This document shows, piece by piece, positions 1 to 64,000 of a stretch of DNA of 64,000 nucleotides. Position numbers and translations under genes: made by a program. The notes under the pieces were generated by a model. It did no database searches, was not told the origin of the DNA, and was given only the letters and a program-made list of their open reading frames with translations. The DNA is from Methylobacterium sp. FF17. GTDB taxonomy: Bacteria > Pseudomonadota > Alphaproteobacteria > Rhizobiales > Beijerinckiaceae. Each line of letters starts with the position of its first letter. The stretch's first letter is position 1. Where the stretch lies: assembly GCF_025813715.1 (NCBI RefSeq), contig NZ_CP107532.1, positions 4,604,001 to 4,668,000 on the forward strand. Direction: 5' to 3'.

Positions 1-1
1 C

Positions 2-871
2 GAGATGGACCTCACCCACGGCGCCGTCTTGGAGACGGGCTGCGTCTACATCGCCGAGTTGCAGGAGCACCTCGCCCTGCCGGCGGACCTCGCGGCCAGC
101 GCCAACCCGAAGAGCTCGACGGGCCGCATCGACGTGTTCACCCGCGTCATCACCGATCGGGGTGCCGCCTTCGATCAGGTGGAGGCCGGCTATCACGGGC
201 CGCTCTATGCCGAGATCTCGCCCCGCACCTTCCCGGTGAAGGTGCGCACCGGCTCGCGCCTGTCGCAGATCCGGTTTCGGCGCGGCGAGCCGCGCCTCAC
301 CGACGCGGATCTGGCGGCCCTCCACGCCGCCTCGCCCCTGGTCGATGCCCCCACCCCGACCTTCCAGGGCGGCATCGGCGTCTCCATCGACCTGTCCGGC
401 TTCTCGGGCCTGATCGGCTATCGCGCCCGGCGCCATACCGGCCTCGTCGATGTCGACGCGCCGGGCGCCCACCGCAGCGCCGATTTCTGGGAGCCCCTGC
501 AGGCCGACGCCTCGCGCGCGCTGATCCTCGATCCCGGCCAGTTCTACATCCTGGCCTCGAAGGAAGCGGTGCAGGTTCCGCCGGACTTCGCCGCAGAGAT
601 GGTGCCGTTCGATCCCTTGGTGGGCGAGTTCCGGGTCCATTACGCCGGCTTCTTCGATCCGGGCTTCGGCTTTGCCGCCGCCGGCGGGGCAGGGGCGCGG
701 GCCGTGCTGGAGGTCCGCTCGCGCGACGTCCCGTTCCTGCTGGAGGACGGCCAGATCGTCGGCCGCCTCGTCTACGAGCGCATGCTCGAGCGCCCCGCCA
801 CGCTCTATGGCTCGGGCGCGGGATCGAACTACCAGGCGCAAGGGCTGAAGCTCTCCAAGCACTTCGCCTGA
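2..871 (+). CDS. dcd: 2'-deoxycytidine 5'-triphosphate deaminase, 3' part (5' end outside window)
   Basis: The frame is open at the window edge and runs 290 codons to TGA at 869-871. Residues after the first Met (DLTHGAVLETGCVYIAEL, then the segment around NPKSSTGRIDVFTRVI) match the C-terminal part of the long alphaproteobacterial dCTP deaminase, which makes dUTP from dCTP for thymidylate synthesis in the cytoplasm. The family is usually about 360 residues, so roughly 70-80 N-terminal residues lie upstream. The ATG at position 5 is probably an internal methionine, because a Glu codon precedes it in frame and family similarity already begins there. No partner gene is visible; a 548 bp non-coding stretch follows. 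The family call is strong; the true start cannot be seen. Confidence 0.85.
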   Translation, partial: EMDLTHGAVLETGCVYIAELQEHLALPADLAASANPKSSTGRIDVFTRVITDRGAAFDQVEAGYHGPLYAEISPRTFPVKVRTGSRLSQIRFRRGEPRLTDADLAALHAASPLVDAPTPTFQGGIGVSIDLSGFSGLIGYRARRHTGLVDVDAPGAHRSADFWEPLQADASRALILDPGQFYILASKEAVQVPPDFAAEMVPFDPLVGEFRVHYAGFFDPGFGFAAAGGAGARAVLEVRSRDVPFLLEDGQIVGRLVYERMLERPATLYGSGAGSNYQAQGLKLSKHFA

Positions 872-1114
872 GGGCATCCGACCGTCCCGCCCATCGCCGC
901 GTCCGGCGGTGGCCCGGAGGCCGCGTTGCGTCCGGCCGCTTCCCGCCCCTTCGAAGCGCCACGACCCGCATACCGGGATCGCCTCGCCCTGCGTCAGCGA
1001 TACCCAACCGGCGTCGGTCGTTTCTCGGACAGGCCCCGCATGCCGCGCGGGCGTCGTCCCGGTCGGGCAGAGCCCCCGAGCATGGCTCACCGCAGGGGAT
1101 TCGAGACCTTAGCG

Positions 1115-1174
1115 GAAGATGCAAGTCATCGACGGATGCTGTAAGTCTTCAACGAATGCCGCAAGTCTTCGCGC
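1115..1174. repeat. Three 20 bp direct repeats upstream of the oxlT-like gene
   Basis: The core AAGTC recurs at 1123, 1143 and 1163, exactly 20 bp apart, within imperfect copies such as GATGCTGTAAGTCTTCAACG. A spacing of two helical turns puts the cores on one face of DNA, as expected for cooperative activator sites. They lie about 105 bp upstream of the TGGTATACCA palindrome. Function is inferred only. Confidence 0.6.
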
Positions 1175-1278
1175 CGAACCTGAACGGGTCATCGCGGAAA
1201 CGGCAAACGAAGGAGGGGGAGTCTTTAATCCGCAAAAATGCCGTCCAAGCGTTGAATTATTCTGCTTGCACGCATTCC

Positions 1279-1288
1279 TGGTATACCA
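1279..1288. promoter_or_regulatory. GntR-type operator palindrome, copy 1
   Basis: The sequence TGGTATACCA is a perfect 10 bp palindrome and fits the TNGTNNNACNA-like consensus bound by FadR-subfamily GntR regulators. It lies about 130 bp before the oxlT-like start, in the AT-rich leader. The identical sequence occurs at 3312-3321, downstream of the transporter. No GntR gene lies in the window, so the regulator is unknown. Confidence 0.55.
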
Positions 1289-1419
1289 AATAATGCATAC
1301 ATGCGAACTGAGGTACTGGGTGGATTCGCCACCACCAGCATACAGGCCACAGATTTGCATTATAGTTCAAATCAGGCATAACGCCAAGCATGCCGAACGT
1401 CGCATAAGGGAGAGAACCC

Positions 1420-2718
1420 ATGGCCCTGTCCGCTGCCGCGCCCCCAACCGCGAAACCTACCGTCAATCGATGGCTGCAACTCGTACTCGGCGTGGCCTGC
1501 ATGGTCGCGGCGGCGAATATTCAATACGCTTGGACTCTCTTCGTTCCGGAAATTCAGAAAACCTTCGGCTGGGATCGTGCGGCCATTCAGGTCGCCTTCA
1601 CGATCTTCGTGGTCGTGCAGACCTGGCTCACCCCGATCGAGGGCTACTTCATCGACAAGTACGGCCCGAGCCGGGTCGTCATGTTCGGCGGCCTGATGAC
1701 GGGTCTCGCCTGGGTGATCAATTCCTACGCCACCTCGCTCACCGGCTTCTATGCCGGCTCTGTGGCGGGCGGCATCGGTGTCGGCTGCGTCTACGCGACC
1801 TGCATCAACAATGCGCTGAAGTGGTTCCCGGACAAGCGCGGCCTCGCGGTCGGCCTGACGGCGGGCGGCTACGGCGCGGGCTCGGCCCTGACGATCATCC
1901 CGATCGCCAACATGATCGCGCAGGGCAGCTACGCCCAGGCCTTCTTCATCTTCGGCATCATCCAGGGCGGCATCATCATGCTGGCGGCGATCGGCCTGCG
2001 CGGGCCCGCCAAGGGTGAGGTCACCTTCTCCACCAAGGTGCTGCAGACCCGGCGCGACTACACCCTGCGCGAGGCCCTGCGCACGCCGGTGTTCTGGGTC
2101 ATGCTGCTGATGTTCACCTGCACGGTCACCGGCGGCCTGATGGCAGTGGCCCAGCTCGGCGTCATCGCGCAGGATCTCGGCGTGAAGGAGTTCCAGGTCA
2201 ACCTGTACTTCTTCGCCATGGCCGCGCTGCCCTTCGCACTGATGCTCGACCGGGTGATGAACGGCATCTCGCGGCCGCTCTTCGGCTACGTCTCGGACCG
2301 GATCGGGCGCGAGAAGACGATGTTCATCGCCTTCACCATGGAGGGCATCGGCATCGTGGCCCTGGGCTACTTCGGCACCAACCCCTGGGCCTTCGTCATC
2401 CTCTCGGGCATCGTGTTCCTGGCCTGGGGCGAGGTGTACTCCCTCTTCAGCGCCACCGCCGCCGACACCTTCGGCTCGAAGCACATCGGCAAGATCTACG
2501 GCGTGCTCTACTGCGCCAAGGGCTTCGCCGCCCTGTTCGTACCCGTGGGTAACCTGCTCATGCAGGCCACCGGCACCTGGGCGACCGTGCTCTACACCGT
2601 GGCGATCATGGACCTCGTGGCGGCCTTCCTCGCCATCGCGGTGCTCCGGCCCATGCTGAAGCGGCACCACGCCGCGCAAGGGGCGGTCCAGCCCGCCGGC
2701 GCCCTGGCGCACGCCTGA
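1420..2718 (+). CDS. oxlT: MFS transporter, oxalate/formate antiporter type
   Basis: A 432-residue inner-membrane protein with about 12 hydrophobic segments. The first helix region (residues 17-35) is followed by WTLFVPEIQKTFGW, and the MFS loop-2 type motif IDKYGPSRVV appears near residues 78-87. Length and these motifs fit the OxlT branch, which exchanges oxalate for formate or moves related carboxylates. Oxalate versus another small carboxylate cannot be decided from sequence. The ATG at 1420 is preceded by AAGGGAGAG at good spacing. It has its own long leader with direct repeats and a GntR-type palindrome, so substrate-responsive control is likely. A hairpin terminator follows at 2724-2746. 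Confidence 0.85.
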   Translation: MALSAAAPPTAKPTVNRWLQLVLGVACMVAAANIQYAWTLFVPEIQKTFGWDRAAIQVAFTIFVVVQTWLTPIEGYFIDKYGPSRVVMFGGLMTGLAWVINSYATSLTGFYAGSVAGGIGVGCVYATCINNALKWFPDKRGLAVGLTAGGYGAGSALTIIPIANMIAQGSYAQAFFIFGIIQGGIIMLAAIGLRGPAKGEVTFSTKVLQTRRDYTLREALRTPVFWVMLLMFTCTVTGGLMAVAQLGVIAQDLGVKEFQVNLYFFAMAALPFALMLDRVMNGISRPLFGYVSDRIGREKTMFIAFTMEGIGIVALGYFGTNPWAFVILSGIVFLAWGEVYSLFSATAADTFGSKHIGKIYGVLYCAKGFAALFVPVGNLLMQATGTWATVLYTVAIMDLVAAFLAIAVLRPMLKRHHAAQGAVQPAGALAHA

Positions 2719-2723
2719 CCCCA

Positions 2724-2746
2724 GATCCCGGCCAAAGGCCGGGATC
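2724..2746 (+). terminator. Hairpin after the oxlT-like gene
   Basis: GATCCCGGCC, loop AAA, GGCCGGGATC: a perfect 10 bp stem starting 5 bp after the stop codon. There is no T-run, so it may terminate inefficiently or act as a 3'-end stabiliser. Confidence 0.6.
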
Positions 2747-2761
2747 GCACGGATACCGTCG

Positions 2762-2784
2762 GGGGGGTTCCAAAGGAGCCCCCC
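2762..2784. repeat. Second hairpin in the oxlT downstream region
   Basis: GGGGGGTTCC, loop AAA, GGAGCCCCCC form a 10 bp stem with one G:T pair. Its right arm (GAGCCCCCCAG, 2776-2786) can pair instead with CTGGGGGGCTC at 2880-2890, so alternative folds are possible up to the next gene. Confidence 0.5.
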
Positions 2785-2994
2785 AGCCGCTGAGAAACCG
2801 CTTCCTGCGTCCCCTGAGATAAGAGGCCTCTGGACGAGCCCCCCGGGCGGTTCGGGTTGGCAAGCCAGCACGAACCGGCCTGGGGGGCTCAGGCGTCACG
2901 GCGTCTCGACGGCGCGTCGGCTTCCGTTCCCGCGGGATATCCAGGCGCCGATCCGCGTTCCACCCGTCGAGAGTTCCGCACAAAGGGTTCCGAG

Positions 2995-3192
2995 ATGGTC
3001 CTGTCCATCCTCCTCGCCTTGGTGAGCATTCCCTTCGCGGCGATCGTGCTGCGGACAGCGGACTTCAACCGCGACGTCTTCGCGATCCTGTACGTCTCAT
3101 CGCTGGGGCTCGTCCTGTCGGCCATCCTGCTGGTGGGCGGGTACTACCTGCTCCCGCTGCCGCCCCTCGTGACCGAGCCCGTCCATCGGTGA
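2995..3192 (+). CDS. Small two-helix membrane protein, unknown
   Basis: A 65-residue protein starting MVLSILLALVSIPFAAIVL, with a second hydrophobic segment at about residues 29-51. Both helices are typical membrane segments separated by the charged stretch RTADFNRD. I do not recognise the family. The frame stays open further upstream, but the ATG at 2995 begins the hydrophobic protein directly and has GGGTTCCGAG before it, so I prefer it. It lies 276 bp after the oxlT-like gene on the same strand, so it could be a transporter accessory, but the strong hairpins between them argue for partly separate expression. A hairpin follows its stop (about 3190-3213). Confidence 0.55.
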   Translation: MVLSILLALVSIPFAAIVLRTADFNRDVFAILYVSSLGLVLSAILLVGGYYLLPLPPLVTEPVHR

Positions 3193-3311
3193 GTCCGGAG
3201 ACCGGCTCTCACGATCCGGGGCGGGAAACGCGGCCGGTCCTGGGAGCCCCAAGCGGACGAGAACAGGCCGAATGGAGCCAAGCGCCGGTTGCATGACCGC
3301 ACTGCGGTATG

Positions 3312-3321
3312 TGGTATACCA
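3312..3321. promoter_or_regulatory. GntR-type operator palindrome, copy 2
   Basis: A second exact copy of TGGTATACCA, 55 bp before the 55-residue ORF at 3377. It sits near the centre of a wider inverted repeat: CGCACTG at 3298-3304 and CAGTGCG at 3334-3340. Position and symmetry suggest control of the small gene by the same regulator as copy 1. Confidence 0.55.
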
Positions 3322-3376
3322 AAGCCCATTGTGCAGTGCGATAAACGGACATCGCAATGTCACCGGGACTTCCACC

Positions 3377-3544
3377 ATGCTCGCCCTGTTTGTTCTCGGC
3401 CTCGCCGCTGTCGCTGTCGGACCGATGCTCGCCCTCCTGACCGACGATGCCACGTCGGGTCTGACCACATCCGGGACCGCGTCGGCCGGCATGTTCGTCA
3501 CGCTCAACGACAACGCCCAGAGCACGGCGCAGCGCGTCGCCTGA
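3377..3544 (+). CDS. Small exported or membrane-anchored protein, unknown
   Basis: A 55-residue product with an N-terminal hydrophobic stretch (MLALFVLGLAAVAVGPMLAL) followed by a Thr/Ser/Ala-rich tail. I do not recognise it. The ATG at 3377 is chosen because the hydrophobic segment begins there; upstream in-frame sequence (from 3272) overlaps the palindromic operator and is not protein-like. The operator in front and a good terminator behind (3573-3600) make this a self-contained transcription unit. It may respond to the same signal as the oxlT-like gene. Confidence 0.5.
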   Translation: MLALFVLGLAAVAVGPMLALLTDDATSGLTTSGTASAGMFVTLNDNAQSTAQRVA

Positions 3545-3572
3545 CGACCCCTGGAATCGCCGATACCCCTGA

Positions 3573-3600
3573 CCCGCCCGGCTCCGTCGCGGCGGGTTTT
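3573..3600 (+). terminator. Rho-independent terminator
   Basis: CCCGCC at 3573-3578 pairs with GGCGGG at 3591-3596, followed by TTTT. It ends the 3377 unit and lies between converging genes. Confidence 0.75.
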
Positions 3601-3642
3601 CTCATGCCGGGTGCGAGGCCGAGTGGCGGCTCGCGCGCCGGG

Positions 3643-4179
3643 TCAGGGCGTTCCCGAGACGCGCCGGGCCGTCGGCGCACGGCTCGGCCGGGCCGGTTTC
3701 GCGACGGTCACCGCCGGCTCGTCCAGCGAGAGGGCGCCGCTCGCGTCATCGAGGACGGGAATCAGGTCGACGCTGAGAGGGGAGCGCTCCTCGCCGGCCC
3801 TGCCACGCGGCGGCTCGACGAGCGCGGCGCGGACCGGAACGGGCAGGGCGGCTGCGGCCGGCGCCGGCTCCGCCCAGACCCGGACGGAGGCATCGGTCTC
3901 CGTGCCCGCCGCCCAGACCTTCGCCTGCGGCTCGAACGCGCCGGGTGTCGGCGCCCTCGCGGCGAGGATCAGGAAGACCGGCAGGCCGAGCACGGCCACG
4001 ATGATGAGGCCGGACAGGGCGCCCGAGCGGATGCCGCTGAGAACGGGGTGATCCGCCGCTTCGGCCACGGTGCGCAGCGGCCCGATCCGATGGCGGGATG
4101 ACCCGCGCCACCGCCGATGGGGCGCGGAGCGTCGGGACAAGCCGACGAACGCGTCCCCGCCCGAAAGATCCCCGTCCAT
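3643..4179 (-). CDS. Single-pass membrane protein, unknown
   Basis: A 178-residue protein with one clear transmembrane segment (GLIIVAVLGLPVFLILAA, about residues 57-74), a basic Arg/Ser-rich N-terminus and an Ala/Pro/Glu-rich C-terminal part. The pattern suggests a cytoplasmic N-terminus and periplasmic tail. I recognise no domain. Codon use is GC3-rich as in neighbours, which supports a real gene. The start at 4179 is the first ATG; the start is uncertain because the first 40 residues are low complexity. It is followed by the convergent terminator at 3573-3600. Confidence 0.5.
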   Translation of the reverse strand: MDGDLSGGDAFVGLSRRSAPHRRWRGSSRHRIGPLRTVAEAADHPVLSGIRSGALSGLIIVAVLGLPVFLILAARAPTPGAFEPQAKVWAAGTETDASVRVWAEPAPAAAALPVPVRAALVEPPRGRAGEERSPLSVDLIPVLDDASGALSLDEPAVTVAKPARPSRAPTARRVSGTP

Positions 4180-4306
4180 GGCGCAGTGTCACGAAGACCG
4201 GGACATTCCGGCAATCGCGAAGTGTTCGCTCAACGATCCTTGTAAGGCAACAACTTTTATCAAGTGAACACGAGGCCTACGGACGGAAGACCAGGTTTCG
4301 CCGGTT

Positions 4307-5035
4307 TCAGGCGCCCGCCGCCTCCCGGTCGACGAGCCAGACCAGCCGGCCGACACTGTGCACGTGGCGCGCGGGCAGGTCTTCGCCCCGTGCCAGGCGG
4401 CGCAGGGGCTCCTGCTTGCCCGCACCGGTCACGAGAAACAGGGTCTCGCGCGCCGAGGCGAGGGCCGGAACAGTGAGGGTAATGCGCGGGACGAAGGGTG
4501 CCAGCCCCGCCTCGGGCACCGGTGCCGTCCAGGCGTGGCGCTCGGCCAGGGCCGGCTTGGCTGGAAACAGCGAGGCTGTGTGTCCGTCCTCCCCGAGGCC
4601 GAGCAGGACGAGGTCGAAGAGGGGCCTTGCGGGGTCGAGTTCGGAGGCGCCGTAGAACGCCCGCAGGGTCTCGGCATAGGCGCGGGCGCCCGCCTCGGCC
4701 GTGCCATGCGTGTCCATGCCGTGGAGATGCCCCTCGGGAATCGGCGCGTCCCCGAAGGCTTCGCGCGCCATGCGGACGTTGCTCGCCGCATCCGTCCACG
4801 GCACCAGCCGGTCATCCCCGAAGAACCAGTGCAGGCGGTTCCAGGGCAAGCGCCGCCGGGTATCCGGTGCGCCGAGGCGCGCGTAGAGGCGCTTGGGCGT
4901 CGAACCCCCGGCGAGACAGACCCCGATGGCGGAGCGGGGCGCGCTTTCGCAGAGCGCGACAAGGCGCTCGGCAGCCGCTGCCGCCACCGCGTCGGCATCG
5001 GGCAGGATCTCGGCGTTCGGGGGGAGGGGGATCAT
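4307..5035 (-). CDS. pgl: 6-phosphogluconolactonase
   Basis: A 242-residue cytosolic enzyme that hydrolyses 6-phosphogluconolactone to 6-phosphogluconate in the oxidative pentose phosphate route. Seen: the sugar-isomerase-like motif CLAGGSTPKRLYARL (about residues 42-56), WFFGDDRLVPWTDAASNVRM, and LLGLGEDGHTASLFP, all diagnostic of the DevB/Pgl family. Length is normal. The ATG at 5035 begins MIPLPPNAEIL. It lies 41 bp after gnd on the same strand, so the two form an operon carrying consecutive pathway steps; zwf is not in the window. Confidence 0.93.
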   Translation of the reverse strand: MIPLPPNAEILPDADAVAAAAAERLVALCESAPRSAIGVCLAGGSTPKRLYARLGAPDTRRRLPWNRLHWFFGDDRLVPWTDAASNVRMAREAFGDAPIPEGHLHGMDTHGTAEAGARAYAETLRAFYGASELDPARPLFDLVLLGLGEDGHTASLFPAKPALAERHAWTAPVPEAGLAPFVPRITLTVPALASARETLFLVTGAGKQEPLRRLARGEDLPARHVHSVGRLVWLVDREAAGA

Positions 5036-5076
5036 CGAAACGGGCTCTCCGATGCGGGTGGGACGGGCGTGGAGCG

Positions 5077-6051
5077 CTACTTCGGCTCCTGGTGCCCGCC
5101 GAACCCCTTGCGCATCGCCGAGAGCATCTTGTCGGCGAAGCTCGCCTCCTCGCGCGACCGGAAGCGCGCATAGAGCGCGGCCGAGAGCACGTTGGCCGGC
5201 ACCGATTCCTCGATGGCCGCGTTCAGGGTCCAGCGCCCCTCGCCGGAATCGGCGACGAAGCCCGAGAAGTCGGTGAGGTGCTCGTCCTGCGCCAGCGCCC
5301 CGGCGGTGAGGTCGAGGAGCCAGGACGAGACCACGCTGCCGCGCCGCCAGACCTCGGCGATGTCGCCGATGTTGAGGTCGAAGCGGTGGGTCTCCGGCAG
5401 GTCCGGCGAATTGGCGTGCCGGAGGATGTCGAAGCCCTCGGCATAGGCCTGCATCAGGCCGTACTCGATGCCGTTGTGGATCATCTTGACGAAGTGGCCC
5501 GCCCCGCTCGGACCGGCATGGATGTAGCCGGCTTCCGCACGCGGGTCGCGCCCCTCGCGTCCCGGCGTCTTCGGGATGTCGCCGACGCCGGGGGCCAGGG
5601 TCCTGAAGATCGGGTCGAGGCGCTCGAGGGCGGCCGTGTCGCCGCCGATCATCATGCAGTAGCCGCGCTCCAGGCCCCAGACGCCGCCGGAGGTGCCCAC
5701 ATCGACGTAGTGAAGGCCGGCGAGCTTCAGCTCGGCGGCGCGGCGGATGTCGTCCTTGTAGAAGGAATTGCCGCCGTCGATGATGACGTCGTCCCGGGCC
5801 ATCAGGCCGCCGAGGGTCTTCACCGTGGCCTCGGTGATGGTGCCGGCCGGGAGCATCACCCAGGCCGCACGCGGGAGGCTCAGCTTCGCGACGAAGTCCT
5901 CGAGGCTGGTCGCCCCCACCGCGCCTTCCGCCACCAGGGCGGCCACGGCCTCCGGGTTCTGGTCGAAGACGACCGCCTCGTGCCCGTCCCGCAGCAGCCG
6001 GCGGACGATGTTGCCGCCCATCCGGCCGAGGCCGATCATGCCGAGTTGCAT
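5077..6051 (-). CDS. gnd: 6-phosphogluconate dehydrogenase, decarboxylating (short form)
   Basis: A 324-residue enzyme oxidising 6-phosphogluconate to ribulose 5-phosphate and CO2. The nucleotide-binding motif [15 protein letters not shown] is at residues 5-19, [12 protein letters not shown] near 90-101, [19 protein letters not shown] near 117-135, and the catalytic stretch [16 protein letters not shown] near 180-195. The length of about 325 is that of the short GndA/YqeC form rather than the 470-residue enterobacterial one, which is usually NAD-linked; coenzyme use here is inferred. It lies upstream of pgl in the same transcript, transcribed towards it. Confidence 0.92.
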
Positions 6052-6181
6052 CCGTGTCTCCCGTGCCCGCGACGGCGTGCCGGAGAGGGCCCGGCCCTCG
6101 CACGCCCCTGTCCTCCGGAGCAGGGCTAACGCATTTGGCCCGCCAGGGCGAGGCGGCGGAACCGCTGCCTCGCCCTGCGCC

Positions 6182-8515
6182 TCACGCCGAGGTCGGGCCC
6201 GCGCCGGGCTCGGCCAGGGGAACGCCGGCACCGATCTCCGCCGCCTGCGCCTCGACCACGGCGGCGGCCGTGACGTTGACGATGCCGCGCGCGGTGACCG
6301 AGGGCGACAGGATGTGGGCCGGCTTGGCCGGGCCGATGAGGAGCGGCCCCACCGGCAGGGCGTCGGCCAGCACCTTGGCGAACTGGAACGCGATGTTGGC
6401 CGCATCCAGGTTCGGCAAGATCAGCACGTTGGCCGCGCCCTTGAGCCGCGAGGCCGGCATCACCCGGTCGCGGATCATCTCGGACAGGGCGGAATCGGCC
6501 TGCATCTCGCCGTCGACCTCGAGGTCGGCCCGGCGGTCCCGGATCAGCCCGAGGGCAGTGCGCATCTTCACCGCCGAGCGGGAATCCGACTGGCCGAAAT
6601 CCGAGTGGCTCAGCAGAGCGATCTTCGGGGTCAGGCCGAAGCGGCGGACATGCTCGGCGCAGGCCACGGCCACATCCGCGATCTCCTCGGCGCTGGGGTC
6701 CGACCGCACATGGGTATCGGCGAGGAAGTAGGCGCCCTCCTTGGTCACGATGAGGCTCATGGCGGCGAAATCGAGCACGCCGGGCGCGAGCCCGATCACG
6801 TCGCGGATCACCCGCAGGCGGGTCTCGAAGCGACCTTCCAGGCCGCAGATCAGCGCGTCCGCCTCACCGCGGCGCACCGCGACGGCACCGATCACGGTGC
6901 TGTTGGTGCGCACCAGGGTACGGGCGGCGTCCGGGGTGATGCCGCGCCGTCCGGCGGCCTCAAGGTAGGTGGCGACGTAGTCGCGGTAGCGCGGATCGTC
7001 CTCGGGATCGATCAGGTCGAAGTCGACGCCCTGCTTCAGCGAGAGACCGAAGCGCTTGATCCGGGTCTCGATCACGCGGGGCCTGCCGACCAGGATGGGC
7101 CGGGCGACGCCGTCCTCCACGATGGCCTGGACGGCACGCAGCACGCGCTCGTCCTCGCCCTCGGAGTAGATCACCCGCTTGGGGTTCTCCTTCGCCTTGG
7201 AGAAGATCGGCTTCATGATGAAGCCCGAGCGGTGGACGAAGCGGTCGAGACTGTCGGTATAGGCCTGGATGTTCTCCAGGGGACGGCCGGCGACGCCGGA
7301 ATCCATCGCGGCCTGGGCCACGGCGGGGGCGATGCGCAGGATCAGGCGCGGGTCGAACGGGCTCGGGATCAGCGAGCGCGGGCCGAAGGGCCGGGCCTCG
7401 CCGCCATAGGCGCGGGCAACGACGTCGGAGGGCGTCTCGCGGGCGAGCGCCGCGATGGCCTTCACGGCCGCCTGCTTCATCTCCTCGTTGATCGAGGTGG
7501 CGCCGACGTCGAGGGCACCCCGGAAGATGTAGGGGAAGCACAGGACGTTGTTGACTTGGTTCGGGAAATCCGAGCGCCCGGTGCAGATCATCGCGTCGGG
7601 GCGCTTCTCCTGCGCCAGATCCGGCATGATCTCGGGGTAGGGGTTGGCCAGCGCCATGATCAGCGGCTTGTCGGCCATCTTCTCGAGGTATTCAGGCTTG
7701 AGCACGCCGCCGGCCGAGAGGCCGATGAACACGTCGGCGCCGGGAATGACCTCGGCCAGGGTCCGGGCCTCGGTCTCCTTCGCGTAGATGTCCTTCCAGC
7801 GGTCCATCAGCTCGGGCCGGCCCTTGTAGACCACGCCCTTGATGTCGGTGACGGTGATGTTCTCGACGCGGGCCCCGAGGGAGACGAGGAGGTTCAGGCA
7901 GGCCAGGGCCGCCGCCCCGGCACCGGAGGTGACGATGCGGACGTCCGAGAGCTGCTTGCCGGCGAGCTCCAGCCCGTTGAGGACGGCGGCCGCCACGATG
8001 ATCGCGGTACCGTGCTGGTCGTCGTGGAAGACCGGGATGTTCATCCGGGCCCGGCACTGCTCCTCGACCTCGAAGCACTCGGGGGCCTTGATGTCCTCGA
8101 GGTTGATGCCGCCGAAGGTCGGCTCCAGAGCGCAGACCACATCCACGAGCTTGGAGACGTCGTGCTGGGCGACCTCGATGTCGAACACGTCGATGCCGGC
8201 GAACTTCTTGAAGAGGACGGCCTTGCCCTCCATCACGGGCTTCGAGGCCAGGGGACCGATATCGCCGAGACCCAGCACGGCGGTGCCGTTGGTGAGCACT
8301 GCGACGAGATTCTGGCGGATGGTGAGGGTGGCGGCCTCCTGCGGATCCTCGTGGATCGCCATGCAGGCGGCGGCCACGCCGGGCGAATAGGCGAGGGCGA
8401 GGTCGCGCTGGTTGCCCAGCGGCTTCGTCGCCTGGATCTCCAGTTTCCCGGGGCGCGGCAAGCGGTGATAGACGAGCGCTCCCGACTTGAGATCGTCGGA
8501 CATAGTGTCGCCCAT
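6182..8515 (-). CDS. maeB: NADP-dependent malic enzyme with phosphotransacetylase-like domain
   Basis: A 777-residue cytosolic enzyme converting malate to pyruvate and CO2. Residues about 1-430 form the malic enzyme part ([91 protein letters not shown]). Residues about 445-770 form a phosphate acetyltransferase-type domain ([18 protein letters not shown]), which in this family is thought to be regulatory rather than catalytic. The start [12 protein letters not shown] is fixed by AAGGAGG six bases before the ATG at 8515; longer in-frame reading upstream is not needed. It follows no gene closely and reads towards gnd. Confidence 0.93.
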
Positions 8516-8890
8516 GGTCGTCCTCCTTAGGATTGCGCGCTGCCCCGGCATCGGAGCGCGTCTCCCATCATCGGCGGGATCTTTGCTTGGGGCCCCTGTT
8601 GCACCGGCTGCGGGGTGTGCGCAACCCGCGCGGGGAAACCCGGATCGACCGTGCCCGCCCGCCCTACGGACCGGTTTCCCCATCGGTACAAACTCCTACG
8701 GGGGGCCGCCGCTGTCGCGTCCGGATCGCGGTCCGACGCTGACGATCGGGCGGTTTTGTTCCACCGCGGACGGGATTGCGTTCCTTGCCCCCGCCGGGAG
8801 AGCCGGCGTTGCGGGGACGCGCCGAATCCCGTACCGGCATGGCCTCGAACCCCTCACCGAACGGCGTGAAACGCCCCAAGGTCCGCGACG
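8516..8890. other. Divergent intergenic region between maeB and the DUF3297 gene
   Basis: 375 bp with no credible ORF. It must hold the maeB promoter and that of the small gene at 8891. Apart from the maeB ribosome binding site (8521-8527 on the complement) I see no firm motif, operator or hairpin. Confidence 0.4.
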
Positions 8891-9145
8891 ATGTCCGATA
8901 CGCCCCCCGACCGCCTCGCTGTGAATCCCAACAGCCCGTATTACGACGAGAAGATGCTCGAGCGCGGTATCGGCATCCGCTTCAAGGGGGTCGAGAAGAC
9001 CAATGTCGAGGAATACTGCGTCAGCGAAGGCTGGGTCCGCCTCTCGGCCGGCAAGACGCTGGACCGCTCCGGTAACCCGATGACGGTGAAGCTGAAGGGC
9101 CCTGTGGAGCCCTATTTTCGCGACCACGCGCCGGCCGAGGGCTGA
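8891..9145 (+). CDS. DUF3297 family protein
   Basis: An 84-residue soluble protein (MSDTPPDRLAVNPNSPYYDE..., ...GIGIRFKGVEKTNVEEYCVS, EGWVRLSAGKTLDRSGNPMT) matching the DUF3297 family, which is widespread in Proteobacteria and has no known function. Length is the full family length. It is monocistronic, facing away from maeB. No signal peptide or membrane segment. Family assignment is from recall of the conserved stretch RFKGVEKTNVEEY and the central GWVRL. Confidence 0.8.
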   Translation: MSDTPPDRLAVNPNSPYYDEKMLERGIGIRFKGVEKTNVEEYCVSEGWVRLSAGKTLDRSGNPMTVKLKGPVEPYFRDHAPAEG

Positions 9146-9205
9146 GGCTCGTCCCGACGCTGCTCCCATACCGGGAAAGGCATCGCTCCACGAAGAGCGT
9201 GCGCC

Positions 9206-9234
9206 GTGATCGAGACGGCTCACGGCTCGATCAC
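9206..9234. terminator. Shared hairpin between convergent small genes
   Basis: GTGATCGAG and CTCGATCAC form a perfect 9 bp stem around an 11-base loop. It overlaps the stop of the minus-strand gene at 9220 and lies 60 bp after the DUF3297 stop. Confidence 0.45.
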
Positions 9235-9531
9235 CTGCTCCCGCTTCGCCCGCTCCCCGGCGAAATTCCGCAACGCCACGGCGACCTGAGCCTCCAGCGC
9301 CGCTTCCGAGGTCGGATCGCGCAGCACGAGGCTGGTGATGGCGTCGGGATGGTTCTTGCGCTGCTTGGGGGTGCGGGCGTGATTCGAGACCCGCAGCGCG
9401 AAGGCGCAGGCGTCGGGCTTGAGGTAGACGCTGTCGCCCCGGGTGTTGCGGGCGACCACCGCGAAGCCCTGTGCCACGAGGGCGTCGACGGCGCGGACGA
9501 GGGCTTCGGCGGGGGTGAGAGGCTTCGTCAT
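9220..9531 (-). CDS. Conserved small protein, unknown
   Basis: A 103-residue soluble protein (MTKPLTPAEALVRAVDALVA..., RVSNHARTPKQRKNHPDAIT, ending KREQVIEP). The stretch SVYLKPDACAFALRVSNHAR suggests a small alpha/beta fold, but I do not recognise a named family. An in-frame start at 9561 would add ten residues; I prefer 9531 because the extra residues are basic and the upstream start lies on the edge of a tandem repeat. It follows the glycosyltransferase gene with three 17 bp repeats between, so the two may be one transcript. Confidence 0.6.
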   Translation of the reverse strand: MTKPLTPAEALVRAVDALVAQGFAVVARNTRGDSVYLKPDACAFALRVSNHARTPKQRKNHPDAITSLVLRDPTSEAALEAQVAVALRNFAGERAKREQVIEP

Positions 9532-9562
9532 ACGGTGCCGCCGCGCGGCGTGTTCCACCATG

Positions 9563-9613
9563 GAGTTCGGGCCTTCATAGAGTTCGGGCCTTCATAGAGT
9601 TCGGGCCTTCATG
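9563..9613. repeat. 17 bp tandem repeat, three copies, over a gene end
   Basis: The unit GAGTTCGGGCCTTCATA occurs three times head to tail (9563-9579, 9580-9596, 9597-9613), the last with a final G. The array covers the stop codon of the glycosyltransferase gene (9609-9611, complement) and reaches the upstream alternative start of the next gene. On the minus strand each unit carries ATGAAGG. Confidence 0.9.
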
Positions 9614-10499
9614 GACCTTCGACCCCCACCGGAAGCAGACCCTCGCGGGCGATGGCGCTCCGGCCGCGCAGGGCTGCGATGGCACCGGCGGCAGAGCCCG
9701 CGTAGCGCTCGAAGCGCCCGCGCCGGAGAACGAGGCCGGTCAGGGCCGCCTTCGGCAGGTTGATCGCGAGCATCCCCGGGCTTGGATCGGACAGGCTGTA
9801 CTTGGCGCAGACATAGGCCCGCGACCAGGCTTGATGCCAGCGCCTGCGGAATACTTGGCCGGGCTCCGGCGCGCAGGAGCACCCGCGCCCGTGCAGGGCC
9901 TGCGCCGCCTCGACATGTACCAGGGCGTACCCCGCATCCGTCATCCGGCGGCAGAGATCGTCGTCCTCGTAGAACAGGAAGATGTTGGGGTCGAACCCAC
10001 CAAGGGCCAGGAAGAGGTCGCGGCGCACCATCAGGCAGGCGCCGGAGAGGAACGGCGCACAGACGTCCCCCTCCGGCAGGGCGCGCCGGCCCTTCGGGTT
10101 CGCAAGGTAGGGTGAGAGGAGCGAGCGCGGCTGGAAGAACACGCGCCCGTCCGGTTCCACCAGCCGTGGCGCGAGCAGCCCCGCATCCGGATAGGCGCGC
10201 GCGGCAGCCAGGAGTGCGCCGACGGCGCCCGGCTGCAGGACCACGTCCGGGTTCAGGATCAGGACGCGCTCGGCCCGGATGGCCGCGGCCACGCCGATGT
10301 TGTTGGCCCGGCCGTACCCCTCGTTCCGGGTATTCTCCACCACCTCGGCTCCGGCAGCGCGTGCCACCGCCACCGAGCCGTCCCGGCTCGCATTGTCCAC
10401 CACGAGGGCTCGCACGTGCTCGGCCGCGAGGGCGCCGAGGCAAGCCGGCAACCTCTCGGCGCTGTCATGCGTCACGACGACGGCCGTCAGGCTCGGCAC
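9609..10499 (-). CDS. Family 2 glycosyltransferase
   Basis: A 296-residue GT-A fold enzyme that transfers a sugar from a nucleotide donor, probably on the cytoplasmic face of the inner membrane. The start VVVTHDSAERLPACLGAL (residues 7-24), the VDNASRDGS motif near 34-42, NEGYGRANNIG near 58-68, and ILNPDV near 80-85 (metal-binding Asp) are typical. LSGACLMVRRDLFLALGGFD and FYEDDDLCRRMTDAGY near 146-185 resemble the rhamnosyltransferase-like WsaF/WbbL branch. It stands alone rather than in a polysaccharide cluster, so the acceptor cannot be named. Its stop lies inside a tandem repeat. Confidence 0.85.
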   Translation of the reverse strand: MPSLTAVVVTHDSAERLPACLGALAAEHVRALVVDNASRDGSVAVARAAGAEVVENTRNEGYGRANNIGVAAAIRAERVLILNPDVVLQPGAVGALLAAARAYPDAGLLAPRLVEPDGRVFFQPRSLLSPYLANPKGRRALPEGDVCAPFLSGACLMVRRDLFLALGGFDPNIFLFYEDDDLCRRMTDAGYALVHVEAAQALHGRGCSCAPEPGQVFRRRWHQAWSRAYVCAKYSLSDPSPGMLAINLPKAALTGLVLRRGRFERYAGSAAGAIAALRGRSAIAREGLLPVGVEGP

Positions 10500-10601
10500 G
10501 GGAGCAACGGGTTCGTGGATGCGGGGCGCATGGACAACTCGGATCGATCAAGTTCGACCTAAGCCACCGTCCCGTCCGGAAAACCGACGCTGCGGACTGC
10601 C

Positions 10602-12416
10602 TCAGGCACTTTTCTCGGGCAAGTTGAGACGAATATGAAGTTCGCGCAACTGTTTTGGCGTGGCCTCGGCCGGAGCGCCCATCATCAGGTCCTCGGCGCG
10701 CTGGTTCATCGGGAACAGCACGACCTCGCGCAGGTTCTGCTCGCCGCAGAGCAGCATGACGATGCGGTCGATTCCCGGCGCGATGCCACCGTGCGGGGGG
10801 GCGCCGAGCTTCAGGGCGTTGAGCATGCCCCCGAACTTCTCCTCCAGCACCTCGACGCCGTAGCCGGCGATGCCGAAGGCCTTCTCCATCACGTCGGGGC
10901 GATGGTTGCGGATGGCGCCCGAGGACAGCTCGGTGCCGTTGCAGACGATGTCGTACTGGAACGCCTTAATGCCCAGGATGGTCTCGGCCTCCGACGGGTC
11001 CAGCGCCAGGAACGCCTCCCGATCGAAGTTCGGCATCGAGAACGGGTTATGCGAGAAGTCGATCCGCTTCTCGTCCTCGTTCCACTCGTACATCGGGAAG
11101 TCGGTGATCCAGCAGAAGGCGTACTGGTCCTTGTCCGACAGGTTCAGTTCGTCGCCGATGCGGATGCGGGCCTTGCCGGCGAGAGCCGCTGCCTTGCCCT
11201 CGGTGCCGGCGGAGAAGAACACCGCGTCGCCGGCCTTCGTGCCGGTCTTCTCCGCGATCAGCGCCTGGACCTCGGCCGGAATGAACTTGGCGATCGGCCC
11301 CTTGCCGGTGAGCGTGCCGTTGTCGTCCTCGAAGATGATGTAGCCGAGGCCTGGCGCGCCCTCGGACCGGGCGAAGTCGTTGAGCTTGTCGAAGAACGAG
11401 CGCGACTGGGTCGCTGCGCCCGTGGCGGGGATCGCCCGGACCACGCCGCCGGAAGCGATCACGCCCTTGAACGCCTTGAACGCCACGTCCTCGCGGGCGA
11501 ACGCGTCCGTCACATCGGCGATGATCAGCGGGTTGCGCAGGTCCGGCTTGTCGACGCCGTACTTCAGCATCGCCTCGGCATAGGGGATGCGCGGGAAGGT
11601 CTCAGTGACGCGCTTGCCCTCGGCGAATTCCTTGAAGACGTCGCGCAGGACCGGCTCCACCGCCTGGAACACGTCTTCCTGCGTGACGAAGCTCATCTCG
11701 ATGTCGAGCTGGTAGAACTCGCCCGGGCTCCGGTCGGCCCGCGCATCCTCGTCTCGGAAGCAGGGCGCGATCTGGAAGTAGCGGTCGAAGCCCGCGATCA
11801 TCGTCAGCTGCTTGAACTGCTGCGGGGCCTGCGGCAGCGCGTAGAATTTCCCGGGGTGGACGCGGGACGGCACGAGGTAGTCGCGTGCGCCCTCCGGCGA
11901 GGAGGCGGTGAGGATCGGGGTCTGGAACTCGAAGAAGCCGCCGTCGCGCATCCGGCGGCGCAGCGAATCGATGATCGCGCCGCGCTTCATGATGTTGGCA
12001 TGCAGCTTCTCGCGGCGGAGATCCAGGAAGCGGTACTTGAGCCGCGTCTCCTCCGGGTAGTCGTGATCGCCGAAGACCGGCATCGGCAACTCGCCTGCGG
12101 GGCCGAGCACCTCGAGGTCGTCGATATAGACCTCCACCGTGCCGGTGGGCAGGTCCGGGTTCTCGGTGCCGGCGGGCCGCGTGCGGACCCGGCCGTCGAT
12201 GCGGATGACCCACTCCGAGCGGGCCGCGTTGGCGGCCTGGAAGGCCTTCGAATCGGAGTCCACCACGCACTGGGTCAGGCCGTAATGGTCGCGCAGGTCG
12301 ATGAACAGCACGCCGCCATGGTCGCGGATGCGGTGGCACCAGCCGGAGAGGCGGACGCTCGCGCCGACATCGGACGGCCGGAGCGCCCCGCAGGTATGGG
12401 TCCGATAACGGTGCAT
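10602..12416 (-). CDS. aspS: Aspartate-tRNA ligase
   Basis: A 604-residue class II synthetase. Order: OB-fold anticodon domain (residues 1-110, [25 protein letters not shown]), motif 2 region ([24 protein letters not shown] near 215-238), a GAD insertion (about 290-410) and motif 3 ([19 protein letters not shown] near 545-563). Length is that of the bacterial long form. The chosen start [12 protein letters not shown] matches the family N-terminus. Upstream the frame stays open and the start region lies in a 15 bp tandem repeat (12413-12457), which supplies a further in-frame ATG at 12431. Whether it also charges tRNA-Asn cannot be told here. Confidence 0.95.
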
Positions 12417-12457
12417 GGCGGGCTGTTGCATCACGGGCTGACGGATCACGGGCTTTT
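12413..12457. repeat. 15 bp tandem repeat covering the aspS start codon
   Basis: Three copies: GCATGGCGGGCTGTT (12413-12427), GCATCACGGGCTGAC (12428-12442), GGATCACGGGCTTTT (12443-12457). The first contains the aspS ATG on the complement. Because the period is 15 it duplicates the start codon in frame, giving a possible upstream start at 12431. Confidence 0.75.
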
Positions 12458-12602
12458 GGGATTGAGCGGCGCACCATTCACGCGGGGGGCGCCAAGTCAA
12501 GTTGGGGCGTCAGGGCTGGGACACCCGAAACGCGGCATCACAGGGTTCGCGCCGGGGGGCGGAGCCCTTCCGGATCCGCCTCGCAATCCCCATATCATCC
12601 CT

Positions 12603-13028
12603 ATGAATTCCAACGCTTTTTTCGAGATCATGAGGCAGGCGCCGTCGGATCCCGCGCCCCCCGCGCCCGCCCCTGAAGCGAGCGAGCGACAGGAGGGCCG
12701 TTGGCGCGTCCTGCCGCTCGAAGGCACCTTCGAGATCGTCTACGAAGACTCGCGCGGGGCCTGGAGCACCCGGCGGGTGGACGCCCGTGAGTTGAAGCTC
12801 GGGCCGGGTCGGACGCTGCTCGGCGGCATCGACCGGGGCCGGGGCGGTTATCGCGGATTCCGCGCCGATCGGATCCGCCGGCTCACCGATCCGGGCAGCG
12901 CCACGCGGATCGAGGCCGGCATCCTCGACTGGCTGCTGGCCCGGGCCGAGGCGCAGCGTCGGGAGCGCACCGCCCTGCGGCGAGCGGCCGGCAGACGGCC
13001 GCCGCAGGGGAAACCTCTGGCGGCCTGA
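12603..13028 (+). CDS. Stand-alone WYL-domain-like protein
   Basis: A 141-residue protein with a disordered Pro/Ala-rich N-terminus (residues 14-36) followed by a WYL-like fold: FEIVYEDSRGAWSTRRVDAR, a hydrophobic strand, then GYRGFRADRIRRLTDPGSATRI (about residues 77-100), matching the usual YxxxG...R.v.p..l...R.fr.dRI pattern. WYL domains usually sit behind a DNA-binding helix-turn-helix and sense nucleic acid or nucleotide ligands; here no such domain is present. The ATG at 12603 is divergent from aspS, 186 bp away. A very strong hairpin follows. The WYL call is from pattern recognition alone. Confidence 0.55.
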   Translation: MNSNAFFEIMRQAPSDPAPPAPAPEASERQEGRWRVLPLEGTFEIVYEDSRGAWSTRRVDARELKLGPGRTLLGGIDRGRGGYRGFRADRIRRLTDPGSATRIEAGILDWLLARAEAQRRERTALRRAAGRRPPQGKPLAA

Positions 13029-13041
13029 CGATTCGACGTCA

Positions 13042-13080
13042 GCGCGCGTCCCCGGAAACGGGAATTCCGGGGACGCGCGC
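13042..13080 (+). terminator. Strong hairpin after the WYL-like gene
   Basis: A perfect 16 bp stem (13042-13057 with 13065-13080; core GTCCCCGGAA/TTCCGGGGAC) around loop ACGGGAA, 14 bp after the stop. No T-run follows. It separates the gene from rnd. Confidence 0.7.
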
Positions 13081-13124
13081 CGGGCTCCCTCGCCTGAGGC
13101 GAGAACCTTCGGTATAGCCGATCC

Positions 13125-14276
13125 ATGGATCTGATCACCACCACAGCGGACCTGGCCGAGGCCTGCACCCGCCTCTCCGCGCATCCCTTCGTGACGGTCG
13201 ACACGGAGTTCATGCGCGAGACGACCTACTATCCCAAGCTCTGCCTCATCCAGATGGCGTCACCGGACGGGACGGGCGTGCTCGTCGACCCCCTGGCCGC
13301 CGGGCTCGACCTCGCGCCCTTCTTTGCGCTGATGGCCGACGAGGGCGTGGTGAAGGTGTTCCATTCCGCCCGCCAGGACCTTGAGATCATCTGGCTCCTC
13401 GGGGGCCTGCTGCCGCAGCCGTTCTTCGACACGCAGGTCGCCGCGATGGTCTGCGGCTACGGCGATTCGGTCTCCTACGAGCAGCTCGTCAACGACGTCG
13501 CCAAGGCGAAGGTCGACAAGTCCTCGCGCTTCACCGACTGGTCGCGCCGGCCGCTCTCCGACGCGCAGCTGAGCTACGCCCTCTCGGACGTGACCCACCT
13601 CGTGAAGGTCTACGAGGTGCTGGCGGGCCAGCTCCTCTCCACCGACCGCGGCGAGTGGCTGGACGAGGAGATGAGCGTGCTCACCTCGCCGGAGACCTAC
13701 CGGGCCGATCCGGCCTCCGCGTGGCGTCGTCTCTCGGGGCGGATGCGCAAGCCCCGCGAGATCGCCGTTCTGATGGAGGTCGCCGCCTGGCGCGAGCGCG
13801 AGGCGCAGAGCCGCAACGTGCCGCGCGGGCGCATCCTCAAGGACGAGGCGGTGATCGATGTCGCGACCTCGGCCCCGCGCAGCGTCGAGGCGCTCGGGCG
13901 CCTGCGCTCGATCCCGGCCGGCTTCGAGCGCTCGCGCACCGGCACCGACATCCTCGCGGCAGTGGAGCGGGGCTTCGTCCGCGACCTGTCCGACATCGCC
14001 CTGCCTGAGCGTACCCGTAGCCGGGGCGGCAACGGCGCGCTGGTCGAGCTGCTCAAGGTGCTGCTCAAGGCCGTGTGCGAGACCGAGGGCGTTGCCCCGA
14101 AGATCATCGCCACGGTGGACGATCTCGAAGCCATCGCGGAGGACGACGACGCCGACGTGCCGGTGCTGCACGGCTGGCGCCGGACCCTGTTCGGGGAGAA
14201 GGCGCTCGCCCTCAAGAGCGGCCGCCTCGCGCTCTCGGCCGAGCGCGGCCGAGTGGTGGTGCGCGAACTGGCGTGA
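13125..14276 (+). CDS. rnd: Ribonuclease D
   Basis: A 383-residue 3'-5' exoribonuclease for tRNA and other stable RNA maturation. The DEDD exonuclease domain spans about residues 1-175: [20 protein letters not shown] places D26 and E28, [14 protein letters not shown] gives the second Asp, and [19 protein letters not shown] the last motif. An HRDC domain follows ([20 protein letters not shown] near 210-229, then [17 protein letters not shown]). Length is normal. The ATG at 13125 lies 12 bp from a purine-poor leader, but the N-terminus [14 protein letters not shown] fits the family. Transcribed with its own promoter after the 13042 hairpin. Confidence 0.93.
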
Positions 14277-14541
14277 ACCCGCGCCGAGGGTGCCCGCCGG
14301 GGGATCGACGGCGAGCCCCTTTGACCAACGCGCGGCTTCCTCGCGAGCGGGACCGATCCGCAGCGGTTCGCCAGCGCGGGTCTCACCCGCCGGCTCCCGA
14401 AGGATCGGGTGATCCGCGTCGCGAGGGCCGGGAACTCGCCCGGGCAGAAGCCCGCTGAAGGCACGAGGCCAGCGTACCGACCCGCGGGCCCGAGTTTAAC
14501 CGGACCGGCTCAAGGTCAGCCTCGCCTCGATTGACCTGGCC

Positions 14542-16356
14542 TCAATTGGCCTTCGCGTTGACCTCGAGCCGGTCGAACAGGGCCGCCGGGGTCAGGGCCG
14601 CGCCGAATTCCAGCATGCCGATGCCGGTGCCGTTCTTGGGGCGGAGGCTCAGCGACAGGGTGCCGGGCTTGGTGACGAACTGGCCCATGGCGGCACCGAC
14701 CGCCTTGGCGCCGACCGAATTGCCGAGGATCGCCGGCACGCCGAAGACGCTCGCAGTGACGTATTCCTGCTTCAACTCCTCGGGCTTGAGGCTGAGCACC
14801 TTCGACTGCGCCGCGATGAAGCGGTCGAACAGGCCGCCATTCTCGATGGTGAGGTCCATGGCCTTGGCCGTGGCCGAGAGCATCGCGAAGCTCGATATGG
14901 CGACATCCGGATTGAACACCTCCGGGCCGATGCCGCCGAGCATGCCGTTGATGCGCACGGAGCCCATGTCCTTGCCCGAGACGGAGACCTCGCCGAGCTT
15001 CAGTTCCTTGGTGGCCGCGTCCCAGGAGGTGTCCGCCACGAGGTTCAGATCGAGGTCGCGGTAACCGTAGAGGCCGAGCGAGCCGAGACCCGGCACCCCT
15101 TCCACCGCCGAGGCCGGCAGGGTCAGGCCCGACAGGCTGAGGCGACCGGCGGTCGGCACCCCGTCGCGCGGGGGGGCCAGCGTCAGCGCCGCGTCCCGCA
15201 GGCCCACATGCATCGGTGCGAGCGCCTTGGCCGCCGGGTCACGGACGGGATGCGGCTCGGGCGGCAGGTCGAGACTCAGATCCTTCAGGGCGAGGGCGCC
15301 GATGGTCGGGGCCAGGAGGCGCAGGTCGGCTTCCGAGGGCTCGCCGGTAAGGGCAGCGAGCTTGCGCAGGGCCGCGACGGTGGGGGCGAGGGAGAAGCCG
15401 TCCAGGGCGAGCCGGCCGAGGCGAGCCTTGGCGCCGTCGGCGCCCGAGAAGGTGATGTCCTCCAGCGCCGCGCCCGCACCCGTCATCAGGAGCCGCGCGA
15501 CGCCCAGGCGGAAGGCATCCCGGGGCTTGGCTTCCTGCACGCTGACGCCGGTGGCCTCCAGGGTACCGATGGAGACCGCCTCGGCGAGATCCGCCCCCAG
15601 GTTCATCAGGCGCGAACGCTCGACGGGAGCGAGCCTCTCGTAATCGACGCCGGCGAACGCCTGGAGCGCCCCGGTCCAGGTCGCCGGGATCTGGCGGCCG
15701 CTGAGGTCGCGGCCCTCGACCCGCGCCATGGTGACGGCGGTCCCGCGCGCGTCCACGTAGGCCACATCCTCCATCGAGAAGGTGGCGTAGACCCTCTGGA
15801 GGGCGCTCTTACCGTCTCCGGGCTCGCCGTAGAGGCGCGCCAGCACCGCGAGGTCTAGGTCCGTCGCACGCAGGCGGCCATAGGTGCCGGTGCCCTTCTG
15901 CGGCCCGGCCTCGACGAGGATCGAGGCCCCTGCGGCCGTCAGTTCGGCGATGCGCCCGGCGCGGACGTCACGGGCCACCACGTCGCGATAGGTCACCACC
16001 GGCCCGGCCGCGGCGGAGGCGGCGCGCTCCACCCGCAGTTCCGGGATCACGAGGCTCGCGGCGTCGAGCCGGGTCAGGCGCACCGGCCAGGCCTCGCCCG
16101 GACCGGGCTTCAGCAGGGTGGAGAGTTCGTCCTTCGAGAGACGGGTCCCGCTCGCGGTGAGCCGCGGCACCCGCAGCACCGTTTCGCCGAAGACGAGGGT
16201 CACGTCCTGCAGGGTCACGTCCTGTACCGCCGAGGCCGCCTCCTGGGCCAGCACCGGACGCGGCTGCGCGGCGAGGCCTGCGCCGAGGAGGATGAGGACG
16301 CAGGCCGAGGCGCCGGTCGCCCACGCACGGAGGGGGCGGCCTTTCGAGCAGGTCAT
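14542..16356 (-). CDS. Large exported protein, unknown
   Basis: A 604-residue protein with a signal peptide (basic MTCSKGRPLRAW, hydrophobic core ASACVLILLGAGLAA, then ...VLAQ-EAAS, about residues 1-35). The mature part is long, rich in beta-type alternation and in repeated phrases of the form DVTLVFGETVLRVPRL, YRDVVARDVRAGRI, LEDITFSGADGAKARL, which suggests tandem beta-solenoid or AsmA-like modules. I recognise no named family with certainty. The start at 16356 is preferred over longer in-frame starts because it begins the signal peptide and GGAT lies nearby. It follows erpA on the same strand after a 16 bp tandem repeat. Confidence 0.7.
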   Translation of the reverse strand: MTCSKGRPLRAWATGASACVLILLGAGLAAQPRPVLAQEAASAVQDVTLQDVTLVFGETVLRVPRLTASGTRLSKDELSTLLKPGPGEAWPVRLTRLDAASLVIPELRVERAASAAAGPVVTYRDVVARDVRAGRIAELTAAGASILVEAGPQKGTGTYGRLRATDLDLAVLARLYGEPGDGKSALQRVYATFSMEDVAYVDARGTAVTMARVEGRDLSGRQIPATWTGALQAFAGVDYERLAPVERSRLMNLGADLAEAVSIGTLEATGVSVQEAKPRDAFRLGVARLLMTGAGAALEDITFSGADGAKARLGRLALDGFSLAPTVAALRKLAALTGEPSEADLRLLAPTIGALALKDLSLDLPPEPHPVRDPAAKALAPMHVGLRDAALTLAPPRDGVPTAGRLSLSGLTLPASAVEGVPGLGSLGLYGYRDLDLNLVADTSWDAATKELKLGEVSVSGKDMGSVRINGMLGGIGPEVFNPDVAISSFAMLSATAKAMDLTIENGGLFDRFIAAQSKVLSLKPEELKQEYVTASVFGVPAILGNSVGAKAVGAAMGQFVTKPGTLSLSLRPKNGTGIGMLEFGAALTPAALFDRLEVNAKAN

Positions 16357-16469
16357 GGGCTTATCCGGATCGCTGGCTTCAGGGGCGCCGTCGGGGAAGG
16401 GGCTCATCCGTGCCGCAGTTTCACCCATGAGGCAATCGCAGTGCGGCGCGCCGCGACCCGGCGCCCCAG

Positions 16470-16509
16470 GATCACGGGCCGCACAGATCACGGGCAGCAC
16501 CGATCACGA
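16470..16509. repeat. 16 bp tandem repeat after erpA
   Basis: GATCACGGGCCGCACA (16470-16485), GATCACGGGCAGCACC (16486-16501) and a partial third copy GATCACGA (16502-16509). It lies 10 bp beyond the erpA stop (16520-16522, complement). The ATCACGGGC core is shared with the repeat at the aspS start. Confidence 0.75.
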
Positions 16510-16519
16510 CGTGAACGGC

Positions 16520-16846
16520 TCAGAGCGAGAACGAGGTTCCGCAGCCGCAGGAGGCGGTCGCCTGGGGGTTCTCGATCTTGAAGGATTGCCCGATCAGGTC
16601 ATTCACGAAATCGATCGTCGCGCCGCTCATGTATTCCAGCGAGATCGGATCGACGAGGACGGTGGCGCCGTCGCGCTCGATCGCGATGTCGTCGGCGGCC
16701 CGCGCCCGCTCGATGTCGAAGGCGTAGGAGAAGCCGGAGCAGCCGCCGCCGTTCACGCTGATCCGCAGGGAAGCCCCGGGGGGCTCGGCTCCCATGATCT
16801 CGTTGATGCGCTTGGCGGCGCGGGGCGTCAGGGTGATATCGGCCAT
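16520..16846 (-). CDS. erpA: Iron-sulfur cluster insertion protein, A-type carrier
   Basis: A 108-residue HesB/IscA-type carrier that hands Fe-S clusters to apo-proteins in the cytoplasm. Three conserved cysteines are visible: C36 in SVNGGGCSGFSYAF and C100/C102 in the C-terminal SCGCGTSFSL. Length and spacing are canonical. MADITLTPRAAKRI at 16846 is the family start; the frame is open further upstream but the extra residues are not conserved. It is divergent from dgt with about 158 bp between starts, a very common alphaproteobacterial arrangement. ErpA versus IscA naming rests on this context. Confidence 0.92.
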   Translation of the reverse strand: MADITLTPRAAKRINEIMGAEPPGASLRISVNGGGCSGFSYAFDIERARAADDIAIERDGATVLVDPISLEYMSGATIDFVNDLIGQSFKIENPQATASCGCGTSFSL

Positions 16847-17004
16847 CGTGATGCTCGTGAGATCCGTCGGTCGCCAGATCCGTCGATCGCTGGGAATCGT
16901 CGATTGCCAGGACTGCGATGAAACACAAGATATGCCTCGCAACCTGATGCTGCAACGCGGCGTGGCGCCGGGGGGCCGAGGGGCGGTTCGGGCGAGGAGG
17001 CGAC

Positions 17005-18306
17005 GTGGAGCAGGTGGGCAGAGCGGGAACGGCGCAGGCGGGGCGTGACACCGGCGGCGAGCGGTCGCGCGGCGAGCGCTGGCGGGCGGCCTATGCCACC
17101 GATCCCGCTGCCACGCGCGGGCGTCTCATTCCGGAGGCCGTCTCTCCGACCCGCAGCGACTTCCAGCGCGACCGGGACCGCATCATCCATTCCTCGGCCT
17201 TCCGGCGCCTCAAGCACAAGACCCAGGTCTTCGTCCATCACGAGGGCGACCATTACCGGACGCGGCTCACCCATACCCTCGAGGTGAGCCAGATCGCCCG
17301 GGCGCTCGCCCGGGCCCTGGGCCTCGACGAGGATCTCGCGGAGGCGCTGGCCCTGAGCCACGACCTCGGCCACACCTGCTTCGGCCATACGGGGGAGGAT
17401 ACCCTCGATGCCTGCATGGCGGCGCAGGGCGGCTTCGACCACAATGCCCAGGCCCTGCGCATCGTGACCCGGCTGGAACGGCGCTATGCCGGCTTCGACG
17501 GGCTCAACCTCGCCTGGGAGACCCTGGAGGGCCTCGTCAAGCACAACGGCCCCCTGCTGGAGGCCGATGGCCGCCCGACTCCGCGCTGGGCGGAACGCGG
17601 TATCCCGGCCGCGATCCTCGAGTACAACGCCCTCAACGACCTCGAACTCGCCCGCTTCGCCGGGCCGGAGGCGCAGGCGGCGGCGCTCGCCGACGACATC
17701 GCCTACGACAGCCACGATCTCGACGACGGCCTGCGCGCCGGCCTGTTCGATTTCACGGATCTGGCCGAGGTGCCGTTCCTGCGCGGCCTGCTCGACGAGA
17801 TCGCGCATCTCCACCCGAACCTCGAAGCATCGCGAAAGATTCACGAGCTGGCGCGGCGCGTCATCACCCGGTTCGTGGAGGACGTGATCACCGAGAGCAC
17901 CCGGCGCATCGCAGCCCTGGACCCCGGCTCGGTGGCGGACATCCGCGGGGCGGCGGCGCCCGTCATTGCCTTCTCACCCGCGATCGCGCAGGCCGATGCG
18001 CAGATCAAGACCTTCCTGTTCGCCCGGATGTACCGCCACCCGGGCGTGCTCGCGGTGCGGGCCAAGGCCAATGTCATCGTGTCCGACCTGTTCGCGCGGT
18101 TCACCGCCGAACCCGGCGCAATGCCGGAGGAATGGTCGGCAGGGCTGGACGGCGCGGAGCCGGGCCGCATCGCCCGCCGGGTCGCGGATTACATCGCGGG
18201 CATGACCGACACCTACGCGGTCCTCGCCCACAAGGCCCTGTTCAGCACGACGCCGGACCTGCATTGGAGCCCGAACAGCCGGGGCCTCCCGTTGACGGAG
18301 CCGTGA
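17005..18306 (+). CDS. dgt: Deoxyguanosinetriphosphate triphosphohydrolase-like protein
   Basis: A 433-residue HD-domain phosphohydrolase that removes triphosphate from dNTPs and so tunes the nucleotide pool. HD metal ligands are visible: H90 in [18 protein letters not shown]119-D120 in [16 protein letters not shown], and the later Asp in [13 protein letters not shown]. The N-terminal [26 protein letters not shown] is the family signature. The GTG start at 17005 is preceded by GAGGAGG at short spacing. Divergent from erpA. Substrate range (dGTP versus other dNTPs) is not clear for this subgroup. Confidence 0.92.
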
Positions 18307-18333
18307 TCCCGCGATCTGCGCGGAGGCGGCCGC

Positions 18334-18978
18334 TCAGAGCGTCAGCCCCTCATGGAACAGGTCAGGGGAGATCGGCAGCATGAAGTGCACGCCGATGCCC
18401 CCCTCGAAGTAGCGCACCACCCGGCCCGGCGTGCGCCCGACCATCAGGCTCGTGCCGAGGGGCGGGGCCGTGGCGGTGGTGAGGGCGACGCCCGACATGG
18501 AGATGTCGATGATGCGGGCGGCGACCTCGCGGCCGCTCTCGAGGCGCAGGACCACGCCGGTCACGTGGGGCGTGAGACGCTCGTGGGTCCGTCCCTCCGG
18601 CAGGCCAAGGCTGTCGCGGTTGGCGAGCCAGGTGAGCTGCGAGGCGATCTTGTCGCGCTTGCGCAGGGTGGCGCTGAGCCGGACGGCGAAGCCCCCGGGC
18701 AGCAGGCGGGCGATAGTCCCCTCGATCCGCCCGATATGTTCGAGGTAGAGCACGACGCGCTCCTCGATCTCGCCGAGGGCGGCGCAGGTCAGCCGGACGC
18801 CGCCCGGGGACATATCCACGGTCTGGCACGGGAATTCCCGGCGATCCGCGAGCATGTAGCGCCCGAGCAGCGAGACCTTGACGCGCTGGTGGCGGCGCAG
18901 GTCGGCGGCCCTCGCCTCACGGCTCGGCTTCGGGGCGGGACGGACGGCGGCCTCGATCATGGGGGAGGGACGGCTCAC
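18334..18978 (-). CDS. Tandem PilZ-domain protein
   Basis: A 214-residue soluble protein with two PilZ-like units. The first has LRRHQRVKVSLLGRY (residues 27-41) and VDMSPGGVRLTC (53-64), giving the RxxxR and D/NxSxxG c-di-GMP binding motifs. The second has THERLTPHVTGVVL near 130 and IDISMSGVALTT (about 159-170) but a poorer arginine motif, so only the first is likely to bind. It is an effector without output domain, thus probably acting through a protein partner. It sits in the same direction as a PAS_5 gene 124 bp upstream. A diguanylate cyclase lies 6 kb away. Confidence 0.8.
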   Translation of the reverse strand: MSRPSPMIEAAVRPAPKPSREARAADLRRHQRVKVSLLGRYMLADRREFPCQTVDMSPGGVRLTCAALGEIEERVVLYLEHIGRIEGTIARLLPGGFAVRLSATLRKRDKIASQLTWLANRDSLGLPEGRTHERLTPHVTGVVLRLESGREVAARIIDISMSGVALTTATAPPLGTSLMVGRTPGRVVRYFEGGIGVHFMLPISPDLFHEGLTL

Positions 18979-19102
18979 ATCGAGGACTCATTCCCCCAAT
19001 ACTAGGAGCCCCAGGTTACGAAAGCTTTGCTCAGCCCTCTCAGGGTGTCCGGAAAAAGCCGTGCTGCGTCCCACCCTGCAACCGGCGGACGACACCTCGC
19101 GG

Positions 19103-19738
19103 TCAGGCCCGGCCGCCCCGGTGGACGAGCAGATGCCCGCGCCGGAGCGGAGCGGTGTCGTTGGCGGGCTCCGGCAGGTTGCGCAGCGTCGCCCCGGCAT
19201 CGGGGCGACCGGAGGCCGCTTCATGCCCCAACGTTTCGTGACCCAGGACGCGCATGGAGGTCGTCTGGAGGCGCGTGACCGGCCGGATCCCGAGCCAGTG
19301 AGGGACGCAAGTCGGACTGAGGGCACCGAGGATGCGCGCCTGGGTCTCGCCGTGGTGGCGCAGGGGCAGCAGCAGCAATTCGAGGTCGATGGCCTCCTCG
19401 CGCTCCGTGGTGCCGCGCAGGCCCGCCACCACCCCGACCGTATCGAGGGCCACCGCCTCGACCAGGCGCCAGGGATCGGCGTCGGTGACGCCCCAGATCT
19501 CGCCGAAGGCGCGCCCCCGCAACTCGCGCCCGAACAGGGCGCAGACATGGGTACCGGCGAGCCGGACCGATGCCGCCGCACGGGTCATGTCCACCTCCAG
19601 GATCAGGCTGTCCGCCAGGAGCGTGCGGATCTCGCCCGGTTCGATCTCGCTGCGCTCGGGCGCGGCACGCTCGCGGCGCAGGCGGTCCCAGTAGCTGTGG
19701 AGCATGCGGCTGGTCGGATGCTTCATGGTGTCCCACAT
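19103..19738 (-). CDS. PAS_5 family PAS-domain protein
   Basis: A 211-residue protein whose N-terminal part (SRMLHSYWDRLRRERAAPER, then SEIEPGEIRTLLADSLILEV near residues 31-50) is the signature of the PAS_5 family common in Alphaproteobacteria. GTHVCALFGRELRGRAFGEIW follows, and a second half of mixed strands (LLLLPLRHHGETQARILGAL). No catalytic or DNA-binding domain is seen, so the role in signalling is unknown. The start could be residue 5 (MKHPTSR). It is followed by the PilZ gene in the same direction, which suggests a small signalling pair. Confidence 0.75.
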   Translation of the reverse strand: MWDTMKHPTSRMLHSYWDRLRRERAAPERSEIEPGEIRTLLADSLILEVDMTRAAASVRLAGTHVCALFGRELRGRAFGEIWGVTDADPWRLVEAVALDTVGVVAGLRGTTEREEAIDLELLLLPLRHHGETQARILGALSPTCVPHWLGIRPVTRLQTTSMRVLGHETLGHEAASGRPDAGATLRNLPEPANDTAPLRRGHLLVHRGGRA

Positions 19739-20076
19739 TGGCGCGGCCCGGCGATGAACCGTCTCGAATTCGGAATCTTCGACGCGGTTCCGGCCACGCC
19801 CGAAGGATCAGGCTCCGTGCGGCGCACAGCCTATGCCGTCCGCCTTTTCCGCGCCCCGTTAAGTTTCAGTCAAGGTTAACGGCTGGGCAGGGTTGTCCAC
19901 CGTCCGTTTCGGGAAGAGGGCACCACGCCGTGGCCTTCCGCTTTTCCCGCCCCGCACCTCCCGACGCTTTGGGGCCGGAGCATCGCATGAGCCGAGGCGC
20001 GTCATTTCTGCGGGCTCCCGCTCTTTCGCCCCGGCGGGGGTTGCCGCCCCGGGTCAGGGGCCGACATGGTGGCGGC
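19739..20076. other. Divergent intergenic region before the rhomboid gene
   Basis: 338 bp without a credible gene. The one firm feature is the inverted repeat CCGTTAA (19856-19862) and TTAACGG (19876-19882) around a 13-base AT-richer loop, placed between the two divergent starts and so a candidate operator. Confidence 0.4.
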
Positions 20077-20895
20077 ATGGATGCCACCCCCGATCCGCCC
20101 CGCCGGGACCACGTTCCGATCTTCAACATGCCGGGCGTCGTCACCGCGTCGATCGGCGTGCTCGTCGGCATCCACGGTCTGCGCGAATTCGTGCTGCCGG
20201 ATACCTGGGACATCACCGCGCTGATCGAACTCGCGCTGATCCCCGGACGCTGGAGCGTCGCCCTCGATCCCGCCCGTGCCGCGGACCTGCTCTCGGCCGC
20301 CGCGACCCTGGCCGGCGACCCTGAAGCGGTTCAGGCCCGTCAGGCCTTCGCCCACTACGTGGTGGCCGAGCCCGCCGCGATGCCCTGGACCTTCGCGACC
20401 TACGCGCTGCTGCACGGGTCCTGGATGCACGTGATCTTCAACACCATCTGGCTCGCCGCTTTCGGCTCTCCGGTGGCCCGGCGCTACGGTCCCTGGCGCT
20501 ACGCCCTCGTGGCGCTCGTCGGCGCGGTGGCGGGCGGTATCCTGCACGTCGCCCTCGACCCGCTGAGCACGGCCCCCCTGATCGGCGCCTCGGCCGGGGT
20601 TTCCGCCCTGATGGCGGCGGCGGCACGCTTCGTGTTCCGGCCGCCCCCCGTGTACGCCGGTGGCGGCCAGCCCTGGCAGGTGCCCGCCCCGCCGCCCCTC
20701 CAGACGATACCGGAACTGATGCGCAACCGCACGGCGGTGGTGTTCCTGGCGATCTGGCTCGCGACGAACTTCCTGTTCGGGGTCATCGCCCTGCCGCTTG
20801 GGGCCGAAGCGACGTCGGTGGCGTGGGACGCGCATCTCGGCGGCTTCATCGCGGGCTTCTTCCTGCTGCCGCTGATCGATCGCTACCGGCGCTGA
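20077..20895 (+). CDS. Rhomboid-family intramembrane serine protease
   Basis: A 272-residue inner-membrane protein with about six or seven helices. The catalytic dyad is visible as S172 in LIGASAGVSALMAAA and H253 in WDAHLGGFIAGFFLLP. The family loop HGSWMHVIFNTIWLAAFG (about residues 112-129) is present. A short cytoplasmic N-terminus (ATPDPPRRDHVPIFNMP) precedes helix 1. The start at 20077 is chosen because similarity begins with the PIFNMPGVVT segment; longer in-frame readings run into low-complexity sequence. The substrate is unknown. The next gene, a CBS protein, follows in the same direction. Confidence 0.88.
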   Translation: MDATPDPPRRDHVPIFNMPGVVTASIGVLVGIHGLREFVLPDTWDITALIELALIPGRWSVALDPARAADLLSAAATLAGDPEAVQARQAFAHYVVAEPAAMPWTFATYALLHGSWMHVIFNTIWLAAFGSPVARRYGPWRYALVALVGAVAGGILHVALDPLSTAPLIGASAGVSALMAAAARFVFRPPPVYAGGGQPWQVPAPPPLQTIPELMRNRTAVVFLAIWLATNFLFGVIALPLGAEATSVAWDAHLGGFIAGFFLLPLIDRYRR

Positions 20896-21072
20896 ACCAC
20901 TGCGCCATCCGGGCCAGTCATCTGAATTATGGTGCCGTCTACCCCCAGAGGATATGCGGGATCTTGCCATATGGGCGGGAGGGCCACACTATCAGGCGAT
21001 GCAGCGCCGGGCGGCGGTCGTTCCCGAGCCCGGCCGCCCAGGCAATCTGAAGACTTAGGAAAGGACCCGCCC

Positions 21073-21504
21073 ATGACCGTTGCCCGCATCCTCGCCGAGA
21101 AGGGTCGCTCCGTCGTCACGGTGGAGCCGCAGCGCACCCTCGACGAGGCCATCCACCTTCTGGCCGAGAAGCGCATCGGCGCCGTGGTCGTCAGCGATGC
21201 AGAGGGCGCGGTGCGCGGCATCCTCTCCGAACGCGATATCATGCGGGCGCTGGCCGCCAAGGGAGCCAACGCGCTCGACGCTCTGGTCTCCGAGCACATG
21301 ACGGCCGAGGTCACCACCTGCACCCGTGAGAGCAGCATCGAGGACGTGATGCACCTCATGACCGAGGGCCGATTCCGCCACGTGCCCGTAGTCGAGGCGG
21401 GCCGTCTCGCGGGCCTCATCTCCATCGGCGACGTGGTGAAGCGCCGGATCGAGGCCGTCGAGGCCGAACACCAAGCGATGCGCGACTACATCACCATGGC
21501 CTGA
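21073..21504 (+). CDS. CBS-domain pair protein
   Basis: A 143-residue soluble protein made of two CBS motifs (about residues 8-66 and 75-131): VVTVEPQRTLDEAIHLLAEK, GAVVVSDAEGAVRGILSERD, then CTRESSIEDVMHLMTEGRFR and LISIGDVVKRRI. Such stand-alone pairs bind adenine nucleotides and act as energy sensors on partner proteins; the partner is not known. TTAGGAAAGGA precedes the ATG at 21073. It converges on the patatin gene, whose stop is 6 bp away. Confidence 0.88.
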   Translation: MTVARILAEKGRSVVTVEPQRTLDEAIHLLAEKRIGAVVVSDAEGAVRGILSERDIMRALAAKGANALDALVSEHMTAEVTTCTRESSIEDVMHLMTEGRFRHVPVVEAGRLAGLISIGDVVKRRIEAVEAEHQAMRDYITMA

Positions 21505-21510
21505 ACGGCG

Positions 21511-22551
21511 TCAGGTCCGCGCGGCGGCGGCCGCGGCGAGGCTGCGGATCTGCGGCAGGGCGGCGCGCGCCGCCTCGCGGCCGAGGGCGATCCCCTCGGC
21601 CGCCCGGTGGAACTCGAATAGGCCCATGCCAGCCAGGCGCGGAACGATGGCGATATCGGGGGGATCGGCGGCGAGGCGTGCCCGCGAGATCCGGTCCTGG
21701 GTGATGTTGAACGCGTCGAGCATCACCCGCGCCATGCCGGGGGTGGCGAGGCCGTTTGCCCGCTCGACCTCGGTGACGCGCGGCCCCGGACGGCGCAGAA
21801 TCCAGCGTCGGGGCCGGCGAGGGACGGGGAGCACGGCCTCAGCCGTGACCCGCGCGGGCGCCGCCTCCCGCACGCCGGCGGTGCGCGGGTCGCCGTTGAG
21901 ATTCACGCAGATCACGAGGTCGGCCCCGAGGGCCCGCGCGATCGTCACCGGAACCGGGTTGACCAGGGTCCCGTCGAGGAGGAGTCGGCCGCCGCAGCGC
22001 ACCGGCGGGAAGATGCCCGGCAGGGCGTAGGAGGCGCGCAGGGCTTCCACGAGGCAGCCTCGCGTGAGCCAGACCTCCTCGCCACTGTCGAGGTCGGTGG
22101 CGACGCTGGCGAAGCGGATCGGCAGGCCCTCGATGCGGCGATCGGCGAGGTCGTGCTGGAGGCGCCGCTTCAGGCGGTCACCGGCGATGAGGCCGGAGCG
22201 GAGCCGAAGGTCGAGGAGGCCCATCACGCTGCGCCGGGTCAGCGACAGGGCGAAGGCCTTGAGCAGGCCGAGTTGGCCCGCCGCGTAGCAGCCCCCCACC
22301 ACTGCGCCGATGGAGCAGCCCGCCACCACGGCCGGGTGGATGCCGGCCTCCTCCAGCACCTCGATCACCCCGATCTGCGACCAGCCCCGGGCCGAGCCGC
22401 CGCCGAGCGCGAGGCCGATGCGGGGACCGGGGGTTGGGGGCGCCGCCACGGGCTCGACGGCACCGGCGGGAAAGCGCGCGCGCGTGGGCGCGACCTGCCG
22501 GACCTCGACCCGGGCCGGCCCCGGGGACAGGCCATCCCACATCATCGACAC
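21511..22551 (-). CDS. Patatin-like phospholipase
   Basis: A 346-residue esterase of the RssA/patatin group. Oxyanion motif LALGGGSARGWSQIG (about residues 47-61), nucleophile S80 in VAGCSIGAVVGG (G-x-S-x-G with Cys at the second position), and the dyad Asp in LLLDGTLVNPVP (D193). No transmembrane helix; the N-terminal 40 residues are Pro/Ala-rich and may be a linker. It follows hisI at 75 bp on the same strand, so folE-hisI-patatin may be one transcript, although the functions are unrelated. Confidence 0.85.
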   Translation of the reverse strand: MSMMWDGLSPGPARVEVRQVAPTRARFPAGAVEPVAAPPTPGPRIGLALGGGSARGWSQIGVIEVLEEAGIHPAVVAGCSIGAVVGGCYAAGQLGLLKAFALSLTRRSVMGLLDLRLRSGLIAGDRLKRRLQHDLADRRIEGLPIRFASVATDLDSGEEVWLTRGCLVEALRASYALPGIFPPVRCGGRLLLDGTLVNPVPVTIARALGADLVICVNLNGDPRTAGVREAAPARVTAEAVLPVPRRPRRWILRRPGPRVTEVERANGLATPGMARVMLDAFNITQDRISRARLAADPPDIAIVPRLAGMGLFEFHRAAEGIALGREAARAALPQIRSLAAAAAART

Positions 22552-22626
22552 GAAGCGCAGGGACAGGGGACACAGACGTCGCTGCGGGGCCGGACCCGCA
22601 TCGGACAGGTCCGCATCGCGCCTCGA

Positions 22627-23043
22627 TCAGGCATCGGCGCCCCGTAGGATCACCTGGCCGGTCGCCGGATCGTGCTCGACGCGGCGATAGAAGCAGGCCC
22701 GTCGCCCGGTGTGGCAGCAGCCGCCATCTCCGCCGACTTCGACCCGGATCAGCACGGCGTCCTGATCGCAATCGACCCGCATCTCGACCACGCGCTGGAC
22801 CTGCCCGCTGGTGGCACCCTTGTGCCAGAGTTCGCCGCGCGAGCGCGACCAGTACCAGGCCTCGCCGGTTTCCAGGGTCCGTGCCAGGGACTCGGCGTTC
22901 ATGTGGGCGAGCATGAGCACCCGCCCATCCGTAGCGTCGACGGCGATGCAGGACACGAGGCCGTGGGCGTCGAAGCGGGGGGTGAAGACCGCCCCTTCCT
23001 CGACTTCGGCCCGCGTGCCCGGCGCGGGCAGGACGGTCGTCAT
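22627..23043 (-). CDS. hisI: Phosphoribosyl-AMP cyclohydrolase
   Basis: A 138-residue enzyme opening the purine ring of phosphoribosyl-AMP in the third step of histidine synthesis. Visible: [27 protein letters not shown] (about residues 43-69), [13 protein letters not shown], the metal motif VDCDQDAVL and the zinc cysteines in [12 protein letters not shown]. It is the single-domain form with no HisE fusion, as usual in Alphaproteobacteria. The ATG at 23043 is 10 bp after the folE stop, indicating co-transcription; other his genes are not nearby. Confidence 0.95.
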
Positions 23044-23053
23044 CGCAGGCGTC

Positions 23054-23836
23054 TCAGGACTTGTTGCGCACGAGGGTGAGGAAGCGGACCTGCTCGTTGG
23101 CGTCGTTCCGGAACGCGCCCCGGAACTGAGTGGTGATGGTCGAGACGCCGGCTTTCTGGACGCCGCGCATCGCCATGCAGAGATGCTCGGCCTCCACCAT
23201 CACGGCGATGCCGCGCGGCTTCAGGATGCTCTCGATCACGTCGGCGATCTGCGCCGTCATGGTCTCCTGGGTCTGCAGGCGGCGGGCGAAGGTGTCCACC
23301 ACGCGGGCGAGCTTCGAGAGGCCGACGACCCCCTTGGTCGGGTAATAGGCGATGTGCGCCAGCCCCATGAAGGGCACCATGTGGTGCTCGCAATGGGAGT
23401 AGAACGGGATGTCGCGCACGAGCACGATGTCGGAATAGCCCTCGACCTCCTCGAAGACTCGCTCCAGGAGCGCATCGGCATCCTGGCTGTAGCCGCCGAA
23501 GATCTGGCCGTAGGCCTTCACCACCCGCGCCGGGGTGTCGCGCAGGCCCTCGCGGTTCGGGTCGTCGCCGGCCCAGCGCAGGAGCGTACGCACGGCGGCC
23601 TCGGCCTCCTCACGGCTCGGGCGGCCGGTGGCGATGGCCTCCGGCACCCGCTGGGCGGACGGAGGAAGGGGCGCGATTTCCGGAACGATCTCGGGCGCGG
23701 TGGGTACGGGCAGCTCGGTGGTGCGCGCATTGTCGTTGCGCATTGCGGCGAGGCCACCATTCGGTCGGGTCGGTTCCATCCCGGATTCCTCCGTCTCGGT
23801 CAGGCGGTAGGAGAGGGATTTGAGCGCGGCATCCAT
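23054..23836 (-). CDS. folE: GTP cyclohydrolase I
   Basis: A 260-residue homodecameric enzyme that converts GTP to dihydroneopterin triphosphate, the first folate (and, in methylotrophs, methanopterin-route) step. The core from about residue 75 has [19 protein letters not shown], with zinc Cys and His, [28 protein letters not shown], and [17 protein letters not shown], which holds the other zinc Cys. The N-terminal 60 residues are an extra, poorly conserved extension. Starts at 23869 and 23896 are also in frame; the choice of [12 protein letters not shown] is by similarity. hisI follows at once. Confidence 0.92.
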
Positions 23837-24136
23837 GGCATCTTCCGCCCGGGCGATCCGGGTCGTCATCGGGTGGCTGTCAGGCTTTGCGTACATCGTC
23901 GAACCATGGGGCCGGAGGGCGGCCGATGCCCGGACGGTGCCGTCTGCCGTGGCGCAACCCTGGCCGTGGGCGCGGCCCGGGTCGACGAGCCGCCTCCTCG
24001 CGAAACGGTGCGTGGGGGCCTATATCGTCGTTATCGCGCCGTCGCGCAATGCGGCCCGAGCGGATCAGACCTCCGGGATCGGAAGCCGGCTTCGCGTCCG
24101 GTCGTCCCGGCGGAACGGCAAGTGGAACGGAATGCC

Positions 24137-24580
24137 ATGCTCGACGACATCTACAACCGTCGCATCCTCGAACTGGCCGCCGACATCCCGCGTCTCGGGC
24201 GTCTGGCCGCCCCGGATGCCAGCGCCACCGCGCATTCGAAGCTTTGCGGCTCCACCGTCACGGTGGACCTTGCGGTGGCGGACGGCCGGGTCACCGATTT
24301 TGCCCACGAGGTGAAGGCCTGCGCGCTCGGCCAGGCCTCGTCCTCGCTGATGGCACGTCACGTGGTCGGCGCCACGGCCGAAGAATTGCGCGCGGTCCGC
24401 GCCGAGATGCGGCGGATGCTCAAGGAAAACGGTCCGGCGCCCGCGGGCGAGTGGGCGGACTTCGCGGTGCTGGAGCCGGTGCGCGACTTCAAGGCCCGTC
24501 ACGCTTCGACGCTCCTGACCTTCGACGCGGTGGTGGACGCCCTCGACCGAATCGAGGCTGGCGTGGTGGCGGCTGAGTAG
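24137..24580 (+). CDS. IscU/NifU-like iron-sulfur scaffold protein
   Basis: A 147-residue protein of the IscU-like scaffold family. The two N-terminal cysteine motifs are seen (C37 in AHSKLCGSTVTVDL, C62 in EVKACALGQASSSL), but where IscU has its third cysteine the protein reads KARHASTLLTFDAVVDAL, with no Cys. A SufU-like long insertion is absent. It may be a degenerate scaffold or a partner of SufE-type desulfurase. The ATG at 24137 begins MLDDIYNRRILEL. The yidD gene begins 4 bp after its stop, so the two are co-transcribed; divergent from folE. Confidence 0.82.
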   Translation: MLDDIYNRRILELAADIPRLGRLAAPDASATAHSKLCGSTVTVDLAVADGRVTDFAHEVKACALGQASSSLMARHVVGATAEELRAVRAEMRRMLKENGPAPAGEWADFAVLEPVRDFKARHASTLLTFDAVVDALDRIEAGVVAAE

Positions 24581-24583
24581 GGC

Positions 24584-24931
24584 ATGACATCGAAGCTCCT
24601 GCTCCGCCGTTTCGCCCATGGGGCGATCCGGGGCTACCAGCTCACCCTGTCAAGCCTGATCGGGCGGCAGTGCCGACACTGGCCCTCGTGCTCCAGCTAC
24701 ACCGACGAAGCGATCCAGCGACACGGAATCTGGGCCGGGAGCTGGATCGGCTTCTCGCGGATCTGCCGCTGCGGCCCCTTCGGCACCCACGGCATCGATC
24801 TCGTGCCGGAGACGCTGCCGGCGCGCGCCGCCTGGTTCAGGCCCTGGACCTATGGGCGCTGGCGAGGCGTCAACGGACCGGAGTCTCAGGCGACCTGCAG
24901 GGCCGTGCCGGGATCGACGGGTCCGACCTGA
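24584..24931 (+). CDS. yidD: Membrane protein insertion efficiency factor YidD
   Basis: A 115-residue protein that helps insertion of membrane proteins with YidC. Signature: RGYQLTLSSLIGRQCRHWPSC followed by SSYTDEAIQRHGIWAGSWIGFSRICRCGPFG, with Cys at about residues 29, 35, 60 and 62. The N-terminal amphipathic helix (LLLRRFAHGAI) is basic. Its C-terminal tail (about 20 residues) is longer than usual and overlaps by 46 bp with the end of the convergent diguanylate cyclase gene. Normally yidD neighbours rpmH-rnpA; here it is in a different place, next to an Fe-S scaffold, as in many Alphaproteobacteria. Confidence 0.93.
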   Translation: MTSKLLLRRFAHGAIRGYQLTLSSLIGRQCRHWPSCSSYTDEAIQRHGIWAGSWIGFSRICRCGPFGTHGIDLVPETLPARAAWFRPWTYGRWRGVNGPESQATCRAVPGSTGPT

Positions 24932-26133
24932 ACCCGGTTCCGTCCCTTCTGCTTGGCCCTGTACAGGGCCGCATCGGCGATGGAGATCAGGGTCTGCTGC
25001 GGCAGACCGGCATCCGGCACCATCGCGGCGCACCCGATGCTCACGGTGACGCCGAGTCCTCCGGGCGGGCCGCTCGGGAGGCTGATGCGGGCGGCCTCGA
25101 CCGCAACCCGGATGCGCTCCGCGATCAGGCCGACCCGCTCGGCCTCCGGTCCGCTCAGGATCACGGCGAATTCCTCCCCGCCGTAGCGGAAGGTGGTCGC
25201 GGCCGGGCTGCGTATCGTCCGGCCGACGATCCCGGCCACCTCGCGCAGGCACTCGTCGCCGCCGAGATGCCCGTAGGTGTCGTTGAGACGCTTGAAGTTG
25301 TCGATGTCGATCATCATCAGGGCGACGGGCGCCTCGGAGAGACCGTTGCGCTGCCAGGCGGCCTCCAGGCGGGCATCGAACGACCGGCGGTTGCCGACGC
25401 CGGTCAGTCCATCAGTGTCGGACAGGCTGAGCAGCCTCCGGTTCCACGTGCGCAGACCCTCGGAATGCAGGGTGTCACGCAGGCCCAGGAGGTAGAAGCG
25501 GCGCTCGTTGATCTCGTTGCGGAACGCGGCGACGATCAGGTAGGCCGCCATCGAGGCGTTGAGCATGACCGCGAAGAGGCCGCCCCCGAGATCGAAGCCG
25601 GGGTGAAGGGCCACCGCGAAGGCCGTGAGGAGCGTGGCGCCGAGCGAAACGATGCCCGCCTGCAGAACCGGAAGCGGCAGGGCGATACTCGCATAGACCA
25701 TGATCATCGGGATCGCGAAGGCGACCATCACGGCGTTCTGAGCACGCGAGGCCAGCATCAGGCCCAGCATCGCGAGGAGGATCGGGAACAGGAAGGCCGT
25801 GCTGGCGACGGTCGCGGGCACGATCCGCCGGTGCATCAGCCAGACCAGAACGAGCAGCGACGGGGTCAGGACCACGAAATCGACGATCATCGTCGGCACG
25901 AGGACATCGGGGATGACCAGGGCGTTGATGAAGACGAACAGATCGAACACCATCAGCCCCGAGAGATGGCAGAGGATGTAATGCCGCGTGCGGGCCCGCT
26001 CGATCGCGCCCTGATACAGACCTTCGACCGCAGGAGCGAAGTTGATCCTCGTCCAGGGTCGCCGAAGCTCAGCCTCGACCTGGCTGAGCAGCGCTCCGCC
26101 CTGATCTGCCTCCTCTTGGTCCGTCATGTTCAT
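24886..26133 (-). CDS. Membrane-bound diguanylate cyclase
   Basis: A 415-residue protein with about six transmembrane segments (residues 50-215) and a C-terminal GGDEF domain making c-di-GMP. The active site is RYGGEEFAVIL, with GGEEF near residues 317-321; LTGVGNRRSFDARL, MMIDIDNFKRLNDTYGHLGG and ADAALYRAKQKGRNRV complete the domain. No RxxD inhibitory site is seen five residues upstream. The N-terminal 45 residues are cytoplasmic. The likely sensed signal comes through the membrane part. Convergent with yidD with overlapping ends. No Shine-Dalgarno is obvious before the ATG at 26133; ATG at 26127 is also possible. Confidence 0.9.
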   Translation of the reverse strand: MNMTDQEEADQGGALLSQVEAELRRPWTRINFAPAVEGLYQGAIERARTRHYILCHLSGLMVFDLFVFINALVIPDVLVPTMIVDFVVLTPSLLVLVWLMHRRIVPATVASTAFLFPILLAMLGLMLASRAQNAVMVAFAIPMIMVYASIALPLPVLQAGIVSLGATLLTAFAVALHPGFDLGGGLFAVMLNASMAAYLIVAAFRNEINERRFYLLGLRDTLHSEGLRTWNRRLLSLSDTDGLTGVGNRRSFDARLEAAWQRNGLSEAPVALMMIDIDNFKRLNDTYGHLGGDECLREVAGIVGRTIRSPAATTFRYGGEEFAVILSGPEAERVGLIAERIRVAVEAARISLPSGPPGGLGVTVSIGCAAMVPDAGLPQQTLISIADAALYRAKQKGRNRVQVGPVDPGTALQVA

Positions 26134-26472
26134 TAGATTGATATGCTATCGAAACATGCCAGACCTGCCCGGGAGCAGGTCTGCTCAATCGCCCTTCAGA
26201 GCATTTTGCCCTTCAGCCTGATCCAATCATCGCTAGTCCGGCATTTCTTAAAGCCCGTTTATCCGGACCGGTCGATTGCACGCGGACCGCATGAATCCAG
26301 TTGAGATCCGACGATGGGCCGCGAACATTCGATCACGATCGCGTGATAGCGCCGAACGAGGCGGCGCCCCCGGACCTCCTCGAAATCCCGGAGACCCGCG
26401 TTCCGCCACGGGGTGCGGAGGCCGAGCCAAGGTCTGGATTCAAGGCCTTGGCCCGAAGTCCGGGCGCAAGGC
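26134..26472. other. Intergenic region between the transporter and the cyclase
   Basis: 339 bp, AT-richer from 26134 to about 26280. It carries the perfect hairpin CAGACCTGC-CCGGGA-GCAGGTCTG (26160-26183), just upstream of the cyclase start and a candidate operator or leader structure. The rest shows no clear gene. Confidence 0.45.
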
Positions 26473-27861
26473 TCAGACCGGCGCCGCGGTGATCCACTTC
26501 AGGAACACCAGGGTTCCCGTGACCATGAGCGCGCCGCCGATGCGGGTGGCGATCTGGGCGAAGGGCATCAGCGCCATCCGGTTGGCGGCGGTGAGGATTG
26601 CGACATCGCCGGTGCCGCCCTGGCCGCTGTGGCAGGCGTTCACGATAGCGGCCTCGATCGGATACATGCCGAGGCGGCGCCCGACGAGGTAGCCGGTCCC
26701 CATCAGGGTGACGACGGTGGCCACGATGGTGATGAGGTTCGGAAGCGTGAAGGCCGCGACCAGCTTGTCCCAGGGCGTCAGCGAGACGCCGATGGCGAAG
26801 AGCAGCGGGTAGGTCATGCCGACCTGCACGAACTTGTAGACGATGAAGCCGCCGGCCTGGAGCCGGGGCGAGACCGCGCTGGCGAGCTTGGCCAGCACCG
26901 CCAGGAAGAGCATCGCCACGGGGGCGGGCAGGCCGGTGAGGTGGTGGCACATCACGCCGAGGAGATAGAGCGTCACCGCCGTGAGGCCGGCCGCCGCCAC
27001 GGTGGCGGCGTCGATCGGGCCGGTCTCCGCGGGCCGGGCCGCTTCCATGTCGTTCTCGGTGTCGGGCTGCAGCCGGCCCTCGCCGGTGAGGTGGGGCTTG
27101 CGCTTGCCGACCCAGTTGAGGGTGCCGGCCAGGATGATCGCCGTGAGGCTGCCCAGCATCACCGGCGGCAGCACCTGGGCGAAGACGTCGCCCTGCGGGA
27201 TTCCGAGGATGCCGCCGTAGCCGATGGAGAGGGGAATCGCGCCCTCGCCGACGCCGCCGGCCATGATCGGCACGACGATGAAGAAGAATGTGTGGTGCGC
27301 CCCGAGCCCGAGCAGCGTGCCCACCAGGGTGCCGACGCAAGCGGCCGCCAGGGAGCCGAGGCCGAGGGGCACGAAGATCTTGAGGAAGCCCTTGATCAGC
27401 ACCGCCCGGTCCATGCCCAGGATGCTGCCGACGATGATCGCCGCGATGTAGAGATAGAGGAAGTTGGTGAATTTGGTGAAATCCGTGATCGCCTTGACGA
27501 TCGGCCCCGGGATCAGCGCGTAGTAGACCAGCGCGGAGGGGATGAAGGTGGCGAAGATCGCCCCCGCCCCGATCTGGCGCAGCACCGGCAGGCGCTTGCC
27601 GATCTCCGCGCAGGTGAAGCCGCCGAGCACCAGGACGGCGATCATCGTCGGCGCATCGGCCTTGATCTCGCCCTCGGCGGTCAGCACCCAGAGCAGGCCC
27701 ACCAGGATCAGGTAGACCGGCAGCGGGATGATGCCGATCTGGATGTCGACGAGGCGCCACCAGCCCTGCGGCCAGAACCGCGCAGCCTGTCCGCCCGGCC
27801 GGGGCGCCGTCGTGCTGCCCGCGATGCCCTCGGGATGTGCCGTCTGTGCTGGGCTCGGCAT
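26473..27861 (-). CDS. 2-hydroxycarboxylate transporter (CitS/MleP family)
   Basis: A 462-residue inner-membrane protein of the 2HCT family that takes up citrate, malate or similar in symport with cations. Eleven or so helices are seen. Two family GGxG loops are clear: MAGGVGEGAIPLSIG (about residues 205-219) and CHSGQGGTGDVAILTAA (about 418-434). An N-terminal 35-residue soluble segment and a central cytoplasmic loop (residues 255-290) rich in Glu and Arg are present. Substrate and cation cannot be decided. It is divergent from thrS; no regulator gene is adjacent. Confidence 0.9.
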   Translation of the reverse strand: MPSPAQTAHPEGIAGSTTAPRPGGQAARFWPQGWWRLVDIQIGIIPLPVYLILVGLLWVLTAEGEIKADAPTMIAVLVLGGFTCAEIGKRLPVLRQIGAGAIFATFIPSALVYYALIPGPIVKAITDFTKFTNFLYLYIAAIIVGSILGMDRAVLIKGFLKIFVPLGLGSLAAACVGTLVGTLLGLGAHHTFFFIVVPIMAGGVGEGAIPLSIGYGGILGIPQGDVFAQVLPPVMLGSLTAIILAGTLNWVGKRKPHLTGEGRLQPDTENDMEAARPAETGPIDAATVAAAGLTAVTLYLLGVMCHHLTGLPAPVAMLFLAVLAKLASAVSPRLQAGGFIVYKFVQVGMTYPLLFAIGVSLTPWDKLVAAFTLPNLITIVATVVTLMGTGYLVGRRLGMYPIEAAIVNACHSGQGGTGDVAILTAANRMALMPFAQIATRIGGALMVTGTLVFLKWITAAPV

Positions 27862-28226
27862 GAGCGTGTCTCCCGGCGAAAGCCCTTCGCCCCGTCAGGA
27901 CCGGACTTTTCGGCTGTGGCGTGGATTTTTTCTTGCTCTCGACCGTGCGCGCGAGCGCGGCCACGGGCCAGCATCAGTCGCCTCGCGCCCACGTTGTCAA
28001 TTGATCGGCCGCTACCGCGAGACGCGGTGATTGAGGATCCTCGAGAATTGTCAGGCCCGAGGGCGGACCGGGACCGCCTGCGGTTTCGCGTTCCTTCGCG
28101 CCGCGAATGGGTCTAAACGGCCCGGCGCGGCGCCGCGTCGGCGGTCGCCCCGATCCCGTCCCGCCCAACCCGCCCCCGCTTACCTGCCGCGTACGCAGGA
28201 GTGAGCCTCCCAGGAGCCCACCGGCC
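27862..28226. other. Divergent region between the transporter gene and thrS
   Basis: 365 bp with no credible gene. An 8 bp palindrome TCAATTGA lies at 27997-28004 inside an AT-richer patch, a possible promoter or operator. AGGAG precedes thrS. I see no T-box-type leader. Confidence 0.4.
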
Positions 28227-30254
28227 ATGCCGACCCTGACCTTCCCCGACGGCAACACCCGCAGCTACGAGGCCGCGATCACCGGACGCGCCATCGTCGA
28301 GGGTATCGCCAAGTCGCTGGCCAAGCGCACCGTCGCGATGGCGCTGGACGGCACCGTGCGCGACCTCGACGACCTCGTGGAGCAGGATGCCCGCATCGAG
28401 TTCCTCGACCGCACCGACCCGCGCAGCCTGGAGCTGATCCGGCACGATTGCGCCCACGTGCTGGCCGAGGCGGTGCAGGCCCTGTGGCCGGGCACGCAGG
28501 TCACCATCGGGCCGGTGATCGAGAACGGCTTCTACTACGACTTTGCCAAGGACGAGCCCTTCACGCCGGAGGACTTCCCGAAGATCGAGGCGAAGATGCG
28601 CGAGTTGATCGCGCGCGACGCCCCCTTCACGAAGGAGGTCTGGAAGCGCGACGACATCCGGGCGCTCTTCGCGGAGAAGGGTGAGACCTACAAGGTCGAG
28701 CTGGTCGATGCGATCCCGCCGGGCGAGGACCTCAAGGTCTACCGGCAGGGCGACTGGTTCGACCTCTGCCGTGGCCCGCACATGACCTCGACGGGCAAGG
28801 TCGGCACCGCCTTCAAGCTGATGAAGGTGGCGGGCGCCTATTGGCGGGGCGATTCCAACAACCCGATGCTGACCCGCATCTACGGCACCGCCTGGGCCAC
28901 CAAGGAGGACCTCGACGCCTACCTGCACCGCCTGGAGGAGGCCGAGCGCCGCGACCACCGGCGCCTGGGGCGCGAGATGGACCTGTTCCACTTCCAGGAG
29001 GAGGGGCCGGGCGTCGTGTTCTGGCACGCCAAGGGCTGGACCGTGTTCCAGGAGCTGATCGCCTACATGCGCCGGCGCCTGCGTGGCGACTACCAAGAAG
29101 TCAACGCCCCCCAGATCCTCGACAAGGCCCTGTGGGAGACCTCCGGCCACTGGGGCTGGTACCGGGAGAACATGTTCGCGGCCCAGAGCGCCGGCGACGA
29201 GGCCGAGGACAAGCGCTGGTTCGCGTTGAAGCCGATGAACTGCCCCGGGCACGTGATGATCTTCAAGCACGGCCTGAAGTCCTACCGCGATCTGCCGCTG
29301 CGCATGGCCGAATTCGGCGTGGTCCACCGCTACGAACCGTCGGGGGCCATGCACGGCCTGATGCGGGTGCGCGGCTTCACCCAGGACGACGCGCACATCT
29401 TCTGCACCGAGGACCAGCTGGCCGACGAGTGCCTCAAGATCAACGACCTGATCCTCTCCACCTACGCCGATTTCGGCTTCGGCGAGATCGTGGTGAAGCT
29501 CTCGACCCGCCCCGAGAAGCGGGTCGGTTCGGACGCGCTCTGGGACCATGCCGAGGAGGTCATGACCCGGGTGCTGGCCCAGATCGAGGAGCAGTCGGCC
29601 GGGCGGATCAGGACCGCGATCAACCCGGGGGAGGGCGCCTTCTACGGGCCGAAATTCGAGTACGTGCTGCGCGACGCCATCGGGCGCGACTGGCAGTGCG
29701 GCACCACGCAGGTCGACTTCAACTTGCCGGAGCGCTTCGGCGCCTTCTACGTCGACGCCGAGAGCGGCAAGAAGCCGCCCGTCATGGTCCACCGCGCCAT
29801 CTGCGGCTCGCTGGAGCGGTTCACGGGGATCCTGATCGAGCACTTCGCCGGGCATTTCCCGCTCTGGCTGGCGCCGGTGCAGGTGGTGGTCGCCACCATC
29901 ACGGGGGATGCCGACCCCTATGCGCGCGAGGTGGTCGCCGCCGCGACGCGCCTCGGGCTGCGGGTGGAGTCGGACCTGCGCAACGAGAAGATCAACTACA
30001 AGGTCCGCGAGCACTCCCTGGCCAAGGTTCCGGTGATGCTGGTGGTGGGCCGCAAGGAGGGCGAGGAGCGCACGGTCTCGGTGCGGCGGCTGGGCAGCCA
30101 GCACACCCGCACCGGCGGGCTCGACGAGACCCTGGCCGCCCTGGTGGCGGAGGCCACCGCCCCGGATCGCATTCGCGCGGAGGCGGTGGCCGAGGGCGTG
30201 CCGAGCGAAGATGTCGCCCTGGACGCGAAGCACGGCGAAGCCCCGACGCCCTGA
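28227..30254 (+). CDS. thrS: Threonine-tRNA ligase
   Basis: A 675-residue class II synthetase. Order: TGS domain (residues 1-62, [20 protein letters not shown]), editing domain ([20 protein letters not shown], about 75-220), catalytic core with [13 protein letters not shown] (zinc Cys, near 340), [25 protein letters not shown], and [20 protein letters not shown], then the anticodon domain ([20 protein letters not shown] to the end). MPTLTF at 28227 is the family start, with AGGAG before it. The C-terminal 25 residues form a longer variable tail than usual. Isolated gene. Confidence 0.95.
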
Positions 30255-30389
30255 TTCGGTGCATCATCCGGCACGGGCGGCTGCATCAGGCGGCGCATGG
30301 GACCGCATCGCGGGCCCGGATGCGCCGCATCGCGGTGTAAAACTCCCGCGGCGCGGCTTGCGCGGTGCCGGTCCGCCGGTGACCCGCGG

Positions 30390-31382
30390 TCAGCTCGCCT
30401 TGGCGAGGACCTCGACGTCGCGGTTCAGGCCGCTCTCGACCTTGAACTCGCGGGTGTAGACCTGCCCGTCGTGGCGGGCGATGAGGACGTAGTCGCCCTC
30501 CGCCAGGGTGACCTGCGGGAAGGCGCCGATGGCCTCGCGGATGGTGTCGCCGCCCGGCGTCAGCACCGAGAAGGCGGTGCCGGCGAAGGCCTCGGCGCCC
30601 TCGGCGGCGACCAGCTTCAGGGTCAGGGTGGCGGCCCGGTGGTTGAGGGTGGCGTCCGTGACCTTGCCGTTCTCCACCTTGAGGTCGGCGCGCTGGATCG
30701 CGTTGGAGCCGCCATAGGTCGAGACCACGTGATAGGTGCCCTCGGGCAGGCGCAGGAGTTCCCCCGCCTTGACGCCGCTGCGCACGAGGCGGCCCTCGGA
30801 GTTCGTCCCGATCGGCACGAAGACCGAGAAGGCGAGCTGGTCGGGGCTCAGCTTCACGTCGCCGATGGCGCCCGAGAGCCGGAGCGCGCCGGCATTGACC
30901 TTGAGCTGCTCGGAGACGGGCTGGCCCGCCATCACCACGCGGCGCGAGGCGCTGGCGAAGCCGTAGGTCACGGTGGCGACGTAGGTGCCCGGCGCCAGGG
31001 TGAAGCTCGGCTCGGCGGCCTCCGAACGGGCGACGATGCCGGGCCGGGCGTCCGCCCGGTCCTCGTAGACCCGCCAGGCCAGCCCCGAGCGCAGGGGCTT
31101 GTCGCCGCCCGCGAACACCGCCGCGAGGGTCAGGGCCGCGCTCGCCTCATTCGGCAGCGGCGGCACGCCCGGCCCGGACATCCCGGAAGACGGCAGGGCG
31201 GGGGCAGGCATGGCAGGGGAAGGCATGGCGGGAGAAGGCATGGAGGGCGAGGGGAGATTGGGCCCGATCCGGTTCTGGAAGCCGCCATCCTGGGCGCCGG
31301 CGGGCGCGACGAGGCGCAGGAGGGCGCAGCACGCGAGGGCAGCGCCGCCCGGAAGGCTCGATCCGTTCCCCGCCCGCGCCAT
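30390..31382 (-). CDS. Exported protein with repeated PEGA-like beta modules
   Basis: A 330-residue protein with a signal peptide (MARAGNGSSLPGGAALACCA, cleavage near APAGAQ-DGG). A Pro/Met linker built of MPSPAMPSPAMPAPALP-type repeats (about residues 45-70) precedes the folded part. That part holds three or four copies of a motif like FTLAPGTYVATVTYG, LRLPEGTYHVVSTYGG and VTLAEGDYVLIARHDG, each followed by a polar strand (LKVENGKVTDATLNH, FKVESGLNRDVEVL). This resembles PEGA or carboxypeptidase-regulatory repeats, which are beta-sandwich modules. No enzyme motif. The start at 31382 has GGGGAGAG in front. It faces the nitroreductase across a 25 bp tandem array. Confidence 0.7.
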   Translation of the reverse strand: MARAGNGSSLPGGAALACCALLRLVAPAGAQDGGFQNRIGPNLPSPSMPSPAMPSPAMPAPALPSSGMSGPGVPPLPNEASAALTLAAVFAGGDKPLRSGLAWRVYEDRADARPGIVARSEAAEPSFTLAPGTYVATVTYGFASASRRVVMAGQPVSEQLKVNAGALRLSGAIGDVKLSPDQLAFSVFVPIGTNSEGRLVRSGVKAGELLRLPEGTYHVVSTYGGSNAIQRADLKVENGKVTDATLNHRAATLTLKLVAAEGAEAFAGTAFSVLTPGGDTIREAIGAFPQVTLAEGDYVLIARHDGQVYTREFKVESGLNRDVEVLAKAS

Positions 31383-31418
31383 TCCGCACTCTCCCCGCAT
31401 CCCGTCCGGCGTTGCCAA

Positions 31419-31518
31419 TCCGCGCCCGGCGCGCCATGTCTGGTCCGCGCCCGGCGCGCCATGTCTGGTCCGCGCCCGGCGCACCCTGTCTCGTCCGCGC
31501 CCGGCGCGACATGTCTCG
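31419..31518. repeat. 25 bp tandem repeat, four copies
   Basis: Four contiguous 25 bp units begin at 31419, 31444, 31469 and 31494, each starting TCCGCGCCCGGCGCG and ending in a CATGTCT-like stretch; the third and fourth copies differ by a few bases. The array fills the divergent promoter region between the exported protein (start 31382) and the nitroreductase (start 31656). A 25-base period would frameshift any reading through it, so it is not protein coding. Confidence 0.9.
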
Positions 31519-31655
31519 ACCGGTCCCCGCCTCTGGCGCCGGACCATGGCGGCGGCAAGGCCGCGATGGCAAGCTCTCGACGCCGAGCGCGCGGCGGCAG
31601 GGCCCGAAGGACGGCGCCGCCCCGTCCCCCTCTCCGATCCTGTCCCGGGGTTTCC

Positions 31656-32219
31656 ATGAACGCCACCCTCGACCTCCTGCGCACCCGCCGCTCCGTCCCG
31701 CCGCTCCGCCTGGAGGAGCCGGGGCCGAATCCCGCCGAACTCGACGCGATCCTGGCGATCGCCGCGCGGGTGCCGGACCACGGCAAGCTCGCGCCCTGGC
31801 GCTTCCTGGTGATCGCCGGGGAGGCCCGCAGCCGGGTCGGCGCGATCATCGCGCAGGCCTATGCCGACGACCATCCGGAGGCCGACGCCGCCCGCCTCGC
31901 GCTGGAGGGCAACCGCCTCGCGCTGGCGCCCCTGGTGGTGGCGGTGGTCTCGCGGGCCGGGCCGCACGTGAAGATCCCCGAATGGGAGCAGGTGCTCTCG
32001 GCGGGCGCGGTGGCGATGAACCTCGTCGTGGCGGCCAACGCCTCCGGGTTCGCCACCGCCTGGCTCACCGAGTGGTTCGCCTATGACCGGCGCATCCTCG
32101 ACGCGCTCGGCCTGGAGCCGAGCGAGCGTCTGGCGGGCTTCATCCATGTGGGGCGCGCGGGGGAGGTGCCGCCCGACCGGCCCCGCCCGGACCTCGCCGA
32201 CATCGTCACCCGGCTCTGA
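31656..32219 (+). CDS. Nitroreductase-family flavoprotein
   Basis: A 187-residue FMN-dependent enzyme of the nitroreductase fold, close to the YdjA-type. LLRTRRSVPPLRLEEPGPNP (residues 6-25), VPDHGKLAPWRFLVIAG (40-56), and AGAVAMNLVVAANASGFATAWLTEW (108-132) give the FMN-binding pattern. Electron donor and substrate are not predictable. The ATG at 31656 starts MNATLDLLRTRRS. A flavin reductase gene follows at 7 bp, so they are one transcript and probably share flavin or reductant. Confidence 0.88.
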   Translation: MNATLDLLRTRRSVPPLRLEEPGPNPAELDAILAIAARVPDHGKLAPWRFLVIAGEARSRVGAIIAQAYADDHPEADAARLALEGNRLALAPLVVAVVSRAGPHVKIPEWEQVLSAGAVAMNLVVAANASGFATAWLTEWFAYDRRILDALGLEPSERLAGFIHVGRAGEVPPDRPRPDLADIVTRL

Positions 32220-32226
32220 GGGCGCC

Positions 32227-32838
32227 ATGCATTACGATTCCGAGAACCGGACGCTGCCCCACAATCCCCTGAAGGCCCTGGTGGCCCCGCGCCCGATCGG
32301 CTGGATCAGCGCCATGGACCGGACGGGGGCGGTGAACCTCGCGCCCTATTCCTACTTCAACCTCGTGGCGGCCGGCCCCGACATGGTCATGTTCTCCTCG
32401 TCGGGGCGCAAGGACGCGATGACCTTCGCGGAGGAGGGCGGCGAGTTCGTCTGCAACGTCGCGACCTTCGACCTGCGCGAGGCGGTGAACGCCACCTCGG
32501 CCCCGCTGCCCCGGGGCCAGAGCGAGTTCGCCCATGCGGGGCTGACCCCGGCGCCGTCGCGCAAGGTCCGCCCGCCCCGCGTCGCCGAATCGCCGGCCGC
32601 CGTGGAATGCAAGTGGCTCCAGACGGTGCCGCTCACCCCCCTCGACGGCAGCGACGCCTCGCATTTCCTGGTGATCGGGCAGGTGGTCTCGATCTACATC
32701 GACGACCGCTTCATCAGGGACGGCCTCGTCGATACCGGCGCCATGCGGCCGATCCTGCGCGGCGGCGCCTTCGACTACTTCACCGCCGAGTCCGAGACCC
32801 GGTTCGAACTGCGCCGGCCGAAGGGCGGGGGCGGGTAG
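32227..32838 (+). CDS. Flavin reductase / FMN-binding split barrel protein
   Basis: A 203-residue protein of the flavin reductase-like split barrel. ALVAPRPIGWISAMDRTGAV (residues 18-37), NLAPYSYFNLVAAGPDMVMF (38-57) and EFVCNVATFDLREAVNATSA (77-96) are typical of this family, which uses NAD(P)H to reduce FMN or acts on flavin-bound substrates. Its stop is well conserved in position. Co-transcribed with the nitroreductase 7 bp upstream. The C-terminus RPKGGGG is a low-complexity tail. Substrate unknown. Confidence 0.88.
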   Translation: MHYDSENRTLPHNPLKALVAPRPIGWISAMDRTGAVNLAPYSYFNLVAAGPDMVMFSSSGRKDAMTFAEEGGEFVCNVATFDLREAVNATSAPLPRGQSEFAHAGLTPAPSRKVRPPRVAESPAAVECKWLQTVPLTPLDGSDASHFLVIGQVVSIYIDDRFIRDGLVDTGAMRPILRGGAFDYFTAESETRFELRRPKGGGG

Positions 32839-33162
32839 GGGGCCACGCACCCGAGGCAGGGCGATCGCAGATCCGGACCTGCTGGTTGAAAACCCCCTTG
32901 CAGCACCCCGTCATCCCGGGGCCGCGCAGCGGAGCCCGGGATCCAGAAACACAGGGGGTGCCGGACTTGCGCACCCTCGCGTCCCCTCTCCCGAAGGAGA
33001 GGGCCCCGTCTTTGTCGTCCCGACCCTGCGAACCCGTCGACGGGACGCCGTATCACCCATGTGATTGACGGTTTGCCGCAGGCCCGCGACCTTGGGCCTC
33101 GCCTGAGACTCGGGCTTGGGCCCCGCGCCCGGGACTTCCGGCGCCCAGGCCCAGGAGCCGCC
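32839..33162. other. Intergenic region with a REP-like palindrome
   Basis: 324 bp before the sensor kinase. It contains the REP-like inverted repeat at about 32905-32960; the remainder is GC-rich and featureless to me except for the kinase ribosome binding site CCAGGAG. Confidence 0.4.
32905..32960. repeat. REP-like palindromic element
   Basis: ATCCCGGG (32913-32920) and CCCGGGAT (32935-32942) form a stem around GCCGCGCAGCGGAG, with an outer CACCCC...GGGGTG pair. The phrase TCATCCCGGGGCCGCGCAGC resembles intergenic elements common in Methylobacterium genomes, as I recall them; no second copy occurs in this window. Confidence 0.55.
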
Positions 33163-35169
33163 ATGCCAGACCCCGCCCGGTTCGACCCCGCCCGGGCGAT
33201 GAAGCGCCAGCGGGTGCTCGCCGATTTCGGCGAGTTCGCCCTGGGCAGCGAGGACCTGGACCACGTGCTCACCGAGGCCTGCCGCCTCGTCGCGGACGCC
33301 CTCGGGACCGACCGGGCCAAGATCCTGGAACGGGAGACGCCGGAACTCGCGATCCCGGCACGGGAGAGCCAGCAGCTTCAGGAGCAGGGCCCGAGCCTGC
33401 TGGTGCGGGCCGGCGTCGGATGGGGGCCGGGCATCGTCGGCACGCTGCGCCTGCCCGGAGTTCCGGGTTTCCTGGGCGCGCGTTCCCCCGAGCCCTTGGC
33501 GATCCGGGCGGGCCGGGAGACGGGCGTCGAGATCCCCGAGGCCACGATCCCCGAAGCCATGATCCCCGAAGTCATGAGGGCGGCCGGCGTGGTCGCCCTC
33601 GCCAGCGTGCCGATCCGCATGCCCGGAGGGGACATCTACGGCCTGCTCCAGGTGGACGCGACCGAACCCCGCGACTTCGACCGGGAGGACACCGAGTTCC
33701 TGCGCACCTACGCCGCCATCCTGGGGCCGGTGATCGACCGCCTGCGCAAGGCGAGCACCCTGCGCTTCACGGAGGAGCGCTTCCGCCTCGTGGTCGAGAA
33801 CGCCCGCGACTACGCCATCTTCACCACCGATCCCGCGGACCGGATCACCGACTGGTACGCGGGCGCGCAGGCCGTGTACGGCTGGACGGCCGAGGAGGCC
33901 ATCGGCCAGCCCGCCGCCCTCGTGTTCACGCCGGAGGACCGGGCGGCCCAGGTGGACGCGCGGGAGATCGAGGCGGCCCGCCGCGAGGGCTCGGTGCCGA
34001 ACGTGCGCTGGCACCTGCGCAAGGACGGGACGCGCGTGTTCATCGACGGGACCACCACGACCCTGCGGGCGGCGGACGGCACCCTGCGCGGCTTCCTCAA
34101 GATCGGTCAGGACGTCACGGAGCGGCGCGAGGCCGAGGAGGCCCGGCGCGAGAGCGAGGCGCGCCTCACGCAGTTCGGCGAGGCCTCCTCCGACGTGCTC
34201 TGGATGCGCGACGCCGTGACCTTCCAGTGGATGTATCTCACCCTGGCCTTCGAGACGATCTACGGCCTCGACCGGGCGACCGCGCTGGCGGGCGACAACA
34301 TGACGAGCTGGATCGCGCTGATCCTGCCCGAGGACCGCGAAGGCGCCGTCGCGAGCCTCCGGCGGGTGAGGGCGGGGGAGCACGTCACCTTCGAGTACCG
34401 CGTCCGGCGGCCCAGCGACGGGCAGATCCGCTGGGTGCGCGACACGGATTTTCCGATGCGGGACGCCGCCGGCACGGTGCGCTGGATCGGCGGCATCGGC
34501 CGGGACATCTCGGAGGAGAAGGCCACGGCCGAGCACATGAGCGTGCTGGTCGCCGAGCTGCAGCACCGCACCCGCAACCTCATGGGCCTCGTGCGGGCCA
34601 CCGCCGACAAGACCCTGCGCAACAGCACGGATCTGGCGGATTTCGAGGCGCGCTACACGACGCGCCTCGCGGCGCTGGCCCGCGTGCAGGGCATGCTCTC
34701 CCGCCTCGGCGAGGGCGAGCGCATCACCTTCGACGCGCTGATCCGCAGCGAGGTCTCCGCCCTCGACGGGGATGCCGGCAAGGTCCTGCTGCGGGGGCCG
34801 CCCGGCGTGGCCCTGCGCTCCTCGACCCTGCAGATCTTCGCGCTGGCCCTGCACGAACTCGCCACGAACGCGGTCAAGCACGGGGCCTTCGCGCAGCCCC
34901 GGGGGCGCCTCGAGATCCGCTGGCGCATGGAGACGGCGGAGCCGGGAGGCGAGCCCTGGCTGCACGTGGACTGGCGCGAGCGCGGCGTCCGCATGGGGGC
35001 GGGGGAGGGGGCCCGGCCGAGCGGCGCCGGCCGCGAGCTGATCGAGCGGGCCCTGCCCTACCAGCTCGGCGCCCGCACCACCTACGCGATGGAAGCCGAC
35101 GGCGTTCACTGCACCATCGCCCTGCCGGTTTCGGGCCATATGAGGACGGGGAGGACGGACAATGCCTGA
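33163..35169 (+). CDS. HWE-family sensor histidine kinase with GAF and two PAS domains
   Basis: A 668-residue soluble kinase with no membrane helix. Order: GAF-like domain (about residues 15-180), PAS 1 (about 200-320, FRLVVENARDYAIFTTDPAD), PAS 2 (about 335-450, with PAC motif VRWIGGIGRDISEEK), then the HWE catalytic part. The phosphoacceptor His468 lies in VAELQHRTRNLMG, the N-box in LHELATNAVKHGAF (His564, Asn569), and the W-x-E signature is DWRERG (W604). MPDPARFDPARAM at 33163 is preferred; CCAGGAG precedes it. A 15 bp repeat in the GAF domain encodes EATIPEAMIPEVM. It overlaps its response regulator by 8 bp. Confidence 0.9.
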   Translation: MPDPARFDPARAMKRQRVLADFGEFALGSEDLDHVLTEACRLVADALGTDRAKILERETPELAIPARESQQLQEQGPSLLVRAGVGWGPGIVGTLRLPGVPGFLGARSPEPLAIRAGRETGVEIPEATIPEAMIPEVMRAAGVVALASVPIRMPGGDIYGLLQVDATEPRDFDREDTEFLRTYAAILGPVIDRLRKASTLRFTEERFRLVVENARDYAIFTTDPADRITDWYAGAQAVYGWTAEEAIGQPAALVFTPEDRAAQVDAREIEAARREGSVPNVRWHLRKDGTRVFIDGTTTTLRAADGTLRGFLKIGQDVTERREAEEARRESEARLTQFGEASSDVLWMRDAVTFQWMYLTLAFETIYGLDRATALAGDNMTSWIALILPEDREGAVASLRRVRAGEHVTFEYRVRRPSDGQIRWVRDTDFPMRDAAGTVRWIGGIGRDISEEKATAEHMSVLVAELQHRTRNLMGLVRATADKTLRNSTDLADFEARYTTRLAALARVQGMLSRLGEGERITFDALIRSEVSALDGDAGKVLLRGPPGVALRSSTLQIFALALHELATNAVKHGAFAQPRGRLEIRWRMETAEPGGEPWLHVDWRERGVRMGAGEGARPSGAGRELIERALPYQLGARTTYAMEADGVHCTIALPVSGHMRTGRTDNA

Positions 35170-35533
35170 CGGGACGCTCCAGGGACGCCGCATCCTCGTC
35201 GCCGAGGACGAGTACTTCCTCGCCGACGAGCTCCACGGCGCGCTGCGGGGGGCGGGCGCGGCGATGCTCGGCCCCGTCGCCTCCGTGCGCAACGGGCTCC
35301 ACCTCCTGGCGACCGGCCCGGCGCCCGACGCCGCGAGCCTCGACGTGAACCTCGGCGGCGAGGGCGTCTACCCCCTCGCCGATGCGCTCATCGCCCGCGC
35401 CGTGCCGTTCGTGTTCACCACCGGCTACGACCAGGCGGCCATCCCGAAGCAGTACGCGCAGATCCGCCGCCTGGAGAAGCCGGTGGAGCCCGAGACCGTG
35501 CTCGCGGCGCTGGCGGCGCTCCTGACGGGGTGA
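35162..35533 (+). CDS. Single-domain response regulator
   Basis: A 123-residue receiver domain without an output domain. LVAEDEYFLADELHGAL (acidic pocket, about residues 12-28), phosphoacceptor D61 in AASLDVNLGGEGVY, FVFTTGYD (Thr switch, about 81-88) and RRLEKPVEP (conserved Lys) are all present. It overlaps the HWE kinase gene by 8 bp (ATG inside the kinase end), so translation is coupled and the two are a cognate pair. In Alphaproteobacteria such stand-alone receivers act in phosphorelays or on enzymes rather than DNA. A degenerate tandem repeat follows its stop. Confidence 0.9.
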   Translation: MPDGTLQGRRILVAEDEYFLADELHGALRGAGAAMLGPVASVRNGLHLLATGPAPDAASLDVNLGGEGVYPLADALIARAVPFVFTTGYDQAAIPKQYAQIRRLEKPVEPETVLAALAALLTG

Positions 35534-35538
35534 GCCAA

Positions 35539-35619
35539 GGCCCGATCCGGCGAGGCCCAATCCGACAAGGCCCCGTTGGACACACGGCCCCGTTCGCCAC
35601 ACGGCCCCGTTCGACACAC
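35539..35619. repeat. 17 bp tandem repeat after the response regulator
   Basis: Three good copies of GGCCCCGTTSGNCACAC at 35569-35585, 35586-35602 and 35603-35619, preceded by two more degenerate GGCCC-led copies from 35539. It lies 5 bp after the stop and before the convergent DMT gene. Confidence 0.8.
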
Positions 35620-35640
35620 GGACGCCGCTCGGAGCCGGGA

Positions 35641-36576
35641 TCAGCGCGCCCGGGCGGGGCCGCGGGAGCGGCCGAGGCGCTCGGCGATGGCGATGCCGCC
35701 GATGACCAGCCCGAGCGCCAGGGCGTCGTGCCAGCGGAACGGCTCGCCCACCAGCAGGATGGCGAGGCCGGCCCCGAAGATCGGCACCAGGTTGACGAAG
35801 AGGCCCGCCCGGTTGGGGCCGATCAGCTCGACGCCCCGCATGAAGGCGAGCTGCGCCACCAGCGAGGGACCGAGCGCCACGAAGAGCACGATGACCCAGC
35901 CCTTGGCGGTCGGCCAGATCGTGTGGCCGAGCGCCCATTCGGCGTAGAGGGGCGGCAGCGAGGTGACGAGGGCGGAGAGGGCGACGGCGGTGAAGAAGCT
36001 CAGGCCCGAGACCCGCGGCCTGTGCGTGAGCGCCACGGTGTAGCCGGCATAGAGCAGGCAGGCCGCCAGCATGAGCACGTCGCCCCGGTTGAAGGCGAAG
36101 GTCGCGAGCACGCGCCAATCCCCGTGCGTCGCCGCCACCGCGGCGCCCGCGAGGGTCACGGCCACGCCGAGCGCCTGCGCCCCCGTCACCGCGACCCGGT
36201 GCACGGCGTAGTTGATGAGGATGACGAGGACCGGGATCGCGCCCTGGAACAGCGCGATGTTGATGCCGCTGGTGAACAGGCCGGCGGCGTAGAACAGGCT
36301 GGCATAGAGGGTGTAGCCGCAGGCCCCCATCAGCAGCACGTAGGCCCAGTGGGGCTTGAGCCGGCTCCATTCCGCCACGAGGCCGGCCCGCGCCGGCAGG
36401 GCCAGCGCGAGGCAGGCGAAGGCCCAGCGCAGGCAGGTGAGCACCTGGGGCGAGACCTCGCCGGCCGCCCACTTGCTCGCCACCACGTTGCCGCCCCAGA
36501 GCAGCATCGTGAAGACGAGGAGCGGGTAGGCCGCGGCCGCCTCACCGCCGGCGGCCGGCCTCTGCGGGACGCGCAT
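35641..36576 (-). CDS. DMT-superfamily exporter (EamA type)
   Basis: A 311-residue inner-membrane protein with ten helices in two EamA halves (about residues 14-145 and 160-300). The half signatures MLLWGGNVVASKWAAGEVSP and FFTAVALSALVTSLPPLYAE, and LVPIFGAGLAILLVGEPFRW in the second half, are typical of drug/metabolite exporters. Substrate unknown. MRVPQRPAAGGE at 36576 is preferred because the helices begin just after it; GAGGGAG lies upstream. It is divergent from the RND adaptor gene across a degenerate 15 bp array. Confidence 0.85.
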   Translation of the reverse strand: MRVPQRPAAGGEAAAAYPLLVFTMLLWGGNVVASKWAAGEVSPQVLTCLRWAFACLALALPARAGLVAEWSRLKPHWAYVLLMGACGYTLYASLFYAAGLFTSGINIALFQGAIPVLVILINYAVHRVAVTGAQALGVAVTLAGAAVAATHGDWRVLATFAFNRGDVLMLAACLLYAGYTVALTHRPRVSGLSFFTAVALSALVTSLPPLYAEWALGHTIWPTAKGWVIVLFVALGPSLVAQLAFMRGVELIGPNRAGLFVNLVPIFGAGLAILLVGEPFRWHDALALGLVIGGIAIAERLGRSRGPARAR

Positions 36577-36907
36577 GGGGCGGAATCTCCCTCGAAGGTG
36601 GTCCGGCACCGCGCCGGCGACCCGGAGCGGGATATCCCGCCGCGCGGCGCGGGGACAGGCCGCCCGGCGCAACGCCGCCATCGCGCGGCCGCGACGCGAA
36701 GGCCGCGAGGGAAAGGCCGCGACGCGGAGGCTGGGACGGAAAGGACGCGACGGAAAGGCCGGGACAGGACGCGCGCGCGGTATCGATTCTCCGCGCGACG
36801 TCCTATTCGGGACGTTCCGGCAGGTTCGTGACGCAAGTTCGTGGCGCAAATTCGCAGCCTGCGCCGGGGAACGCGGGCAAACCGCGCGAAGGGGAGGGGA
36901 CATTCCG
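36577..36907. other. Divergent region between the DMT and RND adaptor genes
   Basis: 331 bp, no credible gene. It holds the degenerate array at 36687-36770 and the strong ribosome binding site AAGGGGAGGGGA (36890-36901) of the adaptor gene. No operator is recognised. Confidence 0.4.
36687..36770. repeat. Degenerate 13-15 bp tandem array
   Basis: About six variants of GAAAGGCCGCGACG follow one another, at 13 to 15 base spacing, with several mismatches. It occupies the region between divergent starts. Less regular than the other arrays in the window. Confidence 0.55.
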
Positions 36908-37987
36908 GTGACGTGGCGGATCCTTGTCCCCGCCGGCCTGCTCGTGGCCGGTCTTCTGGCGGCCGGCCTGCTCGCCCTCGTCGCGACGGAGCAGGGCGCG
37001 CGGCACCTCGCCGAGATCCGCGAGCGTCTGGAGCCGGCGCGGACGGGCCCGGCGCATCGGCCGGCCCCACGCGTCGCGGCGGAGGAGGGGCGCGCCGTGG
37101 TGCGGCTCTCCGCGCCGGAGCGCGCCCGCATCGGCGTCACCAGCGAGGCCCGGCCCGCCGCCGCCCACCGGGAGGAGCTGCAGGCCTATGGCAGCGTCCT
37201 CGACCTCGCCCGCGTCACCGACCTCACCAACGCCTATGCCAGCGCCAAGGCCGCGCTCCAGACCGCGCAGGCCCGGGCGGAGGTCTCGCGCAGCGCCCTG
37301 CAGCGGGCCAGAAGCCTCGGGCCCTACGCCACCACCGTGCAGCGCGAGGCCGCCGAGGGCACCTTCCAGACCGACCAGGCGGCGCTGGCGGCGGCGGAGT
37401 CGCAGGTGCGCACCCTCTCGGCCACCGCCCAGCAGGAATGGGGCCCGGTGATCGGCCGGGCCATCGTGGAGCGCGCGCCCGCCATCACCCGGCTCATCGA
37501 GCGCACCGACTTCCTGGTGCAGGTGACCCTGCCGCCGGGGGAGGGGCTCAAGGGCCCGCCGGCGGCGGCCTTCGCCGAGGTGCCGCCCCAGAGCGCCCGG
37601 GTGGCGCTGGCCTACGTCTCGCCCGCCACCCGCACGGACCCGCGCATCCAGGGCCTGAGCTTCTTCTACACCGTGCCGGGCGACAGCGGCTTCCTGCCCG
37701 GCATGAGCATGCTGGCCTTCCTCGCCGCCGACCGCAGCGTCACCGGCCTCAGCGTGCCCGAGGAGGCCGTGGTGCACTGGCAGGGGGCGGCCTGGATCTA
37801 CCGGGCGGTGGGCCCCGACACCTTCGCGCGCCACCGGCTCCGGGCCGACCCGCCGATCTCGGCCGATTCCTACGTGGTGGAGGACCTGCCCGGCGGCACC
37901 GAGATCGTGCTCTCCGGCGCGCAGGCCCTCCTCTCCGAGGAGATGAAGGGCCAGAACCCGGCCTCGGGCGCCGTCGATGACGATTGA
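36908..37987 (+). CDS. Atypical RND efflux periplasmic adaptor
   Basis: A 359-residue adaptor for the pump encoded just downstream. A signal anchor (VTWRILVPAGLLVAGLLAAG, residues 1-20) leads into a periplasmic part with a long Ala-rich helix hairpin (ASAKAALQTAQARAEVSRSA... to residue 180) and beta-rich C-terminal domains (FLVQVTLPPGEGLKG, FFYTVPGDSGFLPGMSMLAF, SYVVEDLPGGTEIVLSGAQA). The lipoyl-type half motifs found in most adaptors are not evident, which makes it short and unusual. The GTG start has GGGGAGGGGA in front. It overlaps the pump gene by 11 bp, so the two are translated together. Confidence 0.75.
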   Translation: MTWRILVPAGLLVAGLLAAGLLALVATEQGARHLAEIRERLEPARTGPAHRPAPRVAAEEGRAVVRLSAPERARIGVTSEARPAAAHREELQAYGSVLDLARVTDLTNAYASAKAALQTAQARAEVSRSALQRARSLGPYATTVQREAAEGTFQTDQAALAAAESQVRTLSATAQQEWGPVIGRAIVERAPAITRLIERTDFLVQVTLPPGEGLKGPPAAAFAEVPPQSARVALAYVSPATRTDPRIQGLSFFYTVPGDSGFLPGMSMLAFLAADRSVTGLSVPEEAVVHWQGAAWIYRAVGPDTFARHRLRADPPISADSYVVEDLPGGTEIVLSGAQALLSEEMKGQNPASGAVDDD

Positions 37988-40900
37988 GGCCCCGCCCCAT
38001 CGCGGGCCGCAGGCGGCCCTCGTCGCCTTCGCGGTGCGCTTTCGCGGCATCGTGCTGGCGCTCAGCCTGGCGCTCGCCGCCTACGGCCTCGGGGTGCTCG
38101 GCGACGCCCAGTACGACGTCTTCCCGGAATTCGCGCCCCCGTCCGTGGTGATCCAGACCGAGGCGCCCGGCCTCAACCCGGAGCAGGTCGAGGTGCTGGT
38201 GACGCAGCCGGTGGAGGTCGCGGTCAACGGCCTGCCGGGGGTGGTCTCGCTGCGCTCGAACTCGATCCAGGGCCTGTCGGTGATCACCGTGACCTTCGGG
38301 ACGGGCAGCGACGTCTACCGGGTGCGCCAGCTCGTCAGCGAGCGTCTGAGCGCCCTCACCGGCCGGCTGCCGCAGGGCGTGCTGCCGCCCGCCATGACCG
38401 CGCTCACCTCCGCCACCAGCACCGTCCTGCTCGTCGGCCTGACCACGGACACGCGCTCCGACATGGACCTGCGCACCCTCGCCGACTGGACCCTGCGCCA
38501 GCGCCTGCTCGCGGTGCCGGGCGTCGCCCAGGTCTCGGTCTACGGCGGCGCGGTGCGCGCCCTCCAGGTGCAGATCCGCCCCGACGACCTCGTGCGCTTC
38601 AACATCGGCGTCAACGACGTGCTCGCCGCCGCGCGCAAGGCCACGGGCGTGCGCGGCGCGGGCTTCGTCGACACCCCGAACCAGCGCATCGCGCTCCAGA
38701 CCGACGGCCAGGCCCTGAGCCCGGAGGCCGTCGCCCGCACCGTCCTCCTCAACGAGGGCGGGGCCAGCGTGACGCTCGCCGACGTCGCCACCGTGGTGGC
38801 CGCCGGGGAGCCCGCCATCGGCGCCGCCCTGGTGGAGGGCCGGCCCGGGGTGCTCCTCATGATCGGCGCGCAGTACGGCGCCAACACCCGCGCGGTCACC
38901 GCCCGGGTCGAGGCGGCCCTGGAGGACCTGCGTCCCGTCCTCGCGCGCGAGGGCGTCACCCTCCACCCCGACCTGTTCCGCCCGGCCGACTTCATCGCCA
39001 CCGCCAACGGCCACGTGCTCCAGGCCCTCGGGCTCGGCGGCATCCTCGTGGTGGTGGTGCTGTTCGTCTTCCTGGCGGACTGGCGCACCGCCGTGATCTC
39101 GGCGCTGGCGATCCCGCTCTCGCTCATCGCCGCCGTGGTGGCGCTCCAGGCGCTGGGCCAGAGCCTCAACACCATGACGCTCGGCGGCCTCGCCATCGCC
39201 ATCGGCGAGGTGGTGGACGACGCGGTGATCGGCGTCGAGAACGTGGTCCGGCGCCTGCGCGAGAACCGCCGCCTCGGCGCCCCGCGCCCCGAGGGGCGGG
39301 TGGTGCTCGACGCCATCCTGGAGGTGCGCACGGCGGTGGCCTACGCCACCGTCGCGGTGCTCCTCGTGTTCCTGCCCGTGCTCGCCCTCTCGGGCATCGC
39401 CGGGCGGCTCTTCGGCCCGCTGAGCCTCGCCTACATCCTCGCGGTGCTGGCCTCGCTCGCCGTCGCCCTCACGGTGACCCCGGCCCTGGCGATGTGGCTC
39501 CTCACCGGCCGGCGCGAGCGGGAGACCGGCGACCCGCCGGTGGTGCGCACCGCCCGGCGCCTCTATGCCGGCCTGCTCGTCCGGATCGACCGGCGCCCGC
39601 GCTTCGTGATGGCCGGCGGGGCCCTCCTCACCCTCCTGGGCGCGGCCCTGGTGCCGCTCTTCGGCTCGACCTTCCTGCCCGACCTGAAGGAGGGCCACCT
39701 CATCCTGCACATGGCGGCGGCCCCCGGCACCTCCCTGCGCGAATCGATGCGGCTCGGCACCCACCTCACCGCGGCCCTGAAGGAGATTCCCGGCATCCGG
39801 GCGGTCGCCGCGCAGATCGGCCGGGCGGAGGCCGGCCAGGACACCGCCGGCACCCATTACAGCGAGGTCCACATCGACCTCGAACCCGGCCTCGACGGGG
39901 CGGGGCAGGGGGCGGCCGAGGCCCGCATCCGCGCCCTGATGGCGGGGTTCCCCGGCGCCGCCTTCTCCCTCAAGACCTTCCTCACCGAGCGCATCGAGGA
40001 GACGGTCTCGGGCTTCACCGCCCCGGTGGTGATCAACGTGTTCGGCAGCGATCTCGCCGCCATCGAGGCGGCCGCCGGCGACGTCGCCCGCGAGCTCGCC
40101 GAGGTCCGGGGGGCCGTCGACATCCAGCAGAGTTCCCCGGCGGGGCTGCCCCAGGTCAATGTCGGCCTCAGGCCCAACGACCTGCGCCACTGGGGGCTCT
40201 CGGCCATCGAGGTGATGGAGGTGGTGCGCACCGCCTACCAGGGCGACATCGTCGGCCAGACCTATGCCGGCAACGCGGTCTTCAACGTCCTCGTCATCCT
40301 CGATTCGGCCACGCGCGGGCGGCTCTCGGCCCTGCGCGACCTGCCCTTGCGCGGGTCCGGCGGCCGGGTGGTGCGGCTCGCCCAGGTGGCGGACATCTAC
40401 GAGACCGCCGGGCGCTACGCGGTCCAGCACGAGGGCGCGCAGCGCGTCCAGGCCGTCACCGCCAACGTGGCGGGCCGGGACGTGGCCGGCTTCGTGGCCG
40501 AGGCCCGCGCCAAGATCGCCCGCGCGGTCGCCCTGCCCCCGGGGACCTACGTGAGCTTCGCGGGCTCGGCCGAGGCGCAGGCCCGCGCCCGGCGCGACCT
40601 CCTGGTCTCGTCGGGGCTCGCGGGTCTCGGCATCGTGCTGCTGCTCGCCCTCGTCACCGGCAGCGCCCGCAACCTCATGCTGGTGCTGGTCAACCTGCCC
40701 TTCGCCTTCGTGGGCGGGGTGTTCGCCGTCCTCGCCACCGGGGCGGTGCTGTCGCTCGGCTCCATCGTGGGCTTCGTGACCCTGTTCGGCATCTCGCTGC
40801 GCAACACCATCATGATGATCGCCCATTACGAGCACCTCGTGGTGGCGGAGGGCCGGCCCTGGGACCGCGAGACGGCGGTGCTCGGCGCGGCCGACCGCAT

Positions 40901-41123
40901 GGTGCCGATCCTGATGACCTCCCTGGTCACCGGCCTCGGCCTGCTGCCCCTGGCGCTCGGCGCGGGCGAGCCCGGCCGCGAGATCGAGGGCCCCATGGCC
41001 CTCGTCATCCTCGGCGGCCTCGTCACCTCGACGGTGCTGAACCTCCTCATCCTGCCGAGCCTGGCCCTGCGCTTCGCGCGCTTCGCCGGGCCGCGGGGCA
41101 GGGGGCCCGAACGGGTCTCCTGA
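37977..41123 (+). CDS. RND efflux pump, heavy-metal (HME) type
   Basis: A 1048-residue inner-membrane proton antiporter of the CzcA/CusA group. Twelve helices flank two large periplasmic loops. N-terminal YDVFPEFAPPSVVIQTEAPG LNPEQVE and the helix-4 motif GGLAIAIGEVVDDAVIGVEN (about residues 405-424), with its Asp pair and Glu, are HME signatures; VTLFGISLRNTIMMIAHYEH lies in the second half. No metal can be assigned: the methionine triad of CusA was not located. No outer-membrane channel gene is adjacent, so a housekeeping TolC-like protein must complete it. Overlaps its adaptor gene by 11 bp. Confidence 0.9.
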   Translation: MTIEAPPHRGPQAALVAFAVRFRGIVLALSLALAAYGLGVLGDAQYDVFPEFAPPSVVIQTEAPGLNPEQVEVLVTQPVEVAVNGLPGVVSLRSNSIQGLSVITVTFGTGSDVYRVRQLVSERLSALTGRLPQGVLPPAMTALTSATSTVLLVGLTTDTRSDMDLRTLADWTLRQRLLAVPGVAQVSVYGGAVRALQVQIRPDDLVRFNIGVNDVLAAARKATGVRGAGFVDTPNQRIALQTDGQALSPEAVARTVLLNEGGASVTLADVATVVAAGEPAIGAALVEGRPGVLLMIGAQYGANTRAVTARVEAALEDLRPVLAREGVTLHPDLFRPADFIATANGHVLQALGLGGILVVVVLFVFLADWRTAVISALAIPLSLIAAVVALQALGQSLNTMTLGGLAIAIGEVVDDAVIGVENVVRRLRENRRLGAPRPEGRVVLDAILEVRTAVAYATVAVLLVFLPVLALSGIAGRLFGPLSLAYILAVLASLAVALTVTPALAMWLLTGRRERETGDPPVVRTARRLYAGLLVRIDRRPRFVMAGGALLTLLGAALVPLFGSTFLPDLKEGHLILHMAAAPGTSLRESMRLGTHLTAALKEIPGIRAVAAQIGRAEAGQDTAGTHYSEVHIDLEPGLDGAGQGAAEARIRALMAGFPGAAFSLKTFLTERIEETVSGFTAPVVINVFGSDLAAIEAAAGDVARELAEVRGAVDIQQSSPAGLPQVNVGLRPNDLRHWGLSAIEVMEVVRTAYQGDIVGQTYAGNAVFNVLVILDSATRGRLSALRDLPLRGSGGRVVRLAQVADIYETAGRYAVQHEGAQRVQAVTANVAGRDVAGFVAEARAKIARAVALPPGTYVSFAGSAEAQARARRDLLVSSGLAGLGIVLLLALVTGSARNLMLVLVNLPFAFVGGVFAVLATGAVLSLGSIVGFVTLFGISLRNTIMMIAHYEHLVVAEGRPWDRETAVLGAADRMVPILMTSLVTGLGLLPLALGAGEPGREIEGPMALVILGGLVTSTVLNLLILPSLALRFARFAGPRGRGPERVS

Positions 41124-41264
41124 GGGCGCCCCGCCCCCGTGACAGCCCCCCGCCGCCCCTCACGCGCCGGGGCGGATGCCGCGTTGGCGCGCGGCCGCGA
41201 ACCGGCTTTACTCCGGCGGCCCGGACCGTCCGCTCCCCGGGTCCCGCCATCGCCGGACATCCCC

Positions 41265-41765
41265 ATGCGCCGAACGCTCCCGCTGTTCCTCCTGACCGCG
41301 CCCTTCCTGGCCGGGCCCTTCCTGTCCGCGCCCTTCCTGGCCGCCCCCCTGGCCGCGGCGCCGATCGCCGCCCCGGCGATCGAGGGGCCGTCCCCGCCCG
41401 CCGCGACGCCGGAGCGTCCGGTCCCCATCCCGGTCATTCCCCTGACCCGGGTCGTGCCCAAGGGGGAGGCGCGGGGCATCGCCTTCTTCAGCTACCTCTA
41501 TCCCGACTGCGCCTCGCAGGGGCCGGTGGTGGCGCGTATCCTGGAACCGGCGCGCCACGGCAGCGTGACCTTCGCCGACATCGAGTCCTTTCCCCGCTAC
41601 GCCGCCGGATCGCCGCTCGCGGCCTGCGTCGCCAAGAAGGTGCCCGGCCTGCGGATGACCTACGAGACGCAGGACGGCTTCGAGGGCGTCGACAGCTTCC
41701 GCATCCTCACCATCCACCCGGACGGGACGGGGGCCGAGTACGCGGTGAAGGTCTGGGTGCGCTGA
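41265..41765 (+). CDS. Exported protein, unknown
   Basis: A 166-residue protein with a long signal region built from 5-residue repeats (APFLAGPFLSAPFLAAPLAA, about residues 11-30), a Pro-rich spacer, and a conserved-looking domain from residue 65 (GIAFFSYLYPDCASQGPVVARIL... to VKVWVR). Two cysteines (about residues 78 and 119) could form a disulfide. No named family is recognised. The repeats inside the signal are 15 bp units in frame. It stands alone between the RND pump and a long intergenic region. Confidence 0.65.
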   Translation: MRRTLPLFLLTAPFLAGPFLSAPFLAAPLAAAPIAAPAIEGPSPPAATPERPVPIPVIPLTRVVPKGEARGIAFFSYLYPDCASQGPVVARILEPARHGSVTFADIESFPRYAAGSPLAACVAKKVPGLRMTYETQDGFEGVDSFRILTIHPDGTGAEYAVKVWVR

Positions 41766-42230
41766 GGGGAAACCCGGCCCGGACAGGCCCGCCCGACCCC
41801 CGAAACGCCGTTCGCATAAGATATATTATGGAACCTCAGAGGGAGAATTCACGGGGAAGGGGGCTGCCGCACGGGCGTTCCCGCGCGGACATCCGGCGGA
41901 GAAATCCGGCTTGGAACGAACGCGCCTCGCGCGCACGTATCCTGCGCCCAACCCTGCCGAACCCATCGGGTGGATCGCGGGGCGGCGTCGGGGCAGGGCA
42001 CGGGTCGAACCCGGCATTCACCCTCTCCGCTCACGCCCCGTTCACGCTCTCCGCTCACCCGCCGTTCACGCAATCCGGCACGAACCGGGGATGCCGGCCC
42101 GGAGCCGGTCGCGGCAGGCCGAAATCCGGGCTAAGCCCCCTCGCCTGCGTCACAATTCCAACGCATAATACATGATACCGGGCGCCCGAGCGGATGCCCG
42201 TCCGAGCCCGTCTTTCCCGAAGCGAACGCG
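41766..42230. other. Long intergenic region with AT-rich ends and a 24 bp repeat
   Basis: 465 bp with no credible ORF. It begins with an AT-rich patch (ATAAGATATATTATGG, 41817-41832) and ends with another (CGCATAATACATGATACC, 42163-42180); CGCATAA occurs in both. A 24 bp direct repeat lies at 42017-42070. The AT patches may be promoters or ends of an old insertion. Confidence 0.4.
42017..42070. repeat. 24 bp tandem repeat, just over two copies
   Basis: Units start at 42017 and 42041 (each beginning TTCAC and containing CTCTCCGCTCAC) with the start of a third at 42065. Four differences separate the first two copies. Confidence 0.75.
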
Positions 42231-43082
42231 ATGCCGATCCTTGCACGCCCTTCCGCTGCCTCGCTCCTGGCCCTGCTGGCCTTCGGGACCGTCGCCGTCG
42301 CATCCGGCCTTCCGGCGCGGGCCCAGTCCGGTCCCGCGCGGCTGGCCCTGGCGCAGCCGGAGGCGGCCCCCGCCGCACCGGTGACGCGCGCCGCCGCGAT
42401 TCCCCGCCGGGCGCTGGCCCGCCTCCCCCGCCTCGCCTCCCTGATCCAGCAGGGCAGCGCCATCCGCATCGTGGCCTTCGGCTCCTCCTCCACCGAGGGC
42501 TCCGGGGCCTCCTCGGCGGCCACCACCTATCCGGCCCAGCTGCAGCGCGATCTCGCCGCGCGGCTGAGCCTGATGGGCGCGGCCCCCACCGCCGTCACGG
42601 TGCTGAACCGGGGCAGGGGCGGCGACGATTCCGAGGCCATGGCCCGGCGGCTGGAGGGCGACGTGCTCGCCGACAAGCCGGACCTCGTGATCTGGCAGAC
42701 CGGCAGCAACGACCCGATGAGCGGCGTCAGCGTCGAGCGCTTCACCGAGCTGACCCGCGCCGGCATCCTCGCCATGCGCGCCGCCGGGGCCGACGTGGTG
42801 CTGATGGACCAGCAATGGTGCCGCAAGCTCACCACCACCGAGGGCTCCGAGCGCTACGGCGTCGCCCTCCACGCCGTCGCCACCGAACTCAACGTGCCCG
42901 TCATCCGCCGCAACGCGATGATGCGGGCCTGGGCCGCCCAGGGGCTGCTCTCGCCCACCCAGATGATCGGCCCCGACGGCCTGCACATGACCGATGCGGG
43001 CTACGACCGCCTCGCCCGGGCCGCCACGGCGCAGCTCCTCACCAGCGCCGGCTTGGCCCAGGACGCCGCCACCCAGAACTGA
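42231..43082 (+). CDS. Secreted SGNH/GDSL hydrolase
   Basis: A 283-residue exported esterase-like enzyme. Signal peptide about residues 1-31 (LLALLAFGTVAVASGLPARA-Q). Block I FGSSSTEGSGAS gives nucleophile S86; block II glycine is in NRGRGGDDS; block III WQTGSND (about 153-159) supplies the oxyanion Asn; block V DGLHMTDAGYDRLA supplies Asp and His (near 248-251). The Ala/Pro-rich segment at 35-60 is a linker. Substrate is likely a peptidoglycan or polysaccharide ester, but that is inferred. Single gene in front of serS, separated by an 18 bp tandem repeat. Confidence 0.85.
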   Translation: MPILARPSAASLLALLAFGTVAVASGLPARAQSGPARLALAQPEAAPAAPVTRAAAIPRRALARLPRLASLIQQGSAIRIVAFGSSSTEGSGASSAATTYPAQLQRDLAARLSLMGAAPTAVTVLNRGRGGDDSEAMARRLEGDVLADKPDLVIWQTGSNDPMSGVSVERFTELTRAGILAMRAAGADVVLMDQQWCRKLTTTEGSERYGVALHAVATELNVPVIRRNAMMRAWAAQGLLSPTQMIGPDGLHMTDAGYDRLARAATAQLLTSAGLAQDAATQN

Positions 43083-43159
43083 GGCCGGGGGAGGCGGGGC
43101 ACGGACCGCCCTGCCCCGGGATGCGGCATCCCTGAGACGCGCCCTCCCCTGAGGTGCGG

Positions 43160-43210
43160 TTTTTTCCCGAGCCAGAGTTTCTTCCCGAGGCCGGGTTTCT
43201 TCCCGAGAGG
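43160..43210. repeat. 18 bp tandem repeat upstream of serS
   Basis: Units TTTTTTCCCGAGCCAGAG (43160-43177), TTTCTTCCCGAGGCCGGG (43178-43195) and a partial TTTCTTCCCGAGAGG (43196-43210). It lies about 80 bp before the serS start. Confidence 0.7.
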
Positions 43211-43291
43211 TCTCGCGCGGCTGCGACCTTGTCGGGCCGGGGGCGATGCGGCTAAGCGTCGGGCTCGCGCCCCAGGACGAACCGAGCCGCC

Positions 43292-44575
43292 ATGCACGAC
43301 ATCCGCGCCATCCGCGAGAACCCGGACGCCTTCGACGACGCCCTGCGCCGGCGCGGACTGGCGCCGCTCGCGGCCGACCTGATCGCCCTGGACGACGCGC
43401 GCAAATCCGCGATCTCGGCCGCGCAGGGCAACCAGGAGCGCCGCAACGCACTGGCCAAGGAGATCGGCGGCGCCAAGAAGGCGCGGGACGAGGACCGGGC
43501 GCAAGCCCTGATGGCCGAGGTCGCCCGCCTCAAGGACGAGGCCCCGGCCCTGGAGGCCGCGCAGGCGCAAGCCGGCACGGCCCTGGACGAGCGCCTCGCC
43601 GCGATCCCGAACCGACCGAACCCGGACGTGCCGGAGGGCGCCGACGAGCACGGCAACGTCGAGTACCGCCGCTTCGAGGCCCACCGGCCGCAACTGGCCA
43701 CCGGACAGCAGCATTTCGAGATCGGCGAGGCCTCCGGCCTGATGGATTTCGAGGCCGCGTCGCGCATGTCCGGCGCCCGCTTCGTGGTGCTGAAAGGCCA
43801 GCTCGCGCGGCTGGAGCGGGCGCTCGGGCAGTTCATGCTCGACCTGCACACCGGCGAGCACGGCTACACCGAGGTGGCGCCGCCCCTCATGGTCCGCGAC
43901 GAGGCCATGTTCGGCACGGCGCAGCTGCCGAAGTTCCGGGACGATCAGTTCCAGGCGGGTGAGCACTGGCTCATCCCCACGGCCGAAGTCCCCCTCACCA
44001 ACCTCGTCCGCGAGAGCATCCTGCGCGAGGAGGAACTCCCCTTGCGCTTCACCGCCCTGACCCCGTGCTTCCGGGCCGAGGCCGGCTCGGCGGGGCGCGA
44101 CACCCGCGGGATGCTGCGCCAGCACCAGTTCAACAAGGTCGAGCTCGTCTCGATCACGACGGCGGAGCAGTCGGCCGACGAGCACGAGCGCATGCTGGGC
44201 TCGGCCGAGGCCGTGCTGAAGAAGCTCGACCTACCCTACCGGATCATGACGCTCTGCACCGGCGACATGGGCTTCGCGAGCCAGAAGACCTACGACATCG
44301 AGGTCTGGATGCCGGGCCAGGAGACGTTCCGCGAGATCTCGTCCTGTTCGGTCTGCGGCGACTTCCAGGCGCGGCGGATGAACGCGCGCGTGCGGGCCAA
44401 GGACGGCAAGGCGGTGAATTTCGTCCATACCCTCAACGGGTCCGGCGTCGCCGTGGGCCGCGCGCTCATCGCCGTGATGGAGAATTACCAGAACCCGGAC
44501 GGCAGCGTCACCGTGCCATCGGTGCTCAAGGCCTATATGGGCGGGATCGACCGGATCGAAGGGGCCAAGAGCTGA
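43292..44575 (+). CDS. serS: Serine-tRNA ligase
   Basis: A 427-residue class II synthetase. The N-terminal coiled-coil arm (residues 1-105, [20 protein letters not shown]) grips tRNA. The core has [20 protein letters not shown], motif 2 [27 protein letters not shown], and motif 3 [32 protein letters not shown] at 43292 is the usual start. Its stop overlaps the surE start by one base (TGATG), so translation is coupled in a serS-surE-pcm-nlpD cluster, the order usual in Alphaproteobacteria. Confidence 0.95.
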
Positions 44576-45339
44576 TGCGCATTCTCGTCACCAACGACGA
44601 CGGCATTCACGCGCCGGGGCTCGAGACCCTGGAGGGGATCGCCCGCGCCATCTCGGACGACGTCTGGGTGGTGGCGCCCGAGACCGACCAGTCCGGCGTC
44701 TCGCACTCGCTCTCGCTCAACGACCCCCTGCGCCTGCGCCAGGTGGCGGACAAGCGCTTCGCCGTGAAGGGCACGCCCTCCGACTGCGTGATCATGGGGG
44801 TGCGCCACATCCTCAAGGACCACGGGCCGGACCTCGTGCTCTCGGGCGTCAACCGGGGCCAGAACGTGGCCGAGGACGTGACCTACTCGGGCACCATCGC
44901 GGCGGCGATGGAGGGCACCATCCTCAACGTGAAATCGATCGCCCTGAGCCAGGCCTACGGCGCCGGCGGCCGGGGCGCCATCAAGTGGCACTGCGCCGCC
45001 GAGCACGGGCCGGGGGTGGTCCGCAAGATCCTGGAGATCGGGATCGAGCCCGGCATCGTCGTCAACGTGAACTTTCCGGATTGCGAGCCGGGCGAGGTCC
45101 AGGGCACGGCGGTGGCGGCGCAGGGGTTCCGCAATCAGGCGCTGCTCGCCATCGACGCCCGCCAGGACGGGCGCGGCAACCCGTATTTCTGGCTGGCCTT
45201 CGCCAAGGCGACCTTCGAGCCGGGCCACGGCACCGACCTCAAGGCCATCGCCGAGAAGCGCATCTCGGTGACCCCCCTGCGCCTCGACCTCACCGACGAG
45301 CCGAGCCTGACCCGCTTCGCGCAAGGCTTCGCGCAGTAG
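44575..45339 (+). CDS. surE: 5'/3'-nucleotidase SurE
   Basis: A 254-residue metal-dependent nucleotidase of stationary-phase survival. [15 protein letters not shown] gives the D8-D9 metal site; ETDQSGVSHSLSLNDPLRL, KGTPSDCVIMGVRHIL and LSGVNRGQNVAEDVTYSGTI (about residues 87-106) are family motifs. The ATG at 44575 overlaps the serS stop by one base. pcm follows after 90 bp. The last eight codons repeat a TTCGCGCA phrase (RFAQGFAQ). Typical role: dephosphorylation of (d)NMPs under stress. Confidence 0.95.
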   Translation: MRILVTNDDGIHAPGLETLEGIARAISDDVWVVAPETDQSGVSHSLSLNDPLRLRQVADKRFAVKGTPSDCVIMGVRHILKDHGPDLVLSGVNRGQNVAEDVTYSGTIAAAMEGTILNVKSIALSQAYGAGGRGAIKWHCAAEHGPGVVRKILEIGIEPGIVVNVNFPDCEPGEVQGTAVAAQGFRNQALLAIDARQDGRGNPYFWLAFAKATFEPGHGTDLKAIAEKRISVTPLRLDLTDEPSLTRFAQGFAQ

Positions 45340-45429
45340 GGGCTCTTTGGCGACACGCACGTCGTCCCTCCGGCGATGGGTGAGCAGCCCCGCGCCCCGG
45401 TGCGGGGAGAGGGGGCCGGGACGCAAGGC

Positions 45430-46086
45430 ATGACGACCGAGAACGCGATCGAGGATGCCGCCTTCGTCATGGCCCTGCGCGGCCGGGGCGTGCGCGACAC
45501 CGACACCCTGCGGGCCATGGAGCGGGTGCCGCGCGAGCGCTTCGCGCCGGCCCGGCACCGCGACCTCGCCCGACGCGACCTCGCGCTGCCCCTCCCCTGC
45601 GGCCAGACCATGACGGCGCCCACCACCGTGGCGGCGATGCTGACGGCGCTGGGCCCGCGCCCCGGCGCCCGCATCCTCGAGATCGGCACGGGCTCGGGCT
45701 ACGTCACCGCCCTGCTGCTGCGCCTCGGCGCCGACCACGTCCACAGCCTCGAGCGCTACGCGACGCTGGCCGAGGATGCCCGCGACAACCTCCTGCCGGA
45801 GGACCGGCCGCGCGCCGCGATCCTCACCGGCGACGGCCTCGCCCCCGAAACCCTCGCGGAGGCCGGGCCCTTCGACCGCATCCTCCTCAACGGCACCGTC
45901 CCGGTGCTGCCCCCTCACCTGCCGGACCTGCTGCGGCCGGGCGGGCGCCTCGTGGCGGCGGTGGGGCGCCCGGAGGCGGCGGGGCTCGTCACCCTGGTGC
46001 GGGGGGCCGACGGCACCCTCGAGACCCGCTCCGGCTCGCCCCTGCGGCTGGCCCCCCTGACCCCGGGCCGCGCCCGCGTGCTCTGA
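45430..46086 (+). CDS. pcm: Protein-L-isoaspartate O-methyltransferase
   Basis: A 218-residue SAM-dependent enzyme repairing isoaspartyl residues. MERVPRERFAPARHRD (about residues 31-46), LPLPCGQTMTAPTTVAAMLT and the SAM motif ARILEIGTGSGYVTALLLRL (about 81-100) are diagnostic; DRILLNGTVPVLPPHLPDLL and LLRPGGRLVAAVG follow. The start at 45430 (MTTENAIEDAAFV) has GAGAGGGGG upstream. Its stop codon lies within a 20 bp tandem repeat that repeats its own terminal codons. Downstream of surE in the same transcript. Confidence 0.93.
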   Translation: MTTENAIEDAAFVMALRGRGVRDTDTLRAMERVPRERFAPARHRDLARRDLALPLPCGQTMTAPTTVAAMLTALGPRPGARILEIGTGSGYVTALLLRLGADHVHSLERYATLAEDARDNLLPEDRPRAAILTGDGLAPETLAEAGPFDRILLNGTVPVLPPHLPDLLRPGGRLVAAVGRPEAAGLVTLVRGADGTLETRSGSPLRLAPLTPGRARVL

Positions 46087-46126
46087 GCCGCGCCCGCGTG
46101 CTCCAGGCCGCGCCCGCGTGCTCTGA
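46067..46126. repeat. 20 bp tandem repeat covering the pcm stop codon
   Basis: GCCGCGCCCGCGTGCTCTGA occurs at 46067-46086 and 46107-46126, with a near copy (46087-46106, ending CCAG). The first copy is the end of pcm including TGA; the next two lie in non-coding sequence. A clear case of the gene end copied into the intergenic space. Confidence 0.93.
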
Positions 46127-46257
46127 GCCGCCGGGTGCCGGGACACGGTTCCCCGCGCCATCATTCGTGGCGCAAACGTGGTGAATCGGAACGGTCCCTT
46201 AACCTGAATCGGATTTGAATGACTGCATCAAGTTGCGTCAGGCAAACAGGTGCGTCG

Positions 46258-47655
46258 ATGCGGGTTCGCGGGACTGGTCGAGGGTTGAGGACGCTGTCGC
46301 GTTTCGCGCTCATCGGCGTGATCGGAGGCGGTGCGGCCGCCTGTTCTTCGGATGCGTCCCGGCTGGGCGATCCCTTTGGTAATCCGTTCGCCTCGAATCT
46401 GTCGAGCGAGCCCGCCGCCACGGGCAGCCTGCCCGACGGCGAAATCGCCCCGGCGCCGGTGGTGCGCACCAGCCGCATCCAGTCCCAGGCGCTCGGCGCG
46501 CCCGGCGCGGCGATGTCGCCGCGCCCGATGGCCGCCGCGCCGGTCCCGGCCCGGCCGCAGACCACTCGCCTCGCCTCGACCGAGCCGGTCTCGGGGGGCA
46601 TGGCCTCCAGTTCGGTCTCGGGCATGAACCCCGATGCCGGCCGCATGACCACCCGGGCGGTCCCCGCCGCCCCGGCCCCGAAGGTGATCGACCGCGCCGC
46701 CGAGAAGCGCGCCGCCGAGGCCCGTCGCGAGGCGGAGGCCCGCGAGGCGGCTGAAGCCAAGCGCGAGGCCGAGGCCGCCAAGCTCGCCGAGGCCCGCAGG
46801 CTGGTGGAGGCGAGCAAGGCCGCCGACGCGCGCAAAGCCGCCGACAAGGCCGCGGAAAAGGCCGCCGGCGCCGCCAAGCTCGCCGAGGCGAAGAGGACCG
46901 TGGAGGCCCGCAAGGTCGCCGACGCCAAGGCAGCCGACGCCGCCAAGAAGGCCCATGCCCGCCCCGGCCAGGCCGTCGCCAAGGCCGAGGACAAGCCGGT
47001 CCGCAAGATCGAGATCAAGGAGGCCAAGCTCGAAGCGAAGGCCGACACCGCCAAGGCCGATGCCGCCAAGAAGGCGGACGCGGCCAAGGAAGCGGCCAAG
47101 AAGGCGGCGGAGGCCGAGGCCCGGCTCGCCAAGGCGGACGCCGCCAAGGACGCCGCCCGCAAGGTCGCCGAGGCGAAGGCCGCCGAGGCCGCCGCCAAGG
47201 AAGCCGCCAAGGAGGCTGCCAAGCCCCCCGTGAAGGTCGCCGCCGTCGAGACCAAGCCGGAGCCCGCCACCACGAGTTCGGTCCCGGACCAGTCCTTCCG
47301 CTGGCCCGCCAAGGGCCGGGTGATCTCGGGCTACGGCTCCTCCGGCAACGAGGGCATCAACATCTCGGTGCCCGAGGGCACGGCGGTGAAGGCCGCCGAG
47401 GACGGCACCGTCGCCTATGCGGGCTCGGACGTGAAGGGGTACGGCAAGCTCGTGCTGGTGCGCCACTCCAACGGCTACGTCTCGGCCTACGCCCATAACG
47501 GCGAGCTCGACGTGCGCCCCGGCGAGAAGGTCAAGCGCGGCCAGACCATCGCCAAGTCCGGCGCCTCCGGCAACGTGACCTCGCCCCAGCTCCACTTCGA
47601 GATCCGCAAGGGCGCGACCCCGGTCGACCCGATGCCGCACCTCGCCAGCAACTGA
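46258..47655 (+). CDS. nlpD: NlpD-like lipoprotein with degenerate LytM domain and Ala/Lys-rich stalk
   Basis: A 465-residue envelope protein. Lipobox at GVIGGGAAAC-SS gives acylated C29. Residues about 140-335 form a long Ala/Lys/Glu-rich helix like TolA (for example AEARREAEAREAAEAKREAE) instead of the LysM repeats normal for NlpD. The LytM/M23 domain (about 350-465) has GRVISGYGSSGNEGINISVP and ASGNVTSPQLHFEIRKG. The HxxxD zinc motif reads NEGIN and HxH reads QLH, so two metal ligands are missing, as in E. coli NlpD, which activates amidases without cleaving. The start is preferred at 46258 for the lipoprotein signal. Last gene of serS-surE-pcm-nlpD. Confidence 0.85.
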   Translation: MRVRGTGRGLRTLSRFALIGVIGGGAAACSSDASRLGDPFGNPFASNLSSEPAATGSLPDGEIAPAPVVRTSRIQSQALGAPGAAMSPRPMAAAPVPARPQTTRLASTEPVSGGMASSSVSGMNPDAGRMTTRAVPAAPAPKVIDRAAEKRAAEARREAEAREAAEAKREAEAAKLAEARRLVEASKAADARKAADKAAEKAAGAAKLAEAKRTVEARKVADAKAADAAKKAHARPGQAVAKAEDKPVRKIEIKEAKLEAKADTAKADAAKKADAAKEAAKKAAEAEARLAKADAAKDAARKVAEAKAAEAAAKEAAKEAAKPPVKVAAVETKPEPATTSSVPDQSFRWPAKGRVISGYGSSGNEGINISVPEGTAVKAAEDGTVAYAGSDVKGYGKLVLVRHSNGYVSAYAHNGELDVRPGEKVKRGQTIAKSGASGNVTSPQLHFEIRKGATPVDPMPHLASN

Positions 47656-47683
47656 TCGTCAGGCGCGCGCGCCGACACACGGA

Positions 47684-47711
47684 ACGGCGGTCCCCCGGGG
47701 CCGCCGTTTTC
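47684..47711 (+). terminator. Rho-independent terminator after nlpD
   Basis: ACGGCGG (47684-47690) pairs with CCGCCGT (47701-47707), followed by TTTC. It lies 29 bp after the nlpD stop, between convergent genes. Confidence 0.8.
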
Positions 47712-47727
47712 GTTTGGTGAAGCCCCC

Positions 47728-48849
47728 TCAGCGCCCGGTGCGCACCCGCGTCCAGCTCCGGGTGACGAAGCGCTGGGTGCGGTCGTCCCAGGCGGTGTTG
47801 CTGGAGAGGCGCTGCATCGTCGCCTCGTCCGGATAGATGCCCGGGTTGGCGAGGATCTCCGGCTTGACGAACTTCCGGGCCGCGCCGTTGCCGCTGGCAT
47901 AGGCGACGAAGTTGGTGTTGGCCGCCGCCACCTCGGGCCGCATCATGTAGTCGAGGAAGGCGTGGGCCTCCGCCGGGTGGGGGGCGTCCTTGGGGATCGC
48001 GAAGGCGTCGAACCACATCAGCGCCCCCTCGCGCGGGACCAGGTAGGCGATCTCGGCGCCGTTCTTGGCCTCCTCGGCGCGCTTGCGGGCCTGCATCACG
48101 TCGCCCGAGTAGCCGACCGCGAGGCAGAGGTCGCCGTTGGCGAGCCCGTTGATGTATTCCGAGGAGTGGAACTTGCGCACCGAGCCGCGCACCTTGGACA
48201 GGGCGTCGGTGACCTGGCTGATGTCGTCCCAGCGCTTCGAATCCGGCTTGAAGCCGTAGAACGGCAGCATGCTGGGGATCAGGTCCTCGGGCGAATCGAG
48301 CAGCATCACCCCGCAATCCTTGAGCTTGGCCATCAGGCCCGGATTGAGGATGAGGCTCCAGGTGTTGAGGGGCTGGCTCGCCCCCAGGCGCTCGCGCACC
48401 AGGGCGAGGTTCACGCCGATGCCGGTGGTCCCCCACATGTAGTCCACGGCGTAGGTGTTGCCGGGATCGTAGGCGGCCAGCCGCGCGGCGATCTCGGGCC
48501 AGGCATGGACGAGGTTGGGAATCCGGCTCTTGTCCAGCGGCTGGAACACGCCGGCCCGGATCAGCCGCTGCAGGAACGGCCCCGAGGGCGTCACCACGTC
48601 GTAGCCCGAGCGCCCGGCGAGCAGCTTGGTCTCGAGGATCTCGTTGTTGTCGTAGGTGTCGTAGACGACCTTGATGCCCGTCTCCCGGGTGAAGGCGGCG
48701 AGCATCCCGGGGTCGATGTAGTCCGACCAGTTGTAGATGTTGACGACGCGCTCGCCGGCCGGCGCCTCGGCCCGGGCACCGGAGCCCGGCGCCAGGGCGG
48801 CGAGCGCCCCGGCGACGAGGAGCGCGCGGCGGGTGCCGGCTCGGATCAT
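47728..48849 (-). CDS. Polyamine-type ABC transporter substrate-binding protein
   Basis: A 373-residue periplasmic binding protein of the PotD/PotF family. Signal peptide (TRRALLVAGALAALAPGSGA, about residues 5-27). The mature part begins VVNIYNWSDYIDPGMLAAFT (binding-site Trp and Asp), followed by VVYDTYDNNEILETKLLAGRSG and VDYMWGTTGIGVN, all diagnostic. Substrate is likely putrescine or spermidine. No permease or ATPase gene is near, so it works with a transporter elsewhere. It starts four bases inside the ridA end (ATGA overlap), thus co-translated with a RidA protein, which is an uncommon partner. Confidence 0.88.
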   Translation of the reverse strand: MIRAGTRRALLVAGALAALAPGSGARAEAPAGERVVNIYNWSDYIDPGMLAAFTRETGIKVVYDTYDNNEILETKLLAGRSGYDVVTPSGPFLQRLIRAGVFQPLDKSRIPNLVHAWPEIAARLAAYDPGNTYAVDYMWGTTGIGVNLALVRERLGASQPLNTWSLILNPGLMAKLKDCGVMLLDSPEDLIPSMLPFYGFKPDSKRWDDISQVTDALSKVRGSVRKFHSSEYINGLANGDLCLAVGYSGDVMQARKRAEEAKNGAEIAYLVPREGALMWFDAFAIPKDAPHPAEAHAFLDYMMRPEVAAANTNFVAYASGNGAARKFVKPEILANPGIYPDEATMQRLSSNTAWDDRTQRFVTRSWTRVRTGR

Positions 48850-49205
48850 GCCTGAGCCTTCGCGGCCACCACGACGATCTCGACGCGGTATTCGGGGGCG
48901 GCGAGCTTCGCCTCCACCGTGGCGCGGGCCGGCGGGTTGCCCGGCTCCACCCAGGCGTCCCAGGCGGCGTTCATCTCCGCGAAGGTGGCGATGTCGGCCA
49001 GATAGATCGTAGCCGTGAGGATGCGGCTCTTGTCGCTGCCGGCCAGGGCCAGCAGGCGGTCGATCTCGCCGAGGATCTCCTGGGTCTGCGCGGTGACGCC
49101 GGCGCCCACCACGGTGCCGGCCACCTGACCGGCGAGGAAGACCAGGTCCCCGTGGGTGACGGCCTGGCTCATGCGCGGACCGGATTCGAAGCGCTGGATC
49201 GTCAT
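48846..49205 (-). CDS. RidA-family enamine/imine deaminase
   Basis: A 119-residue trimeric protein of the YjgF/YER057c/UK114 family, which removes reactive enamines or degrades small amines. SQAVTHGDLVFLAGQVAG (residues 13-30), VTAQTQEILGEIDRLLALAG (about 37-56), and NAAWDAWVEPGNPPARATVE with the substrate Arg (R94-like) are typical. The start at 49205 begins MTIQRFESGPRMS. It precedes and overlaps the polyamine-binding protein gene by four bases, which suggests a role in catabolising an imported amine. Confidence 0.9.
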   Translation of the reverse strand: MTIQRFESGPRMSQAVTHGDLVFLAGQVAGTVVGAGVTAQTQEILGEIDRLLALAGSDKSRILTATIYLADIATFAEMNAAWDAWVEPGNPPARATVEAKLAAPEYRVEIVVVAAKAQA

Positions 49206-49516
49206 GGTGCGGAATCGTGCCTCTTCGCGTGCCGCCCGACGCCCCCTGGCGCCCGGGTCCGGCGCTCCGCGTTGTGCCGTGCCGGGCCCCCGGGCGTAAA
49301 GGGGCCGGATGCCTGGACCGTCCGGGGCCAGTCGGTGCCGCTCGCGCGACAAAGTCACCTCTTGCAGCGCAACTCATCCCGTCGCTGCAGCGTTCTCGAA
49401 TCGGGCACCAAAGCCAAGGCTACGAAGCCGAGGCAAGCAAGCCGGCCGGTTCGGCCAAGCGGGTCCGACCAGATCGGGTCGGCCGGATCGGTTCAGCCAC
49501 GTTCGAGGATCAGCGC
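49206..49516. other. Intergenic region with an inverted repeat
   Basis: 311 bp between divergent genes. It has an inverted repeat TGCAGCG (49375-49381 region) and CGCTGCA shortly after (ending near 49391), and GGCCGGATCGG-rich sequence before the 49517 gene. No gene is visible. Confidence 0.35.
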
Positions 49517-49783
49517 ATGGGTATCATCTGGACCATCATCATCGGCTTCGTCGCCGGTGTCATCGCCAAGTTCATCATGCCGGGCAACAACGAGCCGTCC
49601 GGCTTCATCCTGACGACCATCCTCGGCATCGTCGGCGCGTTCGTCGCCACCTTCCTCGGCCAGGCGCTGGGCTGGTACGGGCCGAACCAGGGCGCCGGCC
49701 TCATCGGCGCGGTGGTCGGCGCCATCGTGGTGCTGGCGATCTACGGCTTCATCCAGGGCCGCCGCTCGACCACCACGCTCTGA
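49517..49783 (+). CDS. GlsB/YeaQ/YmgE-family membrane protein
   Basis: An 88-residue inner-membrane protein with three helices. The start MGIIWTIIIGFVAGVIAKFI and the loop MPGNNEPSGFILTTILGIVG AFVATFLG are the family signature (transglycosylase-associated protein). The function in the stress response is not established. The ATG at 49517 begins the signature. Two tandem hairpins follow its stop (49845-49870, 49901-49946), which suggests a highly stable 3' end. Confidence 0.9.
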   Translation: MGIIWTIIIGFVAGVIAKFIMPGNNEPSGFILTTILGIVGAFVATFLGQALGWYGPNQGAGLIGAVVGAIVVLAIYGFIQGRRSTTTL

Positions 49784-49844
49784 CACGGACAGGCCGGCGG
49801 GGAGACGGCGCAAGCCCCCTCCCCGCGACGGGGTGCTCGTTCCG

Positions 49845-49870
49845 GTCCGGTCATCCCAGGATGACCGGAC
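49845..49870 (+). terminator. Perfect hairpin after the GlsB-like gene
   Basis: GTCCGGTCATCC (49845-49856) pairs completely with GGATGACCGGAC (49859-49870) around two bases. Sixty bases after the stop. Confidence 0.5.
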
Positions 49871-49900
49871 GAGACTGGTCCAGAACCGTATCACGGGCTC

Positions 49901-49946
49901 GACACGAAGAAGGGCGCCTCCCGACGGAGGCGCCCTTCTTCGTGTC
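49901..49946. terminator. Very strong bidirectional hairpin
   Basis: A perfect 21 bp stem (49901-49921 with 49926-49946; core GAAGAAGGGCGCCTCC) closed by CGAC. It has an A-rich left side and a T-containing right side, so it can terminate both the GlsB-like gene and the convergent gene at 50023. Confidence 0.75.
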
Positions 49947-50022
49947 CGGTCGATTCCGGTGCCAGCGCGGATCCCGTGCCCCGCAAGGGGAGAGACCCGC
50001 GCCGATCAGGACCGACGCCCTC

Positions 50023-50244
50023 TCAGGCGTCGTGGGTCACGGCCTTGACGGCACAGTGGCCGGTGGCGCCCCGGATCGCGAGACCGGCGCCGACCACCAG
50101 GGCGGCGAGGCTGAGCCACTTGTTCGGACGGGGCTGCGCCGCCGCCGCCGCGATGCCGAGTCCGAGCACCACCGAGACGGCGCGCTCGGTGGTGGTGAGG
50201 TTCGGGGTGCCGCTGAAGATGTCGTGGATCATCGCGTTGGCCAT
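50023..50244 (-). CDS. Small two-helix membrane protein, DUF2892/YgaP-like
   Basis: A 73-residue protein with two hydrophobic helices: ERAVSVVLGLGIAAAAAQ (about residues 20-37) and LSLAALVVGAGLAIRGATGH C (about 44-63). The ending GATGHCAVKAV resembles the DUF2892/YgaP C-terminal motif G-x-T-G-x-C. Function unknown; such proteins often lie in envelope stress contexts. The start MANAMIHDIFSG at 50244 has GGAG ten bases upstream. It is downstream of the DUF3108 gene on the same strand. Confidence 0.65.
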   Translation of the reverse strand: MANAMIHDIFSGTPNLTTTERAVSVVLGLGIAAAAAQPRPNKWLSLAALVVGAGLAIRGATGHCAVKAVTHDA

Positions 50245-50345
50245 GGGCAGGGTTCTCCGATGCTGCGTCGCGGGGCGAACGCGGCGGGCGGGGCGGCGTT
50301 CCACCGGCCATGGCCGGTGCGGTGCCGCTGCGGCACCGGGCCTCC

Positions 50346-51407
50346 TCAGCGCGCGCCGGGCAGGCGGACCTTGACGCCGGCCTTCTCGGCGGGCGCCGTC
50401 GCCTCCCCGCCCCAGCGCGTCGCGTCGATCCGCACCGTGCCCCAGCCGGTGGCGACCGCGATCGACAGGGGCAGCAGCAGGGTGCCGTCGGGCACGGGCG
50501 CGAAGCGCACGCGCAGGTCGTCGTTCTCGGCCATGCGCCGGACGTTGGGCCCCTGCGCCCGGTGGCCCGAGATCGGGACCCAGCGCACGCGGCAATCGAG
50601 GGCCGGGCCGCGATAGGCGCCCTCCGTCACCGTGACCACGCCACCGCGCGACAGCACGAGGTCGGCCCGCGTCGCCCCGTCGAAGACGGGGATGCGCCGG
50701 TCGCACAGGGCGGGGTACAGGGTTTCGGACTCAAGACGATCGGACTCCGGGCGATCGGCCTTCACACGATCGGCCTTCACGCGGGCGGGACCGAGGGGGA
50801 CCATCAGCATGGTCAGGGGATCGACGACGCCGACCCGGTCCTCCGGCGCCACCGGGACCCGGTCCGGGCGCGGGGTCGGGGGCGGCTCCACCACGGCCTC
50901 GCGCACCCGCCCGCCGGCGAGATCCAGCGTCACCGCGATGGGCTTGCCGGCATAGCGGCTGTCGACCCGGAACGTCGCCGTCACCGCGCCGCCGCGCGCC
51001 CGCGATCCCGCGACCATGGCCTTGCCGGTGCCGTCGACGAAGAAGCCCGCCAGGCCGCGCAGGCCCGCCGCGAGTTCGAGCGCGTAGCGCTGCGCGTCGC
51101 GGTCGGGGGCGTGTTCGAGGCTCAGGGTCGCCTCGCCCACGCGCAGGTTCAGGAAGCTGAGGCTGTAGGTGATGGTGAAGCGCGGGGCGGGCGACGCACC
51201 GAGCGCCCGCGCGGGAGCGCTCCCAGCCGCAAGCCCGAGGAGCGCGAGCCCGAGGAGCGCGAGCAGTACGGGCCCGAGGCGTGCCGACCCAAAGAAAGCC
51301 GACTCGAGCGGGGCGAGCGCCGGGGAAGGTTTCAGGGCCTGCCCCGGGGCCGGACGCCGCGTTCCACCCCGGGAATGTTCAGGCCCGCGACCGGACACGG
51401 GGGTCAT
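50346..51407 (-). CDS. DUF3108 exported protein
   Basis: A 353-residue protein. The N-terminal signal or anchor LGPVLLALLGLALLGLAAG (about residues 44-62) is preceded by a basic leader. RFTITYSLSFLNLRVGEATL (about 76-95) opens the DUF3108 domain, which is believed to form a periplasmic beta-barrel-like fold in Alphaproteobacteria. Residues around 207-225 carry an imperfect 5-residue repeat (VKADRVKADRPESDRLESET), encoded by 15 bp tandem units. No enzymatic motif. It is transcribed away from pnp's terminator, towards the 50023 gene. Function unknown. Confidence 0.75.
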   Translation of the reverse strand: MTPVSGRGPEHSRGGTRRPAPGQALKPSPALAPLESAFFGSARLGPVLLALLGLALLGLAAGSAPARALGASPAPRFTITYSLSFLNLRVGEATLSLEHAPDRDAQRYALELAAGLRGLAGFFVDGTGKAMVAGSRARGGAVTATFRVDSRYAGKPIAVTLDLAGGRVREAVVEPPPTPRPDRVPVAPEDRVGVVDPLTMLMVPLGPARVKADRVKADRPESDRLESETLYPALCDRRIPVFDGATRADLVLSRGGVVTVTEGAYRGPALDCRVRWVPISGHRAQGPNVRRMAENDDLRVRFAPVPDGTLLLPLSIAVATGWGTVRIDATRWGGEATAPAEKAGVKVRLPGAR

Positions 51408-51529
51408 GCCTCAACCTCGCCTCGCGCGCTGCCCGGACGGATCCGATCGTCCAGGGCCTAGCAGCCCGGGGACCACCAATGATGCGTGCTTCGGCACCCC
51501 GCGCGGGCCGGCGCCCTCCCCCGGGGCGC

Positions 51530-51567
51530 AACGAAAAAGCGCGGCCCCCGGGGGACCGCGCTTCGTT
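51530..51567 (-). terminator. Rho-independent terminator of rpsO-pnp
   Basis: On the minus strand GCGCGG-TCCCCCGGGGG-CCGCGC folds into a long stem followed directly by TTTTT. It lies about 45 bp after the pnp stop. Confidence 0.85.
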
Positions 51568-51610
51568 CATTCGAAGATCGGTCTCCCCGGCGACCCGCCG
51601 GGGATCGGCC

Positions 51611-53782
51611 TCACGCCTCCTGGCGAGGTCCGCGCGCGCGGTCCTGCTCGGCGTTGCGCTCGGCCTTGAGCTTCTCGGTGAGGTCCTCGCCGGTCTCCTG
51701 GTCGACGACCTTCATCGAGAGGCGGATCTTGCCGCGGTCGTCCTGGCCGAGGAACTTGACCTTGACCTTCTGGCCTTCCTTGACGACGTCCGTGACCTTG
51801 GCGACCCGCTGGGCGGCGAGTTCCGAGATGTGGACGAGGCCGTCCTTGGCGCCGAAGAAGTTCACGAAGGCGCCGAACTCCATCGTCTTCACGACGGTGC
51901 CGTCATAGATCATGCCGACTTCGGCTTCCGCCACGATCGAGCGGATCCAGTTGTAGGCGGCCTTGATGGCCTTGCCGTCGCTGGAGGCGATCTTCACCGT
52001 GCCGGTGTCGTCGATGTTGATCTTGGCGCCGGTCTTCTCGACGATCTCGCGGATCACCTTGCCGCCGGTGCCGATCACTTCCCGGATCTTGTCGGTGGGG
52101 ATCTGCATGGTCTCGATGCGCGGCGCGTACTCGCCGAGCTCGGGACGGGCGTCGGTGAGCGCCTTGGACATCTCGCCGAGGATGTGGACGCGGCCTTCCT
52201 GCGCCTGGTGCAGGGCGACCTTCATGATCTCCTCGGTGATCCCGGCGATCTTGATGTCCATCTGCAGCGAGGTGATGCCGGCTTCCGTGCCCGCCACCTT
52301 GAAGTCCATGTCGCCGAGGTGATCCTCGTCGCCGAGGATGTCGGACAGCACGGCATAGCGCTCACCCTCGAGGATGAGGCCCATGGCGATGCCCGCCACC
52401 GGACGGCGCAGGGGCACGCCCGCATCCATCAGCGAGAGCGAGGCGCCGCAGACGGAGGCCATCGAGGAGGAGCCGTTCGACTCGGTGATCTCGGACACGA
52501 CGCGGATCGTGTACGGGAACTCGTGGGCCGGCGGCAGCACGGGGTGCACGGCGCGCCAGGCGAGCTTGCCGTGGCCGATCTCGCGACGGCCCGGGGAGCC
52601 CATGCGGCCGGTCTCGCCCACCGAGTAGGGGGGGAAGTTGTAGTGCAGCAGGAAGGTTTCCTTGTAGGTGCCTTCCAGCGCGTCGATGAACTGCTCGTCC
52701 TCGCCGGTGCCGAGGGTGGCGACCACGAGGGCCTGGGTCTCGCCGCGGGTGAACAGCGACGAACCGTGGGCGCGGGGCAGCACGCCGACCTGGGACTCGA
52801 TCGGGCGCACGGTGCGGACGTCGCGTCCGTCGATGCGCGAACCGGTGTCGAGGATGTTCCAGCGCACGACCTTCGACTGCGCTTCCTTGAACGCGGCCTT
52901 GACCTTCTCGGGCGAGAACTTCTGCTCGCCTTCGGCCGGGCAAAGGGCCTCGATCACCTTCGCCTTCACGGCGTCGACGGCGGCGTAGCGCTCCTGCTTG
53001 ACGGTGTTCTTGTAGGCGGCGCGCAGGTCGGCCTCGCAGACGTCGAGGACGGCCTTCTCCACGTCGCCGTTCTCGGGGGCCTGGAAGTTGCGCGGCTCCT
53101 TGGCGGCCTTCTCGGCGAGGCGGATGATCGCCTCGATGACCGGCTGGAAGTGCTTGTGGCCGAACATCACGGCGCCGAGCATGACGTCCTCGTCGAGCTC
53201 CTTGGCCTCGGACTCGACCATCAGCACGGCGTCCTGGGTGCCGGCGACGACGAGGTCGAGGGTGGAGGCCTCGAGGTCGGCCACGTGCGGGTTCAGGCTG
53301 TACTGGCCGTTGGTGTAGCCGACGCGGGCGGCGCCGATCGGGCCCATGAAGGGCACGCCGGAGAGCGTCAGGGCGGCGGAGGCCGCGACCATGGCGAGGA
53401 TGTCGGGATCGTTCTCGAGGTCGTGGGTCAGCACGGTGACGACGACCTGGGTGTCGTTGCGCCAGCCCTCGACGAAGAGGGGGCGGATCGGACGGTCGAT
53501 CAGGCGGGAGACCAGGGTCTCCTTCTCGGAGGGACGGCCCTCGCGCTTGAAGTAGCCGCCGGGGATGCGGCCGGCGGCGTAGGCGCGCTCCTGGTAGTTC
53601 ACGGTGAGCGGCAGGAAGTCGATCCCGGCCTTGGGCTCCTTGCCCGAGACGACGGTGGCGAGCACCGAGGTCTCGCCGTAGGTCGCCATCACGGCGCCGT
53701 CGGCCTGGCGGGCGACCTTGCCCGTCTCGAGGACGAGCTTGCGGTCGCCCCACATCAGCTCTTCACGTTGTACGTCGAACAT
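51611..53782 (-). CDS. pnp: Polyribonucleotide nucleotidyltransferase
   Basis: A 723-residue phosphorolytic 3'-5' exonuclease of RNA decay. Two RNase PH-like domains (about residues 1-140 and 315-545; [44 protein letters not shown]), an alpha-helical linker, a KH domain ([20 protein letters not shown], about 570-589) and an S1 domain ([20 protein letters not shown], about 632-651). The catalytic [19 protein letters not shown] is present. The start at 53782 gives [12 protein letters not shown], the family N-terminus. It follows rpsO with a stem-loop between, the classical autoregulated layout. Confidence 0.97.
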
Positions 53783-53834
53783 CTTCCAACCCTTCCTGCG
53801 GTCGGGCGAACCCGGCGCCGCCAGGGGCAAGATG

Positions 53835-53865
53835 GCGGGGAGCGCCGTTCGGCAACGCTCCCCGC
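53835..53865 (-). promoter_or_regulatory. rpsO-pnp intercistronic stem-loop
   Basis: GCGGGGAGCG (53835-53844) and CGCTCCCCGC (53856-53865) form a perfect 10 bp stem around an 11-base loop in the leader of pnp. In many bacteria this position holds the RNase III processing site for pnp autoregulation; that use is inferred. Confidence 0.6.
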
Positions 53866-53989
53866 GATCCTGTCCCCGACGCGTTCGCCTTCAAGTCGCC
53901 CGGTTTCTCGGGGGGCCGGACCCATTCCGGCAACCCGACCTGTCGAAACGCGGTCCCGGGCCGGGCCCGGAACCGCGTGAACGCCGTGC

Positions 53990-54259
53990 TTAGCGGCGGA
54001 TGCCGAGACGCTCGATGAGGCTGCGGTAGCGGGCCTCGTCCTTGCGCTTGACGTAGTCGAGCAGCGAGCGGCGCTGCGAGACCATCTTCAGGAGGCCGCG
54101 GCGGGAGTGGTTGTCCTTGCCGTGGGTCTTGAAGTGGCCGGTGAGGTTAGTGATCCGCTCGGTGAGGATCGCCACCTGGACCTCCGGAGAACCGGTGTCC
54201 TTGCCGCCGTTCGCGTATTCCTTGATGAGCGCGGTCTTGCGCTCTGCCGTGATCGACAT
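53990..54259 (-). CDS. rpsO: 30S ribosomal protein S15
   Basis: An 89-residue 16S rRNA-binding protein. [44 protein letters not shown] and [29 protein letters not shown] are strongly conserved S15 motifs. Length is the bacterial standard. The ATG at 54259 is the family start. First gene of rpsO-pnp, with 207 bp holding a stem-loop between. Usually truB precedes it; here the upstream gene is a threonine aldolase. Confidence 0.98.
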
Positions 54260-54447
54260 CGCAGTGCCTTTCGGTACGGGTGTTGGGGTCGGGCGGCCTC
54301 GTCGCGAGGGCCGCGCCACGCTCGGGGCTGGCCAGTGCCGGGATGTCGTCCAGCACGGTCGGGCCCACAAGCAGCTCATGCCCCGGCCCCGTCGGAACGG
54401 GTCGGAGCGGCGCGGACCATACACGAAACCCGGTGGGATGCCAGCCC

Positions 54448-55518
54448 TCAGGCCGCCGCGGCCGCGATCGCACCCACCGCGCGGATGTCCGCCGCCAGGG
54501 CCGCGACCCGGGCCGGGTCCGAATCCCAGGCGAACATGAAGCGCGCGCCGCCGCCGATGAAGGTGTAGAAGCGCCAGCCCCGCATCCGCAGGGCGTCGAG
54601 GTGCTCCGGCGCGGCGCGCAGGAACACCGCGTTGGCCTCCACCGGGAACATCAGGTCGAAGCCGGGCACGTCCGCCACCGCCTCCGCGAGGCTGCGCGCG
54701 CAGGCATTGGCATGGGTCGCGTGGGCGAGCCAGGCGCCGCCCTCCAGCACGCCCACCCAGGGGGCGGAGAGGAAGCGCATCTTCGAGGCGAGCTGGCCCG
54801 CCTGCTTGCAGCGATAGCCGAAATCCTCCGCCAGGGTGGGCTCGAAGAACAGGATCGCCTCGCCCGCCGCCATGCCGTTCTTGGTGCCGCCGAAGCAGAG
54901 GAGATCGACGCCGGCCCGCCAGGTCATGTCGGCGGGCGAGCAGCCGAGGCTGGCGCAGGCATTGGCGAAGCGGGCCCCGTCCATGTGGAGGCGAAGCCCC
55001 AGGGCCCGGCAGGTCCCGGCGATCGCGCGGATCTCGGGCAGGCTATAGAGCTGGCCGGTCTCGGTGGGCTGGGTGATCGTGACCACCCGGGCCTTCGGGA
55101 AGTGGATGTCCGAGCGGCCGGTGGCGACGCCCCGGATCAGCTCAGGGGTCAGCTTACCGTCGGGGCTCGCCACCACGAGGAGCTTCGAGCCGTTGGAGAA
55201 GAATTCCGGCGCGCCACACTCGTCGGTCTCCACGTGGGCCGAGGCCGAGCAGATCACGCTGTGGTAGGACTGGCAGAGGGAGGCCAGCGCCAGGGCGTTG
55301 GCGGCCGTGCCGTTGAAGGCGAAGAACACCTCGGCCGTGTCGGTCTCGAACAGGGTCCGGAACGCGTCCGCCGCCCGCTTCGTCCACGGGTCCTCGCCAT
55401 AAGCCGGCATCGAGCCCCGGTTGGCCGCCGCCATCGCCGCCCAGGCCTCGGGGCAGATGCCGGCGTAGTTGTCGCTCGCGAATTGCTGGGGCTCGGGGGG
55501 TAGCGTGTCGGGCGTCAT
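54448..55518 (-). CDS. ltaE: Low-specificity L-threonine aldolase
   Basis: A 356-residue PLP enzyme splitting threonine to glycine and acetaldehyde. [20 protein letters not shown] (residues 14-33), [20 protein letters not shown] (PLP phosphate pocket, about 62-81), [27 protein letters not shown] with its PLP Asp, and [20 protein letters not shown] carrying the Schiff-base Lys are clear. [14 protein letters not shown] at 55518 is the start. Monocistronic, on the same strand as rpsO. In methylotrophs it may feed the glycine pool; that is inference. Confidence 0.92.
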
Positions 55519-55785
55519 GGCGCGTTCTCGTCCGGTTCCGTCGCGCTTCAAGGGCGACCGGCACGGAATCGAGATGAGGCGAGGCCCGTTTGGTTGCCGG
55601 TCCGGCCACATCCCCACCGCTGTCCGGAGGGCGCCACCTTGCTCGGGCGAGCAGGTTGGCGTCGGGGCTCGCCCCGACTCTTGATGCGGCGCAACGGGTA
55701 GCAGAGCGCCGCGCCGGCGACAACACCGGCGGGCTAGACCTCTCGCCCTGTGCTCCGGCCGGGACTTCAGGGGTCGGCCCGGCGA

Positions 55786-56211
55786 TCATCCGCATTTGTC
55801 CGTCGAGCACTTCGGCGTCGGGGCTTTGCGGCTGATATGAACCATGACGGCACATCTTTCTTCACCGATCGTGATTTCTGATTTTTCTGTACTCCACTTT
55901 CCTTTGGTTCCAACCGCATCCCTCAAAGTATACGAAACCTTACCCTTTGAGACCGTAATCCTGATTTCCTGTTCACGACAGTCCGAATTCTCATCGTAGA
56001 ATTTATTTTGAAAAATTCGATCCTTCATAGGGCCAGTGATGATCAATTTATTTTTTTCAATTTTGCTGTCACCTGAATCGGTGATGTCTCGCGCGAATGC
56101 GGTCGATGGCCTCGACAGTCCGAGCGCCACCAGGAAGACAAATATAACGATGAAAATTTTGCTTCGTTCATAGTCACGAATATGACCGCGATCGACAATC
56201 CCTCCAGACAA
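55786..56211 (-). CDS. Low-GC exported orphan protein
   Basis: A 141-residue protein with a signal peptide (KIFIVIFVFLVALGLSRPST AFA, about residues 18-40) and a polar, Lys-rich mature part with three or four Cys (about residues 78, 114, 134, 139), so possibly disulfide-bonded. No family is recognised. The DNA is strikingly AT-rich (for example ATTTATTTTTTTCAATTTTG around 56040) against near 70% GC around it, with A/T-ending codons, indicating recent transfer. It lies beside a decayed permease fragment on the other strand. Confidence 0.65.
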   Translation of the reverse strand: MSGGIVDRGHIRDYERSKIFIVIFVFLVALGLSRPSTAFARDITDSGDSKIEKNKLIITGPMKDRIFQNKFYDENSDCREQEIRITVSKGKVSYTLRDAVGTKGKWSTEKSEITIGEERCAVMVHISRKAPTPKCSTDKCG

Positions 56212-56240
56212 AGCTGTCCGGATGGACCGCTTCTCTGTGC

Positions 56241-56627
56241 ATGATACGAGAGTCAGGTTGGTTCGAAACCTGTTTTCGGGATGATCTCGAAAATCCCATC
56301 GGCGCCGTCACGGCGCTGACCGCCGGCCTGCTGCCGATCGACATCTTGGGCGAACGCGTAAGCATCGGGACGCTCCTCGCCTTGGTGGTCATCTGCGCCG
56401 CCGTGCCGGTGCTGCGCTGCCCCTTCCGGGTGCCCGCCCTGCCGGCGGCGGCGGGGCTCGGCATCCTGTCCCGCCTCGGACTGATGCGGGGCCTGCCGGC
56501 CGACACCTGGCTGCGCCTCGGCGCCTGGCTCGCCCTGGGGCTGGTGCTTTCTGCCGACTCTGGCCGCCGGGCGGCGCGGCGGCATCGATTGGCCACGCCG
56601 GGGTCCGTTCAGGCCCCGGCGCCCTGA
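56241..56627 (+). pseudogene. Amino-acid permease (APC superfamily) remnant, C-terminal end
   Basis: From about residue 22 the translation (TALTAGLLPIDILGERVSIGTLLALVVICA, then RCPFRVPALP and TWLRLGAWLALGLVLSADS) matches the last quarter of cationic amino acid/APC permeases, which normally read LLPIDxLGxLVSIGTLxAF and RPFRxP. The first ~11 helices are missing, the RRTRPxLPRPFR loop is shortened by several residues, and the start is fortuitous. The 5' side abuts the low-GC orphan. It cannot transport. Residue order is intact and high-GC, so decay is recent or it is a piece left after a deletion. Confidence 0.75.
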
Positions 56628-56636
56628 TCCCTGGGT

Positions 56637-56729
56637 TCAGTACTGGCGCGGGCTCGGGCGGCCGGAATAGCGGCGGCGCAGGTAGGACACGAGCTTGGGC
56701 AGCAGGAAGGCGACGAGGAGCTTGCGCAT
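56637..56729 (-). CDS. Thirty-residue basic peptide
   Basis: A short ORF: MRKLLVAFLLPKLVSYLRRR followed by ten residues rich in Tyr, Arg and Pro, then TGA. It has GGAGA five bases before the ATG, and an N-terminal amphipathic/hydrophobic helix with a basic tail, so it could sit at the membrane. No family is recognised. It lies just downstream of btaB on the same strand, 51 bp away, and could be part of that transcript. Confidence 0.5.
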   Translation of the reverse strand: MRKLLVAFLLPKLVSYLRRRYSGRPSPRQY

Positions 56730-56779
56730 GAGGGTCTCCGGTTGGGGTGAGGCGGCCGCGGGGGCCGTCATATGGAGAC

Positions 56780-57454
56780 CTAATGCGGGCGGGCCGCCTC
56801 CCGTTCCGGATCCGGGCGGGCGATCACCGCCTGCACGGCGTAGCCGCCGAAAAGCTGGCGCACCGTGGCCCGCGCGCCCAGGCCCGCCGCCACCCGCGCC
56901 ACCGCCTCCGGCAGGCTGACGCGCGGCGTCACCGCGAAGGTGGCGAGCCAGCGGTTGAGGAGGGCGCGGGCCGGGCCCGGCAGACCCGCCTGGCCGCCGA
57001 AATCCACCACGTGGAGCTGTCCGCCGGGCGCGAGGTGGCCGGCGGCCTGGGCCAGCACCCCCTCCCAGGGCGGGATCATCGACAGGGCGTAGGAGATCAC
57101 GATCCGGTCGAAGCTGTCCCGCCCGAACAGGGCGGCGGGGTCGAAGGCGGTCGCGTCCCCGCAGGCGAGGCGGATGCGGGGCCCGAGGCCGGCGCGGGCG
57201 ATGCTGCGGGCGGCGGTGTCGAGCATCGCGGCCGAGACGTCGAGGCCGTGGCAGGCCGCGTCCGGATAGGTCCGGGCGATCCGCACGAGGTTGCGCCCGG
57301 TGCCGCAGCCGACCTCCAGCACCGCGCTGCCCGCCGGCACGGCGAGGTCGGCGATCACCCGGTCGCGGCCCAGCAGGTAGAACTTGCGGCTGGCGTCGTA
57401 GAGGTGGCGCTGGTGCCGGTACATCCGGTCCATCGCGCGCGCGGCGTCGCTCAT
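56780..57454 (-). CDS. btaB: SAM-dependent methyltransferase, betaine lipid N-methylase
   Basis: A 224-residue class I methyltransferase. SAM motif AVLEVGCGTGRNLVRIART (about residues 44-62), GLDVSAAMLDTAARS, ACGDATAFDPAALF and VISYALSMIPPWEGVLAQAA are seen. Directly behind btaA it fits the three-step N-methylation of diacylglyceryl-homoserine to the betaine lipid DGTS. The ATG at 57454 lies in the last unit of a 14 bp repeat; a TTG at 57475 would give a longer but less likely protein. Together btaA-btaB form one transcript. Confidence 0.85.
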   Translation of the reverse strand: MSDAARAMDRMYRHQRHLYDASRKFYLLGRDRVIADLAVPAGSAVLEVGCGTGRNLVRIARTYPDAACHGLDVSAAMLDTAARSIARAGLGPRIRLACGDATAFDPAALFGRDSFDRIVISYALSMIPPWEGVLAQAAGHLAPGGQLHVVDFGGQAGLPGPARALLNRWLATFAVTPRVSLPEAVARVAAGLGARATVRQLFGGYAVQAVIARPDPEREAARPH

Positions 57455-57484
57455 GCGGCAGGGCTCATGCTGCAAGGCTCACGC
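57443..57484. repeat. 14 bp tandem repeat joining btaA and btaB
   Basis: On the minus strand GCGTGAGCCTTGCA, GCATGAGCCCTGCC, GCATGAGCGACGCC follow each other. The first holds the btaA stop and the third the btaB start, so the whole intergenic space is one copied unit. Confidence 0.7.
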
Positions 57485-58747
57485 GGGACGCAGGCGATAG
57501 AGGTGGAAGCCCCCGTAGATCGCGGAGCGGTCGCGGGCCTGGCCGGCGCGGCTCTCGGCCTCGGCGTAGTCCCAGGCGTTCAGGATCGCGTCCGGGATCC
57601 GGCCGGGCAGGCAGCGTTCGTCGGCCGCCGTGCGGAAGATAACCCGGGCGCCGGGCCGGGCGGTGCGGGTGATCTCGGTCCAGAGGGCGGTGAGGTCCGC
57701 GTCGCTCATCCAGTCCTGCGCGTCGAGGAGCACGTAGGCGTCGGCGCTGGCATCCGGGCTGGCGGCGAGGAACGCGGTCATCGATTGCTGGTGGTAGCCC
57801 ACCCGCTCGGTCCGCTCCCGCAGGGCCTCGAAGTGCCGGGGCTGGAGGTAGGGCGGCAGCGCGGCCTCGGGGCCGGGCGCGTAGCCCCGGCCGAAGGCCT
57901 GCCAGGCGAAGTAGTTGTCGGCGAGGTCGAAGTCGCAGGCGAGGCGTTCCAGGCGGCCGCGCAGCGCCGCCACCATGCCGCCGGGATGGTCGCCGGCCAG
58001 CGCCGTGTACTGCGCCGGCGGGATACCGAGGCCGTAGAGGGAGGCGGGCCGCCGGATCAGCCAGCGCACGAGGCGCTTCTCGAACAGGGGAGCGACGTGC
58101 GCGGCGAACAGGGTGCGCTGCTCGGCCCGGTCGCGGGCCGTGAGCACGCGGGAGAGGTCGCAGCCGTAGAGCCGGGCCAGCCCGTGCCCGGTGCCGATGA
58201 AGCGCCCGAGCAGGCCGTGCCGGAAGACCCCCTCGGCGAAGGCGGCGATGCGCCGGCGCCCGTCGAGGCGCCGCGCCTCCCAGTAGGCCCGCGCGCTCGC
58301 GTCGAGGCCGGGGGCGATCTGCGCGTCGTAGGCCGCCACGTTGGCGGGCGTGTCGGCCCGCCCGAAGAAGCGCAGGTAGGCCGCGTGGTCGGGGAGCCGG
58401 GTCAGGGCCGCGAGCTTGAGGCGCCCGAGCGCGATGTGGGCGCCGTTGAGGTCGACGGCGCTGATCCGGGCCGGGTCGGCCGTGAGGTAGGACAGCACGT
58501 TGCAGCTGCCCGAGGCGATGGCGACGACGTGGTCCTCCGGCGTCAGCGCCAGGGCCTCCAGGTCGACGACGGGATCCTCCCAGATCTGCGGGTAGACGAG
58601 CCCGCTGAAGGCCAGGGTGAACAGGCGCTCGGCGAGCCCGGCGCGGGAGAGCGCCCGGCTGCGATGCACGGCGCGGGTGAGGCCGAGGCTGGTTTCGCGG
58701 CGGACCGCCCGGGCGGCTGACGTCATGCGGGCTCTCGGACTGTCCAT
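57479..58747 (-). CDS. btaA: Diacylglycerol 3-amino-3-carboxypropyl transferase
   Basis: A 422-residue DUF3419 enzyme using SAM to attach a homoserine group to diacylglycerol, the first step of betaine lipid (DGTS) synthesis. The diagnostic LAFSGLVYPQIWEDPVVDLEA (about residues 46-66), VVAIASGSCNVLSYLTAD (SAM site), and DLNGAHIALGRLKLAALTRL are present; NYFAWQAFGRGY and DAQDWMSDADLTALW occur in the C-terminal half. Start 58747 or 58726 (MTSAARAV, with GAGAG). A PHO-box-like motif lies 35 bp upstream. DGTS replaces phospholipid under phosphate limitation. Confidence 0.92.
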   Translation of the reverse strand: MDSPRARMTSAARAVRRETSLGLTRAVHRSRALSRAGLAERLFTLAFSGLVYPQIWEDPVVDLEALALTPEDHVVAIASGSCNVLSYLTADPARISAVDLNGAHIALGRLKLAALTRLPDHAAYLRFFGRADTPANVAAYDAQIAPGLDASARAYWEARRLDGRRRIAAFAEGVFRHGLLGRFIGTGHGLARLYGCDLSRVLTARDRAEQRTLFAAHVAPLFEKRLVRWLIRRPASLYGLGIPPAQYTALAGDHPGGMVAALRGRLERLACDFDLADNYFAWQAFGRGYAPGPEAALPPYLQPRHFEALRERTERVGYHQQSMTAFLAASPDASADAYVLLDAQDWMSDADLTALWTEITRTARPGARVIFRTAADERCLPGRIPDAILNAWDYAEAESRAGQARDRSAIYGGFHLYRLRPA

Positions 58748-58781
58748 CGGGGTCGATGGATGCCGCCCCTACGCGCCGCGC

Positions 58782-58799
58782 ATGACCGGCCGGTGACAG
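58782..58799 (-). promoter_or_regulatory. PHO-box-like site upstream of btaAB
   Basis: On the minus strand CTGTCACCGGCCGGTCAT: two 7-base half-sites CTGTCAC and CGGTCAT separated by four bases (11 bp period), each one mismatch from the CTGTCAT PhoB half-site. It ends 35 bp before the btaA ATG at 58747, the place expected for PhoB to replace the -35. PhoB control of betaine lipid genes is known from other rhizobia. Confidence 0.6.
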
Positions 58800-58909
58800 G
58801 TCCGTGCCGGACGGCGGGAAGATCGTCACCGTGGCGGGAGCGCCCCGGAGCCGGATCGCCCCCGAACCCCGGCGATCCGGGAACGAATCGGCTCCCGGGC
58901 GCCGGTCGC

Positions 58910-58950
58910 GCGTCACAGGGTCGGCGTCACAGGTCCAGGGTCAGCGTCAC
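58910..58950. repeat. Imperfect tandem GCGTCAC repeats over the xth stop
   Basis: GCGTCAC recurs at 58910, 58924 and 58944, each followed by AGG or CGG, so the minus strand shows GTGACGCCGACCCTGTGACG. It overlaps the xth stop (58927-58929). Spacing is unequal (14 and 20), weaker than the other arrays. Confidence 0.5.
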
Positions 58951-59736
58951 CGGGGCGTGGTCGGAGGGACGCTCCCAGCCACGCGCGTGCCGGGCGACCG
59001 CGACATCGCGTACCGTGCCGGCGAGGTCGGGCGAGACCCAGGCATGGTCGAGGCGCCGGCCCTTGTCGGCCGCCGCCCAGTCCGGCGAGCGGTAGCTCCA
59101 CCAGGTGTAGATCTTCGTCGGCTCGGGCACGAGCAGGCGGGCCGCGTCGACCCAGCCGGCCTCCCCCCGCAGGGTCTCCAGCGCCTGCGTCTCCACGGGG
59201 GTGTGGCTCACCACGTCGAGGAGCTGCTTGTGCGACCAGACGTCGTGCTCCAGCGGCGCCACGTTGAGGTCGCCCACCAGGATGGCCGGGCCGGCGGGCC
59301 GGCGCCCGCCCCAGGCGCGCAGTTCGGCGAGGAAGTCGAGCTTGTGCGCGAATTTCGGGTTGAGGTCGCGGTCGGGCACGTCGCCGCCGGCGGGCACGTA
59401 GAAGTCGTGCAGCGCGATGCCGGCGGCCTTGCCGGCCTCCGGCCCCAGCACCGCCGCGATGTGGCGCGCGTCCTGGCGCTCGCAGAAGGCCATCACCGCG
59501 CGGCCCAGCAGGGGGAAGCGCGAGAGGATCGCGACGCCGTTATAGCCCTTCTGGCCGGCGAACACGACGTTCTCGTAGCCCGAGCCGCGCAGGGCTTTCA
59601 GGGGGAAGGCGTCGTCCGGGCACTTCGTCTCCTGCAGGCAGAGCACGTCCGGCTGCTGCTCGGCCAGGAAGCGCAGCACCGAGTCGATGCGCAGGCGCAC
59701 CGAGTTGATGTTCCAGGTGGTGACGGTGAAGCGCAC
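58927..59736 (-). CDS. xth: Exodeoxyribonuclease III
   Basis: A 269-residue AP endonuclease and 3' exonuclease of base excision repair. FTVTTWNINSVRLRIDSVLR (N9), CLQETKCPDDAFP (E36), AILVGDLNVAPLEHDVWSHK (Asp and Asn), and the terminal DHAWVSPDL with PSDHAPVTLTLDL contain the catalytic residues. GTG at 59736 is the start; the frame is open upstream but those residues are not conserved. Divergent from the acyltransferase gene. Its stop is covered by a short repeat. Confidence 0.94.
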   Translation of the reverse strand: MRFTVTTWNINSVRLRIDSVLRFLAEQQPDVLCLQETKCPDDAFPLKALRGSGYENVVFAGQKGYNGVAILSRFPLLGRAVMAFCERQDARHIAAVLGPEAGKAAGIALHDFYVPAGGDVPDRDLNPKFAHKLDFLAELRAWGGRRPAGPAILVGDLNVAPLEHDVWSHKQLLDVVSHTPVETQALETLRGEAGWVDAARLLVPEPTKIYTWWSYRSPDWAAADKGRRLDHAWVSPDLAGTVRDVAVARHARGWERPSDHAPVTLTLDL

Positions 59737-59907
59737 GGCGTTCGGCTCGCGTGAGGCTGGAAAACGTTTAAAGGATCGGGCGCGCGACGGCGCGGCGGGT
59801 CGGCATAGACCGGATCGCCGCCGCCGTCGCCGGGGAAATGCCGCGCTCCGGGCGCCCGGATCCGTAGGGGGTCGGGGACGCCGCGCGCGAGATCGAAGGA
59901 CCGTCCC

Positions 59908-60660
59908 GTGTCGCGCATCCGTTCCGCGCTCTTCAACGCCTACTGGGCCGGCTGGACCGCCCTGTTCATCGTGCCGCTGGCGGTGCTCGCCCTGCTGGGC
60001 GCGCCGGCCCGGCCCATCCGGGCCTTCACGCGCCTGTGGTCGCGCGGAATCCTGTTCGGGCTCCGGCACATCGTCGGGCTCACCTACGTCGAGGAAGGGC
60101 GCGCCCACATCCCCGCCGAGCCCTGCCTCATCGTGGCCAACCACCAGTCGGCCTGGGAGACGCTCGCCTTCCTCGTGCTGGTGCCCAACGTCGCCATCGT
60201 GGCCAAGCGCGAACTCGTCGCGATCCCGATCGTGGGCTGGTTCCTGCGCCGCTCGCCGATGATCATCATCGACCGGGCCAACGGCACCCAGGCCCTGCGG
60301 GTGATGATCGACGAGAGCCGCGCGGCGATCGCGCAGGGGCGCTCGGTGCTGATGTTCCCGGAGGGCACGCGGGGCGGCATCGCCGAGCCGGTGCAGTTCA
60401 AGCGCGGCGTCGAGCTGCTCTACGCCAAGCTCGGGCTCCCGGTGCTGCCGGTGGCGGTGAATTCCGGGCTGTACTGGCCCCATGGCGGAGCCCGCCACAG
60501 CCCCGGCGCGGTCACGGTGAGCTACCTGCCCCCCCTGCCCCCGGGCCTGAGCGGCGCCGAATTCATGCGCGGCACCCAAGGGGCGATCGACGCCGAGCTC
60601 GACCGCTGGCGCGAGCCGGGCGCCGCGGCGGAGGCGGCGCCCGGCGTCCCGGCGTCGTAG
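59908..60660 (+). CDS. plsC: 1-acyl-sn-glycerol-3-phosphate acyltransferase
   Basis: A 250-residue inner-membrane enzyme acylating lysophosphatidate or a related lipid. HX4D-type motif is NHQSAWE (H79, E84, a Glu variant), followed by MFPEGTRGG (about residues 149-157) and LLYAKLGLPVLPVAVNSGLYW. One N-terminal helix (WTALFIVPLAVLALLG) anchors it. A GTG start precedes SRIRSALF. It is near btaAB, so the lipid context is suggestive, but specificity cannot be read. Convergent with tatC, stops 10 bp apart. Confidence 0.88.
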   Translation: MSRIRSALFNAYWAGWTALFIVPLAVLALLGAPARPIRAFTRLWSRGILFGLRHIVGLTYVEEGRAHIPAEPCLIVANHQSAWETLAFLVLVPNVAIVAKRELVAIPIVGWFLRRSPMIIIDRANGTQALRVMIDESRAAIAQGRSVLMFPEGTRGGIAEPVQFKRGVELLYAKLGLPVLPVAVNSGLYWPHGGARHSPGAVTVSYLPPLPPGLSGAEFMRGTQGAIDAELDRWREPGAAAEAAPGVPAS

Positions 60661-60670
60661 GGGCCGCGCC

Positions 60671-61471
60671 CTACGGCTCCAGCCCCTCGGCGACGCGCCG
60701 GGCCTTGCGGCGGCGCTCGACGCGGGCGACCGAGAAGATCGAGGCCTCGTAGAGCAGCAGCATGGGGATCGCCAGCGAGAGCTGCGAGATCACGTCCGGC
60801 GGGGTCAGGATGGCGGCGGCCACGAAGACGAGGACGATGGCGTAGCGGCGCTTCTCGCGCAGGAACGCCGTGTCGATGACGCCGATCTGACCCAGCAGGG
60901 TCAGGATCACCGGCAGCTGGAAGGCGATGCCGAAGGCGAAGATCAGCGTCATGATGAGCGAGAGGTACTCGTCCACCTTCGGCAGGAGGGCGATCGTCGC
61001 CTCCCCCGGCTGGCCGATCTGCTGCAGCGAGACCGAGAACTGGATCAGCAGCGGCATCGCCAGGAAGAACACCACCAGGGCGCCCAGCACGAAGAACACC
61101 GGGGTCGCCACGAGGTAGGGCAGGAAGGCCTGGCGCTCGTTGCGGTAGAGGCCCGGCGCCACGAAGGCGTAGATCTGCGTGGCGATGACCGGGAAGGCCA
61201 GGAAGCCGGCCCCGAACACGCTGAGCTTGATGTTGGTGAACACCTGCTCGAGGAAGTGCGTCGCGATGAGCTTGGCGTTCTCGACCCCCACCACGGAGAC
61301 GTACGGGTAGACCAGCACGTTGTAGATGTGCCGGGAGAAGAAGAAGCACGCGAAGAACATCACCACGAAGGCGGCCAGCGACTTGATCAGCCGCGACCGC
61401 AATTCAATGAGATGGTCGAGGAGCGGGGCCCGCGAGGCTTCGATCTCGGCGTCGTCGGTCTCGGTGCTCAT
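60671..61471 (-). CDS. tatC: Sec-independent protein translocase TatC
   Basis: A 266-residue six-helix core of the twin-arginine translocase, which recognises Tat signal peptides. [30 protein letters not shown] contains the HLxELRxR motif at about residues 20-27, followed by the first helix [49 protein letters not shown] and [20 protein letters not shown] are also typical. The ATG overlaps the tatB stop by four bases. Last gene of tatABC. Confidence 0.96.
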
Positions 61472-62016
61472 CGGCCGGAATCAAGCTGCGGGTTGGCCGG
61501 CGTCTCTGGACGAGGGGACTCGGCGCGAGGCGGCTCGGCATGTGTCGGGGAATTCAGGGGATCGCCGGTCCGGCTCTGGGTCGTCGGCACCGGCTCGACC
61601 GGGGCGGGGGCGGGCCCCTGGGCGGGGGTCTGGCCAGGAGCTTGGATCGTGTTCTCGCCCTCGGCGAGCCGGTCGGCCACGTTGGCGAGTCCCTGCGTCG
61701 GGGACGGCGTGGTCTTCGTCGCGGGCTGGCCGTCGACGGCGCCCTTCAGCTCGTCGCGGATGGTCTGGACCGGGTTGAAGGTCGGCCCCATCGTGCCGGC
61801 CGATTTCTTGACGCCGTCCACCTCGCGGCGGATCTCGTCGAACTCGGCCTCGCGGATCGCCTCGTTGAACTGCGACTGGAACTCGCCGGCCATGCGCCGC
61901 ATCTTGCCGGTGATCTGCCCGACCGTGCGCAGGGCCTTGGGCAGGTCCTTCGGGCCGATGACGATGAGGGCGACGCCGCCGATCAGCATCACCTCGCCCC
62001 AACTCATGTCAAACAT
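61468..62016 (-). CDS. tatB: Sec-independent protein translocase TatB
   Basis: A 182-residue protein with one N-terminal helix ([20 protein letters not shown], residues 4-23), the hinge [10 protein letters not shown] and an amphipathic helix ([18 protein letters not shown]), then a long Pro/Thr-rich, probably unstructured tail (about 80-182) such as [20 protein letters not shown]. The tail is longer than in E. coli. MFDMSWGEV at 62016. It lies 118 bp after tatA and overlaps tatC by 4 bp. Confidence 0.94.
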
Positions 62017-62134
62017 GGTGTCGACTGTCCCGCGACCGCGCGCTGTCCATCAACGGCGCGCAGGCCATGGCAGGTCACGGCGGATTCCGCCAGACCCGCA
62101 CGGCCGGAGCGCCTCACTTCACGTCGCGCGTGCG

Positions 62135-62392
62135 TCAGACGACCTTGCGGTCGGCCGAGACCGTGTTGGCGGTGGCGGGCTCGCCCTGGTGGGGCAGCGT
62201 GCGCACGGGCTCGCCCGCGCTCGGCGGCGGCACGGCGGTGGTGGCCGGCGTCTCGTCCTCGGCCATGCCCTTCTTGAAGGCCTTGATGCCCTTGGCGACG
62301 TCGCCCATCAGGTCCGAGATCTTGCCGCGCCCGAACAGCAGCATCACGATGCCGGCGACGATGATCCAGTGCCAGATACTCATGCTGCCCAT
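62135..62392 (-). CDS. tatA: Sec-independent protein translocase TatA
   Basis: An 85-residue pore-forming subunit: helix [20 protein letters not shown] (residues 6-25), FGxGK hinge, amphipathic helix [20 protein letters not shown], short polar tail. The ATG at 62392 is set by GGGAGG five bases upstream (a second ATG is at 62383). First gene of tatABC. It lies 188 bp downstream of nagZ with no scpA or scpB between, which is the usual alphaproteobacterial order (nagZ-scpA-scpB-tatA). Confidence 0.96.
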
Positions 62393-62542
62393 GGCAACCT
62401 CCCGCGCCGCAGCCAGAACGCTGCGCGGCGCCGTTACGTGTGTCGGTTCAGGGCGAACCTAAGGGTCGGGCCGCGCGAGCACAAGAAGCGCCGGCGCGCC
62501 CGCGCCGTTCCGATCGCCGCATCGCGGGCCGGAGACGATCGG

Positions 62543-62598
62543 GCGGCAAGGGTCAGAAGGCAAGCGTCAGGCAGCGAGGGTCAGGCGGCGAGCGTCAG
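62543..62598. repeat. 14 bp tandem repeat, four copies, covering the nagZ stop
   Basis: GCGGCAAGGGTCAG, AAGGCAAGCGTCAG, GCAGCGAGGGTCAG, GCGGCGAGCGTCAG at 62543, 62557, 62571, 62585. The minus strand reads as the last nagZ codons (LTLAA, stop) copied three times into non-coding DNA. Confidence 0.88.
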
Positions 62599-63588
62599 GG
62601 CCGCCTCGAAGCGGGCGCGGGCCTCGCGCACGTCGAAGGCCTCGGCCGCCGTGGGCAGGCGCGCCAGGGCGCCTTGCGCCCGGCGCAGGGCCGCCCCGGC
62701 GAGGCGTGGGGCCCCCTCGGCGACGCCGCGCATCTCCTCCGGGTCGCCGTTGCAGTGCAGGCCGACATCGATGCCGGCGGCGAAGCAGGCCTCGGTGCGG
62801 GCCCGGAACGTCCCCTGGAGGGCGTGCATCGAGAGGTCGTCGGTCATCAGCAGGCCGTCGAAGCCGATCGTGCCCCGGATGACGTCGCGGATCACCCGCG
62901 CCGACTGGGTGGCCGGGTGGGCGGGGTCGAGGGCGGTGAGCACCACGTGGGCGCTCATGGCCATGGGCAGGTCGGCGAGCGCCCGGAACGGCACGAAGTC
63001 CTGCGCGCTCAGGGCCTCCAGGCTCGCCTCCACCACGGGCAGGCCCTTGTGGCTGTCGCAGCCCGCGCGGCCGTGGCCGGGGATGTGCTTCATCACCGGC
63101 AGGACGCCGCCCTGCATCAGCCCCTCGGCGACCGCCCGGCCGATCTCGGCCACCCGCTCCGGCGTGGTGTCGTAGGCCCGATCGCCGATCACGTCGTGGG
63201 CACCGGCCACGGGCACGTCGAGGACGGGGGCGCAATCGACGTTGATGCCGACGCCGGCGAGGTCGTGGGCCATGAGCCGGGCCCCGAGGCGGGCCAGGGC
63301 GGCGGCCGAGCCGTCGAGGGCCCGGAAGCGCCCCCCGGCCGGGTAGGCCGGCCAGTGCGGCGGCCCCATGCGCTGCACCCGGCCGCCCTCCTGGTCGATC
63401 AGGATCGGCGCGTCGGCGCGGCCCAGCGTGGCCCGCAGGGCGTCGGTCAGCGCCCGGACCTCGTCGGGCGTGCCGATGTTGCGCTTGAACAGGATGAAGC
63501 CCCAGGGCGCCACATCGCGGAAGAACGCGGCCTCCTCCCGCGAGAGGGTCTTGCCGGCGCAACCGAGGATCAGGGCACGGGAGGTCAT
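62581..63588 (-). CDS. nagZ: Beta-N-acetylhexosaminidase NagZ
   Basis: A 335-residue family 3 glycosidase that removes N-acetylglucosamine from anhydromuropeptides in peptidoglycan recycling. ILIDQEGGRVQRMGPPHWPA (about residues 61-80), VMKHIPGHGRAGCDSHKGLP (H-x-G-H loop, about 164-183) and LLMTDDLSMHALQG carrying the nucleophile Asp are canonical. MTSRALILGCAGKTL at 63588 is preferred to a longer reading. It lies downstream of a SPOR protein and before tatABC. Its stop is covered by a 14 bp repeat. Confidence 0.94.
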   Translation of the reverse strand: MTSRALILGCAGKTLSREEAAFFRDVAPWGFILFKRNIGTPDEVRALTDALRATLGRADAPILIDQEGGRVQRMGPPHWPAYPAGGRFRALDGSAAALARLGARLMAHDLAGVGINVDCAPVLDVPVAGAHDVIGDRAYDTTPERVAEIGRAVAEGLMQGGVLPVMKHIPGHGRAGCDSHKGLPVVEASLEALSAQDFVPFRALADLPMAMSAHVVLTALDPAHPATQSARVIRDVIRGTIGFDGLLMTDDLSMHALQGTFRARTEACFAAGIDVGLHCNGDPEEMRGVAEGAPRLAGAALRRAQGALARLPTAAEAFDVREARARFEAALTLAA

Positions 63589-63811
63589 GACGGGGGACGC
63601 GTCCTCGGGGATGGGACCGGGTCGCCGGCCCGGAGGGAGCGCGGCGCGGATTCGACGCAACGCGCATCGCGTCCGGATGCGGCGAGATCAGGGTCGGACG
63701 GGACGCGGGACGACGCAAGGGCGGCGGCGTGGCCCGGGAGCCACAGATCGCCCTGTGCGGGGAACCCGCCGCGTCCCGCTCCGGCGGCTCAGCGGGAGCG
63801 GGTCGCCGCGC

Positions 63812-64000
63812 TCAGTTCTTGGCCACGAAGCACTGGCCGCCGGCGCCCTGCAGCTGCGTGCAGAGGCTGGTCGCCTCGTTCTTGCCGAGGGGCCCGACGC
63901 GGACGCGGTAGATCGTCTTGCCGTTGACCTCGGCCTGGCGGATCAGGGCGGGCTGGCCGGAGAGCTGGCTGAACTTGCCCTGCATCTGCTTGAAGGCGGC
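63812..64000 (-). CDS. SPOR-domain protein, C-terminal end (5' part outside window)
   Basis: The last 62 codons are visible: AFKQMQGKFSQLSGQPALIR QAEVNGKTIYRVRVGPLGKNEATSLCTQLQ, then GGQCFVAKN and stop at 63812. This is a typical SPOR (peptidoglycan-binding) domain end, with two Cys. SPOR proteins bind denuded glycan at the septum. In Alphaproteobacteria this gene normally precedes nagZ, as here (224 bp gap). Anything N-terminal lies beyond the window. Confidence 0.85.
   Translation of the reverse strand, partial: AAFKQMQGKFSQLSGQPALIRQAEVNGKTIYRVRVGPLGKNEATSLCTQLQGAGGQCFVAKN

Follow-up and report, generated by a model that had tools for sequence, protein, structure and literature searches.

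The btaA and btaB genes of Methylobacterium sp. FF17 lie together behind a direct repeat resembling a PHO box, and the locus raises the question of whether they form an operon that makes the betaine lipid DGTS under phosphate starvation. We analysed a stretch of 64,000 nucleotides (the window), placed at C1:4604001-4668000 in its own genome; positions are those of the window unless preceded by C1. On the sequence comparisons described below, btaAB is very probably such an operon, activated by PhoB, and the synthesis of a phosphorus-free lipid would probably let the bacterium spare phosphorus.

The btaA and btaB genes

The two genes are the following.
57479-58726, minus strand: btaA, matching PF11899 (DUF3419); 415 aa when read from Met8 of a longer open reading frame
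56780-57454, minus strand: btaB, N-methyltransferase; a class I methyltransferase directly 3' of btaA

The adjacency of btaA (DUF3419) and btaB in the original prediction was borne out. The PF11899 model aligned with BtaA from position 5 to 384 of its 385 positions with 363 bits (cut-off 28.2), the domain covering nearly the whole protein, and a btaB homologue was present 3' of btaA on the same strand in 102/102 btaA loci (the locus of the window, 80 loci from named genomes and 21 obtained by searching the genus), with a gap shorter than 60 bp in 100 of them and larger in 2. The interval that had been given for the operon, 57443-58799, covers btaA and the box and leaves btaB almost entirely outside. 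No second DUF3419 match besides BtaA occurs in the genome, which comprises seven contigs and 6 Mb. Several relatives, with 66-91% identity, are named SAM:diacylglycerol 3-amino-3-carboxypropyltransferase by their source, and, judged by its sequence, btaA is the gene of this S-adenosylmethionine:diacylglycerol 3-amino-3-carboxypropyltransferase. Among solved structures, no relative of BtaA was found up to E = 1, and the structure search with BtaB matched many methyltransferases, none of which is named BtaB.

The longest ATG frame of btaA opens at 58747. The start at Met8 of this frame, position 58726, is the likely one, because the ATG there is conserved (21/21 aligned btaA promoters, preceded in most by GAGAG or a comparable purine stretch), that at 58747 is not conserved among relatives, and a near-identical database copy of BtaA has 415 aa, matching a start at 58726. 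In the same way, the btaB frame as listed opens with TTG at 57475, and translation more probably begins with the ATG at 57454.

The repeat upstream of btaA

Upstream of btaA, on the same strand, we distinguish three elements.
58782-58799, minus strand: PHO box CTGTCAC-CGGC-CGGTCAT, a PhoB-type direct repeat with half-sites 11 bp apart
58804-58810, minus strand: CCGGCAC, a weak third PhoB half-site in register with the main repeat, 11 bp further upstream
58766-58771, minus strand: TAGGGG, putative -10 element, 10 bp downstream of the box

The sequence, the position and the 11 bp period of the box had been correctly predicted. The predicted distance of 35 bp to btaA becomes 56 bp, because it was measured from the ATG at 58747 and not from the start at 58726. 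Each half-site is one base away from CTGTCAT. The third half-site, CCGGCAC, was absent from the original prediction; this weaker half is particular to the genome of the window among the 21 aligned promoters.

When the window was searched with CTGTCATN4CTGTCAT, allowing up to two mismatches, a single match was found, the btaA site with two mismatches, compared to a mean of 0.07 matches in shuffled sequences, 6 of 100 of which contained at least one. The pattern CTGTCAYN4CNGTCAY, which was loosened with the btaA site in view, has one exact match in the 6-Mb genome and ten places with one mismatch; with up to two mismatches it is unspecific, with at least 276 places genome-wide vs 143 for the control. 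To avoid scoring the btaA motif against itself, a matrix was trained on pstS promoters only, using the three-half-site stretches of 27 distinct promoters from the 30 best pstS loci (pstS loci were found in 109/110 genus genomes). With this matrix, the btaA site ranked first of 127,944 window positions, at 13.1 bits; places that do not overlap it reached at most 4.0 bits. The genome's own pstS site, which is within the training set, scores 40.9 bits. These data support the assignment of the repeat before btaA as a PhoB-type PHO box, at which PhoB is predicted to bind.

The promoter was then compared among the 21 Methylobacterium genomes that carry the operon. In 21/21 carriers, GTCACN6GTCA is present at -68 to -78 from the btaA ATG, and an invariant TA follows the box at a distance of 10 bp; the half-site identity in this count is partly by construction, the motif being the alignment anchor, and an independent MAFFT alignment marked the same half-site columns as invariant. 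In the 60 bp on the 5' side of the motif, the mean pairwise identity is 0.27 to 0.46, and in all three chromosomal settings of the operon (see below) the conservation starts at the box. The hexamer TAGGGG that contains the invariant TA in the window is far from TATAAT, and its role as a -10 element is putative.

Among alphaproteobacteria more widely, the forward repeat, scored at 11 or more of 14, was found upstream of btaA in 61/78 alphaproteobacterial loci, many of which are related and hence are not independent events, compared to 9/78 on the reverse strand and 6/78 for the reversed pattern; the other 17/78 score below 11 of 14. The 78 are the 80 named-genome loci minus L035 and L039, whose contigs begin at the gene.

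These comparisons bear on whether the repeat is in use. btaAB could make DGTS constitutively or in response to another signal, the repeat being a relic or a mere modulator, and a btaA site that is much weaker than the genome's own pstS box would be compatible with this. However, repeat and TA spacing are kept in every carrier next to upstream DNA of only about 0.3 pairwise identity, and the repeat is enriched at btaA in other alphaproteobacteria, which makes constitutive expression or another signal unlikely.

PhoB, other phosphate genes and the predicted pathway

Elsewhere in the genome, the following genes and sites are relevant to the control and the substrate of the operon.
C1:2367939-2368616: PhoB orthologue, above the curated cut-off
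C1:4409946-4409972, minus strand: three-half-site PHO-box-like place (L217), some 23 bp upstream of the probable start of the pit gene
C1:530074-530892: PlcP-like metallophosphoesterase (L146), PF00149, immediately followed by a family 4 glycosyltransferase

The PhoB orthologue, with 341.8 bits for a cut-off of 296.2, is encoded about 4.9 kb after pstS. The original prediction had called for the same PHO box to be sought before other phosphate genes, and similar boxes do precede pstS and a pit-type permease gene in this genome. A three-half-site pattern with at most one mismatch finds 6 places vs 1 for the control: pstS (0 mismatches), btaA (1 mismatch), one place upstream of the pit-type gene, and three inside long open frames. 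The pattern was drawn up with two of these sites, pstS and btaA, already in view, so that the pit place alone counts as independent. The permease matches PF01384 with 242 bits, and the NCBIfam PitA model below its cut-off; it is a possible candidate for a PhoB-repressed target. Scored on two half-sites, pstS reaches 12 or more of 14 with the forward repeat in 29/30 loci and with the reversed pattern in 5/30; at 11 or more, the reversed-pattern control already reaches 15/30, and this score is to be read with caution.

This genome encodes many OmpR/PhoB-like regulators, which may read similar repeats; the first 14 matches to the PhoB model are all full-length or almost so. Another response regulator of the OmpR family might then read the repeat instead of PhoB. 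Against this stands the first rank of the btaA site in the window under a matrix derived from pstS, a classical PhoB target, and we consider a different regulator very unlikely. That PhoB represses btaAB through the repeat is extremely unlikely: a box 10 bp before a -10 element is the geometry of activated promoters, and the btaA box has this spacing to the conserved TA. PhoB can repress, a box-like site here precedes the pit-type gene, and, according to the available part of PMC8829014, pit1 is among the most repressed genes of phosphate-stressed S. meliloti, but the same source reports btaA and btaB as induced.

Activation of btaAB by PhoB, the preferred reading, is thus supported by the rank of the btaA site with the pstS matrix, its retention in 21/21 carriers and three settings, the boxes before pstS and pit, and the presence of a PhoB orthologue. 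Under low phosphate, PhoB activated by PhoR would bind the direct repeat at 58782-58799 and recruit RNA polymerase, with the putative -10 element 10 bp downstream, and btaA and btaB would be transcribed together. BtaA would transfer the 3-amino-3-carboxypropyl group of S-adenosylmethionine to diacylglycerol, and three methylations of the product by BtaB would yield DGTS. The diacylglycerol would come from phospholipids, probably via a PlcP-like phospholipase encoded elsewhere in the genome; phosphate would be recovered, and the zwitterionic phosphorus-free lipid would replace phospholipid.

For this last function the candidate is the metallophosphoesterase at C1:530074-530892, which, from its sequence features, we take to be PlcP-like. 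NCBIfam gave only LpxH-type models for it, below their cut-offs. A PlcP-like protein is present in 109/110 genus genomes. A PHO box was also sought before the plcP-like gene but is not claimed, the scores of 11-14 of 21 being barely above those of the reversed-pattern control (10-12). The best-scoring stretch contains GTCATCAAA[C/G]TGATAC in 25/30 plcP-like loci. The genome also encodes an OlsB-type domain (PF13444, 108 bits), related to ornithine lipids.

The two-enzyme pathway is the same as that of btaA and btaB of Rhodobacter sphaeroides, reportedly the subject of Klug and Benning (2001), the likeness referring to the pathway scheme. PhoB-controlled DGTS synthesis is already known in Sinorhizobium and Agrobacterium, and the Methylobacterium case is a new member. 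In the available parts of the respective papers, PhoB activates DGTS genes (PMC3972451), and btaA and btaB of S. meliloti show high induction under phosphate stress (PMC8829014). The S. meliloti btaAB and Agrobacterium pathway, as far as the same excerpts describe it, comprises BtaA and BtaB, PhoB control and PlcP-derived diacylglycerol (PMC8829014, PMC3972451), and we infer the same components here from sequence. Unlike in S. meliloti and Agrobacterium, the genes stand in another genus and gene neighbourhood, the box is similar to that of pstS in the same genus, and only 21/111 Methylobacterium genomes contain the operon. In Phaeobacter sp. MED193, the accessible part of PMC4796936 describes DGTS genes with predicted PHO boxes and the abolition of DGTS by plcP deletion, plcP thus being needed for DGTS; btaA and btaB lie downstream of plcP there, whereas in the window's genome the PlcP-like gene is far off, beside the family 4 glycosyltransferase. 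In the available portion of a methanotroph study (PMC9239053), neither btaA nor betaine nor DGTS is mentioned. Among the hits listed from the open-licence literature, none reported DGTS in Methylobacterium, which is no proof of absence.

Chromosomal settings and neighbouring genes

The genes that flank the operon are the following.
58927-59736, minus strand: xth-type exonuclease/endonuclease gene, PF03372; a neighbour outside the lipid unit
59908-60660, plus strand: plsC-type acyltransferase, PF01553, with TIGR00530 below its cut-off; a neighbour outside the lipid unit
56640-56729, minus strand: small open reading frame of 30 aa, at the other edge of the junction that holds btaAB

btaAB has no match in the remaining 90/111 genus genomes, and the 21 carriers fall into three chromosomal settings of 12 (the window's lineage), 7 and 2 genomes. 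In the 12 carriers of the window's lineage, btaAB lies between xth and the 30-aa frame. This junction is empty in 18/18 other loci where both genes were seen, about 70 to 140 bp apart; these loci correspond to 11 genomes lacking btaA and 7 with btaAB at another place. In 7 carriers (L121-L123, L125, L127-L129), btaAB lies after another xth paralogue, which shares 35-36% identity with that of the window. No xth was found near btaA in 75 non-genus loci or in the two loci of the third lineage, and the presence of an xth gene beside btaAB in two lineages is an unexplained coincidence.

In the gene trees, the BtaA proteins of the genus form one clade with a support of 0.992 and an internal split at 0.368, and in the PlcP gene tree the deep nodes are supported at 0.07 to 0.46. 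Because these deep supports and that of the internal BtaA split are low, relocation, loss and transfer are indistinguishable. We give about an even chance to the view that btaAB and its PHO-box promoter are a compact portable cassette, present in three settings and, in the window's lineage, inserted into a previously tight junction between xth and the small frame, which would add an optional PhoB-controlled DGTS layer to a near-universal PlcP-like/glycosyltransferase pair. The contrast within the genus, together with the change of place, is the less expected part of the finding. If the reading as a PhoB-controlled DGTS operon is true, a subset of Methylobacterium can swap phospholipid for DGTS when phosphate is scarce, and carriers and non-carriers, which share pstS, the PlcP-like gene and most functions, would be a natural contrast for the fitness value of betaine lipids.

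The suggestion that the neighbouring plsC belongs to the same lipid context was not upheld. Matches of some kind to plsC, which is divergent from xth, occur in 110/110 genus genomes and close copies (at least 70% identity) in 66/110, including 45 genomes without btaA. Among the carriers, plsC is within about 2.2 kb of btaA in 12/21 and away from it in 9/21, of which 6 have it on a separate contig and 3 at a distance of over 1 Mb. With the pstS-trained matrix, no place before plsC is among the top 8 of the window. With close copies in genomes lacking btaA, distant copies in some carriers and no place among the top 8 of the PHO-box matrix, plsC was rejected as a member of the lipid unit.

Some minor observations were made on these loci. 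The genome G078, which is 70% complete, has two different btaA sequences (L124 and L141), one of them partial and cut by a contig end, corresponding either to a mixed assembly or to a second copy. The product of the small frame at 56640-56729 is hydrophobic-basic, MRKLLVAFLLPKLVSYLRRRYSGRPSPRQY; located by tblastn, it has matches in 89/110 genus genomes, often with a second, more distant copy, and adjoins xth where btaAB is absent. Further along, window positions 55786-56627 contain a 141-aa frame without Pfam match, in a stretch that reads as AT-rich, and beside it a 128-aa frame, whose sole match is to the C-terminal domain of amino acid permeases, is perhaps a cut permease gene.
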